NCBI GenBank assembly: GCA_002086835.1
Contig: MVIG01000003.1
Coordinates: 186,001 to 250,000 of the forward strand
Reading direction: 5' to 3'
DNA length: 64,000 nt
From: Mycolicibacterium porcinum
Lineage (GTDB): Bacteria > Actinomycetota > Actinomycetes > Mycobacteriales > Mycobacteriaceae
Part shown: in pieces, positions 1 through 64,000 of the stretch
How the letters are laid out: each line of letters begins with the position of its first letter
Position numbering within the stretch: the stretch's first letter is position 1
The notes under the pieces: generated by a model
Databases searched by the model: none
What the model was told of the DNA's origin: nothing
Seen by the model: only the letters and a program-made list of their open reading frames with translations
Translations under genes and position numbers: made by a program

Positions 1-1230
1 GACCGGTGGCCCGATGTGGCCCGGCCACCAGTTGGGCCGGTCGCCGCGATCGCGGGCGCCGTTGCCGAGCGGTTGCTGAGGCGAGCCGCAGCGACGTTGC
101 CGATACGGATGGCGTTGCCCGATGGCACGGTGATCGGGGCGGCCGACCCGACGTTGCCCACCATGGTCATCGCACGGCCAGATGCGTTGGCCCGCCGGAT
201 CGGTCGCCACGGTCTGATCGGGTTCGGCGAGTCCTATATGGCAGGCGAATGGCATTCCACCGATCTCGTCGGGCTGCTCACCGAATTCGGCAGGTCGATG
301 GGCGACCTGGTTCCGGCTACACTACAACGCTTCCGGGCTGTGACACTGCCTCGACCACCGCGCACCGCACACAATGACCCGGCTCAGTCCAGGCGTAACA
401 TCGCGGCCCACTACGACCTGTCGAATGAGCTGTTCTCGGAGTTCCTCGACGAGACCATGACGTACTCCAGTGCGCTGTTCGCCCAGCTGCCGTCGACGGC
501 GACCGGGCTGGCCGATGCCCAACGCCGGAAGGTCGACCGACTGCTCGACACCGCGGGTGTGGGGCCGGGCCGCCGCGTGCTGGAGATCGGCACCGGCTGG
601 GGGGAACTCTGCATCCGTGCCGCCGAGCGCGGCGCACTGGTCCGTTCGATCACCCTGTCGACCGAGCAACAGCGGCTGGCCCGGCAACGGGTGGCAGCGG
701 CCGGGTTGTCGGACCGGGTCGATATCGAACTACTCGACTACCGCGACGCCGACGGCTGTTATGACGCTGTGGTGTCGGTCGAGATGGTGGAAGCTGTGGG
801 ATACCGGTTCTGGCCCACATATTTTCGGGCGCTGGACCGGCTCGTCACACCGGGAGGCCGGGTGGCGATCCAGGCGATCACCATGCCGCACGACCGCATG
901 CTGGCCTCGCGCGGCACCCACACCTGGATTCAGAAGTACATCTTTCCCGGCGGGTTGTTGCCGTCGACCGAGGCGATCATCGGTCTCACCGAACGGCATA
1001 CCCGGCTGCGCACCGTGGACATGATGTCACTGCGGCCGCATTACGCCGAGACCCTGCGACTGTGGCGGGAGCGTTTCGTCGCGCGCCGCGACGAAGTGGC
1101 GGCGCTCGGCTTCGACGAGGTGTTCCGCCGGATGTGGGAGCTGTACCTGGCCTACTCCGAAGCGGGATTCGCCTCGGGCTACCTCGACGTCTACCAGTGG
1201 ACATTCGCACCGACAGGAGGCCACCGGTGA
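1..1230 (+). CDS. ufaA1: Cyclopropane-fatty-acid synthase family methyltransferase (UfaA1-like)
   Basis: SAM-dependent methyltransferase of the CFA synthase family, acting on unsaturated acyl chains of phospholipids. The N-terminal half carries the family's AHYDLSNELF segment (about residue 131, counting from the GTG at 16), and the SAM-binding loop EIGTGWGE lies at about 190-197. The frame is open from base 1 and the first available start is GTG 16 (404 aa). The M. tuberculosis protein Rv0447c is somewhat longer, from memory, so the true start may lie upstream and the gene may be 5'-partial here. The next gene overlaps it by 4 nt (GTGA). Homologues in this position have been linked to tuberculostearic-acid type methylation; that role is inferred from family and synteny, not from residues. 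Confidence 0.85.
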   Translation, partial: DRWPDVARPPVGPVAAIAGAVAERLLRRAAATLPIRMALPDGTVIGAADPTLPTMVIARPDALARRIGRHGLIGFGESYMAGEWHSTDLVGLLTEFGRSMGDLVPATLQRFRAVTLPRPPRTAHNDPAQSRRNIAAHYDLSNELFSEFLDETMTYSSALFAQLPSTATGLADAQRRKVDRLLDTAGVGPGRRVLEIGTGWGELCIRAAERGALVRSITLSTEQQRLARQRVAAAGLSDRVDIELLDYRDADGCYDAVVSVEMVEAVGYRFWPTYFRALDRLVTPGGRVAIQAITMPHDRMLASRGTHTWIQKYIFPGGLLPSTEAIIGLTERHTRLRTVDMMSLRPHYAETLRLWRERFVARRDEVAALGFDEVFRRMWELYLAYSEAGFASGYLDVYQWTFAPTGGHR

Positions 1231-2006
1231 ACCTGCTCATCGTGACCGCGGCATCGCTGGCCGCGCTCGCCCTGGTTCACGGGGCCACATTCCTGATCGG
1301 CCGAAACCTCGGACGGTACAACGTCGTCGACGTGGCCTGGGGTGTCGGATTCATCGCGGTCGCCGCGGTCAGCGCCGTCCTCGGCGCCGGAGATGTGTTC
1401 CGGCGCATCCTGCTGCTGGTGCTGATCACCGTGTGGGCGGGCCGATTGTCCTGGCACATGGTTCTCAAGTCGGCCGGCAAGGGTGAGGATCCGCGCTATC
1501 AGGAGTTGCTGGGCGGCGACTACTCGGCCGGTCACGTGCTGCGCAAGGTGTTCGCGATTCAGGCAGCGGCCACCTGGTTCGTCGCGCTGCCGGTGCAGTT
1601 GTCTTCGACGCTGGGGCCGACCCCGACTGTCCTGCAACCGGTTCTGATTGTGGGTGTATTGATCTGGGCCGTCGGGTTGGCGTTCGAGGCGATCGGCGAC
1701 CACCAGTTGCGCAGGTTCAAGTCCGACCCGGCCAACCGGGGCGCGATCATGGACCGTGGGTTGTGGTCCTGGACACGCCATCCCAACTATTTCGGCGACT
1801 GTTGCGTCTGGTGGGGACTGTGGCTGGCCAGCATCTGCGGATGGCTGTCGCTGACGACGGTGCTTTCGCCGGTGTTAATGACGTACTTCCTGGTGTACGC
1901 GACCGGCGCCCGATTGGCGGAGAAGCACATGGCGGGCCGACCCGGATTCGCAGAATACTGTTCGCGCACTTCATTTTTCATACCGATGACACCGAGATCT
2001 GGATAA
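1227..2006 (+). CDS. DUF1295 integral membrane protein (Rv0446c-like)
   Basis: A 259-aa multi-pass membrane protein of the DUF1295/steroid 5-alpha-reductase-like superfamily. The C-terminal part contains the family signature WTRHPNYFG followed by a Trp-rich helix. The GTG at 1227 was chosen because it overlaps the upstream stop in a GTGA arrangement and has AGGAGG at 1215-1220. It sits between ufaA1 and sigK exactly as Rv0446c does in M. tuberculosis, so a role in modifying the same lipid substrate is plausible but unproven. The reaction is not known from sequence. Confidence 0.85.
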   Translation: MNLLIVTAASLAALALVHGATFLIGRNLGRYNVVDVAWGVGFIAVAAVSAVLGAGDVFRRILLLVLITVWAGRLSWHMVLKSAGKGEDPRYQELLGGDYSAGHVLRKVFAIQAAATWFVALPVQLSSTLGPTPTVLQPVLIVGVLIWAVGLAFEAIGDHQLRRFKSDPANRGAIMDRGLWSWTRHPNYFGDCCVWWGLWLASICGWLSLTTVLSPVLMTYFLVYATGARLAEKHMAGRPGFAEYCSRTSFFIPMTPRSG

Positions 2007-2008
2007 GC

Positions 2009-2590
2009 GTGACGGCGCAGGCTCCGGTAGCTAGGCTGCTGTGGGTGACCGCCGAACTCGACGCGTTGCTGCGGCGGGTCGCCCGACGCGACATCGACGC
2101 CTTCGCCGAGCTGTACGACCGCACGCGGTCGCGGGTGTTCGGCCTGGTCACCCGGGTACTGCGGGACCCGGGGTACAGCGAGGAAACCACCCAGGACGTC
2201 TACCTGCAGGTGTGGCGAACCGCCAACAGCTACGACCCGACGGCCGGGTCGGCGATCGCCTGGCTGATGACGCTCGCACACCGGCGGGCGGTGGACAGGG
2301 TGCGCGCCGAACAAGCCGCCAGCCAGCGTGAATCGCGCTACGGGGCGACCAACGTGGAGCCGCCCGCCGATCATGTCGCCGACTCGGTGATCACCCAGGA
2401 CGAGCAACGACGGGTGGCCGAATGCCTGTCAGCGCTGACCGATGCCCAGCGCGAGTGCATCCACCTCGCCTACTACGACGGACTGACCTACAGCCAGGTC
2501 TCGCAACGGTTGGCGGCCAACCTCGCCACCGTCAAATCGCGGATGCGCGACGCTCTCCGTGGCCTACGTAACTGTCTGGGGGCCGCATGA
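2009..2590 (+). CDS. sigK: ECF sigma factor SigK
   Basis: Extracytoplasmic-function sigma factor. Region 2 ([12 protein letters not shown] through the DRVRAE segment) binds core polymerase and the -10 element. Region 4 carries a helix-turn-helix with [20 protein letters not shown] near the C-terminus. From GTG 2009 the protein is 193 aa, against about 187 aa recalled for M. tuberculosis SigK. An alternative GTG at 2045 gives a 181-aa product starting just before LDALL. Its stop overlaps the rskA start (ATGA), so sigma factor and anti-sigma factor are translationally coupled. Known SigK targets in mycobacteria include mpt70/mpt83; none is visible here. Confidence 0.9.
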
Positions 2591-3297
2591 CCGAGCCACT
2601 CGACTCCGAACTTCTCGATCTGGCGACTCCGTATGCGCTGCACGCGGTGTCCGACAATGAGCGCATCGATATCGAGCGGCGGTTGGCCGCAGCGCCACCG
2701 GAAGTGAACGCGCAGTTCGCCGATGAGGTACGTGCGGTACGCGAGACCATGGCCCGGATCTCGGCGAGCACCGCGGTCGAGCCGCCGGCCCGGCTGCGGG
2801 CGCAGGTGCTGGCAGCAGTGAACGCGGAGACGGTACGTGAACTTCGCCCCAGGGCGCGCTGGCGGAACGCGACACTGGCGGCTGCCGCGGCCGTCGTCAT
2901 CGCCCTCGCCGGGGTCGGCATCGGCTTCGCACTCCGGCCGGTCCCGCAGGCGACGACCGCCGAGCAGGTCTTCGCCGCCCCTGACGTACGGACCGTTTCG
3001 GGGTCGATCCCGACCGGCGGCACCGCGACCGTGGTGTTCTCCCGCGAACGCAACGCCGGCGTGCTGGTGATGAACGGCGTCACTCCCCCGGAAACCGGCA
3101 CGGTCTATCAAATGTGGCTGCTCCGCGAGGGCGAGGCACAGTCGGCCGGCACCATGGACGCCGCCGCCGTCGCGCCGTCGACCACCGCGGTGCTACCGGA
3201 TCTGGACGGCGCGTCGGCTCTGGCCTTCACGGTCGAGCCTGGTAACGGTTCCACGGCACCCACCACGCCGGTCTTCGCTGAGCTGCCGCTGCGGTGA
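2587..3297 (+). CDS. rskA: Anti-sigma-K factor RskA
   Basis: A 236-aa membrane-bound regulator that sequesters SigK. The N-terminal cytoplasmic part (about 1-90) matches the anti-sigma fold, with [19 protein letters not shown] near the start. One transmembrane helix lies at about 97-117, followed by an extracytoplasmic RskA domain ([11 protein letters not shown] motif). It starts at ATG 2587, overlapping the sigK stop by 4 nt. By analogy with M. tuberculosis it would be cleaved by regulated intramembrane proteolysis to release SigK. Length and gene order agree with Rv0444c. Confidence 0.9.
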
Positions 3298-3360
3298 CAC
3301 GCATGAGGTGGTCGAAAGCCGGGTATCACTGACCTCGCCCCCCGGAACCAGGGAAAGGAA

Positions 3361-4257
3361 GTGGCGAACAAGATGTCACCCGACGCAGACGACCTCAGCA
3401 AGGTCCCCACGCCCGATCGGGCCGAGGACAACGCGTACTTCCCGTCGCCCTACTCGTTGAGTCAATACACCTCACCGAAGACCGACTTCGCCGGCGTCGA
3501 ACACCCGGGCGCCTACACCGAGGGCCGGTGGAAGGTGCTGATGATCGCAGCCGAAGAGCGATATGTGTTGTGCCAGAACGGAAAGATGTTCTCCACCGGC
3601 AACCACCCCGTGGAGATGCTGCTGCCTCTGCACCATCTGATGCAGACCGGTTTCGACGTCGACGTCGCGACCATCTCCGGGTATCCCGCCAAACTGGAGC
3701 TGTGGGCCATGCCCCACGAGGACGACGCCGTGCTGTCGACCTACGAGGCCCTCAAGCCCAAGCTGAAGCAACCTCGCAATTTGTCCGAGGTGGTCGCAGA
3801 TCTCAAGCCGGGTTCGGACTATCTGGCGGTCTTCATCCCCGGCGGCCACGGCGCCATCGTCGGCCTGCCAGGCAGCGAAACGGTGGGCCGGACACTGAAC
3901 TGGGCTCTGGACCACGGCCGGTTCATCATCACGCTGTGTCATGGTCCGGCGGCCCTGTTGGCCGCCGGACTCGGCAAACCCCAGTCACCGTTGGCCGGGT
4001 ATTCGGTCTGTGTGTTCCCCGACTCGCTCGACGAGGGGCCCAACATCGACATGGGTTACCTGCCGGGACGCCTGCAGTGGCTCGTCGCCGACCTGCTGAC
4101 CAAGCAAGGGCTCACCGTCGTGAACGACAAGATGGCCGGCACCGTGCATCAAGACCGCCGGCTGCTCACCGGCGACAGCCCACTGGCCTCCGATGCGCTG
4201 GGCAAGCTGGCCGTCAATTGTCTGCTCGACGCGCTCGGGACGGCACCTCAGTCCTGA
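3361..4257 (+). CDS. hchA: Glyoxalase III / Hsp31-type chaperone HchA
   Basis: A DJ-1/PfpI superfamily protein of 298 aa. The nucleophile elbow TLCHGPAAL places the catalytic Cys at about residue 193 with the adjacent His at 194. GNHPVEML (His82, Glu85) and GGHGA (His163) resemble the metal site of E. coli Hsp31. Family members convert methylglyoxal to lactate without glutathione, and some act as holdase chaperones. GTG 3361 is preceded by a purine-rich GGGAAAGGAA; an in-frame ATG at 3373 is an alternative. It stands alone after rskA and converges on the DinB gene, leaving 6 nt between the stops. Confidence 0.88.
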
Positions 4258-4263
4258 TCGGCC

Positions 4264-4773
4264 TCAGACGCCGACCTGCCCGTCGACGCGTTCGCGGATC
4301 AGATCCGCATGCCCGCAATGGCGGGCGTACTCGGCGATCATGTGTGTGTAGATCCAGCGCAAGCTGACCTCGCCGCCCATGAACGGGGCGGTGTCGTCGA
4401 GCCCGCGCGCCGCGCAGTTGGTCCGCGCCTGCGCCACCTCGTCCTGCCAGACCTGGGCGGCGACGCGGAAGGACGAATGTGCGGCCACCTCGAAACCGCC
4501 GTCGTGGCCGTCGGGGTTCCGAGGGCCGAAGATCGGTGGCGCGTCTTCACCCATGAGCACCCTGCGAAACCAGTTCCGTTCCACTTCTGCCGCGTGCTGC
4601 AGCAGACCCAGCAAGGTCAGCTCCGACGGCGGCACCGACGCGAAGCGCAGCTGCTCATCATTCAAACCCTCGCATTTCAGACCCAACGTGGCGCGGTAGA
4701 AGTCCAGCCAACCCTCCAGCGTCGTGCGCTCGTCGGCATTCAGTGGCGGCATCGGCCGCTGGTTCGACGTCAT
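4264..4773 (-). CDS. DinB / DUF664 family protein
   Basis: A 169-aa four-helix-bundle DinB-superfamily protein. LLQHAAEVERNWF in the middle and YARHCGHADLIRE near the C-terminus supply the conserved histidines that usually bind a metal. Actinobacterial members include mycothiol-dependent enzymes and proteins of unknown function; the substrate cannot be assigned. The frame stays open upstream to 4980, but ATG 4773 gives the normal family length and the upstream extension is low-complexity Pro/Ala/Arg. It converges with hchA. Confidence 0.78.
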   Translation of the reverse strand: MTSNQRPMPPLNADERTTLEGWLDFYRATLGLKCEGLNDEQLRFASVPPSELTLLGLLQHAAEVERNWFRRVLMGEDAPPIFGPRNPDGHDGGFEVAAHSSFRVAAQVWQDEVAQARTNCAARGLDDTAPFMGGEVSLRWIYTHMIAEYARHCGHADLIRERVDGQVGV

Positions 4774-4832
4774 GCTCCGTGATGTTGCCAGGACACCCGG
4801 ACATCGCCGAGTCGCCGGCGCCGGATGCTCGA

Positions 4833-5252
4833 TTACGGGAGCCGCCGCTTCAGGCGCGCACTCCGGAGTATCTGGACCGCCATGTTGGTCGATGTCAGCA
4901 TCGGGAAGACGCCGAGGAACGTTCGCTCCGACGGGGTGTGCCCGTGCAGCTGCTCGAGGCTGCCGAAGACGTAGAAGCATCCGATACAGAACAAGGTGGC
5001 CGGCACAGCGAGCGCGAACACGCTGCCGCGGTCGGAGAGAACCTGCCGCGCGAGGCTCAGTTCGTCGTCCGAGAGAGGCTGGCGCCGGCGGACCTTGCGC
5101 AACGTCGCCGGCAGGGTGCCGATGCCGAGTTCCGACGTGACATGCGAGTGCCCCCGCATCCGCTTCGTGAATAGGAACGCGACAACGGCGAACACCCAGA
5201 TCAGGACGAAGAAGATGATGGACAGGATGCCGAAAAGGGTCGAGGTCGTCAT
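4833..5252 (-). CDS. Small membrane protein of the mmpS-mmpL operon
   Basis: A 139-aa protein with a hydrophobic N-terminal helix (about 7-30), a basic cytoplasmic stretch, and a second hydrophobic segment at about 80-96 (FALAVPATLFCIGCFYVFG). It begins one base after the mmpL stop on the same strand, so it is probably the last gene of the mmpS-mmpL operon. I do not recognise a domain. An accessory role to the RND exporter is inferred only from position. Confidence 0.7.
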   Translation of the reverse strand: MTTSTLFGILSIIFFVLIWVFAVVAFLFTKRMRGHSHVTSELGIGTLPATLRKVRRRQPLSDDELSLARQVLSDRGSVFALAVPATLFCIGCFYVFGSLEQLHGHTPSERTFLGVFPMLTSTNMAVQILRSARLKRRLP

Positions 5253-5253
5253 G

Positions 5254-8094
5254 TCAGGCCTCCTGTCGCTGTCGTTGCGACACCCGCTGCCGCAGGGGGC
5301 GCTGCCGGATGAATGTCGGCCACCAGAACCACGGCCCGAGGAAGCGCAACAGGCACGGCACGACGAACGAGCGCACGATCAAGGTGTCGAGCAACAGACC
5401 GATACACACCGTCGAACCCACCTGACCGATGGTGCGCAGATCGCTGATCAACATGGCCAGCATCGTGAACGCGAACACCAGCCCGGCCGATGTCACCACG
5501 CCGCCGGTGCTGCCCAGGGCGCGGATCAACCCGGTGTTCAACCCGGCGCCCGACTCCTCCTTCACCCGCGAGATCAGCAGCAAGTTGTAGTCAGAGCCGA
5601 CAGCGACCAGGATGATGAAGGTCAACGGCAGCACCAACCAGTGCAGGTGCAGGCCGATGATGTGCTGCCACACCAGGATTGACAGTCCGAATGCTCCCGC
5701 GTAGGAGAATGCCACCGTTCCGGGGATGACCAGGGCGGCAACCAGGCTCCGGGTCAGATACAACATGATCAGGAAGATCAGGACGAACGCGGCGATTGCC
5801 ACGATGAGCAGATCGGAGGCCGCATAGGCCTTGATGTCCTTGTTGTTCGAGCCCGCGCCACCGATGTAGATCTTCGAGCCGGCCAGCGAGGTCTCCTTGA
5901 GTGCTGCCTTGATCGCGTCCGGGAACTGTTCGACGTGGTCGATGCCCTCCGGCCCCATGGCGTTGCCCTCGTGGGTGACGATGAACCGGGCGGCTTTGCC
6001 ATCCGGCGACATCATCAACTGCATGCCGGTCTTGACGTCCTCGTTGTCGAATGCCTCCCTCGGGATGTAGAAGAAGTCGTCACTGCGGGATTGGTCGAAG
6101 TCGTTGCCCACGTTGATCAGGTCGTAGTACGTCTGATCGGTTTGTGTGGTCTGCAGGTGAGCCGGGCCGTAGTTGTTGGTGATGACACCCAGCAGCGACC
6201 GGCTGTCGGCCATCATCCGCTCCAGCTGCGAAATCATCTGCGGCAGCAGCCGGTCGATGGCCTCGAACGACGTGACGGCATCAGCGATCTGCGCATCGAG
6301 GCTGTCGATGCCGTCGAGGGAGTCGAACAGTGATCGCATCGACCAGCAGGCCGGGATGTCGAAACAGTGCGGCTCCCAATAGAAGTAATTCTTCAGCGGC
6401 CGCAGAAAGTCGTCGAGATTCGAGATTCCGGCGTTCATGTCATCGGTGACCTGTTTGAGGTTCTCCAAGGTCAGCACTGTCGAATGCAGTTCGTCGGCCA
6501 TCTGCTGGGTCAGCCCGATCACCTTCTGCAGCACCTCGACCGAACGTGCCTGAATCTCGGCCTGCCTGTCGGTGTTCTGGTTCTGCTGCTCGTTGAACGG
6601 AAGCTGCTGCCCGCTGCCACTGCCCTGGGTGGTGAACAGGTAGGGAATCGTGGCGTGCTCCAACGGCCGGCCCAGCGGCCGGGTGATGCTCTGCACCATG
6701 GCGACACCGGGAAGCCGGATCAGGCTCTTGGCCACCCGGTCCAGCGAGATGAAGTCGGCCGAGTTGCGCATGTCGTGGTCGCTCTCGACCATCAGCATCT
6801 CACTGAACAGTTTGCTCTGCGAGAAGTGCCGATCCGAGGCCTCGAAGCCGAGATTGGCTGCGCCATCCGACGGTTGGTAGGCGCGATCGTCGTAGCTGAC
6901 CCGGAAGGTGGGGACGAACACGGCACCGATCATCACGATGGCACTGCTGGCGACGAAGATCGGTTTGGGCCACCGGACCACACTCGTGGCGATCCGTCGG
7001 TACAGATGCCCCTTGGCCACCCTCCTCGGATCGAACAGCCCGAAGAGACTGCCCAGGGTGAGTATCGCCGGCGCGAGCGTGAGCGCGGCTGCGATGGTGA
7101 ACAGCATGCTGATGGCGACAGCCGGCCCCATGGTGTGGAAGTAGTCCAGCCGGGCCAGGCTCAGGCAATAGCATGCGCCGGCGATCGTCAGACCCGAGCC
7201 GATGATGATGGGAGCGACACTGCGATAAGCGGTGTAGTACGCGTCTTCACGGCTCTCGCCGTCCTGTCTGGCCTCGTGATAACGCCCGAGCAGAAAGATG
7301 CCGTAGTCAGTGCCGGCGCCCAATGTCAGCGCCACGACGATGTTCACCGCGAACGACGACAACGGGATGATTCCGAAGTGCCCCAGCGTGGCGATGACGC
7401 CTTTGGCGACAAGCATTTCGATCAGCACGCTGACCAGCGGCACCAGCAGGTTGGGGAGCGAGCGGTAGACCACGAGCAGCATGATCACGATGAGGATGAT
7501 CGTCAGGATCGTGATGTTGTTGAGGCTGGAGTTGGCGATCGTCAGGGTGTCCGCTGCCAGCGGTGCCGCCCCGCTTACATAAACCTTGAGCCCCGGCGGC
7601 GGGGTGTCGTCGGCGATGATGTCCCGCACCGCGTTGACGGACTCGTTCGCCTGGAGCTGCCCGATGTTTCCGGCGAGCCGCAACAACACGAAAGTCGCCT
7701 TGCCGTCCACACTTTGGGCACCGGCAGCCGTGATGGGCTTGCCCCACAAGTCCATCACGTACTGCACGTGCTCGGGATCCTGCTTGAGCCTGTTCATCAG
7801 ATCGTCGTAGTAGCGGTGATCGCCGTCGTCGAGCGGCCGGTCGGCCTCGAACACCAGCATGGTCAGGCTGGTGGAGGTGGACTCCTGGAACTTGTCACCG
7901 ATGCGCAGCATCGCCACCTGCGACGGCGCGTAGCTGGGGATCATCGACCCGGCGAGTTCCTCGGCGACCCGCTCGACCTGTGGGATGAACGTATTCGTCG
8001 CGACGGCCAGGAGTGCCCAGAACACGATGATCGGCACGGCGAGGACGCGAACGCACCGCGCGACGAAGGGCCGGTTTGCCCGATGCATGCTCAC
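5254..8094 (-). CDS. MmpL family RND transporter
   Basis: A 946-aa mycobacterial membrane protein large, of the RND superfamily. Two repeats of six transmembrane helices flank large periplasmic loops. The proton-relay Asp-Tyr pairs are present in GAGTDYGIF (about D263-Y264) and in AVGSDYNLLL in the second half. It has no long cytoplasmic C-terminal domain, unlike MmpL3, so it fits the MmpL1/2/4/5 type that pairs with MmpS. GTG 8094 overlaps the mmpS stop (GTGA); ATG 8088 is an alternative. Homologues export siderophores, glycolipids or drugs. The cargo here is unknown, though control by a MarR gene suggests small-molecule efflux. Confidence 0.92.
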   Translation of the reverse strand: MSMHRANRPFVARCVRVLAVPIIVFWALLAVATNTFIPQVERVAEELAGSMIPSYAPSQVAMLRIGDKFQESTSTSLTMLVFEADRPLDDGDHRYYDDLMNRLKQDPEHVQYVMDLWGKPITAAGAQSVDGKATFVLLRLAGNIGQLQANESVNAVRDIIADDTPPPGLKVYVSGAAPLAADTLTIANSSLNNITILTIILIVIMLLVVYRSLPNLLVPLVSVLIEMLVAKGVIATLGHFGIIPLSSFAVNIVVALTLGAGTDYGIFLLGRYHEARQDGESREDAYYTAYRSVAPIIIGSGLTIAGACYCLSLARLDYFHTMGPAVAISMLFTIAAALTLAPAILTLGSLFGLFDPRRVAKGHLYRRIATSVVRWPKPIFVASSAIVMIGAVFVPTFRVSYDDRAYQPSDGAANLGFEASDRHFSQSKLFSEMLMVESDHDMRNSADFISLDRVAKSLIRLPGVAMVQSITRPLGRPLEHATIPYLFTTQGSGSGQQLPFNEQQNQNTDRQAEIQARSVEVLQKVIGLTQQMADELHSTVLTLENLKQVTDDMNAGISNLDDFLRPLKNYFYWEPHCFDIPACWSMRSLFDSLDGIDSLDAQIADAVTSFEAIDRLLPQMISQLERMMADSRSLLGVITNNYGPAHLQTTQTDQTYYDLINVGNDFDQSRSDDFFYIPREAFDNEDVKTGMQLMMSPDGKAARFIVTHEGNAMGPEGIDHVEQFPDAIKAALKETSLAGSKIYIGGAGSNNKDIKAYAASDLLIVAIAAFVLIFLIMLYLTRSLVAALVIPGTVAFSYAGAFGLSILVWQHIIGLHLHWLVLPLTFIILVAVGSDYNLLLISRVKEESGAGLNTGLIRALGSTGGVVTSAGLVFAFTMLAMLISDLRTIGQVGSTVCIGLLLDTLIVRSFVVPCLLRFLGPWFWWPTFIRQRPLRQRVSQRQRQEA

Positions 8095-8573
8095 GCAGAC
8101 TTCACCCGGCAGGTGACGTCGGCTTCGGAATGGGTGGACGATTGTTCATCGCGCACAACGCCGTTGACCAACATTCGGCACCCCACCTGGCCTCCGTTGA
8201 CCTGTGCCGACATGCTGCCGGACACAACTGTCAACGTCGTCGTCTCGGTGTGCGTCCACGGCAGTTCGGTGAGGTCGACCTTGTGCGGATGCCCGTCGAT
8301 GTCGACGTAACTCAAGATTCCGCCGTCACCTACCGACCCGAACAACTCATAGGTGAGCTGTTTGGGGGTGAACTGCTCGGGCGCCTGCGCGGCGAGTACC
8401 GACGGCACCGGTCCCGGCTCGGACATCTGGTGCACTTTCCAGACCCCGAGCCCGCCCACGCCGAGGGCAACGACGGTGACCAGCGGCAGCCATCCGTTCT
8501 CCAGGATGGTCAGGCTTCGCGGTTCGCGCCCCACCCGACGACCACGTTCGTTCGTGGGCTGCTCCCCGATCAT
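8091..8573 (-). CDS. MmpS family accessory protein
   Basis: A 160-aa MmpS protein: short cytoplasmic N-terminus, one transmembrane helix (about 29-47, WLPLVTVVALGVGGLGVW), and a periplasmic beta-sandwich domain with the typical LTYELFGSVGDGGILSYVDIDG-like stretch and late cysteines. MmpS proteins assist their partner MmpL in envelope transport. It is the first gene of the operon and overlaps mmpL by 4 nt. ATG 8573 lacks an obvious upstream Shine-Dalgarno, so a leaderless transcript or a later start is possible. An AT-rich inverted repeat lies 9 nt upstream. Confidence 0.9.
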   Translation of the reverse strand: MIGEQPTNERGRRVGREPRSLTILENGWLPLVTVVALGVGGLGVWKVHQMSEPGPVPSVLAAQAPEQFTPKQLTYELFGSVGDGGILSYVDIDGHPHKVDLTELPWTHTETTTLTVVSGSMSAQVNGGQVGCRMLVNGVVRDEQSSTHSEADVTCRVKSA

Positions 8574-8581
8574 GACGGAAA

Positions 8582-8596
8582 TATATATCGTATATA
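8582..8596. promoter_or_regulatory. Candidate MarR operator in the mmpS-marR divergent region
   Basis: TATATA-TCG-TATATA is a perfect 6-3-6 inverted repeat and the most AT-rich spot in a GC-rich region. It sits immediately upstream of mmpS in the 228-nt divergent gap. MarR regulators usually bind AT-rich palindromes between themselves and their target, so position and shape fit. Binding is inferred. Confidence 0.45.
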
Positions 8597-8801
8597 GGAA
8601 CCAATGCTCAAGGCGTCGGTGGCGTACCGGTTCACATTCACAGCATGTTGACAGGCATATCCCTAGACGCGGAACCGATGCAGAATATCGACATTCAGCG
8701 GAAACACCGTCTCTCCTCCACCCCGAGCGGGCACGCGCCAGTCCCCGCAGCCGCGCAGAACAATCCCCGCATTTACTTCCTTCTAATGATATAAATGGGC
8801 G

Positions 8802-9272
8802 ATGATCAGCACACCTGCCGACAGCAGCGTGGAAGCGGTTTCGGCGATGCTCGTGGCGAGTGCCGACCTGATGTGGCGGCATCTCGCCGACCGCAAGGGG
8901 TTGAGCGCGAGCGCGACGCTGGTGCTGGTCCGGCTCAACCGAGAGGGGCCGATGCGGGTCACCGCGCTCGCCGAGGCAGAGGGCGCGAGCCAGTCGGGCA
9001 TGACGCAGCTGGTGCAACGCCTGGAAAGCCAAGGGCTGCTGGAGCGTTGCAGCGATCCCGACGATGGCCGGGCGTGCCTGGTCAAGGTCAGCGAGGGCGG
9101 CCGCCGCCTGTGGGAGGAACGTGCCGTCGTCCGTAAGCAACGCATCTCGGCCTTGTTGGCCGAATTGCCGGAGGACGATCAGACAACGCTGTGGCTCGCC
9201 GCGCAGGTCGCGGCCCGGCTGGTCGACCAGATGCGCGAGATCGCAGACACCTCCGATATCACCGACGACTAG
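8802..9272 (+). CDS. MarR family transcriptional regulator
   Basis: A 156-aa winged-helix regulator. LREGPMRVTALAEAEG-like and SQSGMTQLVQRLESQGLLE segments form the helix-turn-helix, followed by the wing DPDDGRACLVKVSEGG. It is divergent from mmpS-mmpL, the same layout as the MarR-type regulator next to mmpS5-mmpL5 in M. tuberculosis, although by eye the sequence is not a close match to Rv0678. It most likely represses the exporter and responds to its cargo or to a drug. Confidence 0.87.
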   Translation: MISTPADSSVEAVSAMLVASADLMWRHLADRKGLSASATLVLVRLNREGPMRVTALAEAEGASQSGMTQLVQRLESQGLLERCSDPDDGRACLVKVSEGGRRLWEERAVVRKQRISALLAELPEDDQTTLWLAAQVAARLVDQMREIADTSDITDD

Positions 9273-9397
9273 GGTGATGCCCGAGATCCTCACCCGTCGA
9301 CGATCACACCGGACGCCGTCGCGGCGAACCCCGGAGAACACGTAGTCCGAGTCCGCGCCGGTGCTACGTTGACGCCGATCCTCAGGAGGCGAACGCC

Positions 9398-9862
9398 ATG
9401 GGCATGGAAGGCTCGGTCACGGTGCGGATGTCCGCACCGGCGGACCGCATCTGGGACCTCATCTCCGACGTGCGCAACACCGGCAAGTTCTCGCCAGAGG
9501 TGCTGGAAGCCGAGTGGCTCGGCGGCGCCACCGGGCCCGCACTCGGTGCCCGGTTCCGCGGACACGTGAAGCGCAATGAGATCGGCCCCATGTACTGGAC
9601 CACCTGCGAGGTGACGGCCTGCGAGCCCGGGCGTGAGTTCGGTTTCTCTGTGTTGATGGGCGATCGCGCCGCCAACACCTGGCACTACCAATTGACGCCG
9701 GCGGGTACCGAGACCGATGTCACCGAGTCATTCCGGATGCCCCCGGGAGCCTTCACCTCCGTGTTCTCGGTCCTCGGTGGCCAGCTCCGACGTCGCCGCA
9801 ATGTCCGCGACATGCGCACGACGCTCGAACGGATCAAGGCTGTCGTGGAGAGCTCGGGGTAG
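9398..9862 (+). CDS. SRPBCC (polyketide cyclase/START-like) protein
   Basis: A 154-aa single-domain protein with the SRPBCC opening SVTVRMSAPADRIWDLISDVRN and a C-terminal amphipathic helix (RNVRDMRTTLERIKAVVESSG). These small helix-grip proteins bind lipids or aromatic ligands; mycobacteria have many with no assigned ligand. AGGAGG precedes the ATG closely (about 9384). It is monocistronic. Function cannot be narrowed further. Confidence 0.75.
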   Translation: MGMEGSVTVRMSAPADRIWDLISDVRNTGKFSPEVLEAEWLGGATGPALGARFRGHVKRNEIGPMYWTTCEVTACEPGREFGFSVLMGDRAANTWHYQLTPAGTETDVTESFRMPPGAFTSVFSVLGGQLRRRRNVRDMRTTLERIKAVVESSG

Positions 9863-9965
9863 TAGGCGGCGCCAGCCCGACGAGCGCTTCGGTCCTATGT
9901 GCGCGCGCTGTGGATCGATGAGAATTCCGCCAGAGTGCCGGCCCCGGTGGCGGCGCCGCGCGGCA

Positions 9966-10000
9966 TTTAGTTATGCTTAATATTGCTTATGCATACATAA
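9966..10000. promoter_or_regulatory. AT-rich promoter/operator candidate upstream of the repetitive protein
   Basis: Within the 228-nt gap before the 718-aa protein, TTATGC occurs twice (9971-9976 and 9987-9992), and TTATG-CATA-CATAA forms a 5-4-5 inverted repeat at 9987-10000. This is the only AT-rich block in the gap, so it probably holds the promoter. No confident -10/-35 pair can be assigned. Confidence 0.35.
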
Positions 10001-10090
10001 CGGGGGCCGCTCGTTGGCGCCCGAACATCTGGGTATCACGCGGTCGGGGAGTGATGTGACCAGGCACCGGTCATCATCGAGGAGAACGGC

Positions 10091-12247
10091 ATGACTGCAC
10101 TCATCCCCCCGCCTGTCGATTTGAGCTCTCTGCGGCCCGCCGAGCCGCTGCCGCGGCGACGCAGGCTCATCCCCCGGTCACGCCGTGCCAAAGCGGCCGT
10201 CGCCGGTGGATTGGTCGTGTTCCTCGTCGCCGGCTTCCTCGGCGCTGCGTACGAGACCTCCCCCGGAGGCGCACTGTGGGGTGTCGCCAAGACCGTCTTC
10301 CCCGACCACACCCAGGACGTCGCCCTGACCGCTGTCGTCGACGACCTGAAAAAGGCGCAAGACATCCTCGGCAGCGGGCAGCAGCCCACAGCCGATCAGC
10401 TGACCGACGCGCGCACGGCGCTGAACCAGGCCAAGCAGGGCTTGGACTACGTATCGCCGTCGCCGCAGCGCACGAGCCTGCAGAACCTCTATCTGCAACT
10501 GACACAACAACTTCTGCAGTACACGCCCGACTCGGTACAGCAGCTGGTGGCACTACCCGCGCCACCTGAGGCGCCACCAGCGGCACCGCCCGCACCTGAC
10601 GCGATGCTGACCAGCGGGTCCGCCCCGACCTGGGGTTACTCCGGCCCGGGTGACGATGACTTCATCCCGCCGCCCCCTGGGGTGCCGGTCGAGCCCGTCG
10701 CCGGCTGGCCGCAGCCCGCCGATCCGCCGCTGACCCCGAACCTCGGGTACCTGGGTTACTACGACCCGTCCTGGGGTCAGCTCTACGGCTACAACTCCAA
10801 TGACTGGTACAACTACGACCTCGGCGGCTACAACCGGTACGGCTTCGATTTCCTCGGCTTCGACCGGTGGGGCTACGACCGCTGGGGGTACGACCGGTGG
10901 GGCTATGACCGCTGGGGATACAACTGGGCCGGATACAACTGGGCCGGCTACGACCGGCACGGTTGGGACCGCAATGGCTGGAACGAATGGGGCCAGCGCC
11001 GCGACCACCCCGGTGATCCACGCCGGCGGGACTGGTACGACCGTCACCACCCGTACCGGCTGTATTACCAGTGGAAGTTCCACGTCCACAATCCGGTATA
11101 CCGCCGCGCCCAGTGGGATCGGGCCCACGGGTTCAACCCGGATCGATACCGGGACTGGAACCGGAACCGGGATTGGCACCATCCGCGCAACCGCGACTGG
11201 GCACGCCTTTCGACCCCGGTGGTCAAGGTGGACATCCGCGTCTCCTCCCCCGTCGTGAACCTGAATGCCTCACTGGCACAGTTCATCTCCGCCGACAAGG
11301 CAACACGCAGCTCGCAAGCGCTGATGAAGAACCTCGCGGACAAATCCGCCCGGGACTTCACCAAGGAGCTCGCCCCTCGAACCCTGCTCACCGGGCCGCC
11401 GTCGGTGTCGGCCTTGAAGGACCGGACGGCCAAGCCGACCGAGAGCCCGGAAAAATCCCTGGTACCACCGGCGTTGACGGTCGCCGCGCCGAAGACGCCG
11501 CCGTCGAAGGTGTCGCCCGAGTTCTCCGCACCCAAAGTTCCACCGGCACCCGCCTACACTCCGCCGACGGCGGACAAACCCCGGGAGAAGCCGGGATCGG
11601 GGCCGGAAAACGTTACACCGGGCACGGACCCCGACCGTTCGGCTGGGCAAAAGCCCGACCGCTCGAAGGCCGACGGGCCGGAGCGCGCACGAGACCCGCA
11701 GACCGATCCGAGACCGGAGGGCCCGTCCACCCCTGCGGGGACAGCACCGGACGACCCGAAAACGGAGCGCCCGTCCGATCCCGCGGTGACACCGCCCCGT
11801 GAGGACTCAACGCCCCGCCGGGACAATCCCGTTCGTGAGGCGCCGGTGCAGGAAGCCCCTGCGCAGGAAGCACCGGCCCAGGAAGCGCCGGCCCAGGAGG
11901 CGCCGGCCCGGCAGGCACCGGTACGGGAGGAGCCGCCCCGACAGCGCTCGGCGCCGGAACAGCCGGCCCAGGCTCCGGAACCGCCGCGGCAGCGGCCCGC
12001 GCCGGAACCCCCGGCGCAGGCACCTGCTCCGGAGGCTCCGGTCTGGCAACCGCCCGCCCGGGAGGCGCCCGTCCAGCAGGCACCTGTCCGCGAGGCACCG
12101 CCCCAACGCGAGGCGCCCGCTCGCGAGAAGCCCGAGCGGCAGGCACCGCAGGAACGCCAGGCTCCGCGATCCGATTCGGGTCCACGTCAGGCGCCAGAAC
12201 AGCCGAAGACCAAGGGGCCCAAGTGTTCGTCATTCCCGATGTGCTGA
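10091..12247 (+). CDS. Membrane-anchored repetitive Trp/Tyr- and Pro-rich cell-envelope protein
   Basis: A 718-aa protein with a basic N-terminus (RRRRLIPRSRRAK) and one transmembrane helix at about 34-53. A short helical segment follows, with SPGGALWGVAKTVFPDHTQ, reminiscent of extracytoplasmic parts of some mycobacterial anti-sigma factors (uncertain). Residues about 246-301 form a 5-residue repeat of the GYDRW type. A charged Trp/Arg/His region comes next, then a long Pro/Ala/Glu/Gln tail from about residue 540 with repeated APAQE units, ending CSSFPMC. No catalytic domain is visible. It is probably an extracytoplasmic structural or wall-spanning protein. The repeats are unit-exact in both protein and DNA, so copy number may vary between strains. 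Confidence 0.75.
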   Translation: MTALIPPPVDLSSLRPAEPLPRRRRLIPRSRRAKAAVAGGLVVFLVAGFLGAAYETSPGGALWGVAKTVFPDHTQDVALTAVVDDLKKAQDILGSGQQPTADQLTDARTALNQAKQGLDYVSPSPQRTSLQNLYLQLTQQLLQYTPDSVQQLVALPAPPEAPPAAPPAPDAMLTSGSAPTWGYSGPGDDDFIPPPPGVPVEPVAGWPQPADPPLTPNLGYLGYYDPSWGQLYGYNSNDWYNYDLGGYNRYGFDFLGFDRWGYDRWGYDRWGYDRWGYNWAGYNWAGYDRHGWDRNGWNEWGQRRDHPGDPRRRDWYDRHHPYRLYYQWKFHVHNPVYRRAQWDRAHGFNPDRYRDWNRNRDWHHPRNRDWARLSTPVVKVDIRVSSPVVNLNASLAQFISADKATRSSQALMKNLADKSARDFTKELAPRTLLTGPPSVSALKDRTAKPTESPEKSLVPPALTVAAPKTPPSKVSPEFSAPKVPPAPAYTPPTADKPREKPGSGPENVTPGTDPDRSAGQKPDRSKADGPERARDPQTDPRPEGPSTPAGTAPDDPKTERPSDPAVTPPREDSTPRRDNPVREAPVQEAPAQEAPAQEAPAQEAPARQAPVREEPPRQRSAPEQPAQAPEPPRQRPAPEPPAQAPAPEAPVWQPPAREAPVQQAPVREAPPQREAPAREKPERQAPQERQAPRSDSGPRQAPEQPKTKGPKCSSFPMC

Positions 12248-12259
12248 ACACCGGTGCCG

Positions 12260-12277
12260 GGCGCGGTCACTCGCGCC
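12260..12277. terminator. Weak hairpin between convergent genes
   Basis: GGCGCG and CGCGCC form a 6-bp stem with a 6-nt loop in the 89-nt gap between the repetitive protein and the convergent emb gene. There is no U-tract. Position makes a termination role plausible, but the stem is short for such GC-rich DNA. Confidence 0.25.
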
Positions 12278-12336
12278 TGCGCCGGAACAGCAGGTAGACC
12301 AGGCGGCCGACCAACCCGAGCGGCACCTGGCGCTCG

Positions 12337-15300
12337 CTACGGGCTGATGCGGATCGGGGCAGGGTTCCACAACCCGCTGCGGGTGGCGGAACCGAGATCG
12401 AGGCGCGCCTCGGGAGCATCGACGACAGGGACGAACCGACGCAGGGAACCCCAGTCGCGTCCCCAGTCCCGCGACAGGTAGGTGGGCATGACATGGGCAC
12501 GCAGCAGGAGATCGGTGATGCCCAGCGGGCCGCCGTTGTCTCCGCTCTGCCAGGTGTCGGGCATCTCGATCTTGGCCGGATAGTCCGGGGAGATCCGGTA
12601 TTTGGGAACTTGAGTAACGCCGTTGGCGTGCAGCATGGGCTGCTGACAGGGGAATACCAATCCCACGGCCCAGTCCAGCAGCACCGGCTCTGTGGAGCCC
12701 AGATACTCCTGCACCGAACGTAATTCGGGCATCCGAGGTGGCGTGACGGCCACCCAGTCACCAACATTGAGCGAACGGTCTTCGGCGATCACCCGGACGA
12801 AACGGGCATCGGTGGGGATCTCGGTGCGGGGGAAGCGCAAGTTGCGCCAGGCGGGTTGCGGGCCGATGTCGTACGGGGTGAGCCGACCACCTGGCACGGG
12901 TGCCCCGTCGGGCCCCGGAGTGCCGTATTCGAGTGCGACGGTTTGGGCGGCGGTGTGTCCGGACAGCACGCTGTTGCCGGTGATCGTGCCGGCCGCGGTG
13001 ATCACCACGAGCGGATGTTCCCGGTCTGCGGGCGGGAGCTGGTACCACGCCGAAGTCAATGTGCTGACTTGTTGAGGCCCGGCGGCGAAACTTCCCGCGA
13101 GCGGCACCCGGGCAGGGTCCAGACCGTAGGGCAACGTCGTGGGCGTCTCCCAGTCATCATCGGTTCCGGATTTGGATTGGCTCTGCCAGATCGCTTCAGC
13201 CAGTGTGTGTTCAGGCACTCCGCCGGCGGTGAAGCCGGTCGGTTCACTGCCTCCCAGCGGACCCAGGGCGCCGTAGCGTCCGGGTGCCGGGGTCAAGAAT
13301 CCGGTGTTGGGATCCGGTTCGACGAGCACGTCGTCGGCCAGCCCGCACCCACCGGCCAGCTCGCGCAGATTGGCCCACCCGTTGGAGTAGCTGGGGTATT
13401 CCTTGATCGCTCCGGTCAGCATCGAGCCGGCCGACACCACCACCATGAACCCCGCCGCCACCGGCACGGGTGCGGCCGTCACCAACCGGGTCAGCCGAGA
13501 TTCGGGCCGCACCGGAGCAGCCAAGTGCAACCAACCGGCATAGCCGGCGGTCAGCAGGCACAGCGCGAAAAGGACCGCGCTGGCGGTGACCGGTCCCCAG
13601 TGCGGACTGCTGTCGTTGAACGGCACGCCGTAGCTGGAGACGTACCAGTAGCCGTTGGTCGACGCGAAACACACAGCGAGAACAAAGAACACGGTCGCGA
13701 CGAAGGCCATCCGGTTGCGCGCCGATCGCAGCACTGTCGGTCCGAGCAGCACAGTGGCCACTGCGGCCATGGCGGCGCCGACGGCGGCGAACAACCCGAA
13801 ATGGTGAATCCACTTCGTCGGGGCGAACGTCAGCAGGAACAGGGTCGCGAAGATGACGCCCATCAGCCGCCACACCGGGCCGGTGGCGATCCCAGGAATC
13901 CTCTTGCGTCGCAGCAACATCAGTATCGACGGGAACAGACACGCCATCGTGATCAGGATTCCGAAACGACGCGACACGGCAGCGTCGGTGGTCGGCAGGA
14001 CCAGATAGAAATAGCGCAGATTCTCGGTATACCAGGGCTGAGCGGGTCCGATGGCCGTGCGTACAGCAGTGGCCTCACGCACCGCGGCGATGGTCTGGTC
14101 GGCGAAGATCACCGTCAGCACCACGACCCCCGCCGCTGCCAGCGGCAACAGGACCGGCCAGATCCCAACCGTTTTCGCGCGAGCGACGATGACGCGCAGG
14201 ATCGGGCGCCCACCCGCCAGCAGGACGGCAACAGCGATGATGCCTGTGGGCTGGATGCCTAGTGTGAATGCGGCTACCACGATGGCCAGGCCTACGGGGG
14301 TGGCGCGGCGGGTGACGATCGCGCGCTCGACGAGGACGTAGGTGATCAGGGCGCCGGTGGCGATCTGCCCCTCAGGCCGCAATCCGTTGTTGAACGGCAT
14401 CCACGCCGCGATGAACACCAGTGCCGCCGCCCACGCCGCCGCGCGGTTGCCTGCCACCGCCGGACCGAGTCGGGGCAACACCTCACGGGAGAGCAGCAGC
14501 CAGCACACCAACGCGCAGATCAGATCCGGCAGTCGCAACCACAGACTGGCGTGGCTGACATGGGTCATGGCGGCGATCAGCTCGTAGTACCAACCGAACG
14601 GGTCCTCGGGGCTGCCGAACCAGCGGAAGTAGTTCGCCATGTAGCCGGCATGGCTGGCGGTGTTGGCCATGCCGAACTGATAACCGTCATCGGAGGAACC
14701 CGCGCCGGCAACGAACCAGAACAGCGATACCGCGATCACCGTCGCGTCCACCGCGTTGAAGTAGCGCCAGCGAGCCGGAACGAGCCGGTGCGCGCGCCGC
14801 CCGTCGAGGCGGTCAAGGCGCCACAAGGCCAGCAGGCCCACGACAGTGCCCAGAATTCCGGCGAGCATCGCCGTCGTTTTCAGCGGTGACGGAGAGCTGG
14901 TGAAGCGGGTGTCGATCGTGGCCGATATCGACAGCCCCGACGGCGCCGCACCGCTCAGGTCGGTGAACACCCCGACGATCTGGGGCCGAAGGTTCGGGTC
15001 GGGATACCCGCCGCGCAGCGTCGTGCCGGTGTCGGGATCGGTCAAGCCGCTGACCGTGGCGAAGGTGCCCTCCACCGAGGAGGACACGTCCAGCCGCTGA
15101 CAAGCCGGGTCGGTCATTCGGATGCGCGGCACGCTGAGGATGACGACATTGCGTGCGATCACGTCGACGCGCTGCGCGGTGGCCCTGACGAACAGTCCGT
15201 TGAGCATCGCCTCCTTGCCTGCTGCCGGGGCCGTCCCGAGGACCAGCTCGGCCGCGGTCGGCATCTCGCGAATCACCGTGCACGGCACCGATGCCGTCAA

Positions 15301-15546
15301 CGACACCGGTGTCAGCGAGATCAGCGGCGCGGTAACACTGTTCAGCTGCCCGTCCTGAGGCCAGGTCAGCGTGGCCGTGGTCTGCACGACCGGCAATACC
15401 GGAATGAGCACGCTGGCGACAAAGCCCACCAGGCCCGCGATGACCGCCACGAGACGGGTCGCTCGCATCGGCCGGCCCGATCGCGTCACCGCATCCTCAG
15501 CAGGTGCACCACCGGCGAGGGAGGTGGTGTCGCGCACCAAGCTCAC
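12337..15546 (-). CDS. embC: Arabinosyltransferase, EmbC type
   Basis: A 1069-aa GT-C arabinofuranosyltransferase that builds the arabinan of lipoarabinomannan or arabinogalactan. After an N-terminal helix and an extracytoplasmic lectin-like domain, the catalytic Asp pair appears in GAGSSDDGYQ (D286-D287). It is followed by the highly conserved NYFRWFGSPEDPFGWYY and the loop WMPFNNGLRPEGQIATGAL, then further helices and a C-terminal carbohydrate-binding domain ending PAPIRISP. Wording throughout is closest to EmbC rather than EmbA/B. No embA or embB follows; it is flanked by an unrelated repetitive protein and a divergent TetR, so it is likely an extra paralogue. GTG 15546 gives the usual length. 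Confidence 0.88.
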   Translation of the reverse strand: MSLVRDTTSLAGGAPAEDAVTRSGRPMRATRLVAVIAGLVGFVASVLIPVLPVVQTTATLTWPQDGQLNSVTAPLISLTPVSLTASVPCTVIREMPTAAELVLGTAPAAGKEAMLNGLFVRATAQRVDVIARNVVILSVPRIRMTDPACQRLDVSSSVEGTFATVSGLTDPDTGTTLRGGYPDPNLRPQIVGVFTDLSGAAPSGLSISATIDTRFTSSPSPLKTTAMLAGILGTVVGLLALWRLDRLDGRRAHRLVPARWRYFNAVDATVIAVSLFWFVAGAGSSDDGYQFGMANTASHAGYMANYFRWFGSPEDPFGWYYELIAAMTHVSHASLWLRLPDLICALVCWLLLSREVLPRLGPAVAGNRAAAWAAALVFIAAWMPFNNGLRPEGQIATGALITYVLVERAIVTRRATPVGLAIVVAAFTLGIQPTGIIAVAVLLAGGRPILRVIVARAKTVGIWPVLLPLAAAGVVVLTVIFADQTIAAVREATAVRTAIGPAQPWYTENLRYFYLVLPTTDAAVSRRFGILITMACLFPSILMLLRRKRIPGIATGPVWRLMGVIFATLFLLTFAPTKWIHHFGLFAAVGAAMAAVATVLLGPTVLRSARNRMAFVATVFFVLAVCFASTNGYWYVSSYGVPFNDSSPHWGPVTASAVLFALCLLTAGYAGWLHLAAPVRPESRLTRLVTAAPVPVAAGFMVVVSAGSMLTGAIKEYPSYSNGWANLRELAGGCGLADDVLVEPDPNTGFLTPAPGRYGALGPLGGSEPTGFTAGGVPEHTLAEAIWQSQSKSGTDDDWETPTTLPYGLDPARVPLAGSFAAGPQQVSTLTSAWYQLPPADREHPLVVITAAGTITGNSVLSGHTAAQTVALEYGTPGPDGAPVPGGRLTPYDIGPQPAWRNLRFPRTEIPTDARFVRVIAEDRSLNVGDWVAVTPPRMPELRSVQEYLGSTEPVLLDWAVGLVFPCQQPMLHANGVTQVPKYRISPDYPAKIEMPDTWQSGDNGGPLGITDLLLRAHVMPTYLSRDWGRDWGSLRRFVPVVDAPEARLDLGSATRSGLWNPAPIRISP

Positions 15547-15588
15547 CGGGCCACCCCGATCGTCGTGTCTGCGCGCACCGCATCATCA

Positions 15589-15608
15589 GTAACCGAAGCA
15601 ACTGTTAC
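15589..15608. promoter_or_regulatory. Candidate TetR operator between emb and tetR
   Basis: GTAAC-N10-GTTAC is an inverted repeat in the 70-nt gap shared by the divergent emb and tetR genes, 9 nt before the tetR GTG. The location suits an autoregulating TetR that also controls emb. Only 5 bp per arm match, so support is moderate. Confidence 0.35.
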
Positions 15609-15616
15609 AGTCAAGT

Positions 15617-16204
15617 GTGCCGCGGCCGTTCGACCACGCCAAACGCGAAGAACTACTGGCCACCGCGGGCGCGATCTTGGCGCGCACCGGGGTCGTCGAC
15701 ACCTCGCTGCGTGAGCTCGCTTCCCAGATGGGAACCAGTGCTCGCATGCTGGTCTACTACTTCGGTGGCAAAGAGCAACTCATCCTCGAAGTCCTGAACC
15801 GGCAGCAGCGGGCGGCGATACCCCGGACCGAGGACTTGGACCTCCCAGAGTCGATCGCGGCGCACCGCGCATGGTGCTTCGAGGACTGGTACGAGTGCAC
15901 CCGCGGGGAACGCCATCAGAGCCTGCGTGTGGTGCTGCAGGTCTTCGGCGCCGCGTGTGCGGTCGACAGTCCCTATCGCGAATACACCTGGGACACCCTG
16001 TCCTTGCTGACCCGCAACTCCAAGGCCCGCCTGCAGGCGCTGGGGATGCCCGCACACGTCGCCGAAACCCGTTCACGCATCGCACTGGCAGCCTTCCAGG
16101 GCTTCATCATCGAGTACTTCACCGCCCCTGACCCCGCCTTCGTCGACGACACCTTCGCCAGGTTCGTCGACGAGTTCCTGCTCGCGCCATTCGGTCCGAC
16201 CTGA
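15617..16204 (+). CDS. TetR family regulator divergent from emb
   Basis: A 195-aa TetR protein. The N-terminal helix-turn-helix spans about 10-55 (ILARTGVVDTSLRELASQMG, then MLVYYFGGKEQLILEVL). The C-terminal ligand domain ends with FARFVDEFLLAPFG. It starts at GTG 15617, 70 nt from the emb start on the opposite strand, so the arabinosyltransferase is the obvious candidate target. It converges on the P450 gene. Confidence 0.85.
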   Translation: MPRPFDHAKREELLATAGAILARTGVVDTSLRELASQMGTSARMLVYYFGGKEQLILEVLNRQQRAAIPRTEDLDLPESIAAHRAWCFEDWYECTRGERHQSLRVVLQVFGAACAVDSPYREYTWDTLSLLTRNSKARLQALGMPAHVAETRSRIALAAFQGFIIEYFTAPDPAFVDDTFARFVDEFLLAPFGPT

Positions 16205-16233
16205 CCCGGCGGAGTCAGGCTGAGAATGTCGTC

Positions 16234-17523
16234 CTAGCAATGCAATTGGACGGGCAGGTAGACCGGTCCGCGCAGCGAGCTGTTGGTCGACCATGTCGTC
16301 GGGGCCGTGGCGGAGATCCGTGACACGCGATTGACCAGTTCCCGAAGGACGGCGACGGCTTCCATGCGCGCCAGCGGAGCACCCAGGCACATGTGAGCAC
16401 CGTAACCAAACGCGACGTGCGCTCGCGGATTGCGATCAGCGCGGTACGTATCGGGGTCGTCGAAAGCCGATGGATCCCGGTTTGCCGCGCCGAACGACAA
16501 CAAGAGTCGCGCCCCCGACGGGATGGTGACCTCACCGACTCGGTAGGGAGCGCGGGTGTACCGGTACAAGTTCTGGATCGGGCTGCCGTACCGCAGCTGT
16601 TCCTCGACAGCCATCGGAATGAGATCGGGGTCGGCGCGGATCATGTCGTACTGTTCCGGGTACCGCGCGAACGTGTCGAACAGTCCGCCGAGCAGGTTGG
16701 TGGTCGTTTCGTTGCCGGCTATCAACAGCAAGATGGCGATATAGAACAACTGATCGTCGGTCAACGTGCCATCGGTATTGTGCTCGTGAAGTCGCCCCAA
16801 AACGGTGTCAGAGCCTTTGAGTTCGCCGGTCGCCAGGTGTTCGAGGAAATAGCGACGCAAAGCCATCGCAGCCCGCACCGACTTGGCCGTGTTGAGCACA
16901 CCGGTCGGCGTGGGAGTGAAGTCGATGAGCTTGACGCTGTTCTCCGACCAACGTCGGAAGTCGTCGATGTCGCGCTCGGGAACACCGAGAATGGCTGCGA
17001 TCAGACGCAACGGCATCGGGATCGCCAGGCGTGCAACGACATCACTGCCCGGCTCGGCAATGAGGGTGTCGACGAGTTCGCCGGCGAGATCGTTGACAAC
17101 CGTCTGCCAACTGTCGAGTGCCCGCTTGGTGAATGCCGGTTGCACCTGCTTACGCAGTCGGTTGTGCTCTTCACCGTCAGTGATCACCACGAGGTCGGCA
17201 GCCATCCGGATCCGGGTCACCCCGTGGCTGCTCGTGACCTGCTCGGTGTCACGCAACGCGGCGCGGACATCCTCGAGACGGTGCAAGATCCAGGTGGCGC
17301 GACGAGGGTTGTAATGCACTCGGTCACTGCTGTGCAACTGTGCGTAGGCCTCGAACGGCTGTGCGGCAGTGGCGGGGTCGAGGGGGTCATAGTCGGTGTT
17401 GACTGCTCCGGTCCAGCCGCGATAACCCAGTCGTCGGGTGCGCACGGCGGCTGACAGGTTCATCTGGATGACGGACGTCAGCGGTTTGAGCATTGTCGTT
17501 GCGGTGGGTGTTGTGGGCGTCAT
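16234..17523 (-). CDS. Cytochrome P450
   Basis: A 429-aa heme-thiolate monooxygenase with all core motifs: I-helix AGNETTTN (about 269-276), ExxR in EEQLRY (Glu308, Arg311), and the heme loop FGYGAHMCLGAP (Cys379). It is soluble and of actinobacterial class I type, so it needs separate ferredoxin and reductase, which are not nearby. ATG 17523 was chosen because GGAAGG precedes it; the frame is open upstream to 17679 without a better start. The same-strand hydrolase gene upstream ends 70 nt before it, so the two may be cotranscribed and act on one substrate. Confidence 0.9.
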   Translation of the reverse strand: MTPTTPTATTMLKPLTSVIQMNLSAAVRTRRLGYRGWTGAVNTDYDPLDPATAAQPFEAYAQLHSSDRVHYNPRRATWILHRLEDVRAALRDTEQVTSSHGVTRIRMAADLVVITDGEEHNRLRKQVQPAFTKRALDSWQTVVNDLAGELVDTLIAEPGSDVVARLAIPMPLRLIAAILGVPERDIDDFRRWSENSVKLIDFTPTPTGVLNTAKSVRAAMALRRYFLEHLATGELKGSDTVLGRLHEHNTDGTLTDDQLFYIAILLLIAGNETTTNLLGGLFDTFARYPEQYDMIRADPDLIPMAVEEQLRYGSPIQNLYRYTRAPYRVGEVTIPSGARLLLSFGAANRDPSAFDDPDTYRADRNPRAHVAFGYGAHMCLGAPLARMEAVAVLRELVNRVSRISATAPTTWSTNSSLRGPVYLPVQLHC

Positions 17524-17593
17524 GACACGAGACCTTCCGGAAGGACGAACTGGCGGGGACGTACAGGGCGCAATGCTCGGCGTCGAGATTTGA

Positions 17594-18601
17594 TCACGAC
17601 ATTCGAAAGGCGTCGGCCAAACTGAGGCACTGTTTGGCAAAGAATGCTTGGGCAACAGCAGCTTTCGGAGCCACCTCATCGAATCCGTGAAACGCTCCGT
17701 TGACTACTACGAGCTCGCAGGGCACGCCGGCGGCGCGCAAGTCATCCGCGTAAGCGGCGCCTTCGTCGCAGAATAGATCCAGTGACCCGACACCGATCCA
17801 CGCTGGTGGCAGCCCACCAAGATCTGTACGTCGTCCAGGTGCGGCGATCTCTGGATCCGCATCACCGAGGTAGGCCGTCCAGCTGAATCGGTTCGATTTG
17901 GTGTTCCAAAAGCGGAAGTTGTGCGCATTCGGATGGACCCGGCCCGAAGTGCGGTCATCGAGCATCGGATAGGCCAGCAGCTGCCGCACCACAGTGACCG
18001 TATCGGTGTCGCGCAATCGGAACGCCAAGGCGGCCGCGAGGCCGGCGCCCGAACTCTGACCACCGATCGCGATCCGTTCTGGATCGACCCAAGGTAACCC
18101 GAGGAGGTAGCCGAGCGCGTCATGGCAGTCGTGCAGCGCCGCCGGATACGGATGCTCCGGAGCGAGGCGGTACTCGACGGAGGCCACGGTGATATCGAGT
18201 GCATCCGCGAACGCTCGACACAACCGATCGCCCAGGTTGGCGCGGCCGGCGACATATCCACCGCCATGCATCCAGAGGAGGGCCGGCTGCGCGCTGGACC
18301 TCCCGCCCCCTCGAAAAATGCGCACGTCCACGCCATTCCCGAGTGATACGACATCGATGCCGGTGACCCGGGACTTTCGCAGCGCCATCAGCCGACGCAC
18401 CGCCTTGAGAGCAGTGGCGCTCCCGGCATTGCCCCGCGGAGCGATCCGCCCCAGTGCCTTGAGCTCGGGATGAAAGTCGTCTCGAGCCCCAACCGCAGAT
18501 ATCGCGTCGGCATCGCCGAATCTCATGAACACAGGCTCTGTGTCGCGCCTTCGACCGTCAATAGTGTGCAGCCAGGTTGCGAAGCGGGCTTGTCCAAACA
18601 T
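17594..18601 (-). CDS. Alpha/beta hydrolase, HSL/Lip family esterase
   Basis: A 335-aa hormone-sensitive-lipase type esterase. The oxyanion-hole motif MHGGGYVAG is followed by the nucleophile elbow GGQSSGAG (Ser), an acidic residue near GSLDLFCDEG, and the terminal catalytic His in GAFHGFDE. It likely cleaves short or medium-chain esters. ATG 18601 gives the usual length; Met26 at 18526 is an alternative. It is the first gene of a minus-strand unit with the P450 and is divergent from a TetR gene. Confidence 0.85.
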   Translation of the reverse strand: MFGQARFATWLHTIDGRRRDTEPVFMRFGDADAISAVGARDDFHPELKALGRIAPRGNAGSATALKAVRRLMALRKSRVTGIDVVSLGNGVDVRIFRGGGRSSAQPALLWMHGGGYVAGRANLGDRLCRAFADALDITVASVEYRLAPEHPYPAALHDCHDALGYLLGLPWVDPERIAIGGQSSGAGLAAALAFRLRDTDTVTVVRQLLAYPMLDDRTSGRVHPNAHNFRFWNTKSNRFSWTAYLGDADPEIAAPGRRTDLGGLPPAWIGVGSLDLFCDEGAAYADDLRAAGVPCELVVVNGAFHGFDEVAPKAAVAQAFFAKQCLSLADAFRMS

Positions 18602-18661
18602 GATCCCGGTTTCGCAGGACAGTGGCTGGAGCTGGATCTACCTTGAGACAGAATGAAGATT

Positions 18662-18680
18662 CTCTCTCAAGGTGAGAGAG
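18662..18680. promoter_or_regulatory. Inverted-repeat operator candidate between esterase and tetR
   Basis: CTCTCTCA-AGG-TGAGAGAG is a perfect 8-3-8 inverted repeat in the 116-nt divergent gap, 37 nt upstream of the tetR start. Such a site would allow the TetR to repress both itself and the esterase-P450 unit. Confidence 0.5.
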
Positions 18681-18717
18681 TGAATCGCCGGGATATCGAG
18701 CTGTTGGGGGCTGCACG

Positions 18718-19305
18718 ATGACGCGACAGGACTGGCTTGTCGGTACTGACCGGCGATCCGAGGCAGTGGAACGAATCTTCGCCGCAGCCGCCGAACTCGT
18801 TTCCCAGCAGGGATTCGAGGCGTTCACGATCGACGCGCTGTCGGCGAAGGTGCACTGCTCCCCCGCCACCATCTATCGGCACGCCGGCGGTAAGGCAGCG
18901 ATCCTCGAAGGGGTGGTGCGGCGACTGTCGGCGCGCATCGTGCGACACGTGTCCGAGGCAATCGATGGACTGCAGGGTTCGGAGCGGATCGTCACTGCCT
19001 TGGTCGTCGCGCTCGAACATATTCGATCCGAGCCGCTCGGCCCGTTGATGATGGGGGCTATCCGACCTGACCAGAACAACGGTTGGCTGACCGGATCGCC
19101 TCTGGTAGAAGAACTTGCCGAGCACATGATCGGCCGATCCGATCCGCTGGCAGCTCAGTGGTTGATTCGCGTCACCCTGGCGCTGTGGTATTTCCCGGTC
19201 AAAGACCGAGCGTCCGAGTACGAGATCGCTGCGCGCTTTGTAGGCCCCAGCTTTTCCGCCGAGGGCAGTCCGGTTAACCGAACGGAAAGTGGTGCAGCCC
19301 AGTAG
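18718..19305 (+). CDS. TetR family regulator divergent from esterase-P450
   Basis: A 195-aa TetR protein with HTH at about 18-65 (IFAAAAELVSQQGFEAFTID, then CSPATIYRHAGGKAAILEG). The C-terminal domain is generic. It probably controls the divergent esterase/P450 pair through the 8-3-8 palindrome at 18662-18680. It ends 12 nt before the convergent oxidase-subunit operon. Confidence 0.85.
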   Translation: MTRQDWLVGTDRRSEAVERIFAAAAELVSQQGFEAFTIDALSAKVHCSPATIYRHAGGKAAILEGVVRRLSARIVRHVSEAIDGLQGSERIVTALVVALEHIRSEPLGPLMMGAIRPDQNNGWLTGSPLVEELAEHMIGRSDPLAAQWLIRVTLALWYFPVKDRASEYEIAARFVGPSFSAEGSPVNRTESGAAQ

Positions 19306-19317
19306 CAGTCAGTCGAT

Positions 19318-19605
19318 TCAGATGGCGGCGAAGTACAGGCCCAACAGCAGCCCGAAGAGCGCGACCAGCCATCCGTGGGTCGTCACCTTGAGCCACGTGG
19401 GCGCCCGCCGGACCTCCATGAAGTGCCAGATCACCAGCTGTGCTTTGAATGCGGCAATCAGCAGCACGATTGCGGTGACCGTGGCGTTGAGGTGGTGCGC
19501 CTGGCCGCCGTCACGAGCAGTCAGCCACGATGCCACGGTCACCACCGTGAGCAGCGCCCAGACCAAGGTCAGCGGGTTGCGAAGATAGGCCGTCACATCG
19601 ATCAC
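19318..19605 (-). CDS. Heme-copper oxidase subunit IV-like small membrane protein
   Basis: A 95-aa protein with three hydrophobic helices and the pattern of prokaryotic cytochrome c oxidase subunit IV / NorF-like proteins (AFKAQLVIWHFMEVRRAP in the middle helix). GTG 19605 was selected because it overlaps the stop of the subunit III gene (GTGA); the open frame upstream lies inside that gene. It is the last gene of a four-gene operon that lacks the catalytic subunit, so its partner is unknown. Confidence 0.75.
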   Translation of the reverse strand: MIDVTAYLRNPLTLVWALLTVVTVASWLTARDGGQAHHLNATVTAIVLLIAAFKAQLVIWHFMEVRRAPTWLKVTTHGWLVALFGLLLGLYFAAI

Positions 19606-20207
19606 CTCATCAAGTAGAGCAACGCGAAGAGAACGAGCCACAGCACATCGACCATGTGCCAATACGTCGCGCCGGTCTCCACGAAACCGATTCGGGGCGT
19701 TGACGTGCCACGCAGGGAGTGGATGACGAAGCTGAGTATCACCAGCCCGAGAAGCACGTGGCACAGGTGCATTCCCGTCATCACGAAGTAGTACATGAAG
19801 AACAGGTTTGTCCCCGGGGTCATGCCGGCCGTGATCTCCGGAATGTACTCGAACATCTTCAGTAATGGGAAGGCCGCGCCGCAGGCCAGTCCCAGGCAGA
19901 GCAGCCGGTAGGCGTCAGCGGTCTTCCCGGCCCGGGCCGCCGAAGTGCCCAGCGCGACGAAGAGCGAACTTGTCAGCAGCACAACGGTGTTGACAATTCC
20001 GATATCGAGGTTCAGCTTCGATTGGCTTTGCAGGAATGCGCTGTGATCTTGGCCGCGAAAATACATGTAGGCCACGAAGTAGATGCCGAAGATGATCAGG
20101 TCGCCGATGACGAAGAACCACATGCTCGGAGCGCCGGGCAGGCGCCCCCGGACTACAGCTTGCGGGTCGGCGGTTTGGGTGCCGAAATGCTCTGAGACTT
20201 CGGTCAT
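19602..20207 (-). CDS. Heme-copper oxidase subunit III family protein (CtaE/NorE-like)
   Basis: A 201-aa five-helix protein of the cytochrome c oxidase subunit III family. Typical stretches are MWFFVIGDLIIFGIYFVAY in helix 1, the MTGMHLCHVLLG segment, and the C-terminal TYWHMVDVLWLVLFALLYL. NorE proteins that accompany nitric oxide reductases have this short form. No subunit I or II gene lies in the window, so it either serves an oxidase encoded elsewhere or has another partner. Its ends overlap both neighbours by 4 nt. Confidence 0.85.
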   Translation of the reverse strand: MTEVSEHFGTQTADPQAVVRGRLPGAPSMWFFVIGDLIIFGIYFVAYMYFRGQDHSAFLQSQSKLNLDIGIVNTVVLLTSSLFVALGTSAARAGKTADAYRLLCLGLACGAAFPLLKMFEYIPEITAGMTPGTNLFFMYYFVMTGMHLCHVLLGLVILSFVIHSLRGTSTPRIGFVETGATYWHMVDVLWLVLFALLYLMR

Positions 20208-21010
20208 CTACTCGCCTCCGGCAGCTGGTCGGCCGTGACCTGTTGCGGGTCGATCAGCCAAGAGTTTTCGAGTTCGTCGTCGGGCTGATTCTTGATCGCT
20301 CGGTAGATGCAGACGTAGACGATGAATTGCCATGGTACGAACAGCGCCATCCCGAACCAGAACGTCATGATTCCGTTCCAGGCGAACGGACCCGAAGTGG
20401 CGATCCACACGGGTGCGGCGACCAGCTCTGACACGTACTGCCAAACGGTGTAGTAGCCCAGCCATTTCGGCAGGATGTTGTTCCCGTCCAGGATGATGGC
20501 CAGCCCGAAGGCCATCCACATCACGCAAAAGCATCCCAGCGAGCCGATAAACGCCAAGTAGCCGAAATCGTAGAGCATCGCCAGGGCCGCCGGATCGTAG
20601 CCGGGGCGAAATGCTCCGAGTCCGAAGCAGAACAGCGGGAAGAGCATGCCGACGATCGTGCCGGTGGTCGCACCCATCATGAGGGTGTAGCGAAACACCG
20701 GGCTGACCGACATCCTCTTGATCTGGATGAGGTAACACGCATTGGATACCGGCCCCAGGCCGAACGTCAACGTCAGGATGACGCAGGCGATCAGCAAGTT
20801 GGGAGACTGCATGAATTCGACAATCTGCGATTGCGGGCTGCTCGGCGATCGTGGGGGCATCATCCCGCTCAACGGCACGAAGACCAGGCCGAACAGGGTG
20901 AAGAAGATCGGGACCGACCAGAACGCGATCCACTGATCCAGCTTCTTGCTCTCGCGCCACGGGGAACGCCGGCGCCCGCGCTGGGACATCGTGTCCACGC
21001 TCTGGGTCAT
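20204..21010 (-). CDS. Multi-pass membrane protein M1 of the oxidase-III/IV operon
   Basis: A 268-aa protein with about six or seven helices and a charged C-terminus (NQPDDELENSWLIDPQQ). I recognise no named family. It is a paralogue of the gene just upstream: both contain FRPxxDP, a central hydrophobic pair, a PxW segment, and SGPFAWNG/SGPLAWNG before the last two helices. ATG 21010 overlaps the upstream stop (ATGA). The internal paralogy plus coupling suggests the two form a heterodimer that works with the subunit III/IV homologues. Confidence 0.7.
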   Translation of the reverse strand: MTQSVDTMSQRGRRRSPWRESKKLDQWIAFWSVPIFFTLFGLVFVPLSGMMPPRSPSSPQSQIVEFMQSPNLLIACVILTLTFGLGPVSNACYLIQIKRMSVSPVFRYTLMMGATTGTIVGMLFPLFCFGLGAFRPGYDPAALAMLYDFGYLAFIGSLGCFCVMWMAFGLAIILDGNNILPKWLGYYTVWQYVSELVAAPVWIATSGPFAWNGIMTFWFGMALFVPWQFIVYVCIYRAIKNQPDDELENSWLIDPQQVTADQLPEASR

Positions 21011-21735
21011 GCCAGGGCCTCGCGGTCTGCGCCTTGGCGTTGGACCACACCCAGCAGAACTATGAACATCACGACGACGTACACGGCAAAAACGCTGAGC
21101 CGCAGGGTGAACGACAGTGCACCGTTCCACGCGAGCGGTCCTGACTTGTGCAGCATCGCGAACGCGCTCGGCACCAGCAGAACAGCGGTCGCGATGTTGA
21201 AGTGCGCCACCCAGCGAGGAAAGATCGGTTCGGGCCGCGCATCCAGATAGATGCTGGTGGCCAGGCAGAGGTTCTGCACGATGATCGTGCCGACCGGCGC
21301 GATGAAGAAGAACCACGCCATGTCGTTGAGCAGACTGATCAGCTGAGGATCGCGTTCGGGTCGAAACGCCGCCATGGCCCAGCAGTAGTCGGCGAGGATG
21401 AAGGCTGTGAGACCTACTCCGACACAGATGATGTAGGCGTAGGTGAAGACACTGCTAGACGTGGCGGTCCGGGAGATCTGCACGGCGGTCACCGCGAAGA
21501 GCGGAACCAGCGAGCAGGCAATGAGATTACACAGGACCGCGACGCCGACTATCCCCGTGACATTCTCAGCGAAGAACGTCGCCACCTGTTCGGGCGTCAG
21601 CGCCGGCGACAACGGCGGGGAGAACACGGGGAACAACAGGAACGCCAGCACGAACAGCGCAGCCGCCGGCACCGTGGTCCACAGCAGGATCCGTTGGCCC
21701 CTGGTGTTCATCGCTACAGATGTCGTTGCCGCCAT
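21007..21735 (-). CDS. Multi-pass membrane protein M2, paralogue of M1
   Basis: A 242-aa membrane protein, first gene of the operon. ATG 21735 has GGTGG upstream; a TTG at 21774 would extend it by 13 residues. It shares with M1 the FRPERDP motif, a similar helix layout and KSGPLAWNG near the C-terminus. There is no recognised domain and no obvious heme- or copper-ligand His cluster. It is divergent from a TetR gene across a 285-nt gap. Confidence 0.7.
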   Translation of the reverse strand: MAATTSVAMNTRGQRILLWTTVPAAALFVLAFLLFPVFSPPLSPALTPEQVATFFAENVTGIVGVAVLCNLIACSLVPLFAVTAVQISRTATSSSVFTYAYIICVGVGLTAFILADYCWAMAAFRPERDPQLISLLNDMAWFFFIAPVGTIIVQNLCLATSIYLDARPEPIFPRWVAHFNIATAVLLVPSAFAMLHKSGPLAWNGALSFTLRLSVFAVYVVVMFIVLLGVVQRQGADREALA

Positions 21736-21976
21736 GGTTCCACCCGTCTGAATTGCTGCAACCCGGTCGACCAATCGCCGACGTTCGTCGTCGGATATGT
21801 CACCAGCTCGCGACTACACCGGTGCCCCTAGGTCTAGCACGCTCACTGACAGATGACAATGAAAATGAAGCGGCCCGTAGCTCGAAAACAGCATTCATGC
21901 CCACTTCAACTGGTGATATACGGTGAGCTCGGCCTGAATCATGTTGAAGCGGCTACCGAATCGATCCGCATCTCAA

Positions 21977-21988
21977 TGACACTGGTCA
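21977..21988. promoter_or_regulatory. TGAC-N4-GTCA site before tetR
   Basis: TGACACTGGTCA lies 33 nt upstream of the tetR GTG at 22021. It resembles two palindromes near the paralogous TetR at 58595 (TGACTATAGTCA and TGACTGCAATCA), which supports a shared operator type. Four perfectly paired bases per arm is weak alone. Confidence 0.35.
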
Positions 21989-22020
21989 GCAAATGCAGCT
22001 TCGTACTGCACAATGGACGG

Positions 22021-22650
22021 GTGCGAGACAGTGCGACCCAGCGCGAGGCCCAGCGTCGGCAGACGCGTGCCCGACTGCTCGATGCCGCCATCGTGGAGTT
22101 CCAGCGTGCCGGCACCAACGCGGCAGACATCAATGCGATCGTCAAGGCCGCCGGCGTCGCGCGCAGCACCTTCTATTTCCATTTTCCGACCAAGGAACAC
22201 GTGCTTCTGGAGTTGATCCGAAGGGATGAGGTGAGCCTCGCCGACGAACTGGGCCGGTTCCTCGACACTCACCATGACCTACCGTCGGTGTTGACGACGA
22301 TCATCAGCTCGGTGATGGCGCTCGAAAGTCGCTGGGGCTCAGCCCTGTTCCACGACGTCATCGGTCTGTACCTGTCACCCACCCGGCCTGAACGCGAACA
22401 GTGGACCAGCCACCCGATCTTCCTGCTACTCGCCGCCGAGATCGAGCGGGCACGGATCCGTGGGGACCTCTACGACGACGTCGACGCCCACCACAGCGCA
22501 GCGTTCTTCCTCCTGGGTGTCTATGCCCTGCTCACCACTGTCGGGGAATCCCCGTCCGAACGCGACGTAGCACTGGAGAAATTCGTCACCAGCACCCTGC
22601 GCAGCCTGCAGCCGGGCCCGCCCCATCGGGACGCTCGGTTGAACCGATAA
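22021..22650 (+). CDS. TetR family regulator (paralogue of the TetR at 58.6 kb)
   Basis: A TetR protein of 209 aa from GTG 22021, chosen because the residues after it (RDSATQREAQRRQTRARLL) are a normal TetR N-terminus. The frame runs further upstream to 21853 (ATG 21976 is possible). The HTH ends with STFYFHFPTKEHVLLELIRR. The C-terminal domain aligns along its length with the protein at 58595-59197: both have SPTRP, HPxxxLLxxEIERAR and AAFFLLGxYxxLTT. It is divergent from the oxidase-III/IV operon, its likely target. Confidence 0.82.
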   Translation: MRDSATQREAQRRQTRARLLDAAIVEFQRAGTNAADINAIVKAAGVARSTFYFHFPTKEHVLLELIRRDEVSLADELGRFLDTHHDLPSVLTTIISSVMALESRWGSALFHDVIGLYLSPTRPEREQWTSHPIFLLLAAEIERARIRGDLYDDVDAHHSAAFFLLGVYALLTTVGESPSERDVALEKFVTSTLRSLQPGPPHRDARLNR

Positions 22651-22815
22651 CCCACCGCAACCCGGCGATGGCCAGTCACACACATCCGACGCAGCTCATC
22701 AGGTGCCCCGCAACGAGCACCAGCGGCGATAGACCCCATGCCACCGACTGGCCTTCGGCCAACTACCATGAGGCGTCCCTATGGGTTTTTCCGACGCCTA
22801 TTTCGGTAGGTCCCG

Positions 22816-22888
22816 GCCCCCGTAGCTCAGGGGATAGAGCACGGCTCTCCTAAAGCCGGTGTCGCAGGTTCGAATCCTGCCGGGGGCA
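22816..22888 (+). tRNA. tRNA-Arg (CCU)
   Basis: A complete 73-nt cloverleaf. Acceptor arms GCCCCCG (22816-22822) and CGGGGGC (22881-22887) pair perfectly, with discriminator A at 22888. The anticodon stem CGGCT/AGCCG encloses the loop CTCCTAA, giving anticodon CCT at 22849-22851. The T arm is GCAGG-TTCGAAT-CCTGC. CCA is not encoded. No second copy of its 3' end was noticed in the window. Confidence 0.97.
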
Positions 22889-23079
22889 CTCAGTTCGTTG
22901 TATTACCTCGGGTGATGCTTTCCATTTCGATGTCGGTTGATGCCTGACGGTGTTTCGGCTGATGCTTTACATCTACTTCGGTTGATCGTTGACACTCCCC
23001 GTGACACTGCGCGAGTCCCCCGATCTTGTCGGCAGCCGCCAGTAACGTCAGGGCCAGATCGACGTCAGGGGGATGACTG
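22889..23079. repeat. Short imperfect repeats between tRNA-Arg and the two-gene cassette
   Basis: This 191-nt gap contains several related words on the pattern CGG(T/C)TGATGC: GTCGGTTGATGCC, TTCGGCTGATGCT and TTCGGTTGATCG, plus an earlier GGGTGATGCTTT. They are short and imperfect. They could be remnants of an integration junction beside the tRNA, or binding sites; there is no integrase gene nearby. Confidence 0.3.
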
Positions 23080-24021
23080 GTGAACCGCACGGTGCAGTAC
23101 TGGCGGCTTTTGCGGCCGGACGGTGCTGCCCTGCCCGGCAAGTTTCCGGCCGAGCAGGTGGTCCGGCGGCTCCGCCGGGCCGAAGCCGCTGGTCTCAACC
23201 GCTACCGTCGCTGCGCCGACGGGATGCTGCTGATCGCGCACGGCACGCGGGATGACCGGATGCTGATCCTCGACAAGGTGCGGCGGGAAAACCTGCCCAG
23301 CATCGGCAGCGCCGCGGGCGCCCGGCGCGCGATCGGGCTGACTCCTGATGAAGGTCTGCTGGAACCGACATATTGCCTGTTCGGTGAGCGCAACATTGTT
23401 GCCATGCTGACCAGCGGTGACGGCCCACGGGCACGGCGGCTGGTCGACTATCTGGAACACAAGCTCGAGATGGCGGTCGGCATCGAGCCGGTGCTCACCC
23501 AGAACCTCGACCAGGCCCTCGACGAGATGAGCGTGTCGCGGGTGGACGTGGCGATCCCGGCCGATCGGATCAATCGGGACCTCGTGGGCGGTGATTGGGT
23601 CCAGGCGCTGGACGGCGCCCGTGCCTTGGCGCAGGACGGCGTCGTCCGCATCGGGATCTCGGTCGGCCGTCGGGGCACCGGAACACAGAAGGATGCGATC
23701 CGCCGGCGGATCCGCGAACTGGTCGACGCCCTGCGGGGGTCGGGCGCACTGTCGGAGTTCGAGAGCGCACGCGTCGTCGGCTCGATCAGCGGCAGCCCAC
23801 AATCGGTCGACCTACTCGAAGACAGGTTCGTGGAGAAGACCCAGGTCGATGCCGACCGCTTGAACGATCCGGAGCGCTCGACCACCTATGCGCTAGAGCT
23901 GTTGTCGCAGTCGCTGACTCGCAACCGCGAGTACCTGTTTTCGGCGGTGGCCGAGGTTCCGGACACCCCGGCCCCCTATGCCGGCACCTTCACAGAGATC
24001 CCCGGCGATGAACGCGAATAA
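23080..24021 (+). CDS. Uncharacterised 313-aa protein of a tRNA-adjacent two-gene cassette
   Basis: A soluble protein with no signal peptide or transmembrane helix. I do not recognise the family. Visible landmarks are an N-terminal YWRLLRPDGA, then GLLEPTYCLFGERNIVAML, GPRARRLVDYLEHKL, a charged middle region, and a C-terminal TRNREYLFSAV. A GTG at 23080 preceded by CAGGGGG is the start. It overlaps the next gene by 14 nt, so the two are coupled. The pairing of a cytosolic protein with a small membrane protein at a tRNA locus resembles the layout of some phage-defence modules; that is inference only. Confidence 0.72.
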   Translation: MNRTVQYWRLLRPDGAALPGKFPAEQVVRRLRRAEAAGLNRYRRCADGMLLIAHGTRDDRMLILDKVRRENLPSIGSAAGARRAIGLTPDEGLLEPTYCLFGERNIVAMLTSGDGPRARRLVDYLEHKLEMAVGIEPVLTQNLDQALDEMSVSRVDVAIPADRINRDLVGGDWVQALDGARALAQDGVVRIGISVGRRGTGTQKDAIRRRIRELVDALRGSGALSEFESARVVGSISGSPQSVDLLEDRFVEKTQVDADRLNDPERSTTYALELLSQSLTRNREYLFSAVAEVPDTPAPYAGTFTEIPGDERE

Positions 24022-24532
24022 GCGCCCGGCCGTGCAGTTCAGCCTGCGGGAAAGGCTGCAGCACAACTGGGTTCGTCATCAGTGGGCGGACTGGTCGCTG
24101 GCCGTGATCGTGGTCGGCGGATGGCTGGCGCTGGGCCGGGCGGGTTGGCTGCCGTGGGTACTGACGGAGATTCCCCACGATGCCCGACGTACCGCCTACC
24201 AGATCCTGGCGACGGTGGCCGCCACGATGGGCGGGTTCACGCTCACCAGCATCTCGATCCTGGTGAACCTGTTGCGAGCGCCGATGACCACCGTCGACAA
24301 GCTCTTACCCGCCAATGACAAACGCCGGGTGGGTACCGCATTCATCTCGGCGCTGCCCACCCTGTTCGCCTTGTTCGTCGCGGCGATCGTCGGGTTGATG
24401 ACCGACGCCAATCTCGATGCCGGTTACTGGTGGCTGCAGGCGATCATCATCGGCGCAGCCGTCGCGGCCGTCGCGTCGCTGGCGCGGGTGGTATGGATTC
24501 TGCGCCGTCTGCTGACCCTGTCCACGGACTGA
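24008..24532 (+). CDS. Small four-helix membrane protein, partner of the 313-aa protein
   Basis: A 174-aa protein with about four transmembrane helices: WSLAVIVVGGWLALGRAGWL, a helix with TVAATMGGFTLTSISILV, one around ALPTLFALFVAAIVGLM, and a last one near the C-terminus. The helix with GGFTLTSISILVNLL recalls small integral membrane proteins encoded beside sensor proteins. ATG 24008 overlaps the upstream gene. Function is unknown; a membrane effector or anchor for the 313-aa protein is one reading. Confidence 0.72.
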   Translation: MNANKRPAVQFSLRERLQHNWVRHQWADWSLAVIVVGGWLALGRAGWLPWVLTEIPHDARRTAYQILATVAATMGGFTLTSISILVNLLRAPMTTVDKLLPANDKRRVGTAFISALPTLFALFVAAIVGLMTDANLDAGYWWLQAIIIGAAVAAVASLARVVWILRRLLTLSTD

Positions 24533-24558
24533 TGCACCGCTAGTTCAACCGCTCACGC

Positions 24559-24987
24559 TCAGGTCCTAACGAGGGGACGACCGCTGGCCCGCCAGGCTTT
24601 CATCCCGCCGTCGAGTTCGACCACATCGGTGTAGCCCAACGATTTCAGCGTCTCGGCGGCAGTGGTGCTCATCGGCCCGCTCCGGCAGTAGACCGCGATC
24701 GTGGCGTCACGACCTGCGGGCAACCGGTCGGAGTTTTCGGCGATTCGATCGAACGGAATCGACAGGTCGGTGCCGGGGATGTCGCCTTCGTACGGCACAT
24801 GGACGTTGACGGTCAGGGTGTCGGATTGTCCTATGGTGGCGGCGAATTCGTCAGCATCGAGCAATCGATGGCCGGTAACGCTCACCGCACCGGAGCTCAC
24901 GGACGGCGGATCGGCCGATGCTCCGCACGCCACCAGCGACACCGCAGCAGCGACCGTCAATGCCCCGACACCCATTCGGTTGACCAT
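24559..24987 (-). CDS. Rhodanese-domain lipoprotein
   Basis: A 142-aa secreted lipoprotein. The signal peptide from ATG 24987 ends in the lipobox SLVACGAS, with Cys as the lipidation site. A rhodanese domain follows, with the active-site loop AVYCRSGPMSTTAAETL (catalytic Cys) and LDGGMKAWRASGRPL at the end. Rhodaneses carry sulfane sulfur on this Cys; an extracytoplasmic one would handle persulfide, thiosulfate or cyanide at the cell surface. It is divergent from a DUF1326 gene, with two CsoR-like palindromes between them. Confidence 0.87.
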   Translation of the reverse strand: MVNRMGVGALTVAAAVSLVACGASADPPSVSSGAVSVTGHRLLDADEFAATIGQSDTLTVNVHVPYEGDIPGTDLSIPFDRIAENSDRLPAGRDATIAVYCRSGPMSTTAAETLKSLGYTDVVELDGGMKAWRASGRPLVRT

Positions 24988-24997
24988 GCCCGCACCA

Positions 24998-25012
24998 TAC
25001 CCCCAGGGGGTA
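24998..25012. promoter_or_regulatory. CsoR/CstR-like operator 1
   Basis: TACCCCC-A-GGGGGTA is a perfect 7-1-7 palindrome just upstream of the rhodanese lipoprotein start. It matches the general form of CsoR-family operators (ATACCCC...GGGGTAT), which regulate copper or persulfide-stress genes. No csoR gene is in the window. Confidence 0.6.
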
Positions 25013-25053
25013 CTTGCGCGCCAGGCTTCACCGGTGCTACCTTCGCCGTGTCC

Positions 25054-25070
25054 ATACCCCCCAGGGGTAT
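25054..25070. promoter_or_regulatory. CsoR/CstR-like operator 2
   Basis: ATACCCC-CCA-GGGGTAT is a perfect 7-3-7 palindrome 21 nt upstream of the DUF1326 start. Together with the first site it places one candidate operator before each of the two divergent genes. Confidence 0.6.
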
Positions 25071-25091
25071 CAAACAGAAGGAGCAGGATCG

Positions 25092-25811
25092 ATGACAACT
25101 TCGTCGACGCAGGTCGATTGGCATTTGCGCGGAGAATGGTTCGACGTGTGCAGCTGCAAGCTGCCCTGCCCGTGCAGCTTCGCCCAGGAGCCGACACACG
25201 GCGATTGCTTGTTCACCCTGGTGTGGCACGTCCGCGAAGGACACTACGGCGACACCGATTTGACGGGCCTCAGCGTGATCGCTCTCGGCGAGTTCGCCGG
25301 CAACATGTGGATCGGCGATCCGAACGCGGCGATGAAGCTGATGTTCTACATCGACGAAAAGGGTGATGCCGCTCAGCGTGACGCACTCGAGCGCATCTTC
25401 ACCGGAAAGGAAGGCGGCTGGCCCGCCGAATTCGGCAGCCTGATCGAGGAACTGCGCGGCATCGAGTACGCCCCGATCAGTTTCGAGGCCGCCGACGACC
25501 TCGCCTACTGGCGCGCCGAGATTCCCGGCAAGGTCAATCTGTTGGTGGAGGCACTGACCGGTCCGACGGCCGACCCGAACCGCCGCGTGACCACCACCAA
25601 CGCACCGGGCGCAGAGGTCGGTCCGGGCCAGGTTGCGACGTGGGGCGTGGTCAAGGAAGACCACTCCGTGGGGTTCGACTGGTCACACGAGCACAGTGGC
25701 GGATCGAGCAAGCACTTCCCGTTCGATTGGCGTCCCGGGTCTGAGGATGCCGGCTCGGCCGGGGCGGACGCGGAAGCGCAGGCTTCAGCCTCCTGCACCT
25801 GCGGCTGCTGA
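25092..25811 (+). CDS. DUF1326 domain protein
   Basis: A 239-aa protein of the DUF1326 family. The N-terminal region has the Cys-rich signature CSCKLPCPCSF, and the C-terminus ends CTCGC, so several thiols could bind metal or sulfur. There is no signal peptide. AGAAGGAGCAGG precedes ATG 25092. It is divergent from the rhodanese lipoprotein and shares the palindromic control region, so both are probably induced by the same copper or reactive-sulfur signal. The biochemical role is not established. Confidence 0.82.
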   Translation: MTTSSTQVDWHLRGEWFDVCSCKLPCPCSFAQEPTHGDCLFTLVWHVREGHYGDTDLTGLSVIALGEFAGNMWIGDPNAAMKLMFYIDEKGDAAQRDALERIFTGKEGGWPAEFGSLIEELRGIEYAPISFEAADDLAYWRAEIPGKVNLLVEALTGPTADPNRRVTTTNAPGAEVGPGQVATWGVVKEDHSVGFDWSHEHSGGSSKHFPFDWRPGSEDAGSAGADAEAQASASCTCGC

Positions 25812-25827
25812 GGCCCACACTGCGATC

Positions 25828-25852
25828 GGGCGGAGGCGCTGAGCCTCCGCCC
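25828..25852. terminator. Bidirectional hairpin terminator
   Basis: GGGCGGAGGC-GCTGA-GCCTCCGCCC forms a perfect 10-bp stem with a 5-nt loop in the 54-nt gap between the convergent DUF1326 and SDR genes. There is no U-tract, as is common for mycobacterial hairpin terminators. Confidence 0.65.
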
Positions 25853-25865
25853 GTCGCGGCGCATG

Positions 25866-26684
25866 TCAGTTCAGCCCGTTCGACAGGATCATCGACTCCC
25901 CGGTCTGCAGCCGACCCCGGTCCGACACCAGGTACAGCACGGCGTCGGCGACGTCTTGCGGTTCAAGCAGGCCCGGCCGGGGCCGCCCCTGGGCGAACAC
26001 CTCCTCGACGTCAGCCAGACCCGGGTTTTCCAGATCCGGCCGAATCACCTTGTAGGTCGCCGGGTTATGGATCATCGGCGTATTCACCCCCGATGGCAGC
26101 ACCGCATTGACGGTGATGCCGTACTCGGCGACCTCGAACGCCACCGATTTCACCAGTGCCACCACCCCGGCCTTGGCCGCCGCGTAGTGACCGGAGTTGG
26201 TGGCGCCGGTGCCCGCGACGATCGACGAGGTCGCCACGATGCGCCCGGCCCGGCGCTCGATCAGGTGGGGCAACACAGCCCGGAATGTGTTGAACACCCC
26301 GGTGAGGTTGACGTCGATCATGGTCTGCCACCGTTGCTCGGACATGGTCGCGATCGGCTCACTGCTGGCGATCCCGGCGTTGGCCAGCACCACGTCGATC
26401 CCACCGAGGCGCGCGACCGCGGTATCCACCACTGACTGCATGGCCGACAGGTCGCGGACGTCGGCGGTCACCGCCAGACACCGCCGGCCGAGCGCGGTCA
26501 CCTCCCCTACCGTGCGCTCCAGCTCGGCCGGAGCGGGCATCGGATAGTCGACGGATTCGATCGGCGCCGCGATGTCACACACCACGATGTCGGCGCCTTC
26601 GCGTGCCAGCGTCGTGGCGTGCGCGCGTCCCTGTCCGCGCGCCCCTCCGGTGATCAGAGCCGTTTTACCGTCCAGTGCGCCCAC
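25866..26684 (-). CDS. Mycofactocin-type SDR oxidoreductase
   Basis: A 272-aa short-chain dehydrogenase. The Rossmann opening is [16 protein letters not shown], the catalytic residues are in [19 protein letters not shown] (Ser...Tyr-x-x-x-Lys), and the C-terminus is [11 protein letters not shown]. Between beta-2 and the NAD-binding core it has an insertion ([12 protein letters not shown]) typical of SDRs that hold NAD tightly and recycle it with mycofactocin. GTG 26684 has AGAAGGGG upstream. No mycofactocin biosynthesis genes are in the window. The substrate is probably an alcohol. Confidence 0.87.
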
Positions 26685-26997
26685 GGATATCCCCTTCTGC
26701 AGTTTCGGTCCTTTGTGTAAAGACCCCGGCGCGGGCAAAATTCATCGACCCTCCCGGCCACATCACCCGACCCAGCCGCCACAGCAGCCGACTGGCAACA
26801 CTCCGAGAGGCTCCCCAGCACCCTTATTTTCCTTGGCAAATGAATTCAATGGCCTGACCGGGAAGAGCTTCCTGAGAGCAAATCCGCTGCCCGGCGAGGT
26901 TCCAGGCGATTCCCAGGAACATGATGAGATGCACTAATGTTATGTACAGACGGGGGTCTTGAGCTCGTACACAGCTAACAACCCGGAGGCGAGAAAG
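26685..26997. other. Gene-free gap before the small secreted protein
   Basis: 313 nt with no convincing coding frame. The distal part holds the Shine-Dalgarno GGAGG (26985-26989) of the next gene and an AT-richer patch around 26935-26945 that may carry its promoter. I see no strong repeat. Confidence 0.5.
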
Positions 26998-27225
26998 ATG
27001 CGTTCGAAACTGAAGAAGGTCGCAGCAATCGGGCTGGGCACGCTGGCGGTGCCGGTCGGCGTGGCAGTTGCGGCAGCAGCTCCGGCTTCTGCCGGTCCTG
27101 AGATCTGCGCGACCGGACCGTACGGCTACGTCCAGGCCTGTGTCGAGGGTCCCGGCTGGGGCCGCTGGAACGGCTGGGACAACGGCTGGCACGGTCGCGG
27201 ACACGGCCACGGTCACGACGACTAA
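26998..27225 (+). CDS. Small secreted protein, Gly/Trp/His-rich
   Basis: A 75-aa protein with a classical signal peptide (MRSKLKKVAAIGLGTLAVPV onward) ending ...APASA just before GPEIC. The mature part is about 45 residues with two cysteines (likely a disulfide) and a C-terminus rich in Gly, Trp and His (GRGHGHGHDD) that could bind metal. ATG 26998 is 8 nt after GGAGG. Similar short secreted proteins are common and uncharacterised in mycobacteria. A strong hairpin terminator follows. Confidence 0.78.
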   Translation: MRSKLKKVAAIGLGTLAVPVGVAVAAAAPASAGPEICATGPYGYVQACVEGPGWGRWNGWDNGWHGRGHGHGHDD

Positions 27226-27241
27226 GCCGAACTAACCACGG

Positions 27242-27296
27242 GTAACGCCGTGGCGGGAATCCGAGTCCGGATTTCTGCCACGGCGTTACTTGCTTT
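27242..27296. terminator. Long hairpin with T-rich tail
   Basis: GTAACGCCGTGGC (27242-27254) pairs perfectly with GCCACGGCGTTAC (27277-27289). An inner AATCCG/CGGATT helix extends the stem, and TTGCTTTT follows. This is a good intrinsic terminator for the small secreted protein gene on the plus strand. Confidence 0.75.
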
Positions 27297-27338
27297 TGGG
27301 CCTCGAGTCACTCTCTTAGTTGTAGTAACGTCACCGCC

Positions 27339-28550
27339 ATGGAAGGCGTCTGGATTCTCGGCGGTTACCAGAGCGATTTCGCCCGCAATCTGGCCCGCGA
27401 GCGCGTCGACTTCGCCGAGCTCAGCCGCGAGGTCGTCGACCACACCCTGAACAGCGCGCAACTCGACGCCCCAGGCATCGGGGTCGTCCACGTCGCAAAC
27501 GCCTTCGGTGAGCTGTTCGCCGGTCAGGGGCACCTGGGAGCCATGCCGGCCACCGTGCATCCCGGCCTGTGGGGCACCCCGGCCTCCCGCCACGAGGCCG
27601 CGTGCGCGTCGGGCAGCATCGCGGTCCTCGCAGCCATCGCCGACCTGTGCTCCGGCGCCTACGACAGCGCCCTGGTCATCGGGGTGGAGCTGGAGAAGAC
27701 GGTGCCCGGCGATACCGCTGCCGCCCACCTCGGCGCCGCCGCCTGGACCGGCCATGAAGCCGAGGCGGCCAAGTACGTCTGGCCATCGATGTTCTCCGAG
27801 GTCGCCGATGCCTATGACCAGCGTTACGGCCTGGATGCCGCACATCTGCGCGCCATCGCCGCGCTGAACTTCCGCAATGCCCGGGTCAATCCCAACGCCC
27901 AGACCCGCGAGTGGACGGTGCCCGATCCGATCGAGGACGACGAGACCAACCCGGTGGTGGAAGGCCGGCTGCGCCGTTACGACTGCAGCCAGATGACCGA
28001 CGGCGGGGCGGGCCTGGTGCTGGTCAGCGATTCCTATCTGGAGGCGCACCCCGGCGCCCGGCCGATCGCACGCATCGACGGCTGGGGCCACCGCACAGTC
28101 GGTTTGGGTCTGCGCCAGAAGCTCGATCAGAGCGCCGAGGATCCGTACCTGCTGCCCCACGTACGGCATGCCGTGCTGGATGCCTTCGGCCGTGCCAGGG
28201 TCGGTCTGGACGATCTCGACGGATTCGAGGTCCACGACTGCTTCACACCCAGCGAGTACCTGGCCATCGATCACATCGGTCTGACCGGCCCCGGAGAATC
28301 CTGGAAGGCCATCGAGAACGGCGAGATCGAGATCGGCGGGCGGCTGCCGATCAACCCCAGCGGCGGACTGATCGGAGGCGGGCACCCGGTCGGTGCGTCC
28401 GGGGTGCGGATGCTGCTCGACGCGGCCAAGCAGGTGAGCGCGACTGCCGGGCCCTATCAGGTCGACGGCGCAAACACCTTCGGCACCTTGAACTTTGGTG
28501 GCAGCACCGCCACCACCGTCAGCTTCGTCGTGAGAGGCCTCAGCGCATGA
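27339..28550 (+). CDS. Thiolase family acetyl-CoA acyltransferase
   Basis: A 403-aa thiolase. The acylated Cys lies in HEAACASGSIAVLAA (about residue 88), the His motif is in VHDCFTPSEYL, and the C-terminal GGGHPVGASGVRML carries the second catalytic region. Its sequence is nearer the SCP2-type/non-decarboxylating thiolases than a biosynthetic PhlA type. ATG 27339 starts it, and its stop overlaps the carotenoid oxygenase start by 4 nt, so the pair is coupled. It would remove acetyl- or propionyl-CoA from a 3-ketoacyl-CoA. Confidence 0.87.
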   Translation: MEGVWILGGYQSDFARNLARERVDFAELSREVVDHTLNSAQLDAPGIGVVHVANAFGELFAGQGHLGAMPATVHPGLWGTPASRHEAACASGSIAVLAAIADLCSGAYDSALVIGVELEKTVPGDTAAAHLGAAAWTGHEAEAAKYVWPSMFSEVADAYDQRYGLDAAHLRAIAALNFRNARVNPNAQTREWTVPDPIEDDETNPVVEGRLRRYDCSQMTDGGAGLVLVSDSYLEAHPGARPIARIDGWGHRTVGLGLRQKLDQSAEDPYLLPHVRHAVLDAFGRARVGLDDLDGFEVHDCFTPSEYLAIDHIGLTGPGESWKAIENGEIEIGGRLPINPSGGLIGGGHPVGASGVRMLLDAAKQVSATAGPYQVDGANTFGTLNFGGSTATTVSFVVRGLSA

Positions 28551-29998
28551 ACACGGAGATCGTCACCAAGTTCCTGTCCACGCTGCCCGAGGACGACACC
28601 CACCCCTACCGCACCGGGGCGTGGCGCCCGCAGACCACCGAGTTCGACGCCGACGATCTGCGGGTCATCGACGGCGAGATCCCATCCGACCTCGACGGGG
28701 TCTACCTACGCAACACCGAGAATCCGCTGCATCCGGCGTTCCAGACCTATCACCCCTTCGACGGGGACGGGATGCTGCACATCGTCGGGTTCCGCGACGG
28801 AAAAGCGTTCTACCGCAACAGGTTCATCCGCACGGATGGCTTCCTGGCCGAGAACGAGGCCGGCGGCCCGCTGTGGCCCGGCATCGCCGAGCCCGTCGAA
28901 CTGGCCCGGCGCGATCACGGCTGGGGCGCCCGCACACTGATGAAGGACGCCTCCAGCACCGACGTGACGGTGCACCGCGGGATCGCGCTCACCAGCTTCT
29001 ACCAGTGCGGCGACCTGTATCGCGTCGACCCCTACACCGGCGACACCCTCGGCAAGGAGGACTGGGGTGGGGCCTTCCCCGCCGAATGGGGGGTGTCAGC
29101 GCATCCCAAGGCCGACGACGCCACCGGCGAACTGCTGTTCTTCAACTACAGCAAGCAGGCGCCGTACATGCACTACGGCGTGGTCGACGCCGACAACAAG
29201 CTGGTGCACTACGTCGACGTGGAACTGCCCGGACCCCGGCTGCCCCACGACATGGCGTTCACCGAGAACTACGTGATCCTCAACGACTTTCCGCTGTTCT
29301 GGGATGCCGCCTTCCTCGAGAAGAACGTGCACCTGCCGAAGCTGCACCGCGACATGCCATCCCGCTTCGCGGTGCTCCCCCGCCGCGGCACGGCCGCCGA
29401 CGTCAAGTGGTTCGAGGCCGACACCACCTACGTCCTGCACTTCACCAACGCCTACGAAGACGGCGACGAGATCGTGCTCGACGGATTCTTCCAGGGCCAT
29501 GCGGCACCCGCCCTGGCGCTGGACAAGATGCAGACCAGGCTGCACCGCTGGCGGTTCAACCTCGTCACCGGCCAGACCCGCGAGGAGCAATTGTCCGACA
29601 GCATCACCGAATTCGGCATGATCAATCCCGGCTACGCCGGGCGCGACTACCGCTACGCCTATGCCGCCACAGGCAAGCCGGGCTGGTTCCTGTTCGACGG
29701 ACTGGTCCGCCACGACCTTCGCACCGGATCCGAACAGCGATACGCCTTCGAGGACGGGGTATACGGCAGCGAAACCGCGATGGCGCCGCGGGTGGGTAGC
29801 CGCAGCGAGGACGACGGCTATCTGGTGACCATCACCACCGACATGAACGACGACGCGTCGTACTGTCTGGTGTTCGACGCAGCGCGGGTACCCGACGGCC
29901 CGGTGTGCAAACTCGCTCTACCGGAACGGGTTTCCAGCGGAACCCACTCCACCTGGGCGCCAGGCGACGAGCTGCGCCGATGGTTGGTGCGTGATTGA
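28547..29998 (+). CDS. Carotenoid oxygenase / lignostilbene-dioxygenase family protein
   Basis: A 483-aa non-heme iron dioxygenase with a seven-bladed propeller. Early signatures are YLRNTENPLHPAFQTYHPFD and GDGMLHIVGF. Histidines for iron are visible in HPKADDATGELLFF, LPHDMAFTENYVIL, TYVLHFTNAYEDGDEIV and the C-terminal SGTHSTWAP. Such enzymes cleave a C=C bond in carotenoids, apocarotenoids or stilbenes. Coupling to a thiolase suggests the cleavage product enters beta-oxidation. It overlaps the following regulator by 8 nt. Confidence 0.88.
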   Translation: MNTEIVTKFLSTLPEDDTHPYRTGAWRPQTTEFDADDLRVIDGEIPSDLDGVYLRNTENPLHPAFQTYHPFDGDGMLHIVGFRDGKAFYRNRFIRTDGFLAENEAGGPLWPGIAEPVELARRDHGWGARTLMKDASSTDVTVHRGIALTSFYQCGDLYRVDPYTGDTLGKEDWGGAFPAEWGVSAHPKADDATGELLFFNYSKQAPYMHYGVVDADNKLVHYVDVELPGPRLPHDMAFTENYVILNDFPLFWDAAFLEKNVHLPKLHRDMPSRFAVLPRRGTAADVKWFEADTTYVLHFTNAYEDGDEIVLDGFFQGHAAPALALDKMQTRLHRWRFNLVTGQTREEQLSDSITEFGMINPGYAGRDYRYAYAATGKPGWFLFDGLVRHDLRTGSEQRYAFEDGVYGSETAMAPRVGSRSEDDGYLVTITTDMNDDASYCLVFDAARVPDGPVCKLALPERVSSGTHSTWAPGDELRRWLVRD

Positions 29999-30905
29999 CA
30001 CACCGACCGGCGGCACCAATGCTGTCGGACAGATGCTGGCGCTCGTCGGCGACGAGTGGACACTGCTGGTGATGCAACAGGCCCTGCTGGGTGCCACCCG
30101 CTACGGGCAGTTCACGGCCCGGCTGCCGATCTCCAACTCGGTGCTGACCCGCCGCTTGGCATCCCTCACCAAAGACGGCCTGCTCCAGCGCAACCGATAT
30201 CAGGAACGCCCACCGCGCGACGAATACCTGATCACGCCGCGCGGCCGGGCGCTGTGGCCGGTACTGGTGTCGATCTGGGAGTGGGAACGCCACTGGGTCC
30301 TCGAGCACCGAGAGCCACTGCCCGCGATGCGGCACCTCGGCTGCGGCGCGGATTTCAGTCCCGTGCTCACTTGTGACGCGTGCCGCGAACCCACCGTGGC
30401 GGGTGACGTGACGGCCCGGTGGGGGCCAAGCGGAGGCTGGGCGCGATCGCTGCCCGCGGTGACGACCCGGCGCCGATCCGCCGATGATCGGCGCGACTCC
30501 CCGTCCGGCCTGTTTCCCCAGACGATGAGCGTGCTGGGTAACCGCTGGGCGTTCGCCATCCTGGTGGCAGCGTTCACCGGCACGTCCCGGTTCTCCGAAT
30601 TCCAACGGGTGCTGGCCGCTCCACCGGCATCGATCGCCGACCGCCTCCAGACGTTCCGGGACAACGGAATTCTCACCACCTCCGACGGCGGCCCCGACTA
30701 CCGGCTGACGCCGAAAGGGTCCGCGTTCCTACCCGTTCTGGTGACGGCGCTGGCCTGGGCGCAGCGGTCGTTCCCCGCTCCCGAAGGCCCCGCGGTGGTT
30801 CTCACCCACACCGGCCATGGGCACGGCTTCTCCCCGGTCCTGAGGTGTGACCGCTGCGGTGATCGGCTCACCGGGGCAACGGTGTCCGCCGTCGAATGGT
30901 CATGA
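29991..30905 (+). CDS. Tandem HxlR-domain transcriptional regulator
   Basis: A 304-aa protein made of two HxlR-type winged-helix units (about 10-130 and 175-300). Each begins like a normal HxlR (VGDEWTLLVMQQALLG; LGNRWAFAILVAAFTG) and each ends with FSPVLxCxxC (CDAC, CDRC). Most HxlR proteins have one domain and act as dimers, so this may be a built-in pseudo-dimer. The CxxC pairs may bind zinc or sense redox. It is coupled to the carotenoid oxygenase and probably regulates this operon. Its 3' end overlaps the convergent MFS gene by 38 nt. Confidence 0.82.
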   Translation: MIDTPTGGTNAVGQMLALVGDEWTLLVMQQALLGATRYGQFTARLPISNSVLTRRLASLTKDGLLQRNRYQERPPRDEYLITPRGRALWPVLVSIWEWERHWVLEHREPLPAMRHLGCGADFSPVLTCDACREPTVAGDVTARWGPSGGWARSLPAVTTRRRSADDRRDSPSGLFPQTMSVLGNRWAFAILVAAFTGTSRFSEFQRVLAAPPASIADRLQTFRDNGILTTSDGGPDYRLTPKGSAFLPVLVTALAWAQRSFPAPEGPAVVLTHTGHGHGFSPVLRCDRCGDRLTGATVSAVEWS

Positions 30906-32034
30906 GCACGGCCACCACTAGCGCAACGCCGGTGAGTACAACGCTGACCCACACCGGACCGAGATTGCCGGCGGGACCGGCAAGCGAAGCAGCGGCCAAC
31001 GCGGGACCGCACGTGGCGCCGATGTTGAGTGCCGCCGTGGCGTAGGAACCGCCCATGGTCGGCGCGCCCGACGCCGCGTAGAGCACCCGGGCGATGAGCG
31101 TGCTGCCCACCGCAAAGGCCGACACTCCCTGGAAGAACACCAGGATCAGCACCGCACCGGGATGGGTTGCCAGTGCTGCCAACGCAATCCAGCCGACGAC
31201 CAGCAGCGGGCCGCCCACCGACATGATCAGGCCGGGATGGTCGTCGGAGAACCGGCCCGCAAGGGTGACACCGAGGAATGAGCCAAACCCGAACAGCACC
31301 AGGACTACCGACACCCACAACTCACCCAGGCCGGCGGTGCCCGTCACGATGGGCGCCAGGAACGTGAACGTGGCGAACGTGCCCGCGTTGACCAGCGCGG
31401 CGAGCAGCATGACCAGACACAGCGCCAGCGACTTGAGCTGAGCCAGCTCATCGCGCAGCGACGCGGGGACCGCGGTTGATGTCCCTGCTGGGCGAGCCGG
31501 AAGGCCGTGGAGCACGCCGACGGCAGCGGGCACACACAGCAGTGCGATCGCCCAGAAGGTCGCCCGCCAACCCAGCAGGGTGCCGAGGACCGCACCGCCG
31601 GGAACACCCGCGATGGTGGCTGCCGTCGTTCCGCTGAGCAGGACCGACAGCGCGCGTCCCTTCCGATCGGCGGCCACCAGCGTGCCGGCCGTGCTGAGGG
31701 CCACCGCCAAGAATCCGGCGTTGGCGAGTGCAGCGACCACACGGGTACCGAAGAGAATGGCGAAGTCCGCCGTCAGCGCGCCGACGACATGACAGAGCGC
31801 GAAGGTGACCACGCAGGCGAGCAGAACCGTCCGGGCCGGCCACCGGCGCGCGATGGCGGCCATGACCGGCGCGCCGACGACCATCCCGATCGCAAAAGCT
31901 GAGGTCAGTAGGCCGGCTGCGCCGACGCTGACGCCGAGACCGGCGGCGATATCCGGAACGAGCCCGGAAAGCATGAATTCCGATGTGCCCATGGCGAAGA
32001 CCGCCAGGGCAAGCAGGTACAGAGCAAGAGGCAT
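30868..32034 (-). CDS. MFS efflux transporter
   Basis: A 388-aa twelve-helix major facilitator of the DHA1 arabinose/chloramphenicol-efflux type. It opens YLLALAVFAMGTSEFMLSGL, has the loop-2-3 signature region RRWPARTVLL and motif C-like GGAVLGTLLGWRATFW. It likely exports a drug or small hydrophobic compound. There is no adjacent same-strand gene. Its 3' end overlaps the HxlR gene, so antisense interference is possible. Confidence 0.87.
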   Translation of the reverse strand: MPLALYLLALAVFAMGTSEFMLSGLVPDIAAGLGVSVGAAGLLTSAFAIGMVVGAPVMAAIARRWPARTVLLACVVTFALCHVVGALTADFAILFGTRVVAALANAGFLAVALSTAGTLVAADRKGRALSVLLSGTTAATIAGVPGGAVLGTLLGWRATFWAIALLCVPAAVGVLHGLPARPAGTSTAVPASLRDELAQLKSLALCLVMLLAALVNAGTFATFTFLAPIVTGTAGLGELWVSVVLVLFGFGSFLGVTLAGRFSDDHPGLIMSVGGPLLVVGWIALAALATHPGAVLILVFFQGVSAFAVGSTLIARVLYAASGAPTMGGSYATAALNIGATCGPALAAASLAGPAGNLGPVWVSVVLTGVALVVAVLMTIRRRTPLPR

Positions 32035-32378
32035 CGAGGACTCCGAGGCGAGAGAACGAACAGGACACGTCTCGTCACCACGGTCAGCACCCAGGCGCGG
32101 AAGGACCGAAGAAATCAGTGGTTGTGGGGGCTGACGGCGTGACCGAAAGCCCCCAACTCATGCGCTTCCGGGCTCGACATGCCAGCCACCCTACTCACCG
32201 CCCGCGGTGCAATGACAACCGAAATTATCTGACGCCGTGCAGCACGGTCCGCGGATCGAGGTTGCTGCCCGCCTCCCCTCTGCGCTGGGTGTGCATCGGC
32301 GGCAAGCTCTGGGACACCGTGGCCGGCAGCTCCCCGGACTGCTGCCGAGGTCCCCATCGAGGAGGCGACGCGGGGCCT

Positions 32379-32405
32379 TGTACCTCCCACCCTTTCGGGG
32401 GGTAC
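32379..32405. terminator. Candidate hairpin upstream of the heat-shock gene
   Basis: GTACCTCCC and GGGGGGTAC pair over 9 bp (one G-U in RNA) around a 9-nt loop. It could insulate hsp20 from upstream transcription. There is no T-tract. Confidence 0.35.
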
Positions 32406-32474
32406 CAATTGACTTCGCACATCGGAGCGCAGCTGTGACATGCGAAGACTGTCGAAAATCTCGTCGAGAAAATT

Positions 32475-32501
32475 CTGGCACTCTCGATGGTCGAGTGCTA
32501 A
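32475..32501. promoter_or_regulatory. CIRCE-like HrcA operator
   Basis: CTGGCACTC-N9-GAGTGCTAA. The right arm is identical to the CIRCE consensus (TTAGCACTC-N9-GAGTGCTAA), and the left arm matches 7 of 9 positions with the standard 9-nt spacer. It lies 73 nt upstream of the hsp20 start. CIRCE is bound by the heat-shock repressor HrcA. Confidence 0.82.
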
Positions 32502-32573
32502 TATCGGCGGTGCACAGTGATTGGCTGCCTGCCAGGGTGGCGGGCTCTGAGATGACACGGGAGGTGGATTACT

Positions 32574-33023
32574 GTGCTTCGTTTTGATCCGTTCAGCGAC
32601 CTTGATGCTTTGACCAGGAGTTTGCTGTCAGGTGATTCCGGGTCAATGCGCACACCCAGGTTCATGCCGATGGACCTCTGCAAGATCGGCGACCACTATG
32701 TCTTGACGGCCGACCTTCCCGGCGTCGATCCGGGCTCGGTGGACGTCAACGTCGACAACGGCACGCTGACCATCTCCGCGCATCGGACCGCACGGTCAGA
32801 AGAATCCGCGCAGTGGCTGGCCAACGAGCGGTTCTTCGGCAATTTCCGACGACAGCTGTCACTCGGCGACGGCATCGAGACGTCGGCGATCTCCGCCACG
32901 TACGAAAACGGTGTCCTCACCGTCACGATCCCGATTGCCGAACGCGCCAAGCCGCGCAAGATCGAGGTGGCTCACGGCGCCGATCGCAAGTCGATCGAAA
33001 CCAACACTGTCGATGCGGATTAA
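32574..33023 (+). CDS. Hsp20 / alpha-crystallin small heat-shock protein
   Basis: A 149-aa small heat-shock protein. The alpha-crystallin domain spans about 37-135, with ADLPGVDPGSVDVNVDNGTL, RRQLSLGDGIE and the C-terminal IPIAERAKPRKIEV, where an I/V-x-I/V-like tail follows. It is of the Hsp18 class. It is an ATP-independent holdase that binds unfolding proteins. GTG 32574 follows GGGAGGTGG. The CIRCE-like element upstream indicates heat induction through HrcA. It converges with the GNAT gene, overlapping by 4 nt. Confidence 0.9.
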   Translation: MLRFDPFSDLDALTRSLLSGDSGSMRTPRFMPMDLCKIGDHYVLTADLPGVDPGSVDVNVDNGTLTISAHRTARSEESAQWLANERFFGNFRRQLSLGDGIETSAISATYENGVLTVTIPIAERAKPRKIEVAHGADRKSIETNTVDAD

Positions 33024-33625
33024 CTGATCCCGCCACGGCGGTCCAGCCTGAACTTCAGGCTGGACCGCGCCGCGGGCCATTCGACATCCAGGATCGAGTA
33101 GACCACGGTGTCGCGGCGAGAGCCGTCGGGCGACAGCTGGTGGCTGCGCAGCACACCGTCCTGCTTGGCACCGAGGCGTTCGATCGCCGCACGGCTGGCG
33201 AAATTGAAGAAGTGGGTGCGGAATTCCACTGCCACACAATTCAACTCATCAAAGGCATGACCGAGCATCAACAGCTTGGTCTCGGCGTTGATGCCGGTGC
33301 GCCGGGCGGCGGCGGTGTACCACGTGTGCCCGATTTCCAGCCTGCGGTTCGGGCCGTCGACGTGCAGATAGCTCGACGATCCGACCAGCTTGCCGTCGAG
33401 GTCGCGCACCACGAACGTCACACCGTGATCGGCGGCCCGCAGTTCGAACATGCGCTGCACCCATTCGGCGCCCCCGCCGGGCCGCGGTGTCATCGTGTAC
33501 CACAGCGACCCCAACTCACCGTCCGCAGCGGCAGCGTCGATCTCGGGGACGTGCCCGGACGTCAACGGCTCCAAGGTCACCCAGCGTTGCCCGGTCAATT
33601 CGACCGGCGTCACGAATTCACCCAT
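33020..33625 (-). CDS. GNAT family N-acetyltransferase (RimJ/RimL type)
   Basis: A 201-aa acetyltransferase. LEPLTSGHVPEI starts the domain. GSSSYLHVDGPNRRLEIGHTW and the acetyl-CoA region RRTGINAETKLLMLGHAF follow, then FFNFASRAAIERLG. RimJ/RimL-like GNATs acetylate protein N-termini or small amines; the substrate here is unknown. Its last codons contain the hairpin that separates it from hsp20. Confidence 0.85.
   Translation of the reverse strand: MGEFVTPVELTGQRWVTLEPLTSGHVPEIDAAAADGELGSLWYTMTPRPGGGAEWVQRMFELRAADHGVTFVVRDLDGKLVGSSSYLHVDGPNRRLEIGHTWYTAAARRTGINAETKLLMLGHAFDELNCVAVEFRTHFFNFASRAAIERLGAKQDGVLRSHQLSPDGSRRDTVVYSILDVEWPAARSSLKFRLDRRGGIS
33038..33068. terminator. Perfect 15-bp inverted repeat between convergent hsp20 and GNAT
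   Basis: GCGGTCCAGCCTGAA-C-TTCAGGCTGGACCGC is a perfect palindrome with a single central base. It sits 15 nt after the hsp20 stop and inside the last codons of the GNAT gene. It would fold in either transcript and probably ends both. Confidence 0.65.
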
Positions 33626-33627
33626 CG

Positions 33628-34062
33628 CTACCTACCCAGCGTCGACAACAGAGACCACACCGAACACAACCCGGCCGACACCGCCAGCGCTCCCCCGAGA
33701 TACAGCCCGTACCCCGCGGCCACCGGGCCCTTGACGTTGAGCATGTAGTACCACACCGTCAGCGCCACCAGCGCCAGCGAAATCAGCAGTCCCGCAGCCG
33801 AAGCCCAGCGCTGCGAAAGTCCACGTCCGGCCATCGCGCCGGCCACGATAAGGCTTGCGCCGAGCAGAACGATCAGCTGCCCGGCGCCGAACCCGCGTGG
33901 CAGCACGATACTGCCCACCGCGCCGCCGATGGCGTTGGCCCGGCCGCCGCCGTTCGCGCTGGTGGTCAGCCAGGGCAACCAGGCCACCACCACGAGAACA
34001 GCGGCGCACAGGGCGATCAGCCACCCCGGGGCCACGCGCCAACCTGGACGCAGACGAACCAT
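33628..34062 (-). CDS. Four-helix hypothetical membrane protein
   Basis: A 144-aa protein with about four transmembrane helices (WLIALCAAVLVVVAWLPWL first, SVWSLLSTLGR at the end). There is no conserved motif I can name; small mycobacterial Trp-membrane proteins of this size are common. It ends 2 nt before the GNAT start, so the two are likely cotranscribed. Confidence 0.65.
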   Translation of the reverse strand: MVRLRPGWRVAPGWLIALCAAVLVVVAWLPWLTTSANGGGRANAIGGAVGSIVLPRGFGAGQLIVLLGASLIVAGAMAGRGLSQRWASAAGLLISLALVALTVWYYMLNVKGPVAAGYGLYLGGALAVSAGLCSVWSLLSTLGR

Positions 34063-34081
34063 AGCGACGAGACTATCGGGT

Positions 34082-34525
34082 GTGACCGAACTACCCGACT
34101 GGGCCAGACGGCTCGATCTCGCCCCTCACCCCGAGGGCGGCTGGTACCGCGAGACCTGGCGCAGCGAACTGACGGTGAGCCAGGCCTCGCTGCCCACGGG
34201 CTATTCGGGGCCCCGCAGCGCCGGCACCGCGATCCTGTTCCTGCTGATGCCCGGCCAGCAGTCCGCCTGGCACACCGTCCGCAGCGCCGAGCTGTGGTTC
34301 CACCACCGGGGCAGCCCGCTGGTCCTGGAGATCGGCGAGCAGAAAGACGCTGCGACAAGCCTTCTGCTGGGCCCGGACATCGCCGCCGGGCAGCACCCGC
34401 AACTGCTCGTGCCGCCCGGCCACTGGCAACGCGCCAAGCCCCGTGATGACGAGCCCGCCCTGGTCAGCTGCGTGGTGGTACCGGGTTTCGACTTCGCGGA
34501 CTTCGCGCTGGGCGCTAACGACTGA
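34082..34525 (+). CDS. DUF985 cupin protein
   Basis: A 147-aa cupin. The family signature is LAPHPEGGWYRETWRS, with later WHTVRSAELWFHH in the metal-site strand and VPPGHWQRAKP. DUF985 cupins bind a metal but have no settled reaction. The GTG at 34082 starts the conserved sequence; the open frame before it belongs to the opposite-strand gene. It overlaps the convergent BKACE gene by 11 nt. Confidence 0.82.
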   Translation: MTELPDWARRLDLAPHPEGGWYRETWRSELTVSQASLPTGYSGPRSAGTAILFLLMPGQQSAWHTVRSAELWFHHRGSPLVLEIGEQKDAATSLLLGPDIAAGQHPQLLVPPGHWQRAKPRDDEPALVSCVVVPGFDFADFALGAND

Positions 34526-35240
34526 GAAGGTCCACCGCCGCGGCGATCAACGCCTCGTTGTCCGGTGCCGCACTGCCGTCCGGCAGCAACAGGGTGTCCT
34601 CGAGCCCGATCCGGGCCTGCAGCCCGCGGACGCCGGCATGCTGCAATAACGGCCAACAGCTTTCGTCCACGCCGTGCAACAACACCGGCACCGACGACGC
34701 CGCCGCGCTCACCACAGCCAGCAATGCATCGGCGGTGTCGGTATCGCCGTCGGGCGGCAGCTCGATCATCACCCGCATGCAGTGCTCGGCAAGTTCGGAT
34801 GATGCCCATGCCGCGGCCGCGTCGGCGTGGAACAACCCGGCCTCGACTCCGATGCCCCTGTCCAGGAGCAGCCGGGCCAGATCCTCGGCACCCGGCTCGT
34901 GCCAGTTCACCGATGCGAAATCGGGAAGCTCCGACCACTCCTCGACCGCCCGCAGCCGAGCACGTGGATCTGGAAGGGCCCAATAGCCCGTCGTCACGCC
35001 GAGTGGCAGACCCGGCACTTTGTGGTGCACCACGGCTACCGCCGAGTCCACGACAGAGGCCGCCAACGAATCCGTGCCGTCCGCAGCCTTGGGATGCAGA
35101 TGCACGGCCTGTGCCCCGGCCCGATGTGCCGCGACGGCCGCGTCGGCGAGTTGCTCGGGGGTGACCGGGAGGTCCGGGTGTTGATCCGGGGTGCGCGCAC
35201 CGTTCACGCACGCCTTGAGATACGTCGGGTTGCCGGGCAT
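34515..35240 (-). CDS. BKACE (beta-keto acid cleavage / DUF849) family protein
   Basis: A 241-aa TIM-barrel protein. VHLHPKAADG is the zinc-binding His-x-His of the family. TGYWALPDPRARL and ASVNWHEPGAEDLARLL follow. BKACE enzymes condense a beta-keto acid with acetyl-CoA to yield a CoA ester and acetoacetate. It is shorter than many members (about 270-300 aa), so substrate specificity cannot be predicted. ATG 35240 is the start; there is no adjacent operon partner. Confidence 0.8.
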   Translation of the reverse strand: MPGNPTYLKACVNGARTPDQHPDLPVTPEQLADAAVAAHRAGAQAVHLHPKAADGTDSLAASVVDSAVAVVHHKVPGLPLGVTTGYWALPDPRARLRAVEEWSELPDFASVNWHEPGAEDLARLLLDRGIGVEAGLFHADAAAAWASSELAEHCMRVMIELPPDGDTDTADALLAVVSAAASSVPVLLHGVDESCWPLLQHAGVRGLQARIGLEDTLLLPDGSAAPDNEALIAAAVDLLSR

Positions 35241-35280
35241 ACCTTCATGCCTACCCGCGAGCACCCCGGTTCACACTCGA

Positions 35281-36054
35281 TCAGCCCTGCAACGACGACA
35301 GATTGAACCCGGCCCCGGTCGGATCGGCCACCGCGGCCAGCCGCCCGTAGGGGGTGTCCTCGGCGGCACGCACCACCGAACCACCGCTGGCGATGACCAC
35401 CTCGACCGTCTTGTCCACGTCGTCGGAACCGAAGAAGGTGGTCCACGCCGACGGCGCGCCCTCGGGGATGAATGCCGAACCGTCCATCACACCCAACAGT
35501 TCCTCGCCGTCGAACGACGCTGTGCTGTACCGGAACTCATCCGTATCTGAAACGGTCTGGGTGGTCCAGTCGAACACCGTCCGGTAGAACTCCAGGGCTT
35601 TGGCGTAGTCGCTGGTGGTCAGCTGGTGATAAACCGGCGCGCCAGCCTCGTTGAACACTGCGAAGCCGTCGTGTCCGCCCGGCTGCCAGATGCCGAAGAA
35701 CCCGTTTGCGGTATCGGTCATCATCGCCATCCGGCCCTTGGCCGGGATGTCCATCACGCCGCCGCAGTTGCTCCCGCCGGCGGCGATCGTCGCCGCCACC
35801 GTGGCATCGGCGTCGGCGGTGTGCAGGTAGGTGGTCCAGGCGTCCGGCGCGTTCCATTGCGGGTCATTGCGCATCAGCCCGGCGACCACCTGGCCGTCGA
35901 CGGCAGCGGTGACGTAGCCGCCGTACTCGGGACCTCCGGCCTCGAACGTCCACCCGAACACCGCACCGTAGAACTGCTGGGCGCGCTCCAGGTCGGACGT
36001 GGTCAGGTCGATCCAGTTGGGGGCGCCCAGCGGGGCGCTCTGACGGGTAACCAC
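35281..36054 (-). CDS. Two-domain VOC (glyoxalase/bleomycin-resistance) protein
   Basis: A 257-aa protein made of two vicinal-oxygen-chelate domains in tandem. Each begins with an NWIDLTTSDLERAQQFYGAV or YHQLTTSDYAKALEFYRTVF type strand, and ends with a FGIWQPG or GAGFNLSSLQG strand. Proteins of this layout are common in actinobacteria, some annotated as resistance or hydroxymethyl-transfer proteins, without a demonstrated substrate. GTG 36054 is the start. Confidence 0.83.
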   Translation of the reverse strand: MVTRQSAPLGAPNWIDLTTSDLERAQQFYGAVFGWTFEAGGPEYGGYVTAAVDGQVVAGLMRNDPQWNAPDAWTTYLHTADADATVAATIAAGGSNCGGVMDIPAKGRMAMMTDTANGFFGIWQPGGHDGFAVFNEAGAPVYHQLTTSDYAKALEFYRTVFDWTTQTVSDTDEFRYSTASFDGEELLGVMDGSAFIPEGAPSAWTTFFGSDDVDKTVEVVIASGGSVVRAAEDTPYGRLAAVADPTGAGFNLSSLQG

Positions 36055-36148
36055 GATGGTGTCTCCTTCACGATGAGTGGTCGGTCGCTAGGTCTGACCA
36101 CCCCCGTGCGGAAAACTCATCGCGCGCCCTGGCGCCCAGGCCGAACGC

Positions 36149-36439
36149 CTACATCTGCCCCCCGATGTGAATCCACTTCGACGCCTCGTGCGGCGGCCGG
36201 AAAATGTGTGCCCAGTGGCCTCCGCTGGCCGCCACGATCGACTCGGCTGACCCCTTGTGCAATACGACTGCGTTGACGACATGCCCCTGGCCTTCCAGGA
36301 GACTCCGCACAGTTCCTTCGGGGTCGGACTCGAATTGTGAGCGCGAATCGTCATCGAACTCGAAGCGGATGTCGAAGAATTCGACCTCACCCTTCCCGCT
36401 TGGCTCTGCACTTCCCCTGATTGTCGGTGGCTTGTTCAT
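36149..36439 (-). CDS. Small hypothetical protein (96 aa)
   Basis: ATG 36439 has a strong GGAGG 8 nt upstream, which decides the start. The protein is acidic at the N-terminus (EVEFFDIRFEFDDDSRSQF), then SDPEGTVRSLLEGQGHVVN, and ends with a His/Trp-rich HWAHIFRPPHEASKWIHIG. There is no signal peptide or helix bundle. The DPEGTVRSLLEGQG piece slightly resembles RiPP leader regions, but no maturation enzyme is adjacent. Unknown function. Confidence 0.6.
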   Translation of the reverse strand: MNKPPTIRGSAEPSGKGEVEFFDIRFEFDDDSRSQFESDPEGTVRSLLEGQGHVVNAVVLHKGSAESIVAASGGHWAHIFRPPHEASKWIHIGGQM

Positions 36440-36531
36440 GTTCGTTCCTCCCCATACAGCCAATACCGATGCCGATACTCCCGCTGAACATGCGGATAGG
36501 CTTGAGTAGTCGGCTACCCGTTTTCGCAAAG

Positions 36532-37566
36532 CTATCGGTAGCGCGCGGAGATTCTGGCGCGGTGCTCGGCAGGCGAGCCGTAGAGCGAACGGTTGAGCGC
36601 GGCGCGCTTGAGATAGACGTGCAATCCGCTCTCCCAGGTGTAGCCGATACCGCCGTGCAACTGCATGGCCTTGCCGGCCACGTCGACGGCGGCCTCGGTG
36701 GCGTAGGCCTTGGCCATGGAAACCGCGCGGGGATCGGGTGACGCGATAGCGGCCCCGACAAGCTGTCTGGCCACCGAGATCTGCACCAGCATGTCGGCGC
36801 AGGCGTGCTTGACGGCCTGGAACGAGCCGATCGGACGGCCGAACTGTTGGCGAACCCCGGTGTAGGACACCGTAGTATCGAGCATGGCCTGCGCGACACC
36901 GAGACTGTCGCAGGCCACCGCGAGCGCGGCCCGGTCGGTGAGTGCATCCAAGCCGGAGTCGGGATCACCGTCGAGATGCCAGACCGCGTCCTCGTCGACC
37001 TCGATACCCTCCGCGGTCACGGTGGCGAGCCTGCGGGTCTCGTCGAGCACCGGTTGCTCGGTGACCGTGAGACCGGGTGACTCGGCGGCCACGTCGACAA
37101 GCACCGCAACGCCATCGGCGTCACGGGCGGGTAGAAGCAGCCGCTGGGCTCCGGCGGCGTCCGGCACAAAGGCGGCGCAGCCATGCACACGCCAGCCCAG
37201 CCTCGTGGTGGCCAGGTCGAAGGGTGCGGGTTGTCCTGCGCCGGGAAGCACCAGCGCACCGCGGGTGGTACCCGCCACCACCGACTGCAGCAGCGCGTCA
37301 CGGGAGTCGTTGGATTGCACCGCATTCAGTGCACCTATGGCCAGCACGGCACCGCCCAGGTAGCCGGTCGCCGCGGCGGCCCGGCCCAGTTCTTCGCAGA
37401 TCACCGCCACCTCGGCGAACGTGGCGCCGGCACCACCGACCGCCTCGGACGCCTCCAGCCCGACCCACCCCGCCGAGACCAGCAGCGGCCAGTCGACGGT
37501 GTCTTTTGCCAGCAGATCGGCTGCCACCGAGCGAAGTTCGTCGTGAAGCTCTGAAAATTCGCTCAT
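36532..37566 (-). CDS. Acyl-CoA dehydrogenase, short subunit 2
   Basis: A 344-aa FadE-family flavoprotein, shorter than the usual 380-400 aa. R-Q-x-FGRPIGSFQAVKH gives the FAD-contact segment and QLHGGIGYTWE gives the helix that normally carries the catalytic Glu. ATG 37566 overlaps the upstream stop; a GTG at 37569 is the other possible start. It probably forms a heterotetramer with the full-length partner just upstream, as in mycobacterial steroid side-chain dehydrogenases. Confidence 0.85.
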   Translation of the reverse strand: MSEFSELHDELRSVAADLLAKDTVDWPLLVSAGWVGLEASEAVGGAGATFAEVAVICEELGRAAAATGYLGGAVLAIGALNAVQSNDSRDALLQSVVAGTTRGALVLPGAGQPAPFDLATTRLGWRVHGCAAFVPDAAGAQRLLLPARDADGVAVLVDVAAESPGLTVTEQPVLDETRRLATVTAEGIEVDEDAVWHLDGDPDSGLDALTDRAALAVACDSLGVAQAMLDTTVSYTGVRQQFGRPIGSFQAVKHACADMLVQISVARQLVGAAIASPDPRAVSMAKAYATEAAVDVAGKAMQLHGGIGYTWESGLHVYLKRAALNRSLYGSPAEHRARISARYR

Positions 37567-38729
37567 CACACCGCGCTCGGCTCTCGGGGCAGGCCCAGCC
37601 CACGCTCACCGATGATGGTGCGCTGGATCTCGCTGGCCCCGCCGGGGATGGTCCATTCCCACGATCCGATGAAATCGAGCATCCAGGCGCCCGACTCCCA
37701 GCCGCTGGAGGCCGGTTTGGCCAGCACCGTGTGGGCCGCCAGCCCTCCGATCTCGGCACCGAATCCGGTCATCCGCTGCAGCAACTCGCTGTAGTACAGC
37801 TTGACGATGGAGGCGTCGGCCGGACCGGCCTGCCCGGCCTCGGTGCGTTCCACCAGATCCCGGCACAGCCCGCGCAGCCCCGTCAGTTCGGTCTCGACCT
37901 GCGCCAACCGATCTGCCACCACCGGATCGTCGAGCGGTGCGGCGTCGAGCAGCCACGTGAAGCCCGCATTGCCCAACCGCTCCGACAATTCCAGCATCGT
38001 CATGCCGCGTTCGGCTCCGAGCGTCGCCTGGGCCACCTGCCAACCGTTGTTGAGCGGGCCGATGAGGTTGGCCGCGGGCACTGCGACATCGTTGAGGAAG
38101 ATCTCGCAGAAATGCGAATCCCCCACCGCGTTGCGGATCGGCCGGACGTCGATGCCGGGGGTGGCCATGTCCATCAGGAAATAGGAAATGCCGCGCCGTT
38201 TAGGCGCTTCCGGATCGGTGCGTGCCAGTAGCAGACACCAGTCGGCGTGCAGGGCGCCGCTGGCCCACAGCTTCTGTCCGTTGACGATGAAGGTGTCCCC
38301 ATCTGCACGGGCAGTGGTGCGCAGGGCGGCCAGATCGGACCCGGCCTCCGGCTCGGAGAATCCCTGGACCCAGATCTCGCCGTCGAGGATGGCGGGCAGG
38401 TGCCGTTGCCGCTGTTCCTCGGTGCCCGCGGCGAGCAAGGTGGAGGCGGCGTGGTGGATGCCGACGAAGGCCAGCACCAACCGTGGCGCGTCATGTGCGG
38501 CCAACTCCTGATACAGCACGATCTGCTCGGGCACTCCCATACCGCCGCCCCACTCGGCCGGCCAGTGCGGCACTGCGTAGCCGGCGGTGTGCAGCTCGGC
38601 GAACCAGGACTTCTGGAACGACACGAACTCCTCATCGCCGACACCGGTCTGGTTGGCGCGCCAGTCCTTCGGGATGTGGGCCGTGCACCAGTCCCGTACG
38701 GAGGCGCGGAAGTCGTCGATGTCGGTCAT
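37566..38729 (-). CDS. Acyl-CoA dehydrogenase, long subunit 2
   Basis: A 387-aa acyl-CoA dehydrogenase. WVQGFSEPEAGSDLAALRT is the classical acyl-CoA/FAD site, VNGQKLWASGALHADW follows, and GGASEIQRTIIGERGLGLP is the C-terminal FAD/dimer region. It inserts the alpha-beta double bond of a CoA ester. It is translationally coupled to both neighbouring dehydrogenase genes. Confidence 0.88.
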   Translation of the reverse strand: MTDIDDFRASVRDWCTAHIPKDWRANQTGVGDEEFVSFQKSWFAELHTAGYAVPHWPAEWGGGMGVPEQIVLYQELAAHDAPRLVLAFVGIHHAASTLLAAGTEEQRQRHLPAILDGEIWVQGFSEPEAGSDLAALRTTARADGDTFIVNGQKLWASGALHADWCLLLARTDPEAPKRRGISYFLMDMATPGIDVRPIRNAVGDSHFCEIFLNDVAVPAANLIGPLNNGWQVAQATLGAERGMTMLELSERLGNAGFTWLLDAAPLDDPVVADRLAQVETELTGLRGLCRDLVERTEAGQAGPADASIVKLYYSELLQRMTGFGAEIGGLAAHTVLAKPASSGWESGAWMLDFIGSWEWTIPGGASEIQRTIIGERGLGLPREPSAV

Positions 38730-39658
38730 GACGAGAACAACCCGGTGAGGCCGCGCCGGCCGAGCCGGACGGTCAGCGTGTCGCGGGTCTTGGACGCCCC
38801 GAACGGCAAGCGGCGCAACGGCTGGCTATAGCGCGACACCCACGACAGCGTGGTCTCGTCGCAGAAACCGACAGCGCCGTGCAATTGATGGCACACCCGG
38901 AAGACCACCTCGGCGGCTTCGATCGCGGCCAGCCGCAACGCCAGCGCATCGTTGACCGCCTCGTCGGTCGGGTTCGTCACCAGGCTCCACAAGGCGTATT
39001 TCGCCAGCATGTCGACACCGCTGCGCTCCACCTCGGCGTCGGTCAGCTGGAACTGCACGCCCTGGAACGAGGACAGCGGCTGACCGAACTGCTTGCGCAG
39101 GCTCACGTGGGCAACCGTCAGATCGATGGCGCGGTCCAGCATCCCGAGCAGGGTCCACGACGGAAGTGTCAGGGCCAGCGCCACGTCGTTCGAGCCCGAA
39201 CTGTCCACGCCGGCCAGCTCGAGTGCGGTGGCGAACGACGGTCCCGATGCCCCGGTGGCTGTCACGGTGCTGCGCACCCCGTCCAATGTGACTGAGGCCC
39301 ATCGGTTGTCCAAACCCTGCAGCGCGGCTTCCGGGGCCTCGGCATCGACGACGACCAGACCGTCGACATCCAGATCCACCGGACGCGCCAGCCGCTCGGC
39401 CACCGGATAGGGCAGCGCCCAATAGCCGGCACTGCGGCACACCGCGGCGGCGGCTTCCAATGAGTCCGCATCGCCGCGTGGTTCGAGCTCGAACACACCC
39501 AGCCCTTCCAGCACCGGACTGACCAGCCCGGCCCGGGTATCGGGTTTGGCGTCGGCCTGGGCCAGCAGCTGATCGCCGCCTGCGCCTTCGAACGCCTTCA
39601 GTGCCTCGCGGCCATACTCTTTCGCGTCCTCGCTGAGATCCAGAATCATCGCCGTCAC
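38726..39658 (-). CDS. Acyl-CoA dehydrogenase, short subunit 1
   Basis: A 310-aa FadE-family protein, clearly shortened in the N-terminal and middle domains. It keeps LRKQFGQPLSSFQGVQFQL and QLHGAVGFCDETTLSW. GTG 39658 overlaps the upstream stop (GTGA). The short length and adjacency to a full-length subunit fit an alpha-beta heteromeric dehydrogenase. Confidence 0.83.
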   Translation of the reverse strand: MTAMILDLSEDAKEYGREALKAFEGAGGDQLLAQADAKPDTRAGLVSPVLEGLGVFELEPRGDADSLEAAAAVCRSAGYWALPYPVAERLARPVDLDVDGLVVVDAEAPEAALQGLDNRWASVTLDGVRSTVTATGASGPSFATALELAGVDSSGSNDVALALTLPSWTLLGMLDRAIDLTVAHVSLRKQFGQPLSSFQGVQFQLTDAEVERSGVDMLAKYALWSLVTNPTDEAVNDALALRLAAIEAAEVVFRVCHQLHGAVGFCDETTLSWVSRYSQPLRRLPFGASKTRDTLTVRLGRRGLTGLFSS

Positions 39659-40809
39659 GCCTTTCCGGCCAGCATGGTCCGCGACAGCAGGGTGCGTTGC
39701 ATCTCGATGCTGCCCGAGGACACCGTCGACGCCTGCGAGTAGCGCCAGTGGTCCTCGACCTCGGCGCGGAAATACTCGGCCTCCGGGCTTCCGCCGCGGG
39801 GCACGGCCGCGGATATCTCCATGAGCACCTCGGCACTCTCCTGGTCCAGGCGTGTCACCGCGATCCGATATGCCGCGGAGTCACCGGGATTCACGCGCCC
39901 GGTGGCCTGCATCGACACCACCCGGTAGGCCATCAGCCGGGCCCGGCGGCAGTGGGTGAGCATCCGCGTCCAGCGGCCCCGCAGCTCGGCAGGCAGTCGC
40001 TCCCATTTGTCGCCCAGCACCTCGGGCGCGGCCTGCAGCAGCCGTTCACAGCGCGCATAGCGCGCGATGCCGACGCGTTCGAAGGACACCACGTCCTGCA
40101 CGATCGACCAGCCCTGGTCCACGGTCCCGAGCACATCTGCATCGGTGACCTTGAGGTCGTCGAAGAACACCTCGTTGAGATGATGCGGGCCCATCATGGT
40201 GCGGATCGGGCGCACCTGGATCCCCGGAGAATCCATCGGCACCAGGAAGATGGTCATGCCCTGTTGTTTCTTCTCTCCCTTGGACGTGCGGGCCAGCAGG
40301 AAGATCCACTGCGCCATGGTGGCGTAGGAGGTCCAGATCTTCTGGCCGTTGACGCGCCAGCCGTCGTCCTCCCGGCGGGCGAACGTGCGCAACGAGGCCA
40401 GATCCGAACCCGCCTCCGGCTCGGAAAACCCTTGGCACCAGATCACTTCACCGTTGGCTATCGGCGGCAGGTGCTTGCGCTGCTGTTCCTCGGTGCCGTG
40501 CCGCATGATGATCGGGCCCACCCAGTTGACACCCATGTACTGGGCGCCGCGCGGCTCGTGGTGCGCCCACATCTCCTCGCGCACCACGGTCTGTTCCCAC
40601 ACCGACGCGTCGCCGCCACCGAATTCCTTCGGCCACGACATGCACAGCAGGTGCTGCTGGGCCAGCGTCCGGCAGAACTGCTGAGCCACCGCCAGATCGG
40701 CGGGGTCATCGGTGAACGCGCCGAGATAGTCGGCGGGCACCTGGGCGGCGATCAGCGCGCGCAGCTCTCCGCGCAGCGTGTCGGCCGCCTCACCAAAATC
40801 GAAATCCAC
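39655..40809 (-). CDS. Acyl-CoA dehydrogenase, long subunit 1
   Basis: A 384-aa acyl-CoA dehydrogenase with WCQGFSEPEAGSDLASLRT, VNGQKIWTSYATMAQW, and SSGSIEMQRTLLSRTMLAGK at the C-terminus. It is the first of four consecutive dehydrogenases, which fall into two long/short pairs. GTG 40809 lies 34 nt after the CoA-transferase stop and has a purine-rich stretch upstream. Confidence 0.88.
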   Translation of the reverse strand: MDFDFGEAADTLRGELRALIAAQVPADYLGAFTDDPADLAVAQQFCRTLAQQHLLCMSWPKEFGGGDASVWEQTVVREEMWAHHEPRGAQYMGVNWVGPIIMRHGTEEQQRKHLPPIANGEVIWCQGFSEPEAGSDLASLRTFARREDDGWRVNGQKIWTSYATMAQWIFLLARTSKGEKKQQGMTIFLVPMDSPGIQVRPIRTMMGPHHLNEVFFDDLKVTDADVLGTVDQGWSIVQDVVSFERVGIARYARCERLLQAAPEVLGDKWERLPAELRGRWTRMLTHCRRARLMAYRVVSMQATGRVNPGDSAAYRIAVTRLDQESAEVLMEISAAVPRGGSPEAEYFRAEVEDHWRYSQASTVSSGSIEMQRTLLSRTMLAGKA

Positions 40810-40843
40810 TCCTGGCCTTTCTTTTCCTGCTCTGGTCCGCGCC

Positions 40844-41995
40844 CTAGCCGGCGATCTCGCGGGACCTCAGCTCGGCAAGCACCTCGTCGGTGTCCGCCCC
40901 GAGTTCGGGCGCATATCCGGCGACGTGGCCCGGTGTCCGAGAGAACCAGGTCGGCACACCCGGCATCCGTACCCGGCCGTGCGGGGTGTCGACCGTCTCG
41001 AACAAGCCGACCGCATTGAGGTGCTCATTCTCGAACAGCGCGTCCGGGGTGAGCATCGGTGCCGCGGGAATCTCCAACTCCGCGAACAGGTCCAGCCACT
41101 CCGCGGTGGTGCGCTCCTTGAGGGTCTGGGCCACCAGCCCGTACACCGTGTCGATCTGCCTGGCCCGCTGTTCCAGCGACGCGTATTCGGGACTGTTCCA
41201 CGCGGGCTGCACCCGGTCGATGAAGGCGTTCCAGTGCTTATCGTTGTAGATCAAGGCCGCGATGTGGCCGTCTTTGGTTTCGTACGGCCTACGGTTGGGG
41301 GTGACCGCGCGCGGGTACACCGCCGGGCCCAACGGGGGGTCGAACATGGCGCCGTTGGCATGCTCGACCAGCATGAAGGAGGCCATGGTCTCGAACATGC
41401 TGACCTCCACCTCCTGCCCCTCACCCGTACGCTCCCGGTGGAACAGCGCCATCGTCGTCGCGTAGAGCGCGGTCAGACCGGCAACCTTGTCGGCCATGAT
41501 GGTGCCGACGTAGGAAGCCTCACCGGTCAATTGCTGCTGCACAGCGGGCAATCCGCATTCGGCCTGGATGGTGTCGTCGTAGGCGGGGCGATCGGCATCG
41601 GGCCCGCGACGGCCGTACCCGTAGCAGTTGGTATACACGATCGCCGGGTTGATCGCCGCCACGTCGTCGTAGCCGAAGCCGAGTTTCGTGATGGCCTTGG
41701 CACGCATCGAGTGGATGAACACGTCGGCGTCGGCTATCAGGGCGCGCAGGTCGTCCTTGCCCTCGGGCGAGCGCAGATCCAGCACCACACTGCGCTTGCC
41801 GCGGTTGACGTTGACGAACACGCCGCTCATCCCGGGGGCCGGGCCCACCGAGATGTAGCGGGTGTTATCCCCCGCCGGTGTCTCGACCTTGATGACATCG
41901 GCGCCCATGTCGGCCATGATCTGCGTGCAGTACGGCCCCATCACCATGGCGGTGAGGTCGACGACCCGAACACCCTGCAGTGGACCGGATCTCAT
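40844..41995 (-). CDS. CaiB/BaiF family III CoA-transferase
   Basis: A 383-aa family III CoA-transferase. VVDLTAMVMGPYCTQIMADM starts the fold. VNRGKRSVVLDLRSPEG follows, and the catalytic Asp region is in YDDTIQAECGLPAVQQQ (the family Asp acyl-carrier lies shortly before or within it). It moves CoA between carboxylic acids, activating a pathway acid without ATP. It overlaps the SDR upstream by 4 nt. Confidence 0.88.
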   Translation of the reverse strand: MRSGPLQGVRVVDLTAMVMGPYCTQIMADMGADVIKVETPAGDNTRYISVGPAPGMSGVFVNVNRGKRSVVLDLRSPEGKDDLRALIADADVFIHSMRAKAITKLGFGYDDVAAINPAIVYTNCYGYGRRGPDADRPAYDDTIQAECGLPAVQQQLTGEASYVGTIMADKVAGLTALYATTMALFHRERTGEGQEVEVSMFETMASFMLVEHANGAMFDPPLGPAVYPRAVTPNRRPYETKDGHIAALIYNDKHWNAFIDRVQPAWNSPEYASLEQRARQIDTVYGLVAQTLKERTTAEWLDLFAELEIPAAPMLTPDALFENEHLNAVGLFETVDTPHGRVRMPGVPTWFSRTPGHVAGYAPELGADTDEVLAELRSREIAG

Positions 41996-42912
41996 GATCG
42001 AACCCCCTGCGCCGCCCGTGCGAAGCTGTACCGGATGTGGTCCGCATGTCCGTCGGGAACCACCGGGAAGATCACCGGCTCGGACAGGTCCCGGATCGCG
42101 TCGATCTGCTCGCCTACTTGTTCTACAGTCCAGGTCGGTTGGTACACACCTGGGGACTCGGCGACGACGGCACGGGCGATCCGACCCGCGATCGCGACGA
42201 AGAATTCACCGGTGACCGAGCAGGATTCATGCGCCAGCCAGCCGACGGCCGGGGCTACGAGGTTGGCGCCCATCGGCGGATACGCCGACGTGTCCAGGCC
42301 TTCGGCCATCCGGGTCACCGCGCCCGGGACGATCGCGTTGCACAACACACCGTCGCCGGCGCCCTCCAGTGCCACCACATTGCAGAGTCCCAGGATTCCG
42401 GCCTTGGCCGCCGCGTAATTGGCCACCTGGTGGTTGCCGTACAGCCCGCCGATCGACGAGGTCAGCACCACTCGTCCGTACCCGGCCTCACACATCAGCG
42501 GAAATGCGGGGCGCACAACGTGAAACGCGCCGCGAAGGTGCACGTCGAGTACGGCCTCAAAATCGTCGTGGCTCATCTCCTTGAGCGACGCGCGTCTCAC
42601 CGTGCCCGCGTTGTGGATGAGGATGTCCACGCGACCGAACTGTTCGACGGCGGTGTCGATGATGGCCTGGCCGCCTTCGGGTGTCGCGACCGAATCGATG
42701 GCGGCGACGGCTTGCCCACCGGCGGCGACGATTTCGTCGACCACGCTCTGGGCAGGCGCCGCGTCGGCGCCGTCGCCGGTCAGACTGCCACCGGGATCAT
42801 TGACGACGACCTTCGCGCCTTTCGACGCGAGCAGCAGGGCGTATTCACGGCCCAGACCACGTCCGCCGCCGGTGACGACGGCGACGCGATCATCGAATCT
42901 CAGAGTGCTCAA
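41992..42912 (-). CDS. SDR of the 17-beta-HSD4/MFE-2 hydroxyacyl-CoA dehydrogenase type
   Basis: A 306-aa SDR. VAVVTGGGRGLGREYALLLA plus VVNDPGGSLTGDG is the signature of the multifunctional-enzyme type dehydrogenase. Ser and YAAAK (in QVANYAAAKAG) form the active site, and a C-terminal extension runs to VRS. It probably oxidises a 3-hydroxyacyl-CoA. The start is TTG 42912, overlapping the preceding stop as TTGA; no ATG or GTG lies nearby before the Rossmann motif. Confidence 0.82.
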   Translation of the reverse strand: MSTLRFDDRVAVVTGGGRGLGREYALLLASKGAKVVVNDPGGSLTGDGADAAPAQSVVDEIVAAGGQAVAAIDSVATPEGGQAIIDTAVEQFGRVDILIHNAGTVRRASLKEMSHDDFEAVLDVHLRGAFHVVRPAFPLMCEAGYGRVVLTSSIGGLYGNHQVANYAAAKAGILGLCNVVALEGAGDGVLCNAIVPGAVTRMAEGLDTSAYPPMGANLVAPAVGWLAHESCSVTGEFFVAIAGRIARAVVAESPGVYQPTWTVEQVGEQIDAIRDLSEPVIFPVVPDGHADHIRYSFARAAQGVRS

Positions 42913-43154
42913 GCGAAGGGCTCCTCGCCCTCGAGCTTGGTGCGCTGCAACAGTCGCCCCGATGTCGGGTCGTATGGGGTAGCCCGATGCATCGTTCCGG
43001 TGTTGTCCCAGATCACGAGGTCGCCGACGGTCCACTTGTGCCGGTAGGTGAAGTCGGGCTGGGTGGCCCAATCCCGCAGCCGCACCAGCAGTTCGGCGCT
43101 CCTCCGGAAATCGATCGGGCCGTTCGAGTCGACGATGTGGCGTGCGGTCGTCAT
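42909..43154 (-). pseudogene. TauD/TfdA dioxygenase C-terminal remnant
   Basis: An 81-aa frame equal to only the last quarter of an alpha-ketoglutarate dioxygenase of the TauD/TfdA family: WTVGDLVIWDNTGTMHRATP with the distal iron-binding His and the Arg of the cofactor site near RLLQRTKLEGEEP. The N-terminal His-x-Asp half is absent. The fragment still begins with ATG 43154 overlapping the monooxygenase stop, and ends in TTGA overlap with the SDR, so the deletion kept perfect operon coupling. It is probably non-functional as an enzyme. Confidence 0.7.
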
Positions 43155-45004
43155 GTGGTGAGCTCTAATCCGTCGAGGTCACCCTTGTCCCGCCAGTCGG
43201 CAATGAGCTCGTCGAAGGCGTAGAACCCGGGTGAGTAGAAATCACCGAGGAAGGCGCCGTTGCGCTCCGCGCCTCCGCGTCCCTCGTTGTTGTAGTAGCC
43301 AGGCGTGCATGACAGTTCGAAAGCCGAGTTGTCGATCGCCAGTTCACGGACCGTGGCGACCCAGGCGTCCTGACCCTCCTGGCTGGGTTCCACCGTGGTG
43401 GCGCCACGATTCTGGGCCTCGGCGATGATGTAGGCGATGTGCTTGGCCTGCTGTTCGAACATCGCCGTGGTGTTGGCCGAGACGCCGCCCTGGATGAAGC
43501 CCATGAAGAACTGGTTGGGAAATCCGCGGCTGGTCATCCCGTGCAGGGTCTTGTAGTCGTTCTGCCAGTAGTCGAACAGCGACAGTCCGTCGCGGCCCAC
43601 GATGTTGTCGATCGCGAACCGCCGGCTGATCTCGGTGGAGATCTCGAAGCCGCTCGCGAAGATCACGCAGTCGACCTCGTATTCGACACCGTCGGCGACG
43701 ATTCCTTTCTCCGTCAGCCGTTCCACGCCCTTGGATGCCGAGACGTCGACGAGTTTGACGTTGGGACGGTTGAACGTGGCCAGGTAGTGCTCGCTGGAAG
43801 TTGGCCGCTTGCACATGAATCGGTAGTACGGCTTCAGCGCCTCGGCGGTCTCGGGGTCTTCGACGATCTCGGCGACGTGGCGCCGCAACCGCTCCATGAT
43901 CTTGAAGTCTTCTTCTTCCCGGAACGCCATGATCTGCTCGACAGTCACCGATGCCGGGTCGTCGCTGGCCGCGATGCGGGCGGTCAGGTTGCGCCCGAGC
44001 TCGGTCCAGAAGTCGCACACCAGGTCTGGCTCACCGAACACCACACCGACGAACGGCGACCAGTTGTGGAAGTTGCGCTTGCGCTCCTCCTGCCAGCCCG
44101 GCTGCAGGGATGCGGCCCACGCCGGATCGGTCGGCGGGTTGGACCGCGCGTCGACCGAGGACGGCGTCCGCTGGAAGACGAACAGCTGCTGGGCGTCACG
44201 GCCGAGGTGCGGCACCAGCTGGATACCCGTCGCACCGGTACCGACGAGGGCGACCCGCTTGTCGGCCAGCTTGTGCAGTCCGCCGTCGGCATCACCGCCG
44301 GTGTAGTCGTAATCCCACCGTGCGGAATGGAATACGTGCCCCTTGTATTCTTTGATGCCGGGGATGCCCGGCAGTTTCGGCCGGTTGTAGGAGCCCTGCG
44401 CCATCACGACGAAGCGGGCCCGGATGTCGTCGCCGCGGTCGGTGCTGATCCGCCAGCGCTGCGTTGCGTCGTCCCAGCGCAGGTCACGCACCTGGGTGGA
44501 GAACAGCGCACCGTCGTACAGCCCGAAATGCTTGCCGATGTTGCGGCAGTGCTGGAAGATCTCGGCACCGTCGGCGAACTTCTTGCTCGGCATGAAGTCG
44601 AGTTCTTCGAGCAGCGGGATGTAGCAGTAGGCGTCGTTGTCGCACTGGATTCCCGGGAAGCGGTTCCAGTACCACACCCCGCCGAAGTCTCCGGCCATCT
44701 CGATGACCCGGATTCCTTCGACACCGGCTTTCTTCAGATACGCCCCGGCCAGTAGCCCGGCGAAGCCGCCACCCAGGATGACGACGTCGGAGTCCTCGGT
44801 GATCGGATCCCGTTCGGTCACCGTCGTGTAGGGGTCAACCTCGTAGAACTCGGCGAATTCACCTTCCAGTTCCAGGTATTGGTCGGCACCTTCGGGCCGC
44901 AGACGCTTGGCCCGCTCGGCGGCATACTTCTCCCGGATCGCGTCGATGTCGAAATCGGTGGGGGTATCGGTGGGCCCGCACGTGGTCGATTCGGGCGTCG
45001 TCAT
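43151..45004 (-). CDS. Flavin monooxygenase, Baeyer-Villiger type
   Basis: A 617-aa FAD/NADPH monooxygenase. The first Rossmann motif is VVILGGGFAGLLAGAYL, and the second (NADPH) is VALVGTGATGIQLVPHLG. Between them lies KGHVFHSARWDYDY, a variant of the Baeyer-Villiger fingerprint GxxxHxxxW-P/D. The GGVWYWNRFPGIQCD stretch is typical of cyclohexanone/steroid monooxygenases. It also has an N-terminal extension of about 60 residues, as in steroid monooxygenase-like proteins. It likely turns a cyclic ketone into a lactone. It overlaps the genes on both sides by 4 nt. Confidence 0.88.
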   Translation of the reverse strand: MTTPESTTCGPTDTPTDFDIDAIREKYAAERAKRLRPEGADQYLELEGEFAEFYEVDPYTTVTERDPITEDSDVVILGGGFAGLLAGAYLKKAGVEGIRVIEMAGDFGGVWYWNRFPGIQCDNDAYCYIPLLEELDFMPSKKFADGAEIFQHCRNIGKHFGLYDGALFSTQVRDLRWDDATQRWRISTDRGDDIRARFVVMAQGSYNRPKLPGIPGIKEYKGHVFHSARWDYDYTGGDADGGLHKLADKRVALVGTGATGIQLVPHLGRDAQQLFVFQRTPSSVDARSNPPTDPAWAASLQPGWQEERKRNFHNWSPFVGVVFGEPDLVCDFWTELGRNLTARIAASDDPASVTVEQIMAFREEEDFKIMERLRRHVAEIVEDPETAEALKPYYRFMCKRPTSSEHYLATFNRPNVKLVDVSASKGVERLTEKGIVADGVEYEVDCVIFASGFEISTEISRRFAIDNIVGRDGLSLFDYWQNDYKTLHGMTSRGFPNQFFMGFIQGGVSANTTAMFEQQAKHIAYIIAEAQNRGATTVEPSQEGQDAWVATVRELAIDNSAFELSCTPGYYNNEGRGGAERNGAFLGDFYSPGFYAFDELIADWRDKGDLDGLELTT

Positions 45005-46173
45005 GCGTTGACCTTCTCCGGCAGCGCGGCGGGGTGCAGCGGGGCCGGCATGTCGTGCACCGCGGGCAGCACCTCGGCCGCGAACAACTTGGTGGACTCC
45101 ATCGCCTTCTCGTACGGCATGGTGCCGAACTGGGGAACGATGGTGACCTCGCAGAATGAACAGGCCTCCTGCGCGGCCTTGAGCTTCTCGAACACCGTGT
45201 CCGGGGTGCCGATCAGCAGGTTGGACGCGTGGTATCCGGGCGGGCCGCCCTTCTTCTGGTTGCCGACCTCCGAGGCCAGCACCGCCGTCGCGCTCGCCTC
45301 ACGAGCGGCGTACGCCTCATAGCCCTTGACGCCCTTGAAGTTCGACGCGTCGGCAAAACCGTAGTGCACGTTGACGTCGCGGTTGGCGGTCCAGATCCAC
45401 TCTTCAGTCTCTGCCACCTCGTCCTCGGAGCCCACGCAGTACATGAACATCACGTTCTTGGGCTGACACGGGCCCAGACCTTCTTCCGCGCGGAAGGTGT
45501 TGACCTTGCGCACCTCTTCGCCGGCATCGGTGATCGGCTTGTTGCCGACGAACAGTGGGACCATGCCGCGCCGGGACAGGATCTCCAGCGACTCCGCGGT
45601 CGAGGACGAGCTGTAGATGCGGTCGAACAGGTCGGTGCTGATCGGCTCGGGTCGCAGCGACATCTCGGGGAAGCTGAAGATCTTGCCGTCGTAGGAGAAC
45701 CGCTCACCGGAGAAGGCCAGCTTGAGGATGTCCAGCGTCTCGTTGAAACGGTCGCGGCTCTCCTCGCGCGGAACGCCGACCGCCGCGAACTCGCCCTTGG
45801 ACACCCCGCGGCCCAGACCGATCGTGGTGTAACGCCCGTTGGAGACGATGTCGAGGTAGGCGATCTGGGTGGCCAGCCGGATCGGGTTCCACCACGGCAC
45901 CACCGCCACGAAGGTGCCAAGGCTGACCCGCTCGGTGCGTCCGGCGAAGTAGGTCAGCGCCTGAATCGGGTTGGGCGTCATGCCGTATGGCGTGCCGTGG
46001 TGCTCGGGGAACCAGATCCCGTCGAAGCCCAGCGGCTCAGCGAGGTCACCGAGGGCCAGCGCGGCCTGCACGCATTTGTAGTCCGGGGTGGCCGGCGGGG
46101 TGCTGAAGTCACCGGCGAGCACGCGCTCCCAGTCGTGGGAGTTCTGCGCTCCCGTACCCAGATTGACCTTCAT
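45001..46173 (-). CDS. LLM-class flavin-dependent monooxygenase (luciferase-like)
   Basis: A 390-aa bacterial luciferase-family TIM barrel. FDGIWFPEHHGTPYGMTPNP is the substrate/flavin edge typical of limonene monooxygenase-like members. VSLGTFVAVVPWWNPIRLA and GRYTTIGLGRGVSKGEFAAVG carry the FMN phosphate region. It uses FMNH2 supplied by a separate reductase. Possible roles are hydroxylation or a Baeyer-Villiger step on the same cyclic substrate. ATG 46173 is preceded by a 65-nt gap with a hairpin. Confidence 0.85.
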   Translation of the reverse strand: MKVNLGTGAQNSHDWERVLAGDFSTPPATPDYKCVQAALALGDLAEPLGFDGIWFPEHHGTPYGMTPNPIQALTYFAGRTERVSLGTFVAVVPWWNPIRLATQIAYLDIVSNGRYTTIGLGRGVSKGEFAAVGVPREESRDRFNETLDILKLAFSGERFSYDGKIFSFPEMSLRPEPISTDLFDRIYSSSSTAESLEILSRRGMVPLFVGNKPITDAGEEVRKVNTFRAEEGLGPCQPKNVMFMYCVGSEDEVAETEEWIWTANRDVNVHYGFADASNFKGVKGYEAYAAREASATAVLASEVGNQKKGGPPGYHASNLLIGTPDTVFEKLKAAQEACSFCEVTIVPQFGTMPYEKAMESTKLFAAEVLPAVHDMPAPLHPAALPEKVNA

Positions 46174-46191
46174 GTTGTCTCCTTACTCGGC

Positions 46192-46240
46192 GATTTGTGG
46201 AGTTTTATCCGCGTCTGCCGCGGCTGAGACTTCACAAATC
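46192..46240. promoter_or_regulatory. Intercistronic hairpin between Rieske and LLM genes
   Basis: GATTTGTGGAGT (46192-46203) and ACTTCACAAATC (46229-46240) form a 12-bp stem with one mismatch; inner GC-rich complementarity is also visible. It lies just after the Rieske stop. It could be an attenuator or a processing/stability element that lowers expression of the distal genes. Confidence 0.5.
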
Positions 46241-47654
46241 ACTGGATGTCTCGGGGTTCTCCGGTGCCCATGTACTTGGAAAGTTGGTAGTGCAAGTTGA
46301 CCGTGCTGCGTTCGCGATACGGATTCGGCAGAGTTCCGGGGAAGCCCGCTGATTTCATCCCCTGTTGCACCGCCGCCATGTTCGAGAAGTCCTGCGGCAG
46401 CACCGACAGCCAGTTCGGCGAGTCCTTCGGGGTGTAGGCCCACTCGGTCTGCGGCTCTTGACCTTTGGGGTAGAGTTCGAACACAGCCACCTCGAAGATG
46501 CACTTGTCGGGGCTGTAGCCCGGATCGGGGCGCGCGCTGTAGCACAATGCGCTGGTCAGGCCCTGTCCCACTTGGAAGTTCGGGAAGATCTGCCACGCCG
46601 TGCCGCTCTGTCCCAGGATGTCGGGCGGGATGGTCGGCCAGATCACACCACGGGCCTCGTCGTCGCGGCGGGCCGAGGCCAGCCAGTGCTGCAGCACCTC
46701 GTCGGCGGGAGTGCCCTCGGGCAGTTCGTCGACCAGACGCTTGGCGGCGTTCACCAGTGTCTGTGTAGTGGTCGCGTTGGTCTCTTCCATGGTGTAGACC
46801 TGCATCTCGGCGGTGGAGATGCGCGGATCACCGGTGCCCAGACGGATCTTGGACTTGGTCTCGTCCATACCTTTCGGCGCGTCGTAGCCGATGTTGCTGT
46901 GCTTGCCCTGCGCCTTCGCCCAGCCTTTGAACTCACCGAACTGGTTGAACTCCGGGTGCGTGGTGAACACGTGGTAGGTCTCGTTGAAGGCCTCCATCGC
47001 GACCTTCCAGTTGCAGTCGAAGTACAACCACTTGCGCCACTTGTAGCGCATGTTCTCCAACCCGAAAGGGTCGAGGATCTTGGCGGCCGGGTACAGGTAG
47101 TCGATCAACGGCTCGCAGTGCGGGTCCATGTTGATGAACAGCCACCCACCCCAGGTGTCGACCTGTACGGGCGCCAGGTGCGTGTTGCGCGGAGTGAGCT
47201 TGCCCTGCCAGTCGTCCTGTTCACGGATGTGGGTGCAGGTTCCATCGAGACCGTAGGTCCAGCCGTGGAATCCGCAGACGAAGGATTTCCTGGCCCGTCC
47301 GGTGGTGTTCTTGGCCCCGTCGGGAGTGTCGATGAGCTTGCGGCCGCGGTGCATGCAGACGTTGTGGTGGGCCGCGAACTCATGTGGGCCGGTTCGTACG
47401 ACGATGATCGAGTCGTCGAGGATGTCGTACGTCAGGTAGTTGCCGACCTCGGGGATCTCCTCGACCCGGCCGACCTGCTGCCATACCTTGCGCCACAGCC
47501 GATCCCGCTCGGCGCGTGCGTAATCGGCGGAGATGTATGCCTCGACCGGGATGGTCGTCGGCGTAGACAGGTCTTCGGCGATGACGCCGGTCGAGTCGTC
47601 CGGTTCGGCGTCGACCTCCATCGCGGCGTCGAGATCGGATTCGGTATGCGCCAT
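46239..47654 (-). CDS. Rieske non-heme iron oxygenase, alpha subunit
   Basis: A 471-aa ring-hydroxylating type oxygenase. The Rieske cluster ligands are in CMHRGRKL (Cys-x-His) and CGFHGWTYGLDG (Cys-x-x-His). The mononuclear iron ligands begin with AMEAFNETYHVFTTHPEF (His, His), with an Asp later. No beta subunit or ferredoxin is next to it, so it may be a three-component homotrimer type using a distant reductase. Probable first hydroxylation of the pathway. It overlaps the SDR stop by 1 nt (TAATG). Confidence 0.88.
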   Translation of the reverse strand: MAHTESDLDAAMEVDAEPDDSTGVIAEDLSTPTTIPVEAYISADYARAERDRLWRKVWQQVGRVEEIPEVGNYLTYDILDDSIIVVRTGPHEFAAHHNVCMHRGRKLIDTPDGAKNTTGRARKSFVCGFHGWTYGLDGTCTHIREQDDWQGKLTPRNTHLAPVQVDTWGGWLFINMDPHCEPLIDYLYPAAKILDPFGLENMRYKWRKWLYFDCNWKVAMEAFNETYHVFTTHPEFNQFGEFKGWAKAQGKHSNIGYDAPKGMDETKSKIRLGTGDPRISTAEMQVYTMEETNATTTQTLVNAAKRLVDELPEGTPADEVLQHWLASARRDDEARGVIWPTIPPDILGQSGTAWQIFPNFQVGQGLTSALCYSARPDPGYSPDKCIFEVAVFELYPKGQEPQTEWAYTPKDSPNWLSVLPQDFSNMAAVQQGMKSAGFPGTLPNPYRERSTVNLHYQLSKYMGTGEPRDIQ

Positions 47655-48505
47655 TAGATCCTCCTGATGGCTTCGCGGAAGGATTCGTCCTTGAGGAACA
47701 GCGAGGTGTTGTCGGCGCCGAGATGGGTCCAGCGCAGGTTCAGCCCGCCGTCGACCAGGATGGTCTGGCCGGTGATGTAACTCGACAGATCCGAGAGCAG
47801 GAACAGGATGGCCCCCGCCTGCTCCTCCGGGGTACCGCGCCGGCCCATCGCGATGGCCCGCTGGTCCCGCTCGGGGTCGGCGTCGACATAGGTTGCCGAG
47901 GCGGCGGTTTCGGTGACACCGGGGGCGACGGCGTTGACCCGGATGCCTTCGGCGGCAAGCTCCGCGGCCATGGTTCGGGTGGCCGCCACGATCGCGGCCT
48001 TCGCGGTGCCGTAGGCGACGTGATACGGCGCGGTGTTCATCCCGCTGATCGACGACACCGAAACGATCGAGCCCGGATTGCCCTGCGTCCGGATCTCGGC
48101 TGCCACTGCCTGGCTCATGAAGAACATGGTTTCCAGGTTGGCGGTGAACAGTTCGCGCCAGTCGTCCCGCGAGACGCGGGTGGCCGGCATCCAGGTGGAT
48201 GGGGCCGCGCCACCGGCGACGTTCACCAGTCCGTACAGCGTGCCCTCGGCGTCGCGTGCCGCGTCCAGCACCGTGGCGACGCCCTCATCGGTGGAGGCGT
48301 CCGCGGCCACCGTCACGACGTTCAGTCCCTTGTCCGCCAGTGGTGCGACGTGGGTGTCGAGGTTGTCCTGCGACCGGCTCACCGCCACGACCGTGGCCCC
48401 GGCCTCGGCCGCCATCCGCGTGACCGTGGTGCCGATACCGCCGCCACCGGCGCCCGACACCACCACGACCCTGCCGTCCAGGCTCAGCGAACCGTCCATC
48501 CACAT
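47654..48505 (-). CDS. SDR oxidoreductase, first gene of the catabolic operon
   Basis: A 283-aa SDR: VVVVSGAGGGGIGTTVTRMA nucleotide loop, VNVAGGAAPSTW in place of NNAG, SSISG and YGTAKAA for the active site, and the usual GQTILVDGGLN end. It likely oxidises the alcohol formed by the Rieske oxygenase. ATG 48505 or 48499 may start it. It is divergent from the lactonase gene, 13 nt from the ATTGTCCGGACAAT palindrome. Confidence 0.85.
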   Translation of the reverse strand: MWMDGSLSLDGRVVVVSGAGGGGIGTTVTRMAAEAGATVVAVSRSQDNLDTHVAPLADKGLNVVTVAADASTDEGVATVLDAARDAEGTLYGLVNVAGGAAPSTWMPATRVSRDDWRELFTANLETMFFMSQAVAAEIRTQGNPGSIVSVSSISGMNTAPYHVAYGTAKAAIVAATRTMAAELAAEGIRVNAVAPGVTETAASATYVDADPERDQRAIAMGRRGTPEEQAGAILFLLSDLSSYITGQTILVDGGLNLRWTHLGADNTSLFLKDESFREAIRRI

Positions 48506-48518
48506 CCCAATCGGTTTA

Positions 48519-48532
48519 ATTGTCCGGACAAT
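48519..48532. promoter_or_regulatory. Palindromic GntR operator candidate 1
   Basis: ATTGTCCGGACAAT is a perfect 14-bp palindrome lying 14 nt before the SDR start of the minus-strand operon. The GntR/UTRA regulator gene two genes away on the other strand is the likely binder. Confidence 0.62.
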
Positions 48533-48614
48533 AAATGACGATCTTCATATTGGAGAACACTATTCCGCAGCACTTATTCAACCGTCAAGGGTCGATCCGC
48601 AGTCGTTGACGGCT

Positions 48615-48628
48615 ATTGTCTGGACTAC
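48615..48628. promoter_or_regulatory. Degenerate GntR operator candidate 2
   Basis: ATTGTCTGGACTAC matches the perfect palindrome at 48519 in 11 of 14 positions and lies 24 nt upstream of the lactonase start. One regulator could therefore control both arms of the divergent locus. Confidence 0.5.
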
Positions 48629-48652
48629 AGCGAGTTGCTAACGTCCGAGGTC

Positions 48653-50263
48653 ATGAGCGCCCCATCGGCAAACCCCGGCACCGCCAACGCGAGGTACACC
48701 GCAAACCCCACCGTGGCCGAGAATTGGACGCTGCAGCAGGTCACCGCCCCCAGCAGGCTGTTCGGCGCGAACGGACTGCGCACCGGCCCGGACGGCCGGA
48801 TCTACGTCGCGCAGGTCACCGGCAGCCAGATCAGCGCACTCAGCCTGGAGACAGGACAGTTGGAAACCGTCAGCGCCAAGGGCGGCGACATCATCGCCCC
48901 CGACGACGTGGCGTTCGATCCGGACGGCAACCTGTACGCCACCGAGGTGATGGACGGCCGGGTCAGCGTTCGCGCGGCGGACGGCACCACCCGCGTCCTG
49001 CGCGACGACATCCCTTCGGCCAACGGCATCACGTTCCACCGGGGCCGGTTGTTCGTCGGCGAATGCCGCGAGGGTGGACGGCTCATGGAGTTCGACCTCG
49101 CCGGGGGCGCTCCGCGCATCCTGCTGGAGGACGTGCCCTCACCCAACGCGATGGAGGTCGGCCCCGACGGGCTGCTGTATTTCCCCGTGATGGGCGCCAA
49201 CGAGATCTGGCGCATTGATCCCAACGGTGGCGAACCCCAGGTGGTGGCAAGCGGGCTCGGGGTCCCGGACTCGGTCAAGTTCGACGCCGACGGTCACATC
49301 GTCTCCACCCAGGTCGCCAGCGGCCAGGTGTTGCGCATCGACCCCCGCAACGGGGAACAGACGCTGCTGGCCCAGCTCACCCCGGGCCTCGACAACTGCA
49401 CCTTCGTCGACGGCCGGCTCTTCGTCTCGAACTTCACCGGTGAGATCACCGAGATCCTGGCCGACGGCACGCAAGCCCTGCTGCCGGGCGGACTGAACTG
49501 GCCGCTGGATCTGGCGGTCGGCCCCGACGGAGAGCTCTACGTCGCCGACGGCACCTACTTCTACCGGGTCGGCGCCGACGGGGACCTGCAGACCGTCGCG
49601 ATGCTGTTCTCACCCGGCTACCCGGGGTTCCTGCGCGGGGTGATCGCCTCGGGTCCGGGCGAATTCATCGTCACCACCGCCGCGGATACCGTGGCCCGGT
49701 TCCGCCCGACCGGGGCCGAGGACGAGGTGAGCCAGGTGCTCGCCAGCGGCATCGACCAGCCCTATGGCGTGGCGCAGGCTCCGGACGGTTCCGTGCTGGT
49801 CGTCGAACAGGGTGCGGGACGGCTGCTTTCGGTCCGTGACGGTGCGGTCAGCGTGCTGGCCTCCGGGCTGGACACCCCTGTCGGTGTGACGATCGGCCCC
49901 GACGGCGCACCGCTGGTATCGGTGCCCGGTGCCGTTCTCCGGGTGAGCGGCGGGACTGCACAACCGCTCGTCGACGGATTGCACACGCCGCACGGCATTC
50001 TCGTGCGCGACGGTGTGCTCTACATCGTCGACTCCGGCGCCAAGGAGCTCATCGGCTACGACCTGAACGACGCGGGACGCACCACGATCGCCACCGGGCT
50101 CCCGGTCGGGCCGCCGCCCGGTGTAACCCCGAAGCCACTCAAGGGCATGCCGCCGTTCTCCGGCCCGCAGGGCCCGTTCGCCGGGATCGCCGCGGGGGCC
50201 GATGGGACGCTTTACATCTCGGGCGACGGCGACGGCAGCGTGCTGGCGCTGAGCAGAGGCTGA
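48653..50263 (+). CDS. SMP-30/gluconolactonase-like beta-propeller protein
   Basis: A 536-aa protein made of repeated propeller blades (GPDGRIYVAQ, DPDGNLYATEV, GPDGLLYFPVMG, GPDGELYVADG, APDGSVLVVEQ). At this length it could form two six-bladed propellers, whereas ordinary SMP-30 enzymes are about 290 aa. SMP-30 members hydrolyse lactones with a divalent metal, which would fit opening of the lactone made by the Baeyer-Villiger enzyme. ATG 48653 follows CCGAGG. It is the first gene of the plus-strand arm. Confidence 0.8.
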   Translation: MSAPSANPGTANARYTANPTVAENWTLQQVTAPSRLFGANGLRTGPDGRIYVAQVTGSQISALSLETGQLETVSAKGGDIIAPDDVAFDPDGNLYATEVMDGRVSVRAADGTTRVLRDDIPSANGITFHRGRLFVGECREGGRLMEFDLAGGAPRILLEDVPSPNAMEVGPDGLLYFPVMGANEIWRIDPNGGEPQVVASGLGVPDSVKFDADGHIVSTQVASGQVLRIDPRNGEQTLLAQLTPGLDNCTFVDGRLFVSNFTGEITEILADGTQALLPGGLNWPLDLAVGPDGELYVADGTYFYRVGADGDLQTVAMLFSPGYPGFLRGVIASGPGEFIVTTAADTVARFRPTGAEDEVSQVLASGIDQPYGVAQAPDGSVLVVEQGAGRLLSVRDGAVSVLASGLDTPVGVTIGPDGAPLVSVPGAVLRVSGGTAQPLVDGLHTPHGILVRDGVLYIVDSGAKELIGYDLNDAGRTTIATGLPVGPPPGVTPKPLKGMPPFSGPQGPFAGIAAGADGTLYISGDGDGSVLALSRG

Positions 50264-50268
50264 CACCG

Positions 50269-51006
50269 ATGACACTCACCCCGGCCGACCATCGCTACCT
50301 GCAGGTCGCGCGCACCCTGCGCAAGGAGATCGTCGACGGGGTGTACCCGGTGGGCTCCCAGTTGCCCACCGAACACGAACTGTGCGAGCGCTTCGAGGTG
50401 AGCCGCTACACCGTGCGCGAGGCGCTGCGCCGGCTGCGCGACGACAACCTCGTCACGTCGCGGCCCCGGGCCGGCACCACGGTGGCGCCCCGGGCCGCAA
50501 CGAATACCTATGCCCAGGACGTGGTCTCGATCAACGACCTGCTGGCGTTCGCCACCGGCGCCCAGTTCACCATTGAGTCCAACGCCATGGTCACGATCGA
50601 CGGGGAGTTGGCCGACCGCACCGGATTGCCGATCGGCGAGCAGTGGCTGGCGGTCCGCGGCTACCGGCAGTCCGACGACGATCCCGCGCCGGTCTGCCGC
50701 ACCGAGTACTACATCAACCGCAGCTTCGCCGCCGTCGGGCGGCTGTTGCAGCGCCATTCCGGCCCGATCTTCCCGCTCATCGAAGATCTCTTCGGGGTCA
50801 GCATCGTCGAAGTGCACCAGGAAATCTCAGCGATCGTCACCTCACCCGATCTCGCCGCGGGCCTCAAGGTCAGCGCCGGATCGGCAGCACTGCAGATGCA
50901 GCGCACCTACACCACCTCCGATGGTGAGATCGCCCAGGTCACCGTCAACACCCATCCGTCCGACCGGTTCCGTCACTCCATGACGATGCGCCGGGTCAAG
51001 GGCTGA
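50269..51006 (+). CDS. GntR family regulator, HutC/UTRA subfamily
   Basis: A 245-aa regulator. The N-terminal winged helix has LRKEIVDGVYPVGSQLPTEH and the recognition part FEVSRYTVREALRRLRDDNL. The C-terminal UTRA ligand domain runs from about 90, with LRTEYYINRSFA-like and SGPIFPLIEDLFGV segments. It probably binds the TTGTCCGGACAA-type sites at 48519 and 48615 and releases them when a pathway acid or CoA ester accumulates. It starts 5 nt after the lactonase stop. Confidence 0.88.
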   Translation: MTLTPADHRYLQVARTLRKEIVDGVYPVGSQLPTEHELCERFEVSRYTVREALRRLRDDNLVTSRPRAGTTVAPRAATNTYAQDVVSINDLLAFATGAQFTIESNAMVTIDGELADRTGLPIGEQWLAVRGYRQSDDDPAPVCRTEYYINRSFAAVGRLLQRHSGPIFPLIEDLFGVSIVEVHQEISAIVTSPDLAAGLKVSAGSAALQMQRTYTTSDGEIAQVTVNTHPSDRFRHSMTMRRVKG

Positions 51007-51011
51007 GGCAC

Positions 51012-52580
51012 GTGCGCAATCTGGTCCGACGGGACGAGACCCGTGCGGCCGACGCCTACGCCCGCCGACTGTGGGTGTCGACCACCCTGGCCGACGCCCT
51101 CGCCGACGCGGCGCGGCACACCCCCGACCGGGCACTGGTGGTCGACGGTGACACCACCCTCACGGCCCGCGAATTACACGACCGGGCAAGGGCTCTGGCT
51201 CTGCGGCTGACCGAGTGGATGCCGGTGGGCAGCGTGGTGTCCTTCATGCTGCCCAACTGGCACGAAGCCGCGATCATCTACCTCGGCGCCACGCTGGCCG
51301 GCATGACGGTCAACCCGATCCTGCCGTCACTACGCGACCGCGAACTGTGCTTCATCCTCGACGACGCGAACAGCCGGGCGATCTTCATCCCCGCCCAGTT
51401 CGGTGGCCACGACTACGCGGCGATGCTCACCCGAGTGACCGGCCGGCTCGCCACACCGCCGGAAGTGGTGGTGCTGCGCGGGGATGCGGGACCGCACCAC
51501 GCATTCGACACCCTCGCCGCCGCGCCGGATCACGAACTACCCGCGCTGGATCCGGACGATGTCCGGATGATCATGTACACCTCGGGCACCACCGGCCGCC
51601 CCAAAGGGGTATTACACAGCCACAACTCGATCAATGCGCTGATCCGCCAGCTGCAGGAGCACTGGATGATCGACCCCGGCGACACCTTCCTGGTGCCCTC
51701 GCCCATCGCTCACATCGGCGGCTCCATCTACGCCTTCGAATGCCCCTTGCTGCTGGGCAGTACCGCGGTGCTGATGCAGCGCTGGAACGCTGAGGACGGC
51801 GTAGCCCTCATGACCGAACACCGATGCACCCACATGGCCGGGGCCACACCCTTCCTGGAGCAGCTGCTGGGAGCCGCCGAACGATCCGGCACCCGCCTAC
51901 CCGATCTCAAGGTGTTCATCTGCGGTGGCGCATCGGTGCCGCCGTCTCTGATCCGGCGCGCGTCGGGCTACTTCGACCGGGCCGTGGTCAGCCGGGTCTA
52001 CGGCTCCACCGAGATTCCGGTCACCACCGTCGGCTCGCTGGCCCCCGGAGGCGTCGAGCATGCCGCCGAGACCGACGGACAGCCAGGGATCGCCGAGATC
52101 CGACTGGTCTCCGGGGAGATCCGGGCCCGGGGCCCCCAGATGCTGCTGGGCTACCTGCACCCCGAAGACGAGATCGAATCCTTCGATGAGAACGGCTTTT
52201 TCCGCACCGGCGACCTCGGCCGATGGGTCGATGGCGACTATCTGCAGGTGACCGGACGGGCCAAGGACCTCATCATCCGAAACGGCGAGAACATCTCCCC
52301 CAAGGAAATCGAGGACCTCCTGGTCGGTCAGCTCGGCATCACCGAGGTGGCCGTGGTCGGCCTGCCCGACGACCGCACCGGGGAACGCGCCTGCGCGGTG
52401 CTGGTCACCGCCGACGGCGAGCGGCCCGGCGTCGCCGACCTGGGCCGGCTGCTGGCCGAGCACGGGCTGGCCCGGTTCAAAACACCCGAGCAGGTGGAGA
52501 TCTGGGATGCCCTGCCGAAGAACGACGCCGGCAAAGTGTTGAAGCATCAGATCCGCGCGACGCTGAAGGGGCATCACTAA
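51012..52580 (+). CDS. Acyl-CoA synthetase (AMP-binding) 1
   Basis: A 522-aa ANL-superfamily ligase. The P-loop is MYTSGTTGRPKGVLHSH, the adenylate motif is YGSTEIPVTT, GDLGRWVDGDYLQVTGRAKD is the hinge region, and the catalytic Lys is in LPKNDAGKVLKHQIR. It activates a carboxylic acid to its CoA ester, probably the ring-opened acid. GTG 51012 lies 5 nt after the gntR stop. Confidence 0.88.
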   Translation: MRNLVRRDETRAADAYARRLWVSTTLADALADAARHTPDRALVVDGDTTLTARELHDRARALALRLTEWMPVGSVVSFMLPNWHEAAIIYLGATLAGMTVNPILPSLRDRELCFILDDANSRAIFIPAQFGGHDYAAMLTRVTGRLATPPEVVVLRGDAGPHHAFDTLAAAPDHELPALDPDDVRMIMYTSGTTGRPKGVLHSHNSINALIRQLQEHWMIDPGDTFLVPSPIAHIGGSIYAFECPLLLGSTAVLMQRWNAEDGVALMTEHRCTHMAGATPFLEQLLGAAERSGTRLPDLKVFICGGASVPPSLIRRASGYFDRAVVSRVYGSTEIPVTTVGSLAPGGVEHAAETDGQPGIAEIRLVSGEIRARGPQMLLGYLHPEDEIESFDENGFFRTGDLGRWVDGDYLQVTGRAKDLIIRNGENISPKEIEDLLVGQLGITEVAVVGLPDDRTGERACAVLVTADGERPGVADLGRLLAEHGLARFKTPEQVEIWDALPKNDAGKVLKHQIRATLKGHH

Positions 52581-53353
52581 TGCAGGTTGCGATCGTCACC
52601 GGAGCCAGCAGTGGAATCGGGTTCGGCTGTGCCACCGCGCTCGCCGACGCGGGCATGGCGGTGCTCGGCACCGGCCGCGACACCGACCGGCTCGCCGAAC
52701 TCGAGCGAGCCGTAGGCGACCCAGACCGGATCGCCACCCTTGCCGTCGACCTGACCGACGATGACGCACCTCAACGCATCGTCGAATCCGCGTTGTCCCG
52801 CTGGGGCCGCATCGACTTCCTGGTCAACAATGCTGGCATCGGCAGTCCCAAACCGCTGCACGAGACCGACGACGAAACCCTCGACCGCTTCCTCGGGATC
52901 ATGCTGCGGGCACCCTTCCGGCTGGCCCGAGATGTGCTGCCGCACCTGGGACCCGGATCGGCGATCATCAACGTCACCTCCACGTTTGCCGTCGTCGGCG
53001 GATTGCGGGGCGGCGCATACTCGGCGGCCAAGGGCGGGCTGACCGCGCTGACCACCCACATCGCCTGCCAGTACGGCGCACAGGGCATCCGGTGCAATGC
53101 GGTGGCCCCCGGTGTCACCGTCACCCCGATGGTCGAGCAGCGGCTCAACGACCCCGGTTTCCGCAAGATGCAGACCGAGATGACGCCCCACACCCGGCTG
53201 GGCCGAGTCGAGGACATCGCTGCCACCGTGGCATTCCTCTGCTCTGAGGGCGGCAGCTTCATCAACGGGCAGACCATCGTCGTCGACGGCGGCTGGAGTT
53301 CGACGAAGTACCTGTCGGAGTTCGCACTTCATTCGGAATGGATTGCCCCATGA
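52580..53353 (+). CDS. SDR oxidoreductase of the plus-strand arm
   Basis: A 257-aa SDR: VAIVTGASSGIGFGCATALA, NNAGIGSPKPL, active-site Ser in NVTSTF and YSAAKGG, ending GQTIVVDGGWSS. It starts at ATG 52580 in a TAATG overlap with the synthetase, and its stop overlaps the next start (ATGA). Likely a hydroxy-acid, hydroxyacyl-CoA or alcohol dehydrogenase of the pathway. Confidence 0.87.
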   Translation: MQVAIVTGASSGIGFGCATALADAGMAVLGTGRDTDRLAELERAVGDPDRIATLAVDLTDDDAPQRIVESALSRWGRIDFLVNNAGIGSPKPLHETDDETLDRFLGIMLRAPFRLARDVLPHLGPGSAIINVTSTFAVVGGLRGGAYSAAKGGLTALTTHIACQYGAQGIRCNAVAPGVTVTPMVEQRLNDPGFRKMQTEMTPHTRLGRVEDIAATVAFLCSEGGSFINGQTIVVDGGWSSTKYLSEFALHSEWIAP

Positions 53354-54822
53354 ACGTTTTCGCGGTGCTCGATCAGGCCGCCGCACGGTTCGGCGACCGG
53401 GGCGCGGTGTTCCTGGGCGAGCGCCAACTGCTCACCTGGGCGGAGTTGCGCGAGCGCGTGCTGCGGTTGGCCACCTCGTTGAAATCACTCGGCGACCGCG
53501 GCACCCGGGTCGCTGTGGCCAGCGAGAACCGGCCCGAGATCGTCGAGCTGATGTTCGCCATCTGGGCGGCCGAGTGCGTGTTCGTACCGATCAACTACAA
53601 GCTGCATCCCCGCGAGATGGCCGACATCCTCGCCGATTCCAGTGCGGCCCAGGTGTTCGCGTCGGCCAAGATCGCCGCCGATCTTGCCACCGTGACCGAA
53701 ACCCCGGTGGAGATCATCGGCAGTCAGGACTACTCGGACCGGTTCGGCTCCGAGCCTGCACATCCGCCGACCACCGACCCGAGCACGCTGGCCTGGCTGT
53801 TCTACACCAGCGGCACCACCGGAAAATCCAAGGGCGCCATGCTGTCCCACCGCAATCTGACGGCGATGACGGTGGCGCACCTGGCCGACTTCGACGACCC
53901 CGACGAGAACTGCAGCCTCATCCACGGCGCACCCATGTCCCACGGCTCCGGTCTCTACATCCCGCCGTACGTGCTGCGCGGGGCTCGGCAGGTGGTGCCC
54001 GAATCCGCCGCGTTCGAACCCGACGAGTTCCTGGACCTGTGCGGCCATCATCCCGGCAGCAGCGCATTCTTGGCTCCGACCATGGTGCAACGTCTGATCC
54101 AGACCGGCAGGCCCCGCCCCGAGAACCTGAAAACCGTGGTCTACGGAGGCGGGCCGATGTACGTCGACAGCCTCAAGAAGTCGCTGGCCGCCTACGGCCC
54201 GATCTTCGTGCAGCTCTACGGGCAGGGCGAGGCCCCGATGACGATCACGGGGTTGCGCCGTCGCGACCACATCGACGCCGATGATGCGACTCTGGGCTCG
54301 GTGGGTTATCCGCGCTCCGGCGTCGAGGTCGCCGTGGTCAACGAGGACGGTACCCAGACCACCGTCGGTGAAATCGGCGAGATCGTCTGCCGTGGCGGCG
54401 TCGTCATGTCCGGCTACTGGAACAACCCCGCTGCCACCGCCGCGACTCTCAAGGACGGTTGGCTGCACACCGGCGACATGGGCTCCTTCGACGCGCGCGG
54501 CTATCTCACGCTGCGCGACCGCTCCAAGGACGTGGTGATCAGCGGAGGCAGCAACATCTACCCCCGTGAGGTGGAGGAAGCTCTGCTCGAACACCCCGAT
54601 GTCGTGGAGGCGGGTGTGGTGGGAGCCCCCGATGCGGACTGGGGTGAGGTGGTGGTCGCGTTTGTGGTCGGCGACGTCTCCCCCGCAGTCCTGGACGCGC
54701 ATCTGCTGGAACGCATCGCCCGGTTCAAACGGCCCAAACGGTACGAGTTCATCGATGCGCTGCCCAAGAACAGTTACGGCAAGGTGCTCAAACGCGAACT
54801 GCGGGAGCGGTTGAAGCGATGA
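53350..54822 (+). CDS. Acyl-CoA synthetase (AMP-binding) 2
   Basis: A 490-aa ANL ligase: FYTSGTTGKSKGAMLSHRN P-loop, LYGQGEAPMTITGL adenine region, TGDMGSFDARGYLTLRDRSKD hinge, and the catalytic Lys in LPKNSYGKVLKRELR. It probably handles a second acid of the same route. It is the last gene of the plus-strand arm and is coupled to the SDR upstream. Confidence 0.88.
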   Translation: MNVFAVLDQAAARFGDRGAVFLGERQLLTWAELRERVLRLATSLKSLGDRGTRVAVASENRPEIVELMFAIWAAECVFVPINYKLHPREMADILADSSAAQVFASAKIAADLATVTETPVEIIGSQDYSDRFGSEPAHPPTTDPSTLAWLFYTSGTTGKSKGAMLSHRNLTAMTVAHLADFDDPDENCSLIHGAPMSHGSGLYIPPYVLRGARQVVPESAAFEPDEFLDLCGHHPGSSAFLAPTMVQRLIQTGRPRPENLKTVVYGGGPMYVDSLKKSLAAYGPIFVQLYGQGEAPMTITGLRRRDHIDADDATLGSVGYPRSGVEVAVVNEDGTQTTVGEIGEIVCRGGVVMSGYWNNPAATAATLKDGWLHTGDMGSFDARGYLTLRDRSKDVVISGGSNIYPREVEEALLEHPDVVEAGVVGAPDADWGEVVVAFVVGDVSPAVLDAHLLERIARFKRPKRYEFIDALPKNSYGKVLKRELRERLKR

Positions 54823-55178
54823 GTGCTTGAGGGCTTGCTGAGCCGTTCTGCGGCGCCGAATGTTGAGGCCGCGACAGCAATCGGAACGTGAAGGCGACGT
54901 CTGTCAATCCGGCGGGCATGTAACCACACTTGCTCTGTGACTGTTGTAACTCAGAGGGGACGGTCGCATATGCGCCATGGCATGGATAGCTAACTGCTAA
55001 CGCTGTGGGCATCGCGTGCTTCGGGGAGGAACAAGGGATGAGCGGTCCGCATGATGGCTGGCAAGCTCACGGCGCGGAACAGCCCAGAGCGCCCACCGGA
55101 TCGAGAGTACGACAATGAGCGGTGCTGAATCACAAACGATTCCTTGACGAATCTTTTAAGGCCCGCGTGCCCCTATGG
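54823..55178. other. Gene-free gap after the catabolic locus
   Basis: 356 nt with no supportable gene, promoter or hairpin. Base composition falls toward its right edge, where the orphan SLATT-type gene ends. Confidence 0.5.
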
Positions 55179-56015
55179 CTAAGTATCGCTTTTCGCTTCA
55201 TGCGGCTGATCGAGTTGTTGCTGGCGCTTCCGCTGCTCGGCCTTAATGATCTCGATATCCGTCGCCAGTTTGTGAAGGTTCAGACTTTCGTCCGTCGCAT
55301 CGTACGGGTGTATTCCCAAATCAAACGCCGACAGGTTTTGCTCGATGCTGTCGGCGGTCTGTTGCAAGTAGAAACTGCGCTCTCGGTATTTGAAGTATCC
55401 GGTGAATCCAGCAGACACACCCACCAAGAAACTGAGGCCTACAGTGACCCATTTAAGTGATGACGGCGTTGCCGCGAGGCTCGCCGCGGTGGTAGTACCC
55501 AGAGATCCGATGATAATAATCGATTGGAATGCATTATGGATTCGTCCGTACCGCTTCGCCTCGGCTCGCAATTGCCTCAATTCTCGCGGAATAACGTCCT
55601 TGTAAGCGTACTGACGTTGATAAACCGGTAGACCGAGCTGCGCCGCGTTTATTCGACGAGATTCTTCTGCTAGCTCCAGATCCAACTGTAGGCGACGAAC
55701 CGACGTCCTCTTATCTTTGGGACGATCATACTCAACGATAAGAAGCGCCACGAATGCCAGAATTACCAACAAAGTGATAGGAATTGCAACCCGATTTATC
55801 TGACCAAGATCTAATTTGCCCCATGTCAGCGTTGTAACCACGAAAATGATCAGCGCCGAGGCGATCGCCGCCACACCAAAAACCAACCTGGTCCTCAACT
55901 CAAGACGCCTGACACGAATCGCTTCCTGCAGAAGAAGAATTCGCTCATTATGCGCCAGAAGACGCGCCTGGGGACCGCTGGTGCTGTGCAGTTGCTCGGT
56001 CAAGCGTTCTCCCAT
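55179..56015 (-). CDS. SLATT/DUF4231-type membrane protein
   Basis: A 278-aa protein with two pairs of transmembrane helices: LVFGVAAIASALIIFVVTTL plus AIPITLLVILAFVALLIV, then AFQSIIIIGSLGTTTAASLA plus VTVGLSFLVGVSAGFTGYF. A cytoplasmic helical tail follows, with KYRERSFYLQQTADSIEQNL. This layout and the tail match SLATT/DUF4231 proteins, proposed as membrane effectors in nucleotide-signalling and defence systems. ATG 56015 was chosen as a normal family start; the frame continues upstream. Codon use is less GC-rich than its neighbours, suggesting recent transfer. No partner enzyme is adjacent. Confidence 0.7.
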   Translation of the reverse strand: MGERLTEQLHSTSGPQARLLAHNERILLLQEAIRVRRLELRTRLVFGVAAIASALIIFVVTTLTWGKLDLGQINRVAIPITLLVILAFVALLIVEYDRPKDKRTSVRRLQLDLELAEESRRINAAQLGLPVYQRQYAYKDVIPRELRQLRAEAKRYGRIHNAFQSIIIIGSLGTTTAASLAATPSSLKWVTVGLSFLVGVSAGFTGYFKYRERSFYLQQTADSIEQNLSAFDLGIHPYDATDESLNLHKLATDIEIIKAEQRKRQQQLDQPHEAKSDT

Positions 56016-56630
56016 TAATAATGTTGGACGGGCCGCGTTGATCGTACCAGCGACCGTCTGATAGGTGCGGCGCGCGGAACCCGATCGAAAGACATATCCA
56101 TTGTTCTCCGATTGGACGGATTCCCTACATCCGATCCCCGCAGAAATCGTCCGTTGCGCACGCGCAACGTCGTCAGAGCCCCCGGCGAAAGCACTTCGCC
56201 GGAGGCACAAGAACTGCATCTGGATCGGACTCCCGCAGCGGAAGCACGTACTACGGGATCAACGTTGCTCTTGGCTGGCACGACGACGAAGGCGGCGCCA
56301 CCGCAATATCTAGCAACGAGCAGAACTCCGTGCATGAGCATTAGGTGGGCCATGCGTGGTCGCCGGCACTACAAGCGCCGCCCGCGGGGCTCGTAGCTGC
56401 ATGTGGACAACAAGTTGGATTGGATGAGCCATCATCATGATCGACGCTGGACTCTTCCGCAGTCGCGATCAGAACCAACCGGCCGGACATTACGGAAACA
56501 ACTCACCCCGCTGCAACTTTAAACAAAGCGAAAGGTGGATCACCGGGAAATGCGGCTTGACCTTCTGTGCACGGACAACCGAGAGCCGGCATGACATCGC
56601 TAGCCCGCGCAAAGCTGCCGATCAGCACAT
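56016..56630. other. Gene-poor gap next to the SLATT gene
   Basis: 615 nt. Short frames on both strands lack Shine-Dalgarno sequences and recognisable domains. I see no tRNA, integrase or terminal repeat, and nothing else that I can assign. Confidence 0.5.
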
Positions 56631-57704
56631 TCACCACATCAGCCCGGGGATCAATGCGGTCGGCGGGATATCCTCGGCGGCAACCAGTCCCGCCGGAGCG
56701 TCACACACCCAGTCGATCGCGTTCACGACGCGCGCCGCGGTGGACAGACATCCGGCGTCGGTCGCATCGAGCACCGGATGAGACAGGTTCGTGTTCACCT
56801 CGATGTGTGGCTCGCCCTCCACGATCACCTTGTGCACGCCGGACTGGCCGTCGGGCGGGTACTCCCAATCCGGCGCCGCCGCAGGAGTGAGCCGTGTGGT
56901 GTGCTCGACCGTGATGACCGGTTCGCCGCCGCGCACGCCTTCGGTGGCAAATCGTGTGCCGGCCAACTGCCCGGGCTCGACGGTCATCATCGTGCACTCG
57001 ATGCGCTCGGTGGCATACCACGGCTCGAACCGCTGACGAACCTCGTCGAGCTCCACGCCAAGATGATGGGCCAGATTGCGCACCAATCCGCCGAACATCG
57101 CCGTGATCACGCCCGGCTGGAATGCCATCGGCAGCCCGTCGTCCGGAGTGGTGCCGAAACCCATTGCGGTGCCGGTGTATTCGTAGTCGTCGTAGTTGCC
57201 GTAGTCGAAGATCTCCTTGACGGTCACCGACTCGGCCCGGGTGACCAGACTGAGCGCTGCGTACACCGCGGTGTCCCCCGAGTATCCGGGATCGATGCCG
57301 TTGACATACAGCGAGGAGTTCCCCGCCGAGCAAGCCTCCGCCAGCGGTACCCGCAGCCAATCGTCGGCCTGGCGCGGTGTCACCAGCCACACCATGGAGG
57401 TTCCGACGACATTGATCCCGGCCGCCAGGAACCGCGACATCTGCTCGATGGCCTCCATCGGCCGCGTCTCCCCTAAGGCCGTATAGACGACGCAGTCGGG
57501 GCCGAGGGCGATGAGAGCGTCGATGTCGTCGGTCGCGATGACACCGGTCGGTTCGCCTACTCCACACAATTCGGCAGCGTCACGGCCGATCTTGTCCGGG
57601 CTGGAGGCATGAACACCCACCAGCTTCAGGTCCGGCCTGCCGATGATCGCCGCCAGTGAATGCCTACCGACATTGCCGGTGGAGAATTGGACCACTCTGC
57701 GCAT
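56631..57704 (-). CDS. DapB-like NAD(P)-dependent dehydrogenase
   Basis: A 357-aa protein with an N-terminal Rossmann domain (VVQFSTGNVGRHSLAAI) like dihydrodipicolinate reductase and amine dehydrogenases. GINVVGTSMVWLV and NGIDPGYSGDTAVYAALSL follow. Actinobacterial members of this group are often labelled dihydrodipicolinate reductase-like but are probably not in lysine synthesis. ATG 57704 was preferred over a TTG at 57710. It is divergent from the P450/NorQD-like operon and may share its control region. Confidence 0.82.
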   Translation of the reverse strand: MRRVVQFSTGNVGRHSLAAIIGRPDLKLVGVHASSPDKIGRDAAELCGVGEPTGVIATDDIDALIALGPDCVVYTALGETRPMEAIEQMSRFLAAGINVVGTSMVWLVTPRQADDWLRVPLAEACSAGNSSLYVNGIDPGYSGDTAVYAALSLVTRAESVTVKEIFDYGNYDDYEYTGTAMGFGTTPDDGLPMAFQPGVITAMFGGLVRNLAHHLGVELDEVRQRFEPWYATERIECTMMTVEPGQLAGTRFATEGVRGGEPVITVEHTTRLTPAAAPDWEYPPDGQSGVHKVIVEGEPHIEVNTNLSHPVLDATDAGCLSTAARVVNAIDWVCDAPAGLVAAEDIPPTALIPGLMW

Positions 57705-57770
57705 CGTCAAGACCTGTTCCAGTTCTCCCGAATGGTGGTGAAACCTCTTCGGCGCCGGTTGAGTAGCCGA

Positions 57771-57800
57771 TTGACTACCTCATTTGGTTGACTATAGTCA
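57771..57800 (+). promoter_or_regulatory. Sigma-A-type promoter with embedded palindrome, likely leaderless
   Basis: TTGACT (57771-57776) and TATAGT (57793-57798) are spaced by 16 nt. The -10 box lies inside TGACTATAGTCA (57789-57800), a perfect 12-bp palindrome. The ATG of the next gene is at 57807, 9 nt after the -10, so transcription would begin at or very near the start codon. A repressor bound to the palindrome would cover the -10. Confidence 0.65.
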
Positions 57801-57806
57801 GCGTGC

Positions 57807-58538
57807 ATGAACTTGCCAACGTTGAACCTGCGGCGCAGCGGCGACAGGGTCGAGGCGGCCCGCCCCTCACCGAGCGGGCTCGACGAACACCTGGAGACCT
57901 CACTACGCGCACAGCGCCAGGCCGACAAATGGCTCATCTCCGGAAGCCTGCTCATCGGCACCGCGGCCCTCGGCATCTTCGGCCTGCCGCTCTTCCTCAG
58001 GGGCGTCTGGCTGCTCCGCAAGGCTCAGCGCGACGGGCTGTCCGTCCGGCCGATGCTGGTCACGCTGATCGGCTATCTCGTCATCATCGACGCCGCGATC
58101 AACACCGTCGGCTGGGCCCTCGACGTCGCCGCCAACCACACCATCCTCGCCCGAATCCTATTGAACGGCTGGGGTGCAATGTTCGACGCCGGCTACTTCT
58201 GGCACTACAACGAGCTGTGGATCGGCGGGGCGGCCGGGCCCGGTGAAAAGGCCATGGAAGTCGGCATGATCCTCACCGTCTTCACGATGCGGATCGCCGC
58301 AGGCATCGGGTTCCTGCAGATGAAACGCTGGGGCCACCAGTGGATGATCATCACCTGCTGGATGGGTGTGCTCATCTGGTGCCTCTACGTGTTCAACATG
58401 ACGATGTTCGCCGATGTCCGTTTCTCCGGCGTCGTGCTGCCGGTCATCGGGTGGTGGCTGTACGACATCTTCTACATCACCCCGTTCCTCGCAATCCCGT
58501 ACCTGCATTCGGTGAACCGCGAGATCTTCTCCGACTAA
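57807..58538 (+). CDS. Multi-pass membrane protein A1
   Basis: A 243-aa protein with about six helices. Conserved features shared with A2 (61813-62547) include [49 protein letters not shown] and [13 protein letters not shown]. The many Trp, His and Tyr residues between helices could hold a cofactor or a hydrophobic ligand. I recognise no named family; a distant tie to AveC-like membrane proteins is possible but unverified. It is the first gene of the operon, probably translated from a leaderless mRNA. Confidence 0.75.
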   Translation: MNLPTLNLRRSGDRVEAARPSPSGLDEHLETSLRAQRQADKWLISGSLLIGTAALGIFGLPLFLRGVWLLRKAQRDGLSVRPMLVTLIGYLVIIDAAINTVGWALDVAANHTILARILLNGWGAMFDAGYFWHYNELWIGGAAGPGEKAMEVGMILTVFTMRIAAGIGFLQMKRWGHQWMIITCWMGVLIWCLYVFNMTMFADVRFSGVVLPVIGWWLYDIFYITPFLAIPYLHSVNREIFSD

Positions 58539-58556
58539 TTCATTGACTTCACTCAT

Positions 58557-58568
58557 TGACTGCAATCA
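58557..58568. promoter_or_regulatory. Operator candidate upstream of the second TetR
   Basis: TGACTGCAATCA is near-palindromic (5 of 6 pairs) and resembles TGACTATAGTCA at 57789. It overlaps TTGACT (58556-58561), a possible -35, with TAGAAA 17 nt downstream (58579-58584). This suits autoregulation by the TetR whose ATG is at 58595. Confidence 0.5.
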
Positions 58569-58594
58569 GTAAGTGGGTTAGAAATGAGCCGACC

Positions 58595-59197
58595 ATGACG
58601 CCTCAGATCAAGCAGTCGGCGCGCGAATTGCGCCGACTGCAGACGCGGGAACGGATACTCGGCGCGGCCGTCGCCGAGTTCCAGGCATCGGGCATGGCCG
58701 GGGCGGACGTCGGCGCGATCGTCAGTGCAGCAGGCGTTGCCCACGGGACCTTTTTCTTCCACTTCCCCAGCAAAGAACATGTCCTGCTCGAACTGGAGCG
58801 TCGAGAAGAGACGCGCATGGCAGCCGAATTCGCCGGCTTTCTGGAGAATGCACATGATCTCGCGTCGGCGCTGACCGAACTCGTCCGCCTGGTGGGCAGC
58901 CTGGAGCAACGATTCGGACCGCTCTTGTTCAAAGAAGTTCTTGCGCTGCACTTCTCGCCGACGCGTCCCACCGAGGACGAGTGGAGCGACCACCCGGTGA
59001 TCGTTCTGCTCGTCCGTGAGATCGAGCGCGCCCGTGGCGACGGCGAGGTGCATCCCGAGGTCGACGCCTTCTACAGCGCCGCATTCTTCCTCCTGGGGAT
59101 CTACGGCGTCCTGACCACCACCGCCAACAGTCAGCACCGCGACGCGATGCTGGCCAACTTGGTGATCACCGCACGACGAGGACTGGAGGTCCGATGA
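58595..59197 (+). CDS. TetR family regulator (paralogue of the TetR at 22.0 kb)
   Basis: A 200-aa TetR protein: RILGAAVAEFQASGMAGADV, then GTFFFHFPSKEHVLLELERR in the DNA-binding domain, and a ligand domain with SPTRPTEDEW, HPVIVLLVREIERAR and AAFFLLGIYGVLTTT. It aligns end to end with the protein at 22021-22650. ATG 58595 was chosen for the TetR-like N-terminus. It sits inside the operon between A1 and the microprotein and probably controls both promoters. Confidence 0.85.
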   Translation: MTPQIKQSARELRRLQTRERILGAAVAEFQASGMAGADVGAIVSAAGVAHGTFFFHFPSKEHVLLELERREETRMAAEFAGFLENAHDLASALTELVRLVGSLEQRFGPLLFKEVLALHFSPTRPTEDEWSDHPVIVLLVREIERARGDGEVHPEVDAFYSAAFFLLGIYGVLTTTANSQHRDAMLANLVITARRGLEVR

Positions 59198-59224
59198 ATC
59201 ATCCCTTCTGCGAGGAGAACTGAC

Positions 59225-59332
59225 GTGGCCGACTGGATCTGGGAGATACTCCGCTACGTGGCCGCGTGGGGCGGCACCGGCTTGATCATCTGGTTCTGGT
59301 ACTGGATGTTCTCCAACATCGGCACCTTCTGA
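59225..59332 (+). CDS. 35-aa membrane microprotein
   Basis: GTG 59225 follows GCGAGGAGAACTGAC, with GAGGAG at good spacing, and TGA ends at 59332, 4 nt before the VWA gene start. The peptide opens MADWIWEILRYV and then has a single helix with GTGLIIWFWYWMF before NIGTF. The seven Trp/aromatic-rich positions suggest a membrane subunit or chaperone rather than a random frame. A second microprotein lies later in the same operon. Confidence 0.68.
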   Translation: MADWIWEILRYVAAWGGTGLIIWFWYWMFSNIGTF

Positions 59333-59336
59333 AGGC

Positions 59337-60878
59337 GTGACACAGCAGATGCCCGAACTCGACGAAGCCCACGCCATGGCGACCGAGCGCAGTTGCGCCG
59401 TCACTGCCATGGCGCTGAGCGACGGGCGCCGCACCGGCGCCCGTCTGGTCAGCGGTCAGCACCGCGGCTTCGGCTTGAGTTCCCTGCTCGACGTCGTGCA
59501 TGTGCCCTATCCACCTCGTCGCGACTGGACCCGACGAACACTGACATGCGGTGTGGCACTGCAATGCTCACCATCCAAAGAGCGCATCCTCGACTACCGG
59601 CTCAACGAGCTCTCGGCGCGCGAACTGGCCGCGCTCACGCTCGTCGAGGCCGGTGTCGCGCTGGGCTGGGTCGCCGAGCACTGGCCCGGACTGCTGGCCG
59701 ACCTGCGGGCAGCGCTTCCGCACCTGGAACCCGCAGACGCCGACATGGACGCCAAGGAGATGCTCAACCGGGCCATCGCCCTTGCGCGTACATCGCAGCA
59801 GTTCTCCATCGACCCACTGCTCGGCAGCCTGCCTCGGGCGCACACCCTGCCGCAGGGCCTCTCCGACAAGCTGCGCCGTACCTTCGGGCGGCTGCCGTGG
59901 ACCACCAACCAGAAGCGTTCACCGGCACCACATTCCGTCCCCGCCGGCGGGGACGGAGGGGTACGCAACTCGAACCTTCCGCCACCCAGCCGACCCCAGG
60001 ACAACGACCTCGACATCACCCCCGACCACCGGCCGGGAATCCCCTACCCGGAATGGAACGCGTGGACGAAGAGCTTCATGCCGGACCACGTCGCGGTTCT
60101 CGAGCAGACCCGTGCCAGCCGCGACCGACATCCCGGCGCAGTCGCTGTCGACGTCCGGAAGTGGTTCGAGGAGAACACCCACCGGGCCATGAAGAACCGG
60201 CTCGAAGACGGCTCCGACCTCGACGTCGACCAGTACGTCAACCACTTCATCGACCTGACGACCGGTGAGGCGGTCGAACCGCGCCTCTTCCGCGAACTGT
60301 TGCCCGCCAGCCGCGATGTGACAACCGCGCTGCTCCTCGACGGCAGCTCCTCGCTGGGCGTGCACGGAGGCCGGATCTTCAAACTCGAGCTCGCCTGCGC
60401 CGACGCCCTGTCCCGCGCGATGACGTCGGCCCGGGAACGCCACGGCATATTCACGTTCACCGGGAACACCCGTCATCGCGTAGAGGTCAGCTGCCTCAAG
60501 GATTTCGCGGACCGACGTTTCGTCCCGCCCGGCAGCCTAGGGCTGTCCACCGGGGGCTACACCAGACTCGGTGCGCCGCTGCGGCATATGACCAGCCGCC
60601 TGCTCGCACAGCCATCGGAGCGCAGACTGCTCATCGTCGTCGGTGACGGCCTGATCTCGGACGAAGGCTATGAGGGCCGCTACGCCTGGGCCGATGCCGC
60701 CCACGCCGTGGAGGAAGCCAACGATGCCGGCGTCTCCATGTACTACGTCGGCGTCGGGCCCGTCCGCGTCGATCCCCTGCCGGAAGTGTTCGGGCCCAAA
60801 CGGTCCCAACGCATTCGCCGAGTTGAGGAACTCCCCCGTGTCCTCGCCCATGTCCACCGGGAGCTGGTATCCGTATGA
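59337..60878 (+). CDS. VWA-domain protein, NorD/CbbO-like
   Basis: A 513-aa protein whose C-terminal third is a von Willebrand A domain. The MIDAS motif DGSSS lies at about 335-339, a Thr in STGGYTRLGAPLRH and GDGLISDEGYEGRYAWADA complete the site, the latter being very NorD-like. The N-terminal part is helical with no other domain. NorD/CbbO proteins work with a NorQ/CbbQ AAA ATPase to remodel a metalloenzyme (nitric oxide reductase or Rubisco). Here the ATPase is the next gene, overlapping by 4 nt, but neither of those usual client enzymes is present. Confidence 0.85.
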   Translation: MTQQMPELDEAHAMATERSCAVTAMALSDGRRTGARLVSGQHRGFGLSSLLDVVHVPYPPRRDWTRRTLTCGVALQCSPSKERILDYRLNELSARELAALTLVEAGVALGWVAEHWPGLLADLRAALPHLEPADADMDAKEMLNRAIALARTSQQFSIDPLLGSLPRAHTLPQGLSDKLRRTFGRLPWTTNQKRSPAPHSVPAGGDGGVRNSNLPPPSRPQDNDLDITPDHRPGIPYPEWNAWTKSFMPDHVAVLEQTRASRDRHPGAVAVDVRKWFEENTHRAMKNRLEDGSDLDVDQYVNHFIDLTTGEAVEPRLFRELLPASRDVTTALLLDGSSSLGVHGGRIFKLELACADALSRAMTSARERHGIFTFTGNTRHRVEVSCLKDFADRRFVPPGSLGLSTGGYTRLGAPLRHMTSRLLAQPSERRLLIVVGDGLISDEGYEGRYAWADAAHAVEEANDAGVSMYYVGVGPVRVDPLPEVFGPKRSQRIRRVEELPRVLAHVHRELVSV

Positions 60879-61669
60879 CTGACACGTATTACGCCAACGC
60901 CAACGAGGTGCAGCTCTTCGAGCAGGCCTGCCGCCAGCGTCTGCCGGTGATGCTCACCGGCCCGACAGGATGTGGCAAGACCCGCCTGGTCGAGCACATG
61001 GGACTGCTGCTCAGCCGTCCGGTCGTCACCATCAGCTGCCACGACGACCTGACCAGCTCTGACCTCGTCGGACGGTTCATGGTCACCGGCGGGGACGTAG
61101 TCTGGACCGACGGGCCCCTCACGCGAGCCGTCAAGGCCGGGGCGATCTGCTACCTCGACGAGGTTGTCGAGGCGCGTCACGATTCGTTGGCCGTCCTGCA
61201 CTCGCTCACCGACCACAGACGCACGCTCTACCTGGATCGCGCGGGTGAAGTCGTGCATGCGCCAGAGACTTTCATGCTGGTGTGCTCCTACAACCCCGCC
61301 TACCGCAGCTCACTCAAAGAGCTCAAACCATCCTTCCGGCAGCGGTTCGTCACGCTGCCGATGCGGTATCTGCCGCCCGAACGCGAGGCCGAGGTGATCG
61401 TCGCCGAGACCGGCATCGGACTGCCCACTGCAGCGCGGCTGGTCCGGTGCGCCACTGCGATCCGTACCGCGGACGAGGCTTTCCATTTCGAACCGCCGTC
61501 GACTCGGGTACTCGTCACCGCGGCACATCTGATCGTCTCCGGTGCAACGGAACTCGAAGCCGCAGAGGCCTGCGTCCTCGCCCCGCTGTCCAGTGACGGC
61601 GCCATCACAGAAGGGTTGCGGGAGGTCGCGTCCGCATGCCTCTCCGGAGCCGACAGCCCAAGCGCCTAG
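60875..61669 (+). CDS. MoxR-type AAA+ ATPase, NorQ/CbbQ-like
   Basis: A 264-aa AAA+ ATPase. Walker A is GPTGCGKT (29-36), Walker B is ICYLDE (91-96), and the NorQ/CbbQ signature CHDDLTSSDLVGRFMVTGG, DGPLTRAVKAG and SYNPAYRSSLKELKPSFRQR (sensor region) is complete. It forms hexamers that, with the VWA partner, insert or activate a metal centre in a client. Coupled to the VWA gene. Strong family match; the client is unknown. Confidence 0.9.
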   Translation: MTDTYYANANEVQLFEQACRQRLPVMLTGPTGCGKTRLVEHMGLLLSRPVVTISCHDDLTSSDLVGRFMVTGGDVVWTDGPLTRAVKAGAICYLDEVVEARHDSLAVLHSLTDHRRTLYLDRAGEVVHAPETFMLVCSYNPAYRSSLKELKPSFRQRFVTLPMRYLPPEREAEVIVAETGIGLPTAARLVRCATAIRTADEAFHFEPPSTRVLVTAAHLIVSGATELEAAEACVLAPLSSDGAITEGLREVASACLSGADSPSA

Positions 61670-61684
61670 GAAGGAATCGCCGCC

Positions 61685-61816
61685 ATGGTGGATCAGAAGG
61701 AAAAGAACCGCAAAAAGGCCCTCATCGTCCTGCAGCTTGTCATCTACGGATACCTGCTGGCGATGTTCGGAATCCAGCTGTACATGTCGTTCACCCGGGG
61801 GTGGTGGGACTTGTGA
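61685..61816 (+). CDS. 43-aa membrane microprotein
   Basis: ATG 61685 is preceded by AGGAAGGA and followed by a basic start (VDQKEKNRKKAL), a single transmembrane helix (IVLQLVIYGYLLAMFGIQLY), and [10 protein letters not shown]. Its TGA overlaps the GTG of A2 (GTGA), so it is translationally coupled to that membrane protein. It is too short for most gene callers and is the second aromatic-rich microprotein of this operon. Confidence 0.72.
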   Translation: MVDQKEKNRKKALIVLQLVIYGYLLAMFGIQLYMSFTRGWWDL

Positions 61817-62547
61817 ACATCCCTCTACTGAACCGAAAACCGGACGCCAAGGTCACGGCATCCGTCCCGGCAGAGGGTTCGCTCAACCTCGAGGAGCACC
61901 ACGAACAGTCCCGGCTGGCGCAGCGGCGGGCCGACAAGTGGATGATCGTCGGTGCGGCCCTGATGGGGATGTGGGCACCCGGGCTCATCGGCTTCCCCAT
62001 CTTCATGCGCGGCGTGTGGTTACAGCGCCAGGCACTGCGAGCAGGGTATTCCGTCCGTCCGATGATCGTCACGCTCATCGGATATCTCGTGCTCATCGAC
62101 GGCATGCTCAACAGCCTCGGGTGGGCCCTCGACCTGGTCGCCAACCACACGCTGATCAACCGGGTGTTGATGGTCGGGTGGGGCGCCATGTTCGACGCCG
62201 GCTACTTCTGGCACTACAACGAGCTGTGGATCGGAGGCGCAGCCGGTCCGGGCGAGAAGTCCATGGTGTTCGGCATGATCCTCACCGTCTTCGCGATGCG
62301 GTGCGCCGCGGCGATCGGATTCCTGCAGATGAAACGCTGGGGCCACCAATGGATGATCATCACCTGCTGGATGGGAGTGCTCATCTGGTGTCTGTACGTG
62401 TTCAACATGACGATGTTCGCCGATGTCCGCTACGCAGGCGTCGTGTTCCCGGTCATCGGGTGGTGGCTCTACGACATCTTCTACATCACCCCGTTCCTCG
62501 CGATCCCGTACCTGCACACGGTGAACCGCGAAATCTTCTCCGACTGA
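61813..62547 (+). CDS. Multi-pass membrane protein A2, paralogue of A1
   Basis: A 244-aa protein starting at GTG 61813 (overlap with the 43-aa gene). It is near-identical to A1 over long stretches, for example [40 protein letters not shown] and the C-terminal VNREIFSD, and differs mainly at the N-terminus and in the first helix. The pair likely arose by duplication inside the cluster and may form a heterodimer. Confidence 0.78.
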
Positions 62548-62566
62548 ACGCATTCGAGGAGCAGCC

Positions 62567-62989
62567 ATGACCACCCCCACAGAAACAACCGAAGAGAACA
62601 CCGAGGACCTCCCTCCCGGCACCACGCCGTACTACGCGCGCATGCACAAGTGGATCAAGCGCGCCGTCCTGGTGTGCCTGGTCGCCCTCGTCGTCGAGGG
62701 CGCCTTCACCCTGCCGTTCATGGCGGTCTACTACGGCTACCCGACCTTGAGCCTGACCCAGATCTGCAGTGAACTGCTCAAGGTTCGCTATTCCGACGAC
62801 ACCCTCGAATGCAAGGTGCCGTACCCGGCGTTCGGGCCGCCCGAGGGAGCCGAGGGCAAGGACACCGCGCAGGACGAGTGGGGCATCCAGCCGGTACCCA
62901 AGTACCACCGGATCGGGTTCCGTGAGCTGGTGCGAATCCACGAGGAACGTGAAGCACGCCAAGCCGCTGAACAGCAGCAGAGCCGCTAG
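62567..62989 (+). CDS. 140-aa membrane-anchored protein of the P450 operon
   Basis: One strong transmembrane helix at about 31-55 ([20 protein letters not shown]), then a mostly polar tail with [20 protein letters not shown], two cysteines, and a charged C-terminus ([16 protein letters not shown]). I recognise no family. It sits between A2 and the P450, with AGGAGG-type ribosome-binding sites on either side; it could anchor the P450 to the A1/A2 membrane complex. Confidence 0.7.
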
Positions 62990-63000
62990 GAGGAGTCCCC

Positions 63001-64000
63001 GTGCCGGAGTCACTCGAACGCCACGCCGAGAACTGGGATCTGCGCCACCAGGATTTCAACGACAACGACTTCCTCTACGACGTCTACTCGGAGATGCGAA
63101 GGCGATCGCCGTTCGCGCGAACCGACAAACCATTCCTCAGCGCGACGCCGGCCGGCGCGTGGGTGGCGGTGCGCTACGCGGAGTGCGTCAAGATCCTGCA
63201 GGATTGGGAGCACTTCTCCAGCAATCCGACACCCGAGGGCGCCGAGCAGCTGGCGGGGGACCTGGTGATCACCCTCGACCCGCCGCGGCAGCAGAAGTTC
63301 CGCAAAGTCCTGAACCCGTACTTCTCCCCGGCACGGATGAAGGCGCTGCGCCCCGAGATCTGCGCCGAGACAGACCTGCTCATCGATGAGTTCATCGAGA
63401 ACGGATCCGGTGACCTGGCCCAGATCGCCTGGCGCCAGCCCGGAATCGTGTTCTTCAAGTATCTGCTCGGTATGCCGATCGAAGATGTGCCGCTGTGCGT
63501 CGAGCTGACCGACACGGCACTCAACGGAGCCACCGAGCAGGACCGGATGACCGCCTGGGGCGGGCTGTACCAGCATCTGCACGACGCCGTGACGGCACGA
63601 ATGGACCAGCCGCCCCGTGACGACATGATCGACGTCCTGCTGTCCGCCGAGATCGACGGTGAGAAACTGTCATTCGGCGATGTCGTGTCCAACGCCATGC
63701 TCCTGGTCCAGGCCGGTCTCGAGACAACGGCCAGCGCAATGTCTTTCGCCTATCACTACCTTGCCACCAACGCCGCCGAGCGCGACCGTCTGATCGGCGA
63801 TCCCGAACTCCTCTCCCGTGCGGTCGAGGAATTCATCCGGTTCGCCGGGTCGATCCACGGCATCCCCCGCACCGTGGCCAAAGAGGTCGAACTGAACGGC
63901 TGCACCTTCTCGCCGGGCGAATCGGTCATCGTCAACTATGCCGCCGCCAACCGCGACGAACAGGAATTCCCGGATGCGGGGCGGTGCATCCTCGATCGCC
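63001..64000 (+). CDS. Cytochrome P450 (3'-truncated by the window end)
   Basis: The first 333 residues of a P450. Visible motifs are the I-helix LLVQAGLETTASAM, and ExxR in EEFIRF. The heme-binding Cys loop lies beyond base 64000. GTG 63001 follows TAGGAGGAGT. It belongs to an operon with NorD/NorQ-like proteins, two membrane paralogues and two microproteins, unlike the stand-alone P450 at 16.2 kb. The frame is intact to the last base. Confidence 0.88.
   Translation, partial: MPESLERHAENWDLRHQDFNDNDFLYDVYSEMRRRSPFARTDKPFLSATPAGAWVAVRYAECVKILQDWEHFSSNPTPEGAEQLAGDLVITLDPPRQQKFRKVLNPYFSPARMKALRPEICAETDLLIDEFIENGSGDLAQIAWRQPGIVFFKYLLGMPIEDVPLCVELTDTALNGATEQDRMTAWGGLYQHLHDAVTARMDQPPRDDMIDVLLSAEIDGEKLSFGDVVSNAMLLVQAGLETTASAMSFAYHYLATNAAERDRLIGDPELLSRAVEEFIRFAGSIHGIPRTVAKEVELNGCTFSPGESVIVNYAAANRDEQEFPDAGRCILDR

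Follow-up and report, generated by a model that had tools for sequence, protein, structure and literature searches.

A conserved mycobacterial gene cassette that probably encodes a membrane complex together with its own MoxR AAA+/VWA activator

Introduction

MoxR/VWA pairs are outlined in the NorQD papers as widespread chaperones, few of which have a known target (PMC9976466, PMC13036017). NorQ and NorD activate cNOR in Paracoccus denitrificans (PMC9976466, PMC13036017). The role of NorQD, as summarized in PMC9976466, is the insertion of metal into a membrane enzyme, and the account in PMC13036017 has the NorQ H2i motif, GRXLL/IXXXXT, binding the VWA finger and names CbbQ/CbbO as a Rubisco activase. 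In mycobacteria, the MoxR-type ATPase MSMEG_0748 is tied to an enzyme cluster, as the ATPase studied here appears to be; unlike ours, that cluster holds CO-dehydrogenase genes, a comparison made by its published description only (PMC12657314).

Here, we analyzed a stretch of 64,000 nucleotides from Mycolicibacterium porcinum (the window), in which a NorQ/NorD-type ATPase/VWA pair had been noticed beside membrane proteins and a P450. CbbQ/CbbO activates Rubisco, and its AAA+ and VWA proteins are of the same classes as the pair in the window. Unlike in that system, the likely target here is membrane-bound, and no Rubisco gene was found in the scanned ORFs. The locus had been put forward as undescribed, and we found no account of it in our searches of the open-access literature, as judged by titles and the starts of abstracts.

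Results

All the genes that the original prediction named are present in their place between positions 57807 and 64000 of the window (Table 1). Four-base overlaps join the VWA and AAA genes and, given the assigned A2 start, pep43 and A2; the GTG start of A2 was set from relatives that begin with MNLP or MNIP, and the mechanical ORF opens at 61636. A TetR-type regulator, absent from the text of the original prediction, lies between A1 and the 35-aa ORF. The P450 is complete at 406 aa beyond the window (L003:13002-14222), and the whole protein matches Pfam p450 at E 6e-27. We dropped the ORF that follows it (memX) as a cassette part, having found only scattered, weak matches to it in the best 80 of 279 loci. 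Pfam revealed no NOR or Rubisco genes among the larger ORFs scanned on either side of the cassette. Beyond position 64000, the scan took in the larger, non-overlapping ORFs of a further 23.7 kb, as far as L004:17660, and none was found there.

Table 1. Genes of the cassette and its immediate neighbors (window positions)
Feature	Coordinates	Strand	Basis or remark
DapDH-like oxidoreductase	56631..57710	-	Pfam DAP_DH_C (DapB_N below cut-off); divergent from A1
A1, 243-aa polytopic membrane protein, paralogous to A2	57807..58538	+	no named family
TetR-type regulator	58595..59197	+	coordinates from an assumed ATG start, with the ORF open from a TTG at 58556; Pfam TetR_N, E 7e-12
pep35, tryptophan-rich hydrophobic 35-aa peptide, C-terminal NIGTF	59225..59332	+	conservation, codon pattern, cross-genus alignment
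VWA protein, NorD/CbbO-like, 513 aa	59337..60878	+	Pfam VWA just over cut-off; MIDAS DGSSS ... GYTRLG ... GDG
CbbQ/NorQ-type MoxR AAA+ ATPase, 264 aa	60875..61669	+	Pfam AAA_5 and CbbQ_C
pep43, single-TM 43-aa peptide	61685..61816	+	conservation, codon pattern, hydropathy
A2, polytopic membrane protein, 244 aa	61813..62547	+	located where other genera have their only A gene
Anchor protein, 140 aa	62567..62989	+	one TM and a conserved C-terminal part; cross-genus alignment
Cytochrome P450	63001..64000, running 222 bases past the window	+	Pfam p450; optional neighbor

The ATPase matched AAA_5 (E 7e-36; 123.6 bits against a cut-off of 22) and CbbQ_C (E 9e-21; 74.4 against 20.6 bits), and its partner matched the Pfam VWA domain (E 3e-5; 24.8 against 23.8 bits). 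Walker A and Walker B are intact in all 77 AAA relatives. The MIDAS parts of the VWA protein are DGSSS at 335, GYT at 407, and GDG at 436. Among its 79 relatives, DxSxS is kept in every one, a GDG-type motif in 75, and GYTRLG in at least 75, with 2 lacking it; a stricter pattern that takes all three parts jointly is found in 52. The pair is like that of cNOR in placing a CbbQ_C-type AAA+ protein beside a VWA protein with a DxSxS-T-D MIDAS. At the site of the NorQ H2i motif, 72 of 77 AAA relatives read GRFMVTGGDV: the GR is kept, the hydrophobic pair is kept in kind (GRFMV here, unlike GRXLL/I in NorQ), and the Thr is not kept.

We found that the two peptides behave like real genes, since they are widely conserved and change mostly at codon position 3. 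Change rates at codon positions 1, 2, and 3 were 0.079, 0.033, and 0.268 for pep35 (634 synonymous versus 203 non-synonymous codon changes) and 0.170, 0.050, and 0.331 for pep43 (797 versus 639). The hydropathy profile of pep43 has a single peak, at 2.23, as does that of the anchor protein; pep35 has no peak above 1.3, and we judged by eye that it spans the membrane. Neither peptide matched Pfam at E up to 1, the anchor protein gave one chance-level match (HAAS_TM, E 0.23), and NCBIfam returned only sub-threshold matches to the small proteins (pep43, E 0.012). The A protein, with five hydropathy peaks, matched nothing in Pfam at E up to 1 and no NCBIfam family, as judged from A1 and A2. A membrane target with a single-helix-anchored partner (NorC there, the anchor protein here) again recalls cNOR. 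Unlike cNOR, however, the likely target here is no heme-copper oxidase, NorB and NorC were not found in the scanned ORFs, and neither this membrane target nor its two microproteins could be assigned to a named family.

We compared the locus with the best 80 of 279 related loci, a set that leans to close relatives. Of these, 76 preserve the gene order A1-pep35-VWA-AAA-pep43-A2-anchor; one exception is rearranged (L059) and three are cut by contig ends (L088, L092, and L098). In the same set, pep35 is present in 79 loci, pep43 in 77, and the anchor protein in 77; where a peptide is missing, the locus is at a contig end. A TetR gene lies less than 3 kb upstream of the VWA gene in 70 of 76 loci. 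A DapDH-like gene is found upstream (at least 65% identity, less than 8 kb from the VWA gene) or downstream (less than 3.5 kb from the anchor gene) in 70 of 76.

The cassette recurs in several Mycobacteriaceae genera, with the family taken as GTDB defines it. Six loci from four other genera (L118 to L123) have the order pep35-VWA-AAA-pep43-A-anchor, with a single A and no orthologous P450, and four of the six have a TetR match ahead of the cassette. Another locus (L117) carries one A on either side of pep43. The original prediction had treated A1 and A2 as a paralogous pair; both are present and 74% identical, but their duplication is a late event outside the core design. We then surveyed 201 genomes of the family. 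The A protein was found in 19, of which 18 also carry the AAA subclass (at least 74% identity), within about 1 kb of A in all 18 by comparison of coordinates by eye; in the 19th, a contig end cuts the locus (L124). The AAA subclass without A was found in none of the 201 genomes (Fisher p 9e-25 for co-occurrence, ignoring phylogeny). A homologues thus do not occur mostly without the ATPase/VWA pair, and the proposed tie of a NorQ/NorD-type pair to the A proteins, two peptides, and an anchored protein holds, with no NOR or Rubisco in the scanned ORFs.

Three extra copies of A (L116, L191, and L192) keep pep35, pep43, and the anchor protein and have no AAA/VWA genes in their 18 to 20 kb. The four membrane parts therefore look inseparable. 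The absence of AAA/VWA beside all three intact extra copies, as beside a copy on a Mycobacterium branderi plasmid, means that the pair may be dispensable or act in trans. On that plasmid, an 82-aa ORF that resembles a pep35-anchor fusion (anchor half, E 0.031; pep35 half by eye only) adjoins an A that is 34% identical. In a genome of another class (G744), an A that is 40% identical has short ORFs ahead of it, one of which has HFGTF at its end (compare NIGTF of pep35), and is followed by VWA (37%) and AAA (51%) genes; the anchor match there (E 0.21) does not stand out from that of the next ORF, an unrelated one (E 0.27). We did not recognize pep43 in either of these distant loci. The order and linkage of the cassette, the loci without the P450, and the extra copies that keep the four parts, taken together, suggest that the client of the pair is most likely a four-subunit membrane complex and not the P450.

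What kind of protein A is can be approached through distant similarity. Through one divergent relative, the sequences of A1 and A2 point weakly to the EXPERA/EBP sterol-isomerase superfamily. A could be an acid-base enzyme of a bacterial EXPERA/EBP-like kind, acting as an isomerase, dehydratase, or cyclase, and the AAA/VWA pair would remodel it without metal insertion, as CbbQO activates Rubisco; we consider this reading somewhat doubtful. Like EXPERA proteins (EBP, 6oht; TMEM97, 7m93; PF05241, noted in mycobacteria in the text of PMC9903846), A has about five TM segments, and its weak match to them via the divergent member is colinear. That member, the A of G744, matches PF05241 at E 0.0015 and scores 32.6 against a mycobacterial EXPERA-like family; the highest score among 34 unrelated membrane-protein controls was 19.8, and the reversed G744 sequence scored 17.2. 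The mycobacterial family in turn matches human EBP (P 4e-4, 119 columns), and the A profile matches EBP, TMEM97, and this family combined (P 0.007, 33 columns). Against this, A falls below the PF05241 cut-off: G744 A reaches 19.3 of 25.7 bits, the linking mycobacterial family 16.3 bits, and the 81 A members gave two matches, the best at E 1.6. PF05241 also gives sub-threshold matches elsewhere: they occur in 35 of 198 genomes, the best at 18.7 bits, and in 7 of the 14 controls, with no match exceeding the cut-off. The mycobacterial and M. branderi A proteins alone score 12.4 to 18.1, not above controls, and direct profile tests fail against both EBP (A, P 0.23; G744, P 0.47) and TMEM97 (A, P 0.39; G744, P 0.10). 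The A-EXPERA alignments are weak and mostly share one register at the C terminus. AlphaFold models built from 81 sequences for A2 and from 120 for A1 were poor, with mean pLDDT values of 64.9 and 58.0, so we make no structural claim for A. Foldseek with this poor A2 model found nothing in the PDB below E 0.001 and no EXPERA structure among the 50 matches listed. Extra subunits and an AAA/VWA pair are not known for EXPERA proteins.

Other mycobacterial CbbQ/VWA pairs (classes I and II) have an AveC-like (PF17198) membrane protein nearby in 19 of 19 sampled cases, and one such locus (L005) is in the same genome as the A cassette. AveC itself, as described in PMC13303154, forms spiroketals and dehydrates, and its place near these pairs fits the acid-base reading of A. 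The AveC-like loci resemble ours in having a polytopic membrane protein near CbbQ/VWA and, in class I, P450, SDR, and ALDH genes as well. The gap after AveC, where we looked for microproteins, holds an SDR-like ORF. We rejected A as a member of the AveC family, as PF17198 matched neither A1 nor A2 (E up to 1) nor any of 81 members (E up to 10); profile comparison by hhalign gave a weak match (P 0.008, 52 columns). In the portion of PMC10876796 that bears on this, a spirocyclase, P450, SDR, ALDH, and CbbQ are merely listed among unmapped genes.

A monooxygenase with a metal centre is possible. Under this reading, which we consider somewhat doubtful, A would be a metal-dependent membrane oxygenase or hydroxylase resembling copper or di-iron monooxygenases, and AAA/VWA would insert metal as NorQD, whose known role is of this kind (PMC9976466), inserts FeB. 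Consistently with this, A has many conserved His, Asp, and Glu residues, alcohol and aldehyde oxidation genes lie beside the M. branderi copy, and LuxC and an ALDH-like gene lie near L191. The invariant His residues of the 13 closer A members include four that look like ligands (H112, H134, H178, and H235). However, H134, H178, and H235 are kept in neither the AAA-linked G744 A nor the M. branderi A, and H112 is kept in G744 only. The acidic residues D96, D107, D128, and E148 are retained, which leaves room for a metal bound through carboxylates. No Pfam family, copper monooxygenases included, matched A1, A2, five divergent relatives, or the 81 aligned members above cut-off. We rejected A as a copper monooxygenase of the pMMO/AMO kind, having found no such Pfam family for A1, A2, the anchor protein, or relatives.

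A transporter or channel built from the four membrane proteins, in whose gating or assembly AAA/VWA would take part, is improbable. A polytopic protein with small partners and no recognizable catalytic domain would fit, but most of the neighboring genes examined encode enzymes that act on lipids, alcohols, or aldehydes, and strongly conserved acidic residues lie in or near predicted helices.

The P450 looks like an optional companion and not part of the core. An ortholog (at least 60% identity) lies directly downstream in 38 of 77 loci; a slightly altered rule gives 39 of 76. None was found beside the cassette in L117 to L123 or L125, all from other genera (L124 ends before that point); other P450s are near the cassette in L117 and L189. 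In the 201-genome sample, an ortholog (E 1e-120 or better, at least 64%) is present in 7 of 19 A-bearing genomes and in 0 of 182 others, which speaks for a shared pathway. All seven genomes belong to one of the 31 genera sampled, and the gene is adjacent in five and unlinked in two (G029 and G069). Such bacterial P450s are as a rule expressed with no helpers of the AAA/VWA kind. By the original prediction, the ATPase/VWA pair would assemble the heme or metal centre of a membrane-associated monooxygenase, taken here to be the P450 on a platform of A1/A2 and the peptides. This adjacency and confinement, like the other P450s near L117 and L189, favor it, but the half of loci that lack an adjacent ortholog and the P450-less cassettes of other genera make it very improbable, and we rejected the P450 as the client in our main reading.

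Discussion

We favor the reading, which we consider probable, that the cassette encodes a membrane complex (A, pep35, pep43, and the anchor protein) with its own MoxR AAA+/VWA activator. In this model, one A, pep35, pep43, and the anchor protein would form an integral-membrane enzyme. By analogy with NorQD (as its mechanism is set out in PMC9976466 and PMC13036017), the VWA protein may dock at the membrane, through its MIDAS site, onto an acidic patch that the A complex presents. The CbbQ-type hexamer would then twist the VWA protein, so that the A complex opens and becomes competent, either because a metal ion is let in or through a change of conformation alone. Most likely, the enzyme would act on a hydrophobic substrate (a lipid, terpenoid, or sterol-like compound), and the surrounding P450, DapDH-like, SDR, and acyl-CoA ligase or kinase genes may process that substrate.

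A broader idea, which we consider unlikely, is that the MoxR/VWA motors of mycobacteria and their relatives serve an unrecognized class of membrane enzymes of acid-base or carbocation lipid chemistry (the A complex, AveC-like, and EXPERA-like proteins), not redox metal enzymes. On this view, the A complex would belong to the sterol-isomerase superfamily as a bacterial enzyme of several subunits, two of them obligatory microproteins.

The linkage described here points to one target for a MoxR/VWA pair, with two microproteins of a size that annotation may overlook among its parts, and the cassette offers a compact, testable candidate for a four-subunit membrane complex. If A and the AveC-like proteins are related, this would explain why a CbbQ gene is present in 70 of the 98 genomes sampled of the genus.

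A conserved seven-gene membrane cassette

The window lies at positions 186001-250000 of contig 26 in a 6.96-Mb genome. The genes named in the original prediction were all present where it had placed them: two paralogous polytopic membrane proteins (A1 and A2, collectively A), peptides of 35 and 43 amino acids (pep35 and pep43), a VWA protein, an AAA ATPase, a 140-amino-acid single-transmembrane protein (the anchor), and a P450. Pfam assigned CbbQ_C and AAA_5 to the ATPase, VWA to its partner, and p450 to the last gene of the window, a complete ORF that ends just past it. We found no Pfam match for A1, A2, pep35, or pep43 at E values up to 1 and nothing above chance for the anchor. The closest relatives of A1 among named records came from [Mycobacterium] fortunisiensis (95%) and Mycolicibacterium peregrinum (93%). 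The ends of the VWA and AAA genes overlap, as do those of pep43 and A2 given the assigned start of A2, and these overlaps suggest that both pairs may be translationally coupled. Both pep35 and pep43 are under protein-level constraint, as their codon-position differences show.

We collected A1 relatives from the GTDB genome collection and used the best 80 of 279 loci, with flanks of up to 10 kb. The order A1-pep35-VWA-AAA-pep43-A2-anchor was kept in 76 of these 80; one locus is rearranged (L059), and three are cut by contig ends (L088, L092, and L098). Among the 76 loci with the anchor on the plus strand, 70 have a DapDH-like gene on one or both sides, and 70 have a TetR gene within 3 kb upstream of VWA. 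Because the best 80 are biased to near relatives, we also searched an even draw of 201 family genomes. A was present in 19 of them, spread over 7 of 31 genera. An AAA of the same subclass (74 to 100% identity; other AAA proteins reach at most 51% among the matches listed at an E value of 1e-40) occurred in 18, each time about 1 kb or less from an A gene. In the 19th A-bearing genome (G019), the contig breaks off beside A, within VWA. A was also found in 28 of 397 genomes of the order and, at an E value of 0.01, in 10 of 396 genomes of the phylum, one of these matches (in genome G828) being a weak fragment with a stop.

Client of the AAA/VWA pair

The AAA/VWA chaperone pair is of a known kind. 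In Paracoccus, NorQ and NorD insert FeB into cNOR, a membrane enzyme; in the proposed mechanism, NorD uses its MIDAS site to hold NorB by acidic residues, and NorQ twists NorD (PMC9976466, PMC13036017). The VWA protein of the window keeps the MIDAS residues, and its AAA partner keeps the Walker motifs. From genus to genus, the pair is accompanied by A, pep35, pep43, and the anchor. From these motifs and this cotravel, we take the client to be a putative four-subunit membrane complex, A-pep35-pep43-anchor. The original prediction had cast the P450 as client, and this gives way to the complex: a P450 ortholog directly follows the anchor in 38 of the 77 loci with an anchor gene and occurs in 7 of the 201 family genomes, all A bearing and of one genus (5 adjacent).

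The original prediction had also seen the pair as lacking a nitric oxide reductase or Rubisco gene, and this held past base 64000: neither appeared among the larger ORFs of the next 23.7 kb. Besides permeases and various other enzymes, these encode one fumarate-reductase-subunit-like protein, one polyketide-cyclase-like protein, a copper amine oxidase, and two P-type ATPases. The FrdD/FrdC-like ORF after the P450 is an isolated membrane-anchor subunit, with no frdA or frdB among the genes scanned, and is not conserved with the cassette. RavA-ViaA of Escherichia coli is a MoxR/VWA pair tied to fumarate reductase, according to PMC10585395.

The target complex, with its two microproteins, is unnamed in Pfam and NCBIfam, and an open-access literature search, judged by titles and abstract starts, found no description of it. 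Its neighbors suggest that the substrate is a hydrophobic alcohol or acid: acyl-CoA ligases and an SDR lie near the cassette in the window, an APH/EcKL-type kinase gene adjoins three distant cassettes, epimerase/3-beta-HSD-type proteins lie beside L118 and L123, and LuxC lies near L191. Other neighbors fall off this theme, such as Rho beside L121 and a glycosyltransferase beside L120.

Coordinates of features in the window and at related loci
Feature	Locus	Coordinates	Details
Genes upstream of the cassette	Window	50269-56219	GntR/UTRA regulator, two acyl-CoA ligases, SDR, DUF4231 protein
ORF after the P450	L003	14239-14748	Lies 238-748 bases beyond base 64000; exceeds the profile cut-offs for fumarate reductase subunits D and C
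Second CbbQ/VWA locus of the window's own genome (G000)	L005	638-14296	Contig 20; class I; AveC-like, periplasmic-binding-protein-like, SDR-like ORF, ALDH, P450s, TetR, DapDH-like
APH/EcKL-type kinase gene	L117	10655-11818	Strand opposite to cassette
APH/EcKL-type kinase gene	L120	7986-9143	Same strand as cassette
APH/EcKL-type kinase gene	L189	12151-13371	Same strand as cassette
Second, different CbbQ/VWA pair	L125	18462-19999	Genome G045; about 5.6 kb downstream of cassette
Distant A gene, short hydrophobic ORF, apparent pep35-anchor fusion	L174	11603-12711	Mycobacterium branderi plasmid
Decayed A remnant	L193	8793-9615	Adjoins TetR gene; fourth extra copy

Single-A cassettes and distant relatives

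Ten loci (L116 to L125) came from other genera or are extra copies. Six of them (L118 to L123) carry a single A in the order pep35-VWA-AAA-pep43-A-anchor, with a TetR match in front of four. In L117, pep43 is flanked by an A on each side; the complete A1/A2 arrangement recurs in L125, and L124 is cut by a contig end. L116 consists of pep35-pep43-A-anchor and lacks AAA/VWA, as do the extra copies L191 and L192. We built a tree from 55 A proteins, using rows from 21 of the 80 loci together with 15 others. In it, the A2 copies formed one clade (100/100) and the A1 copies another (90/97), with single-copy A outside. This suggests that A1 and A2 arose by one duplication, at the rough support that the tree gives.

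A divergent A (40% identity) occurs in G744, a genome of another class, with short ORFs before it and VWA and AAA after it; among 151 genomes of that order, G744 alone has such an A. We searched 1,156 ORFs from six loci with anchor, pep35, and pep43 profiles. After the clear members, the best anchor match was an 82-amino-acid ORF that adjoins the M. branderi A (E, 0.031), followed by the ORF adjoining A in G744 (0.21) and then by an unrelated ORF (0.27). For pep35, the best match was a G744 ORF with FGTF at its C terminus (E, 0.036, against 1.0 for the following one), and pep43 had no match in the G744 or M. branderi loci. The M. branderi ORF looks like a pep35-anchor fusion, its pep35 half being recognized by eye. 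Mycofactocin-coupled SDR, ALDH, and GMC oxidoreductase genes neighbor this A, with no CbbQ/VWA in the 25-kb region around it.

Possible relationship of A to EXPERA proteins

AlphaFold models of A were poor (mean pLDDT, 64.9 and 58.0), and Foldseek with the first found nothing below an E value of 0.001. The G744 A matched PF05241 (EXPERA, the sterol-isomerase superfamily) at an E value of 0.0015, below the cut-off. Such scores alone prove little, since PF05241 gave subthreshold matches in 7 of 14 controls, none above the cut-off. It likewise had no match above the cut-off over 198 genomes. The scan's top match, a mycobacterial protein, carries an ADTRY motif, and its EXPERA-like membrane family occurs in 26 of 96 genomes of the genus, some matches being fragments (L196 and L225 to L244). 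By eye, a CbbQ gene lies within 12 kb of the ADTRY-family gene in at least 11 of the 26.

A could be an EXPERA/EBP-like enzyme that AAA/VWA remodels without metal insertion, a reading we hold doubtful. The ADTRY family matches human EBP (119 columns; P = 4e-4), and the G744 A scored 32.6 against that family over 117 columns, above 34 unrelated membrane proteins (maximum, 19.8) and its own reversed sequence (17.2). However, the other 14 A proteins singly scored 12.4 to 18.1, no better than controls. Against EBP, P was 0.23 for the A profile and 0.47 for G744; against TMEM97, it was 0.39 and 0.10. The linking ADTRY family is itself below the Pfam cut-off (16.3 bits), which lowers the weight of this reading and of a wider one that we consider improbable, that MoxR/VWA motors of mycobacteria and their relatives serve acid-base/carbocation membrane enzymes that act on lipids, not redox metal enzymes (the A complex, AveC-like, and EXPERA-like proteins), with the A complex a member of the sterol-isomerase superfamily. 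On these alignments, EXPERA membership of A is a lead rather than a result. The 15 A proteins compared share, among other invariant positions, D41, D96, N100, D107, D128, N136, E148, and K149. H134, H178, and H235 are absent from both of the most distant A proteins (G744 and M. branderi), and H112 is kept in G744 only.

CbbQ/VWA pairs in the genus

Of 98 genomes of the genus, 70 carry CbbQ_C. We hand-picked 20 further CbbQ loci from these matches and found that 1 was of the A type (L173); in each of the other 19 (L154 to L172), an AveC-like gene lies near the CbbQ/VWA pair. Seven of the 19 form class I (VWA-CbbQ-binding protein-AveC, followed by an SDR-like ORF, ALDH, and P450), and 12 form class II (AveC-CbbQ-VWA; AveC-VWA-CbbQ in L172). 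All three class II proteins scanned (L161, L166, and L172) matched AveC_like (PF17198) far above the Pfam cut-off. Taken together, the A-type and AveC-like loci indicate that polytopic membrane proteins accompany the CbbQ/VWA pair in this genus and that they fall into two apparent families.
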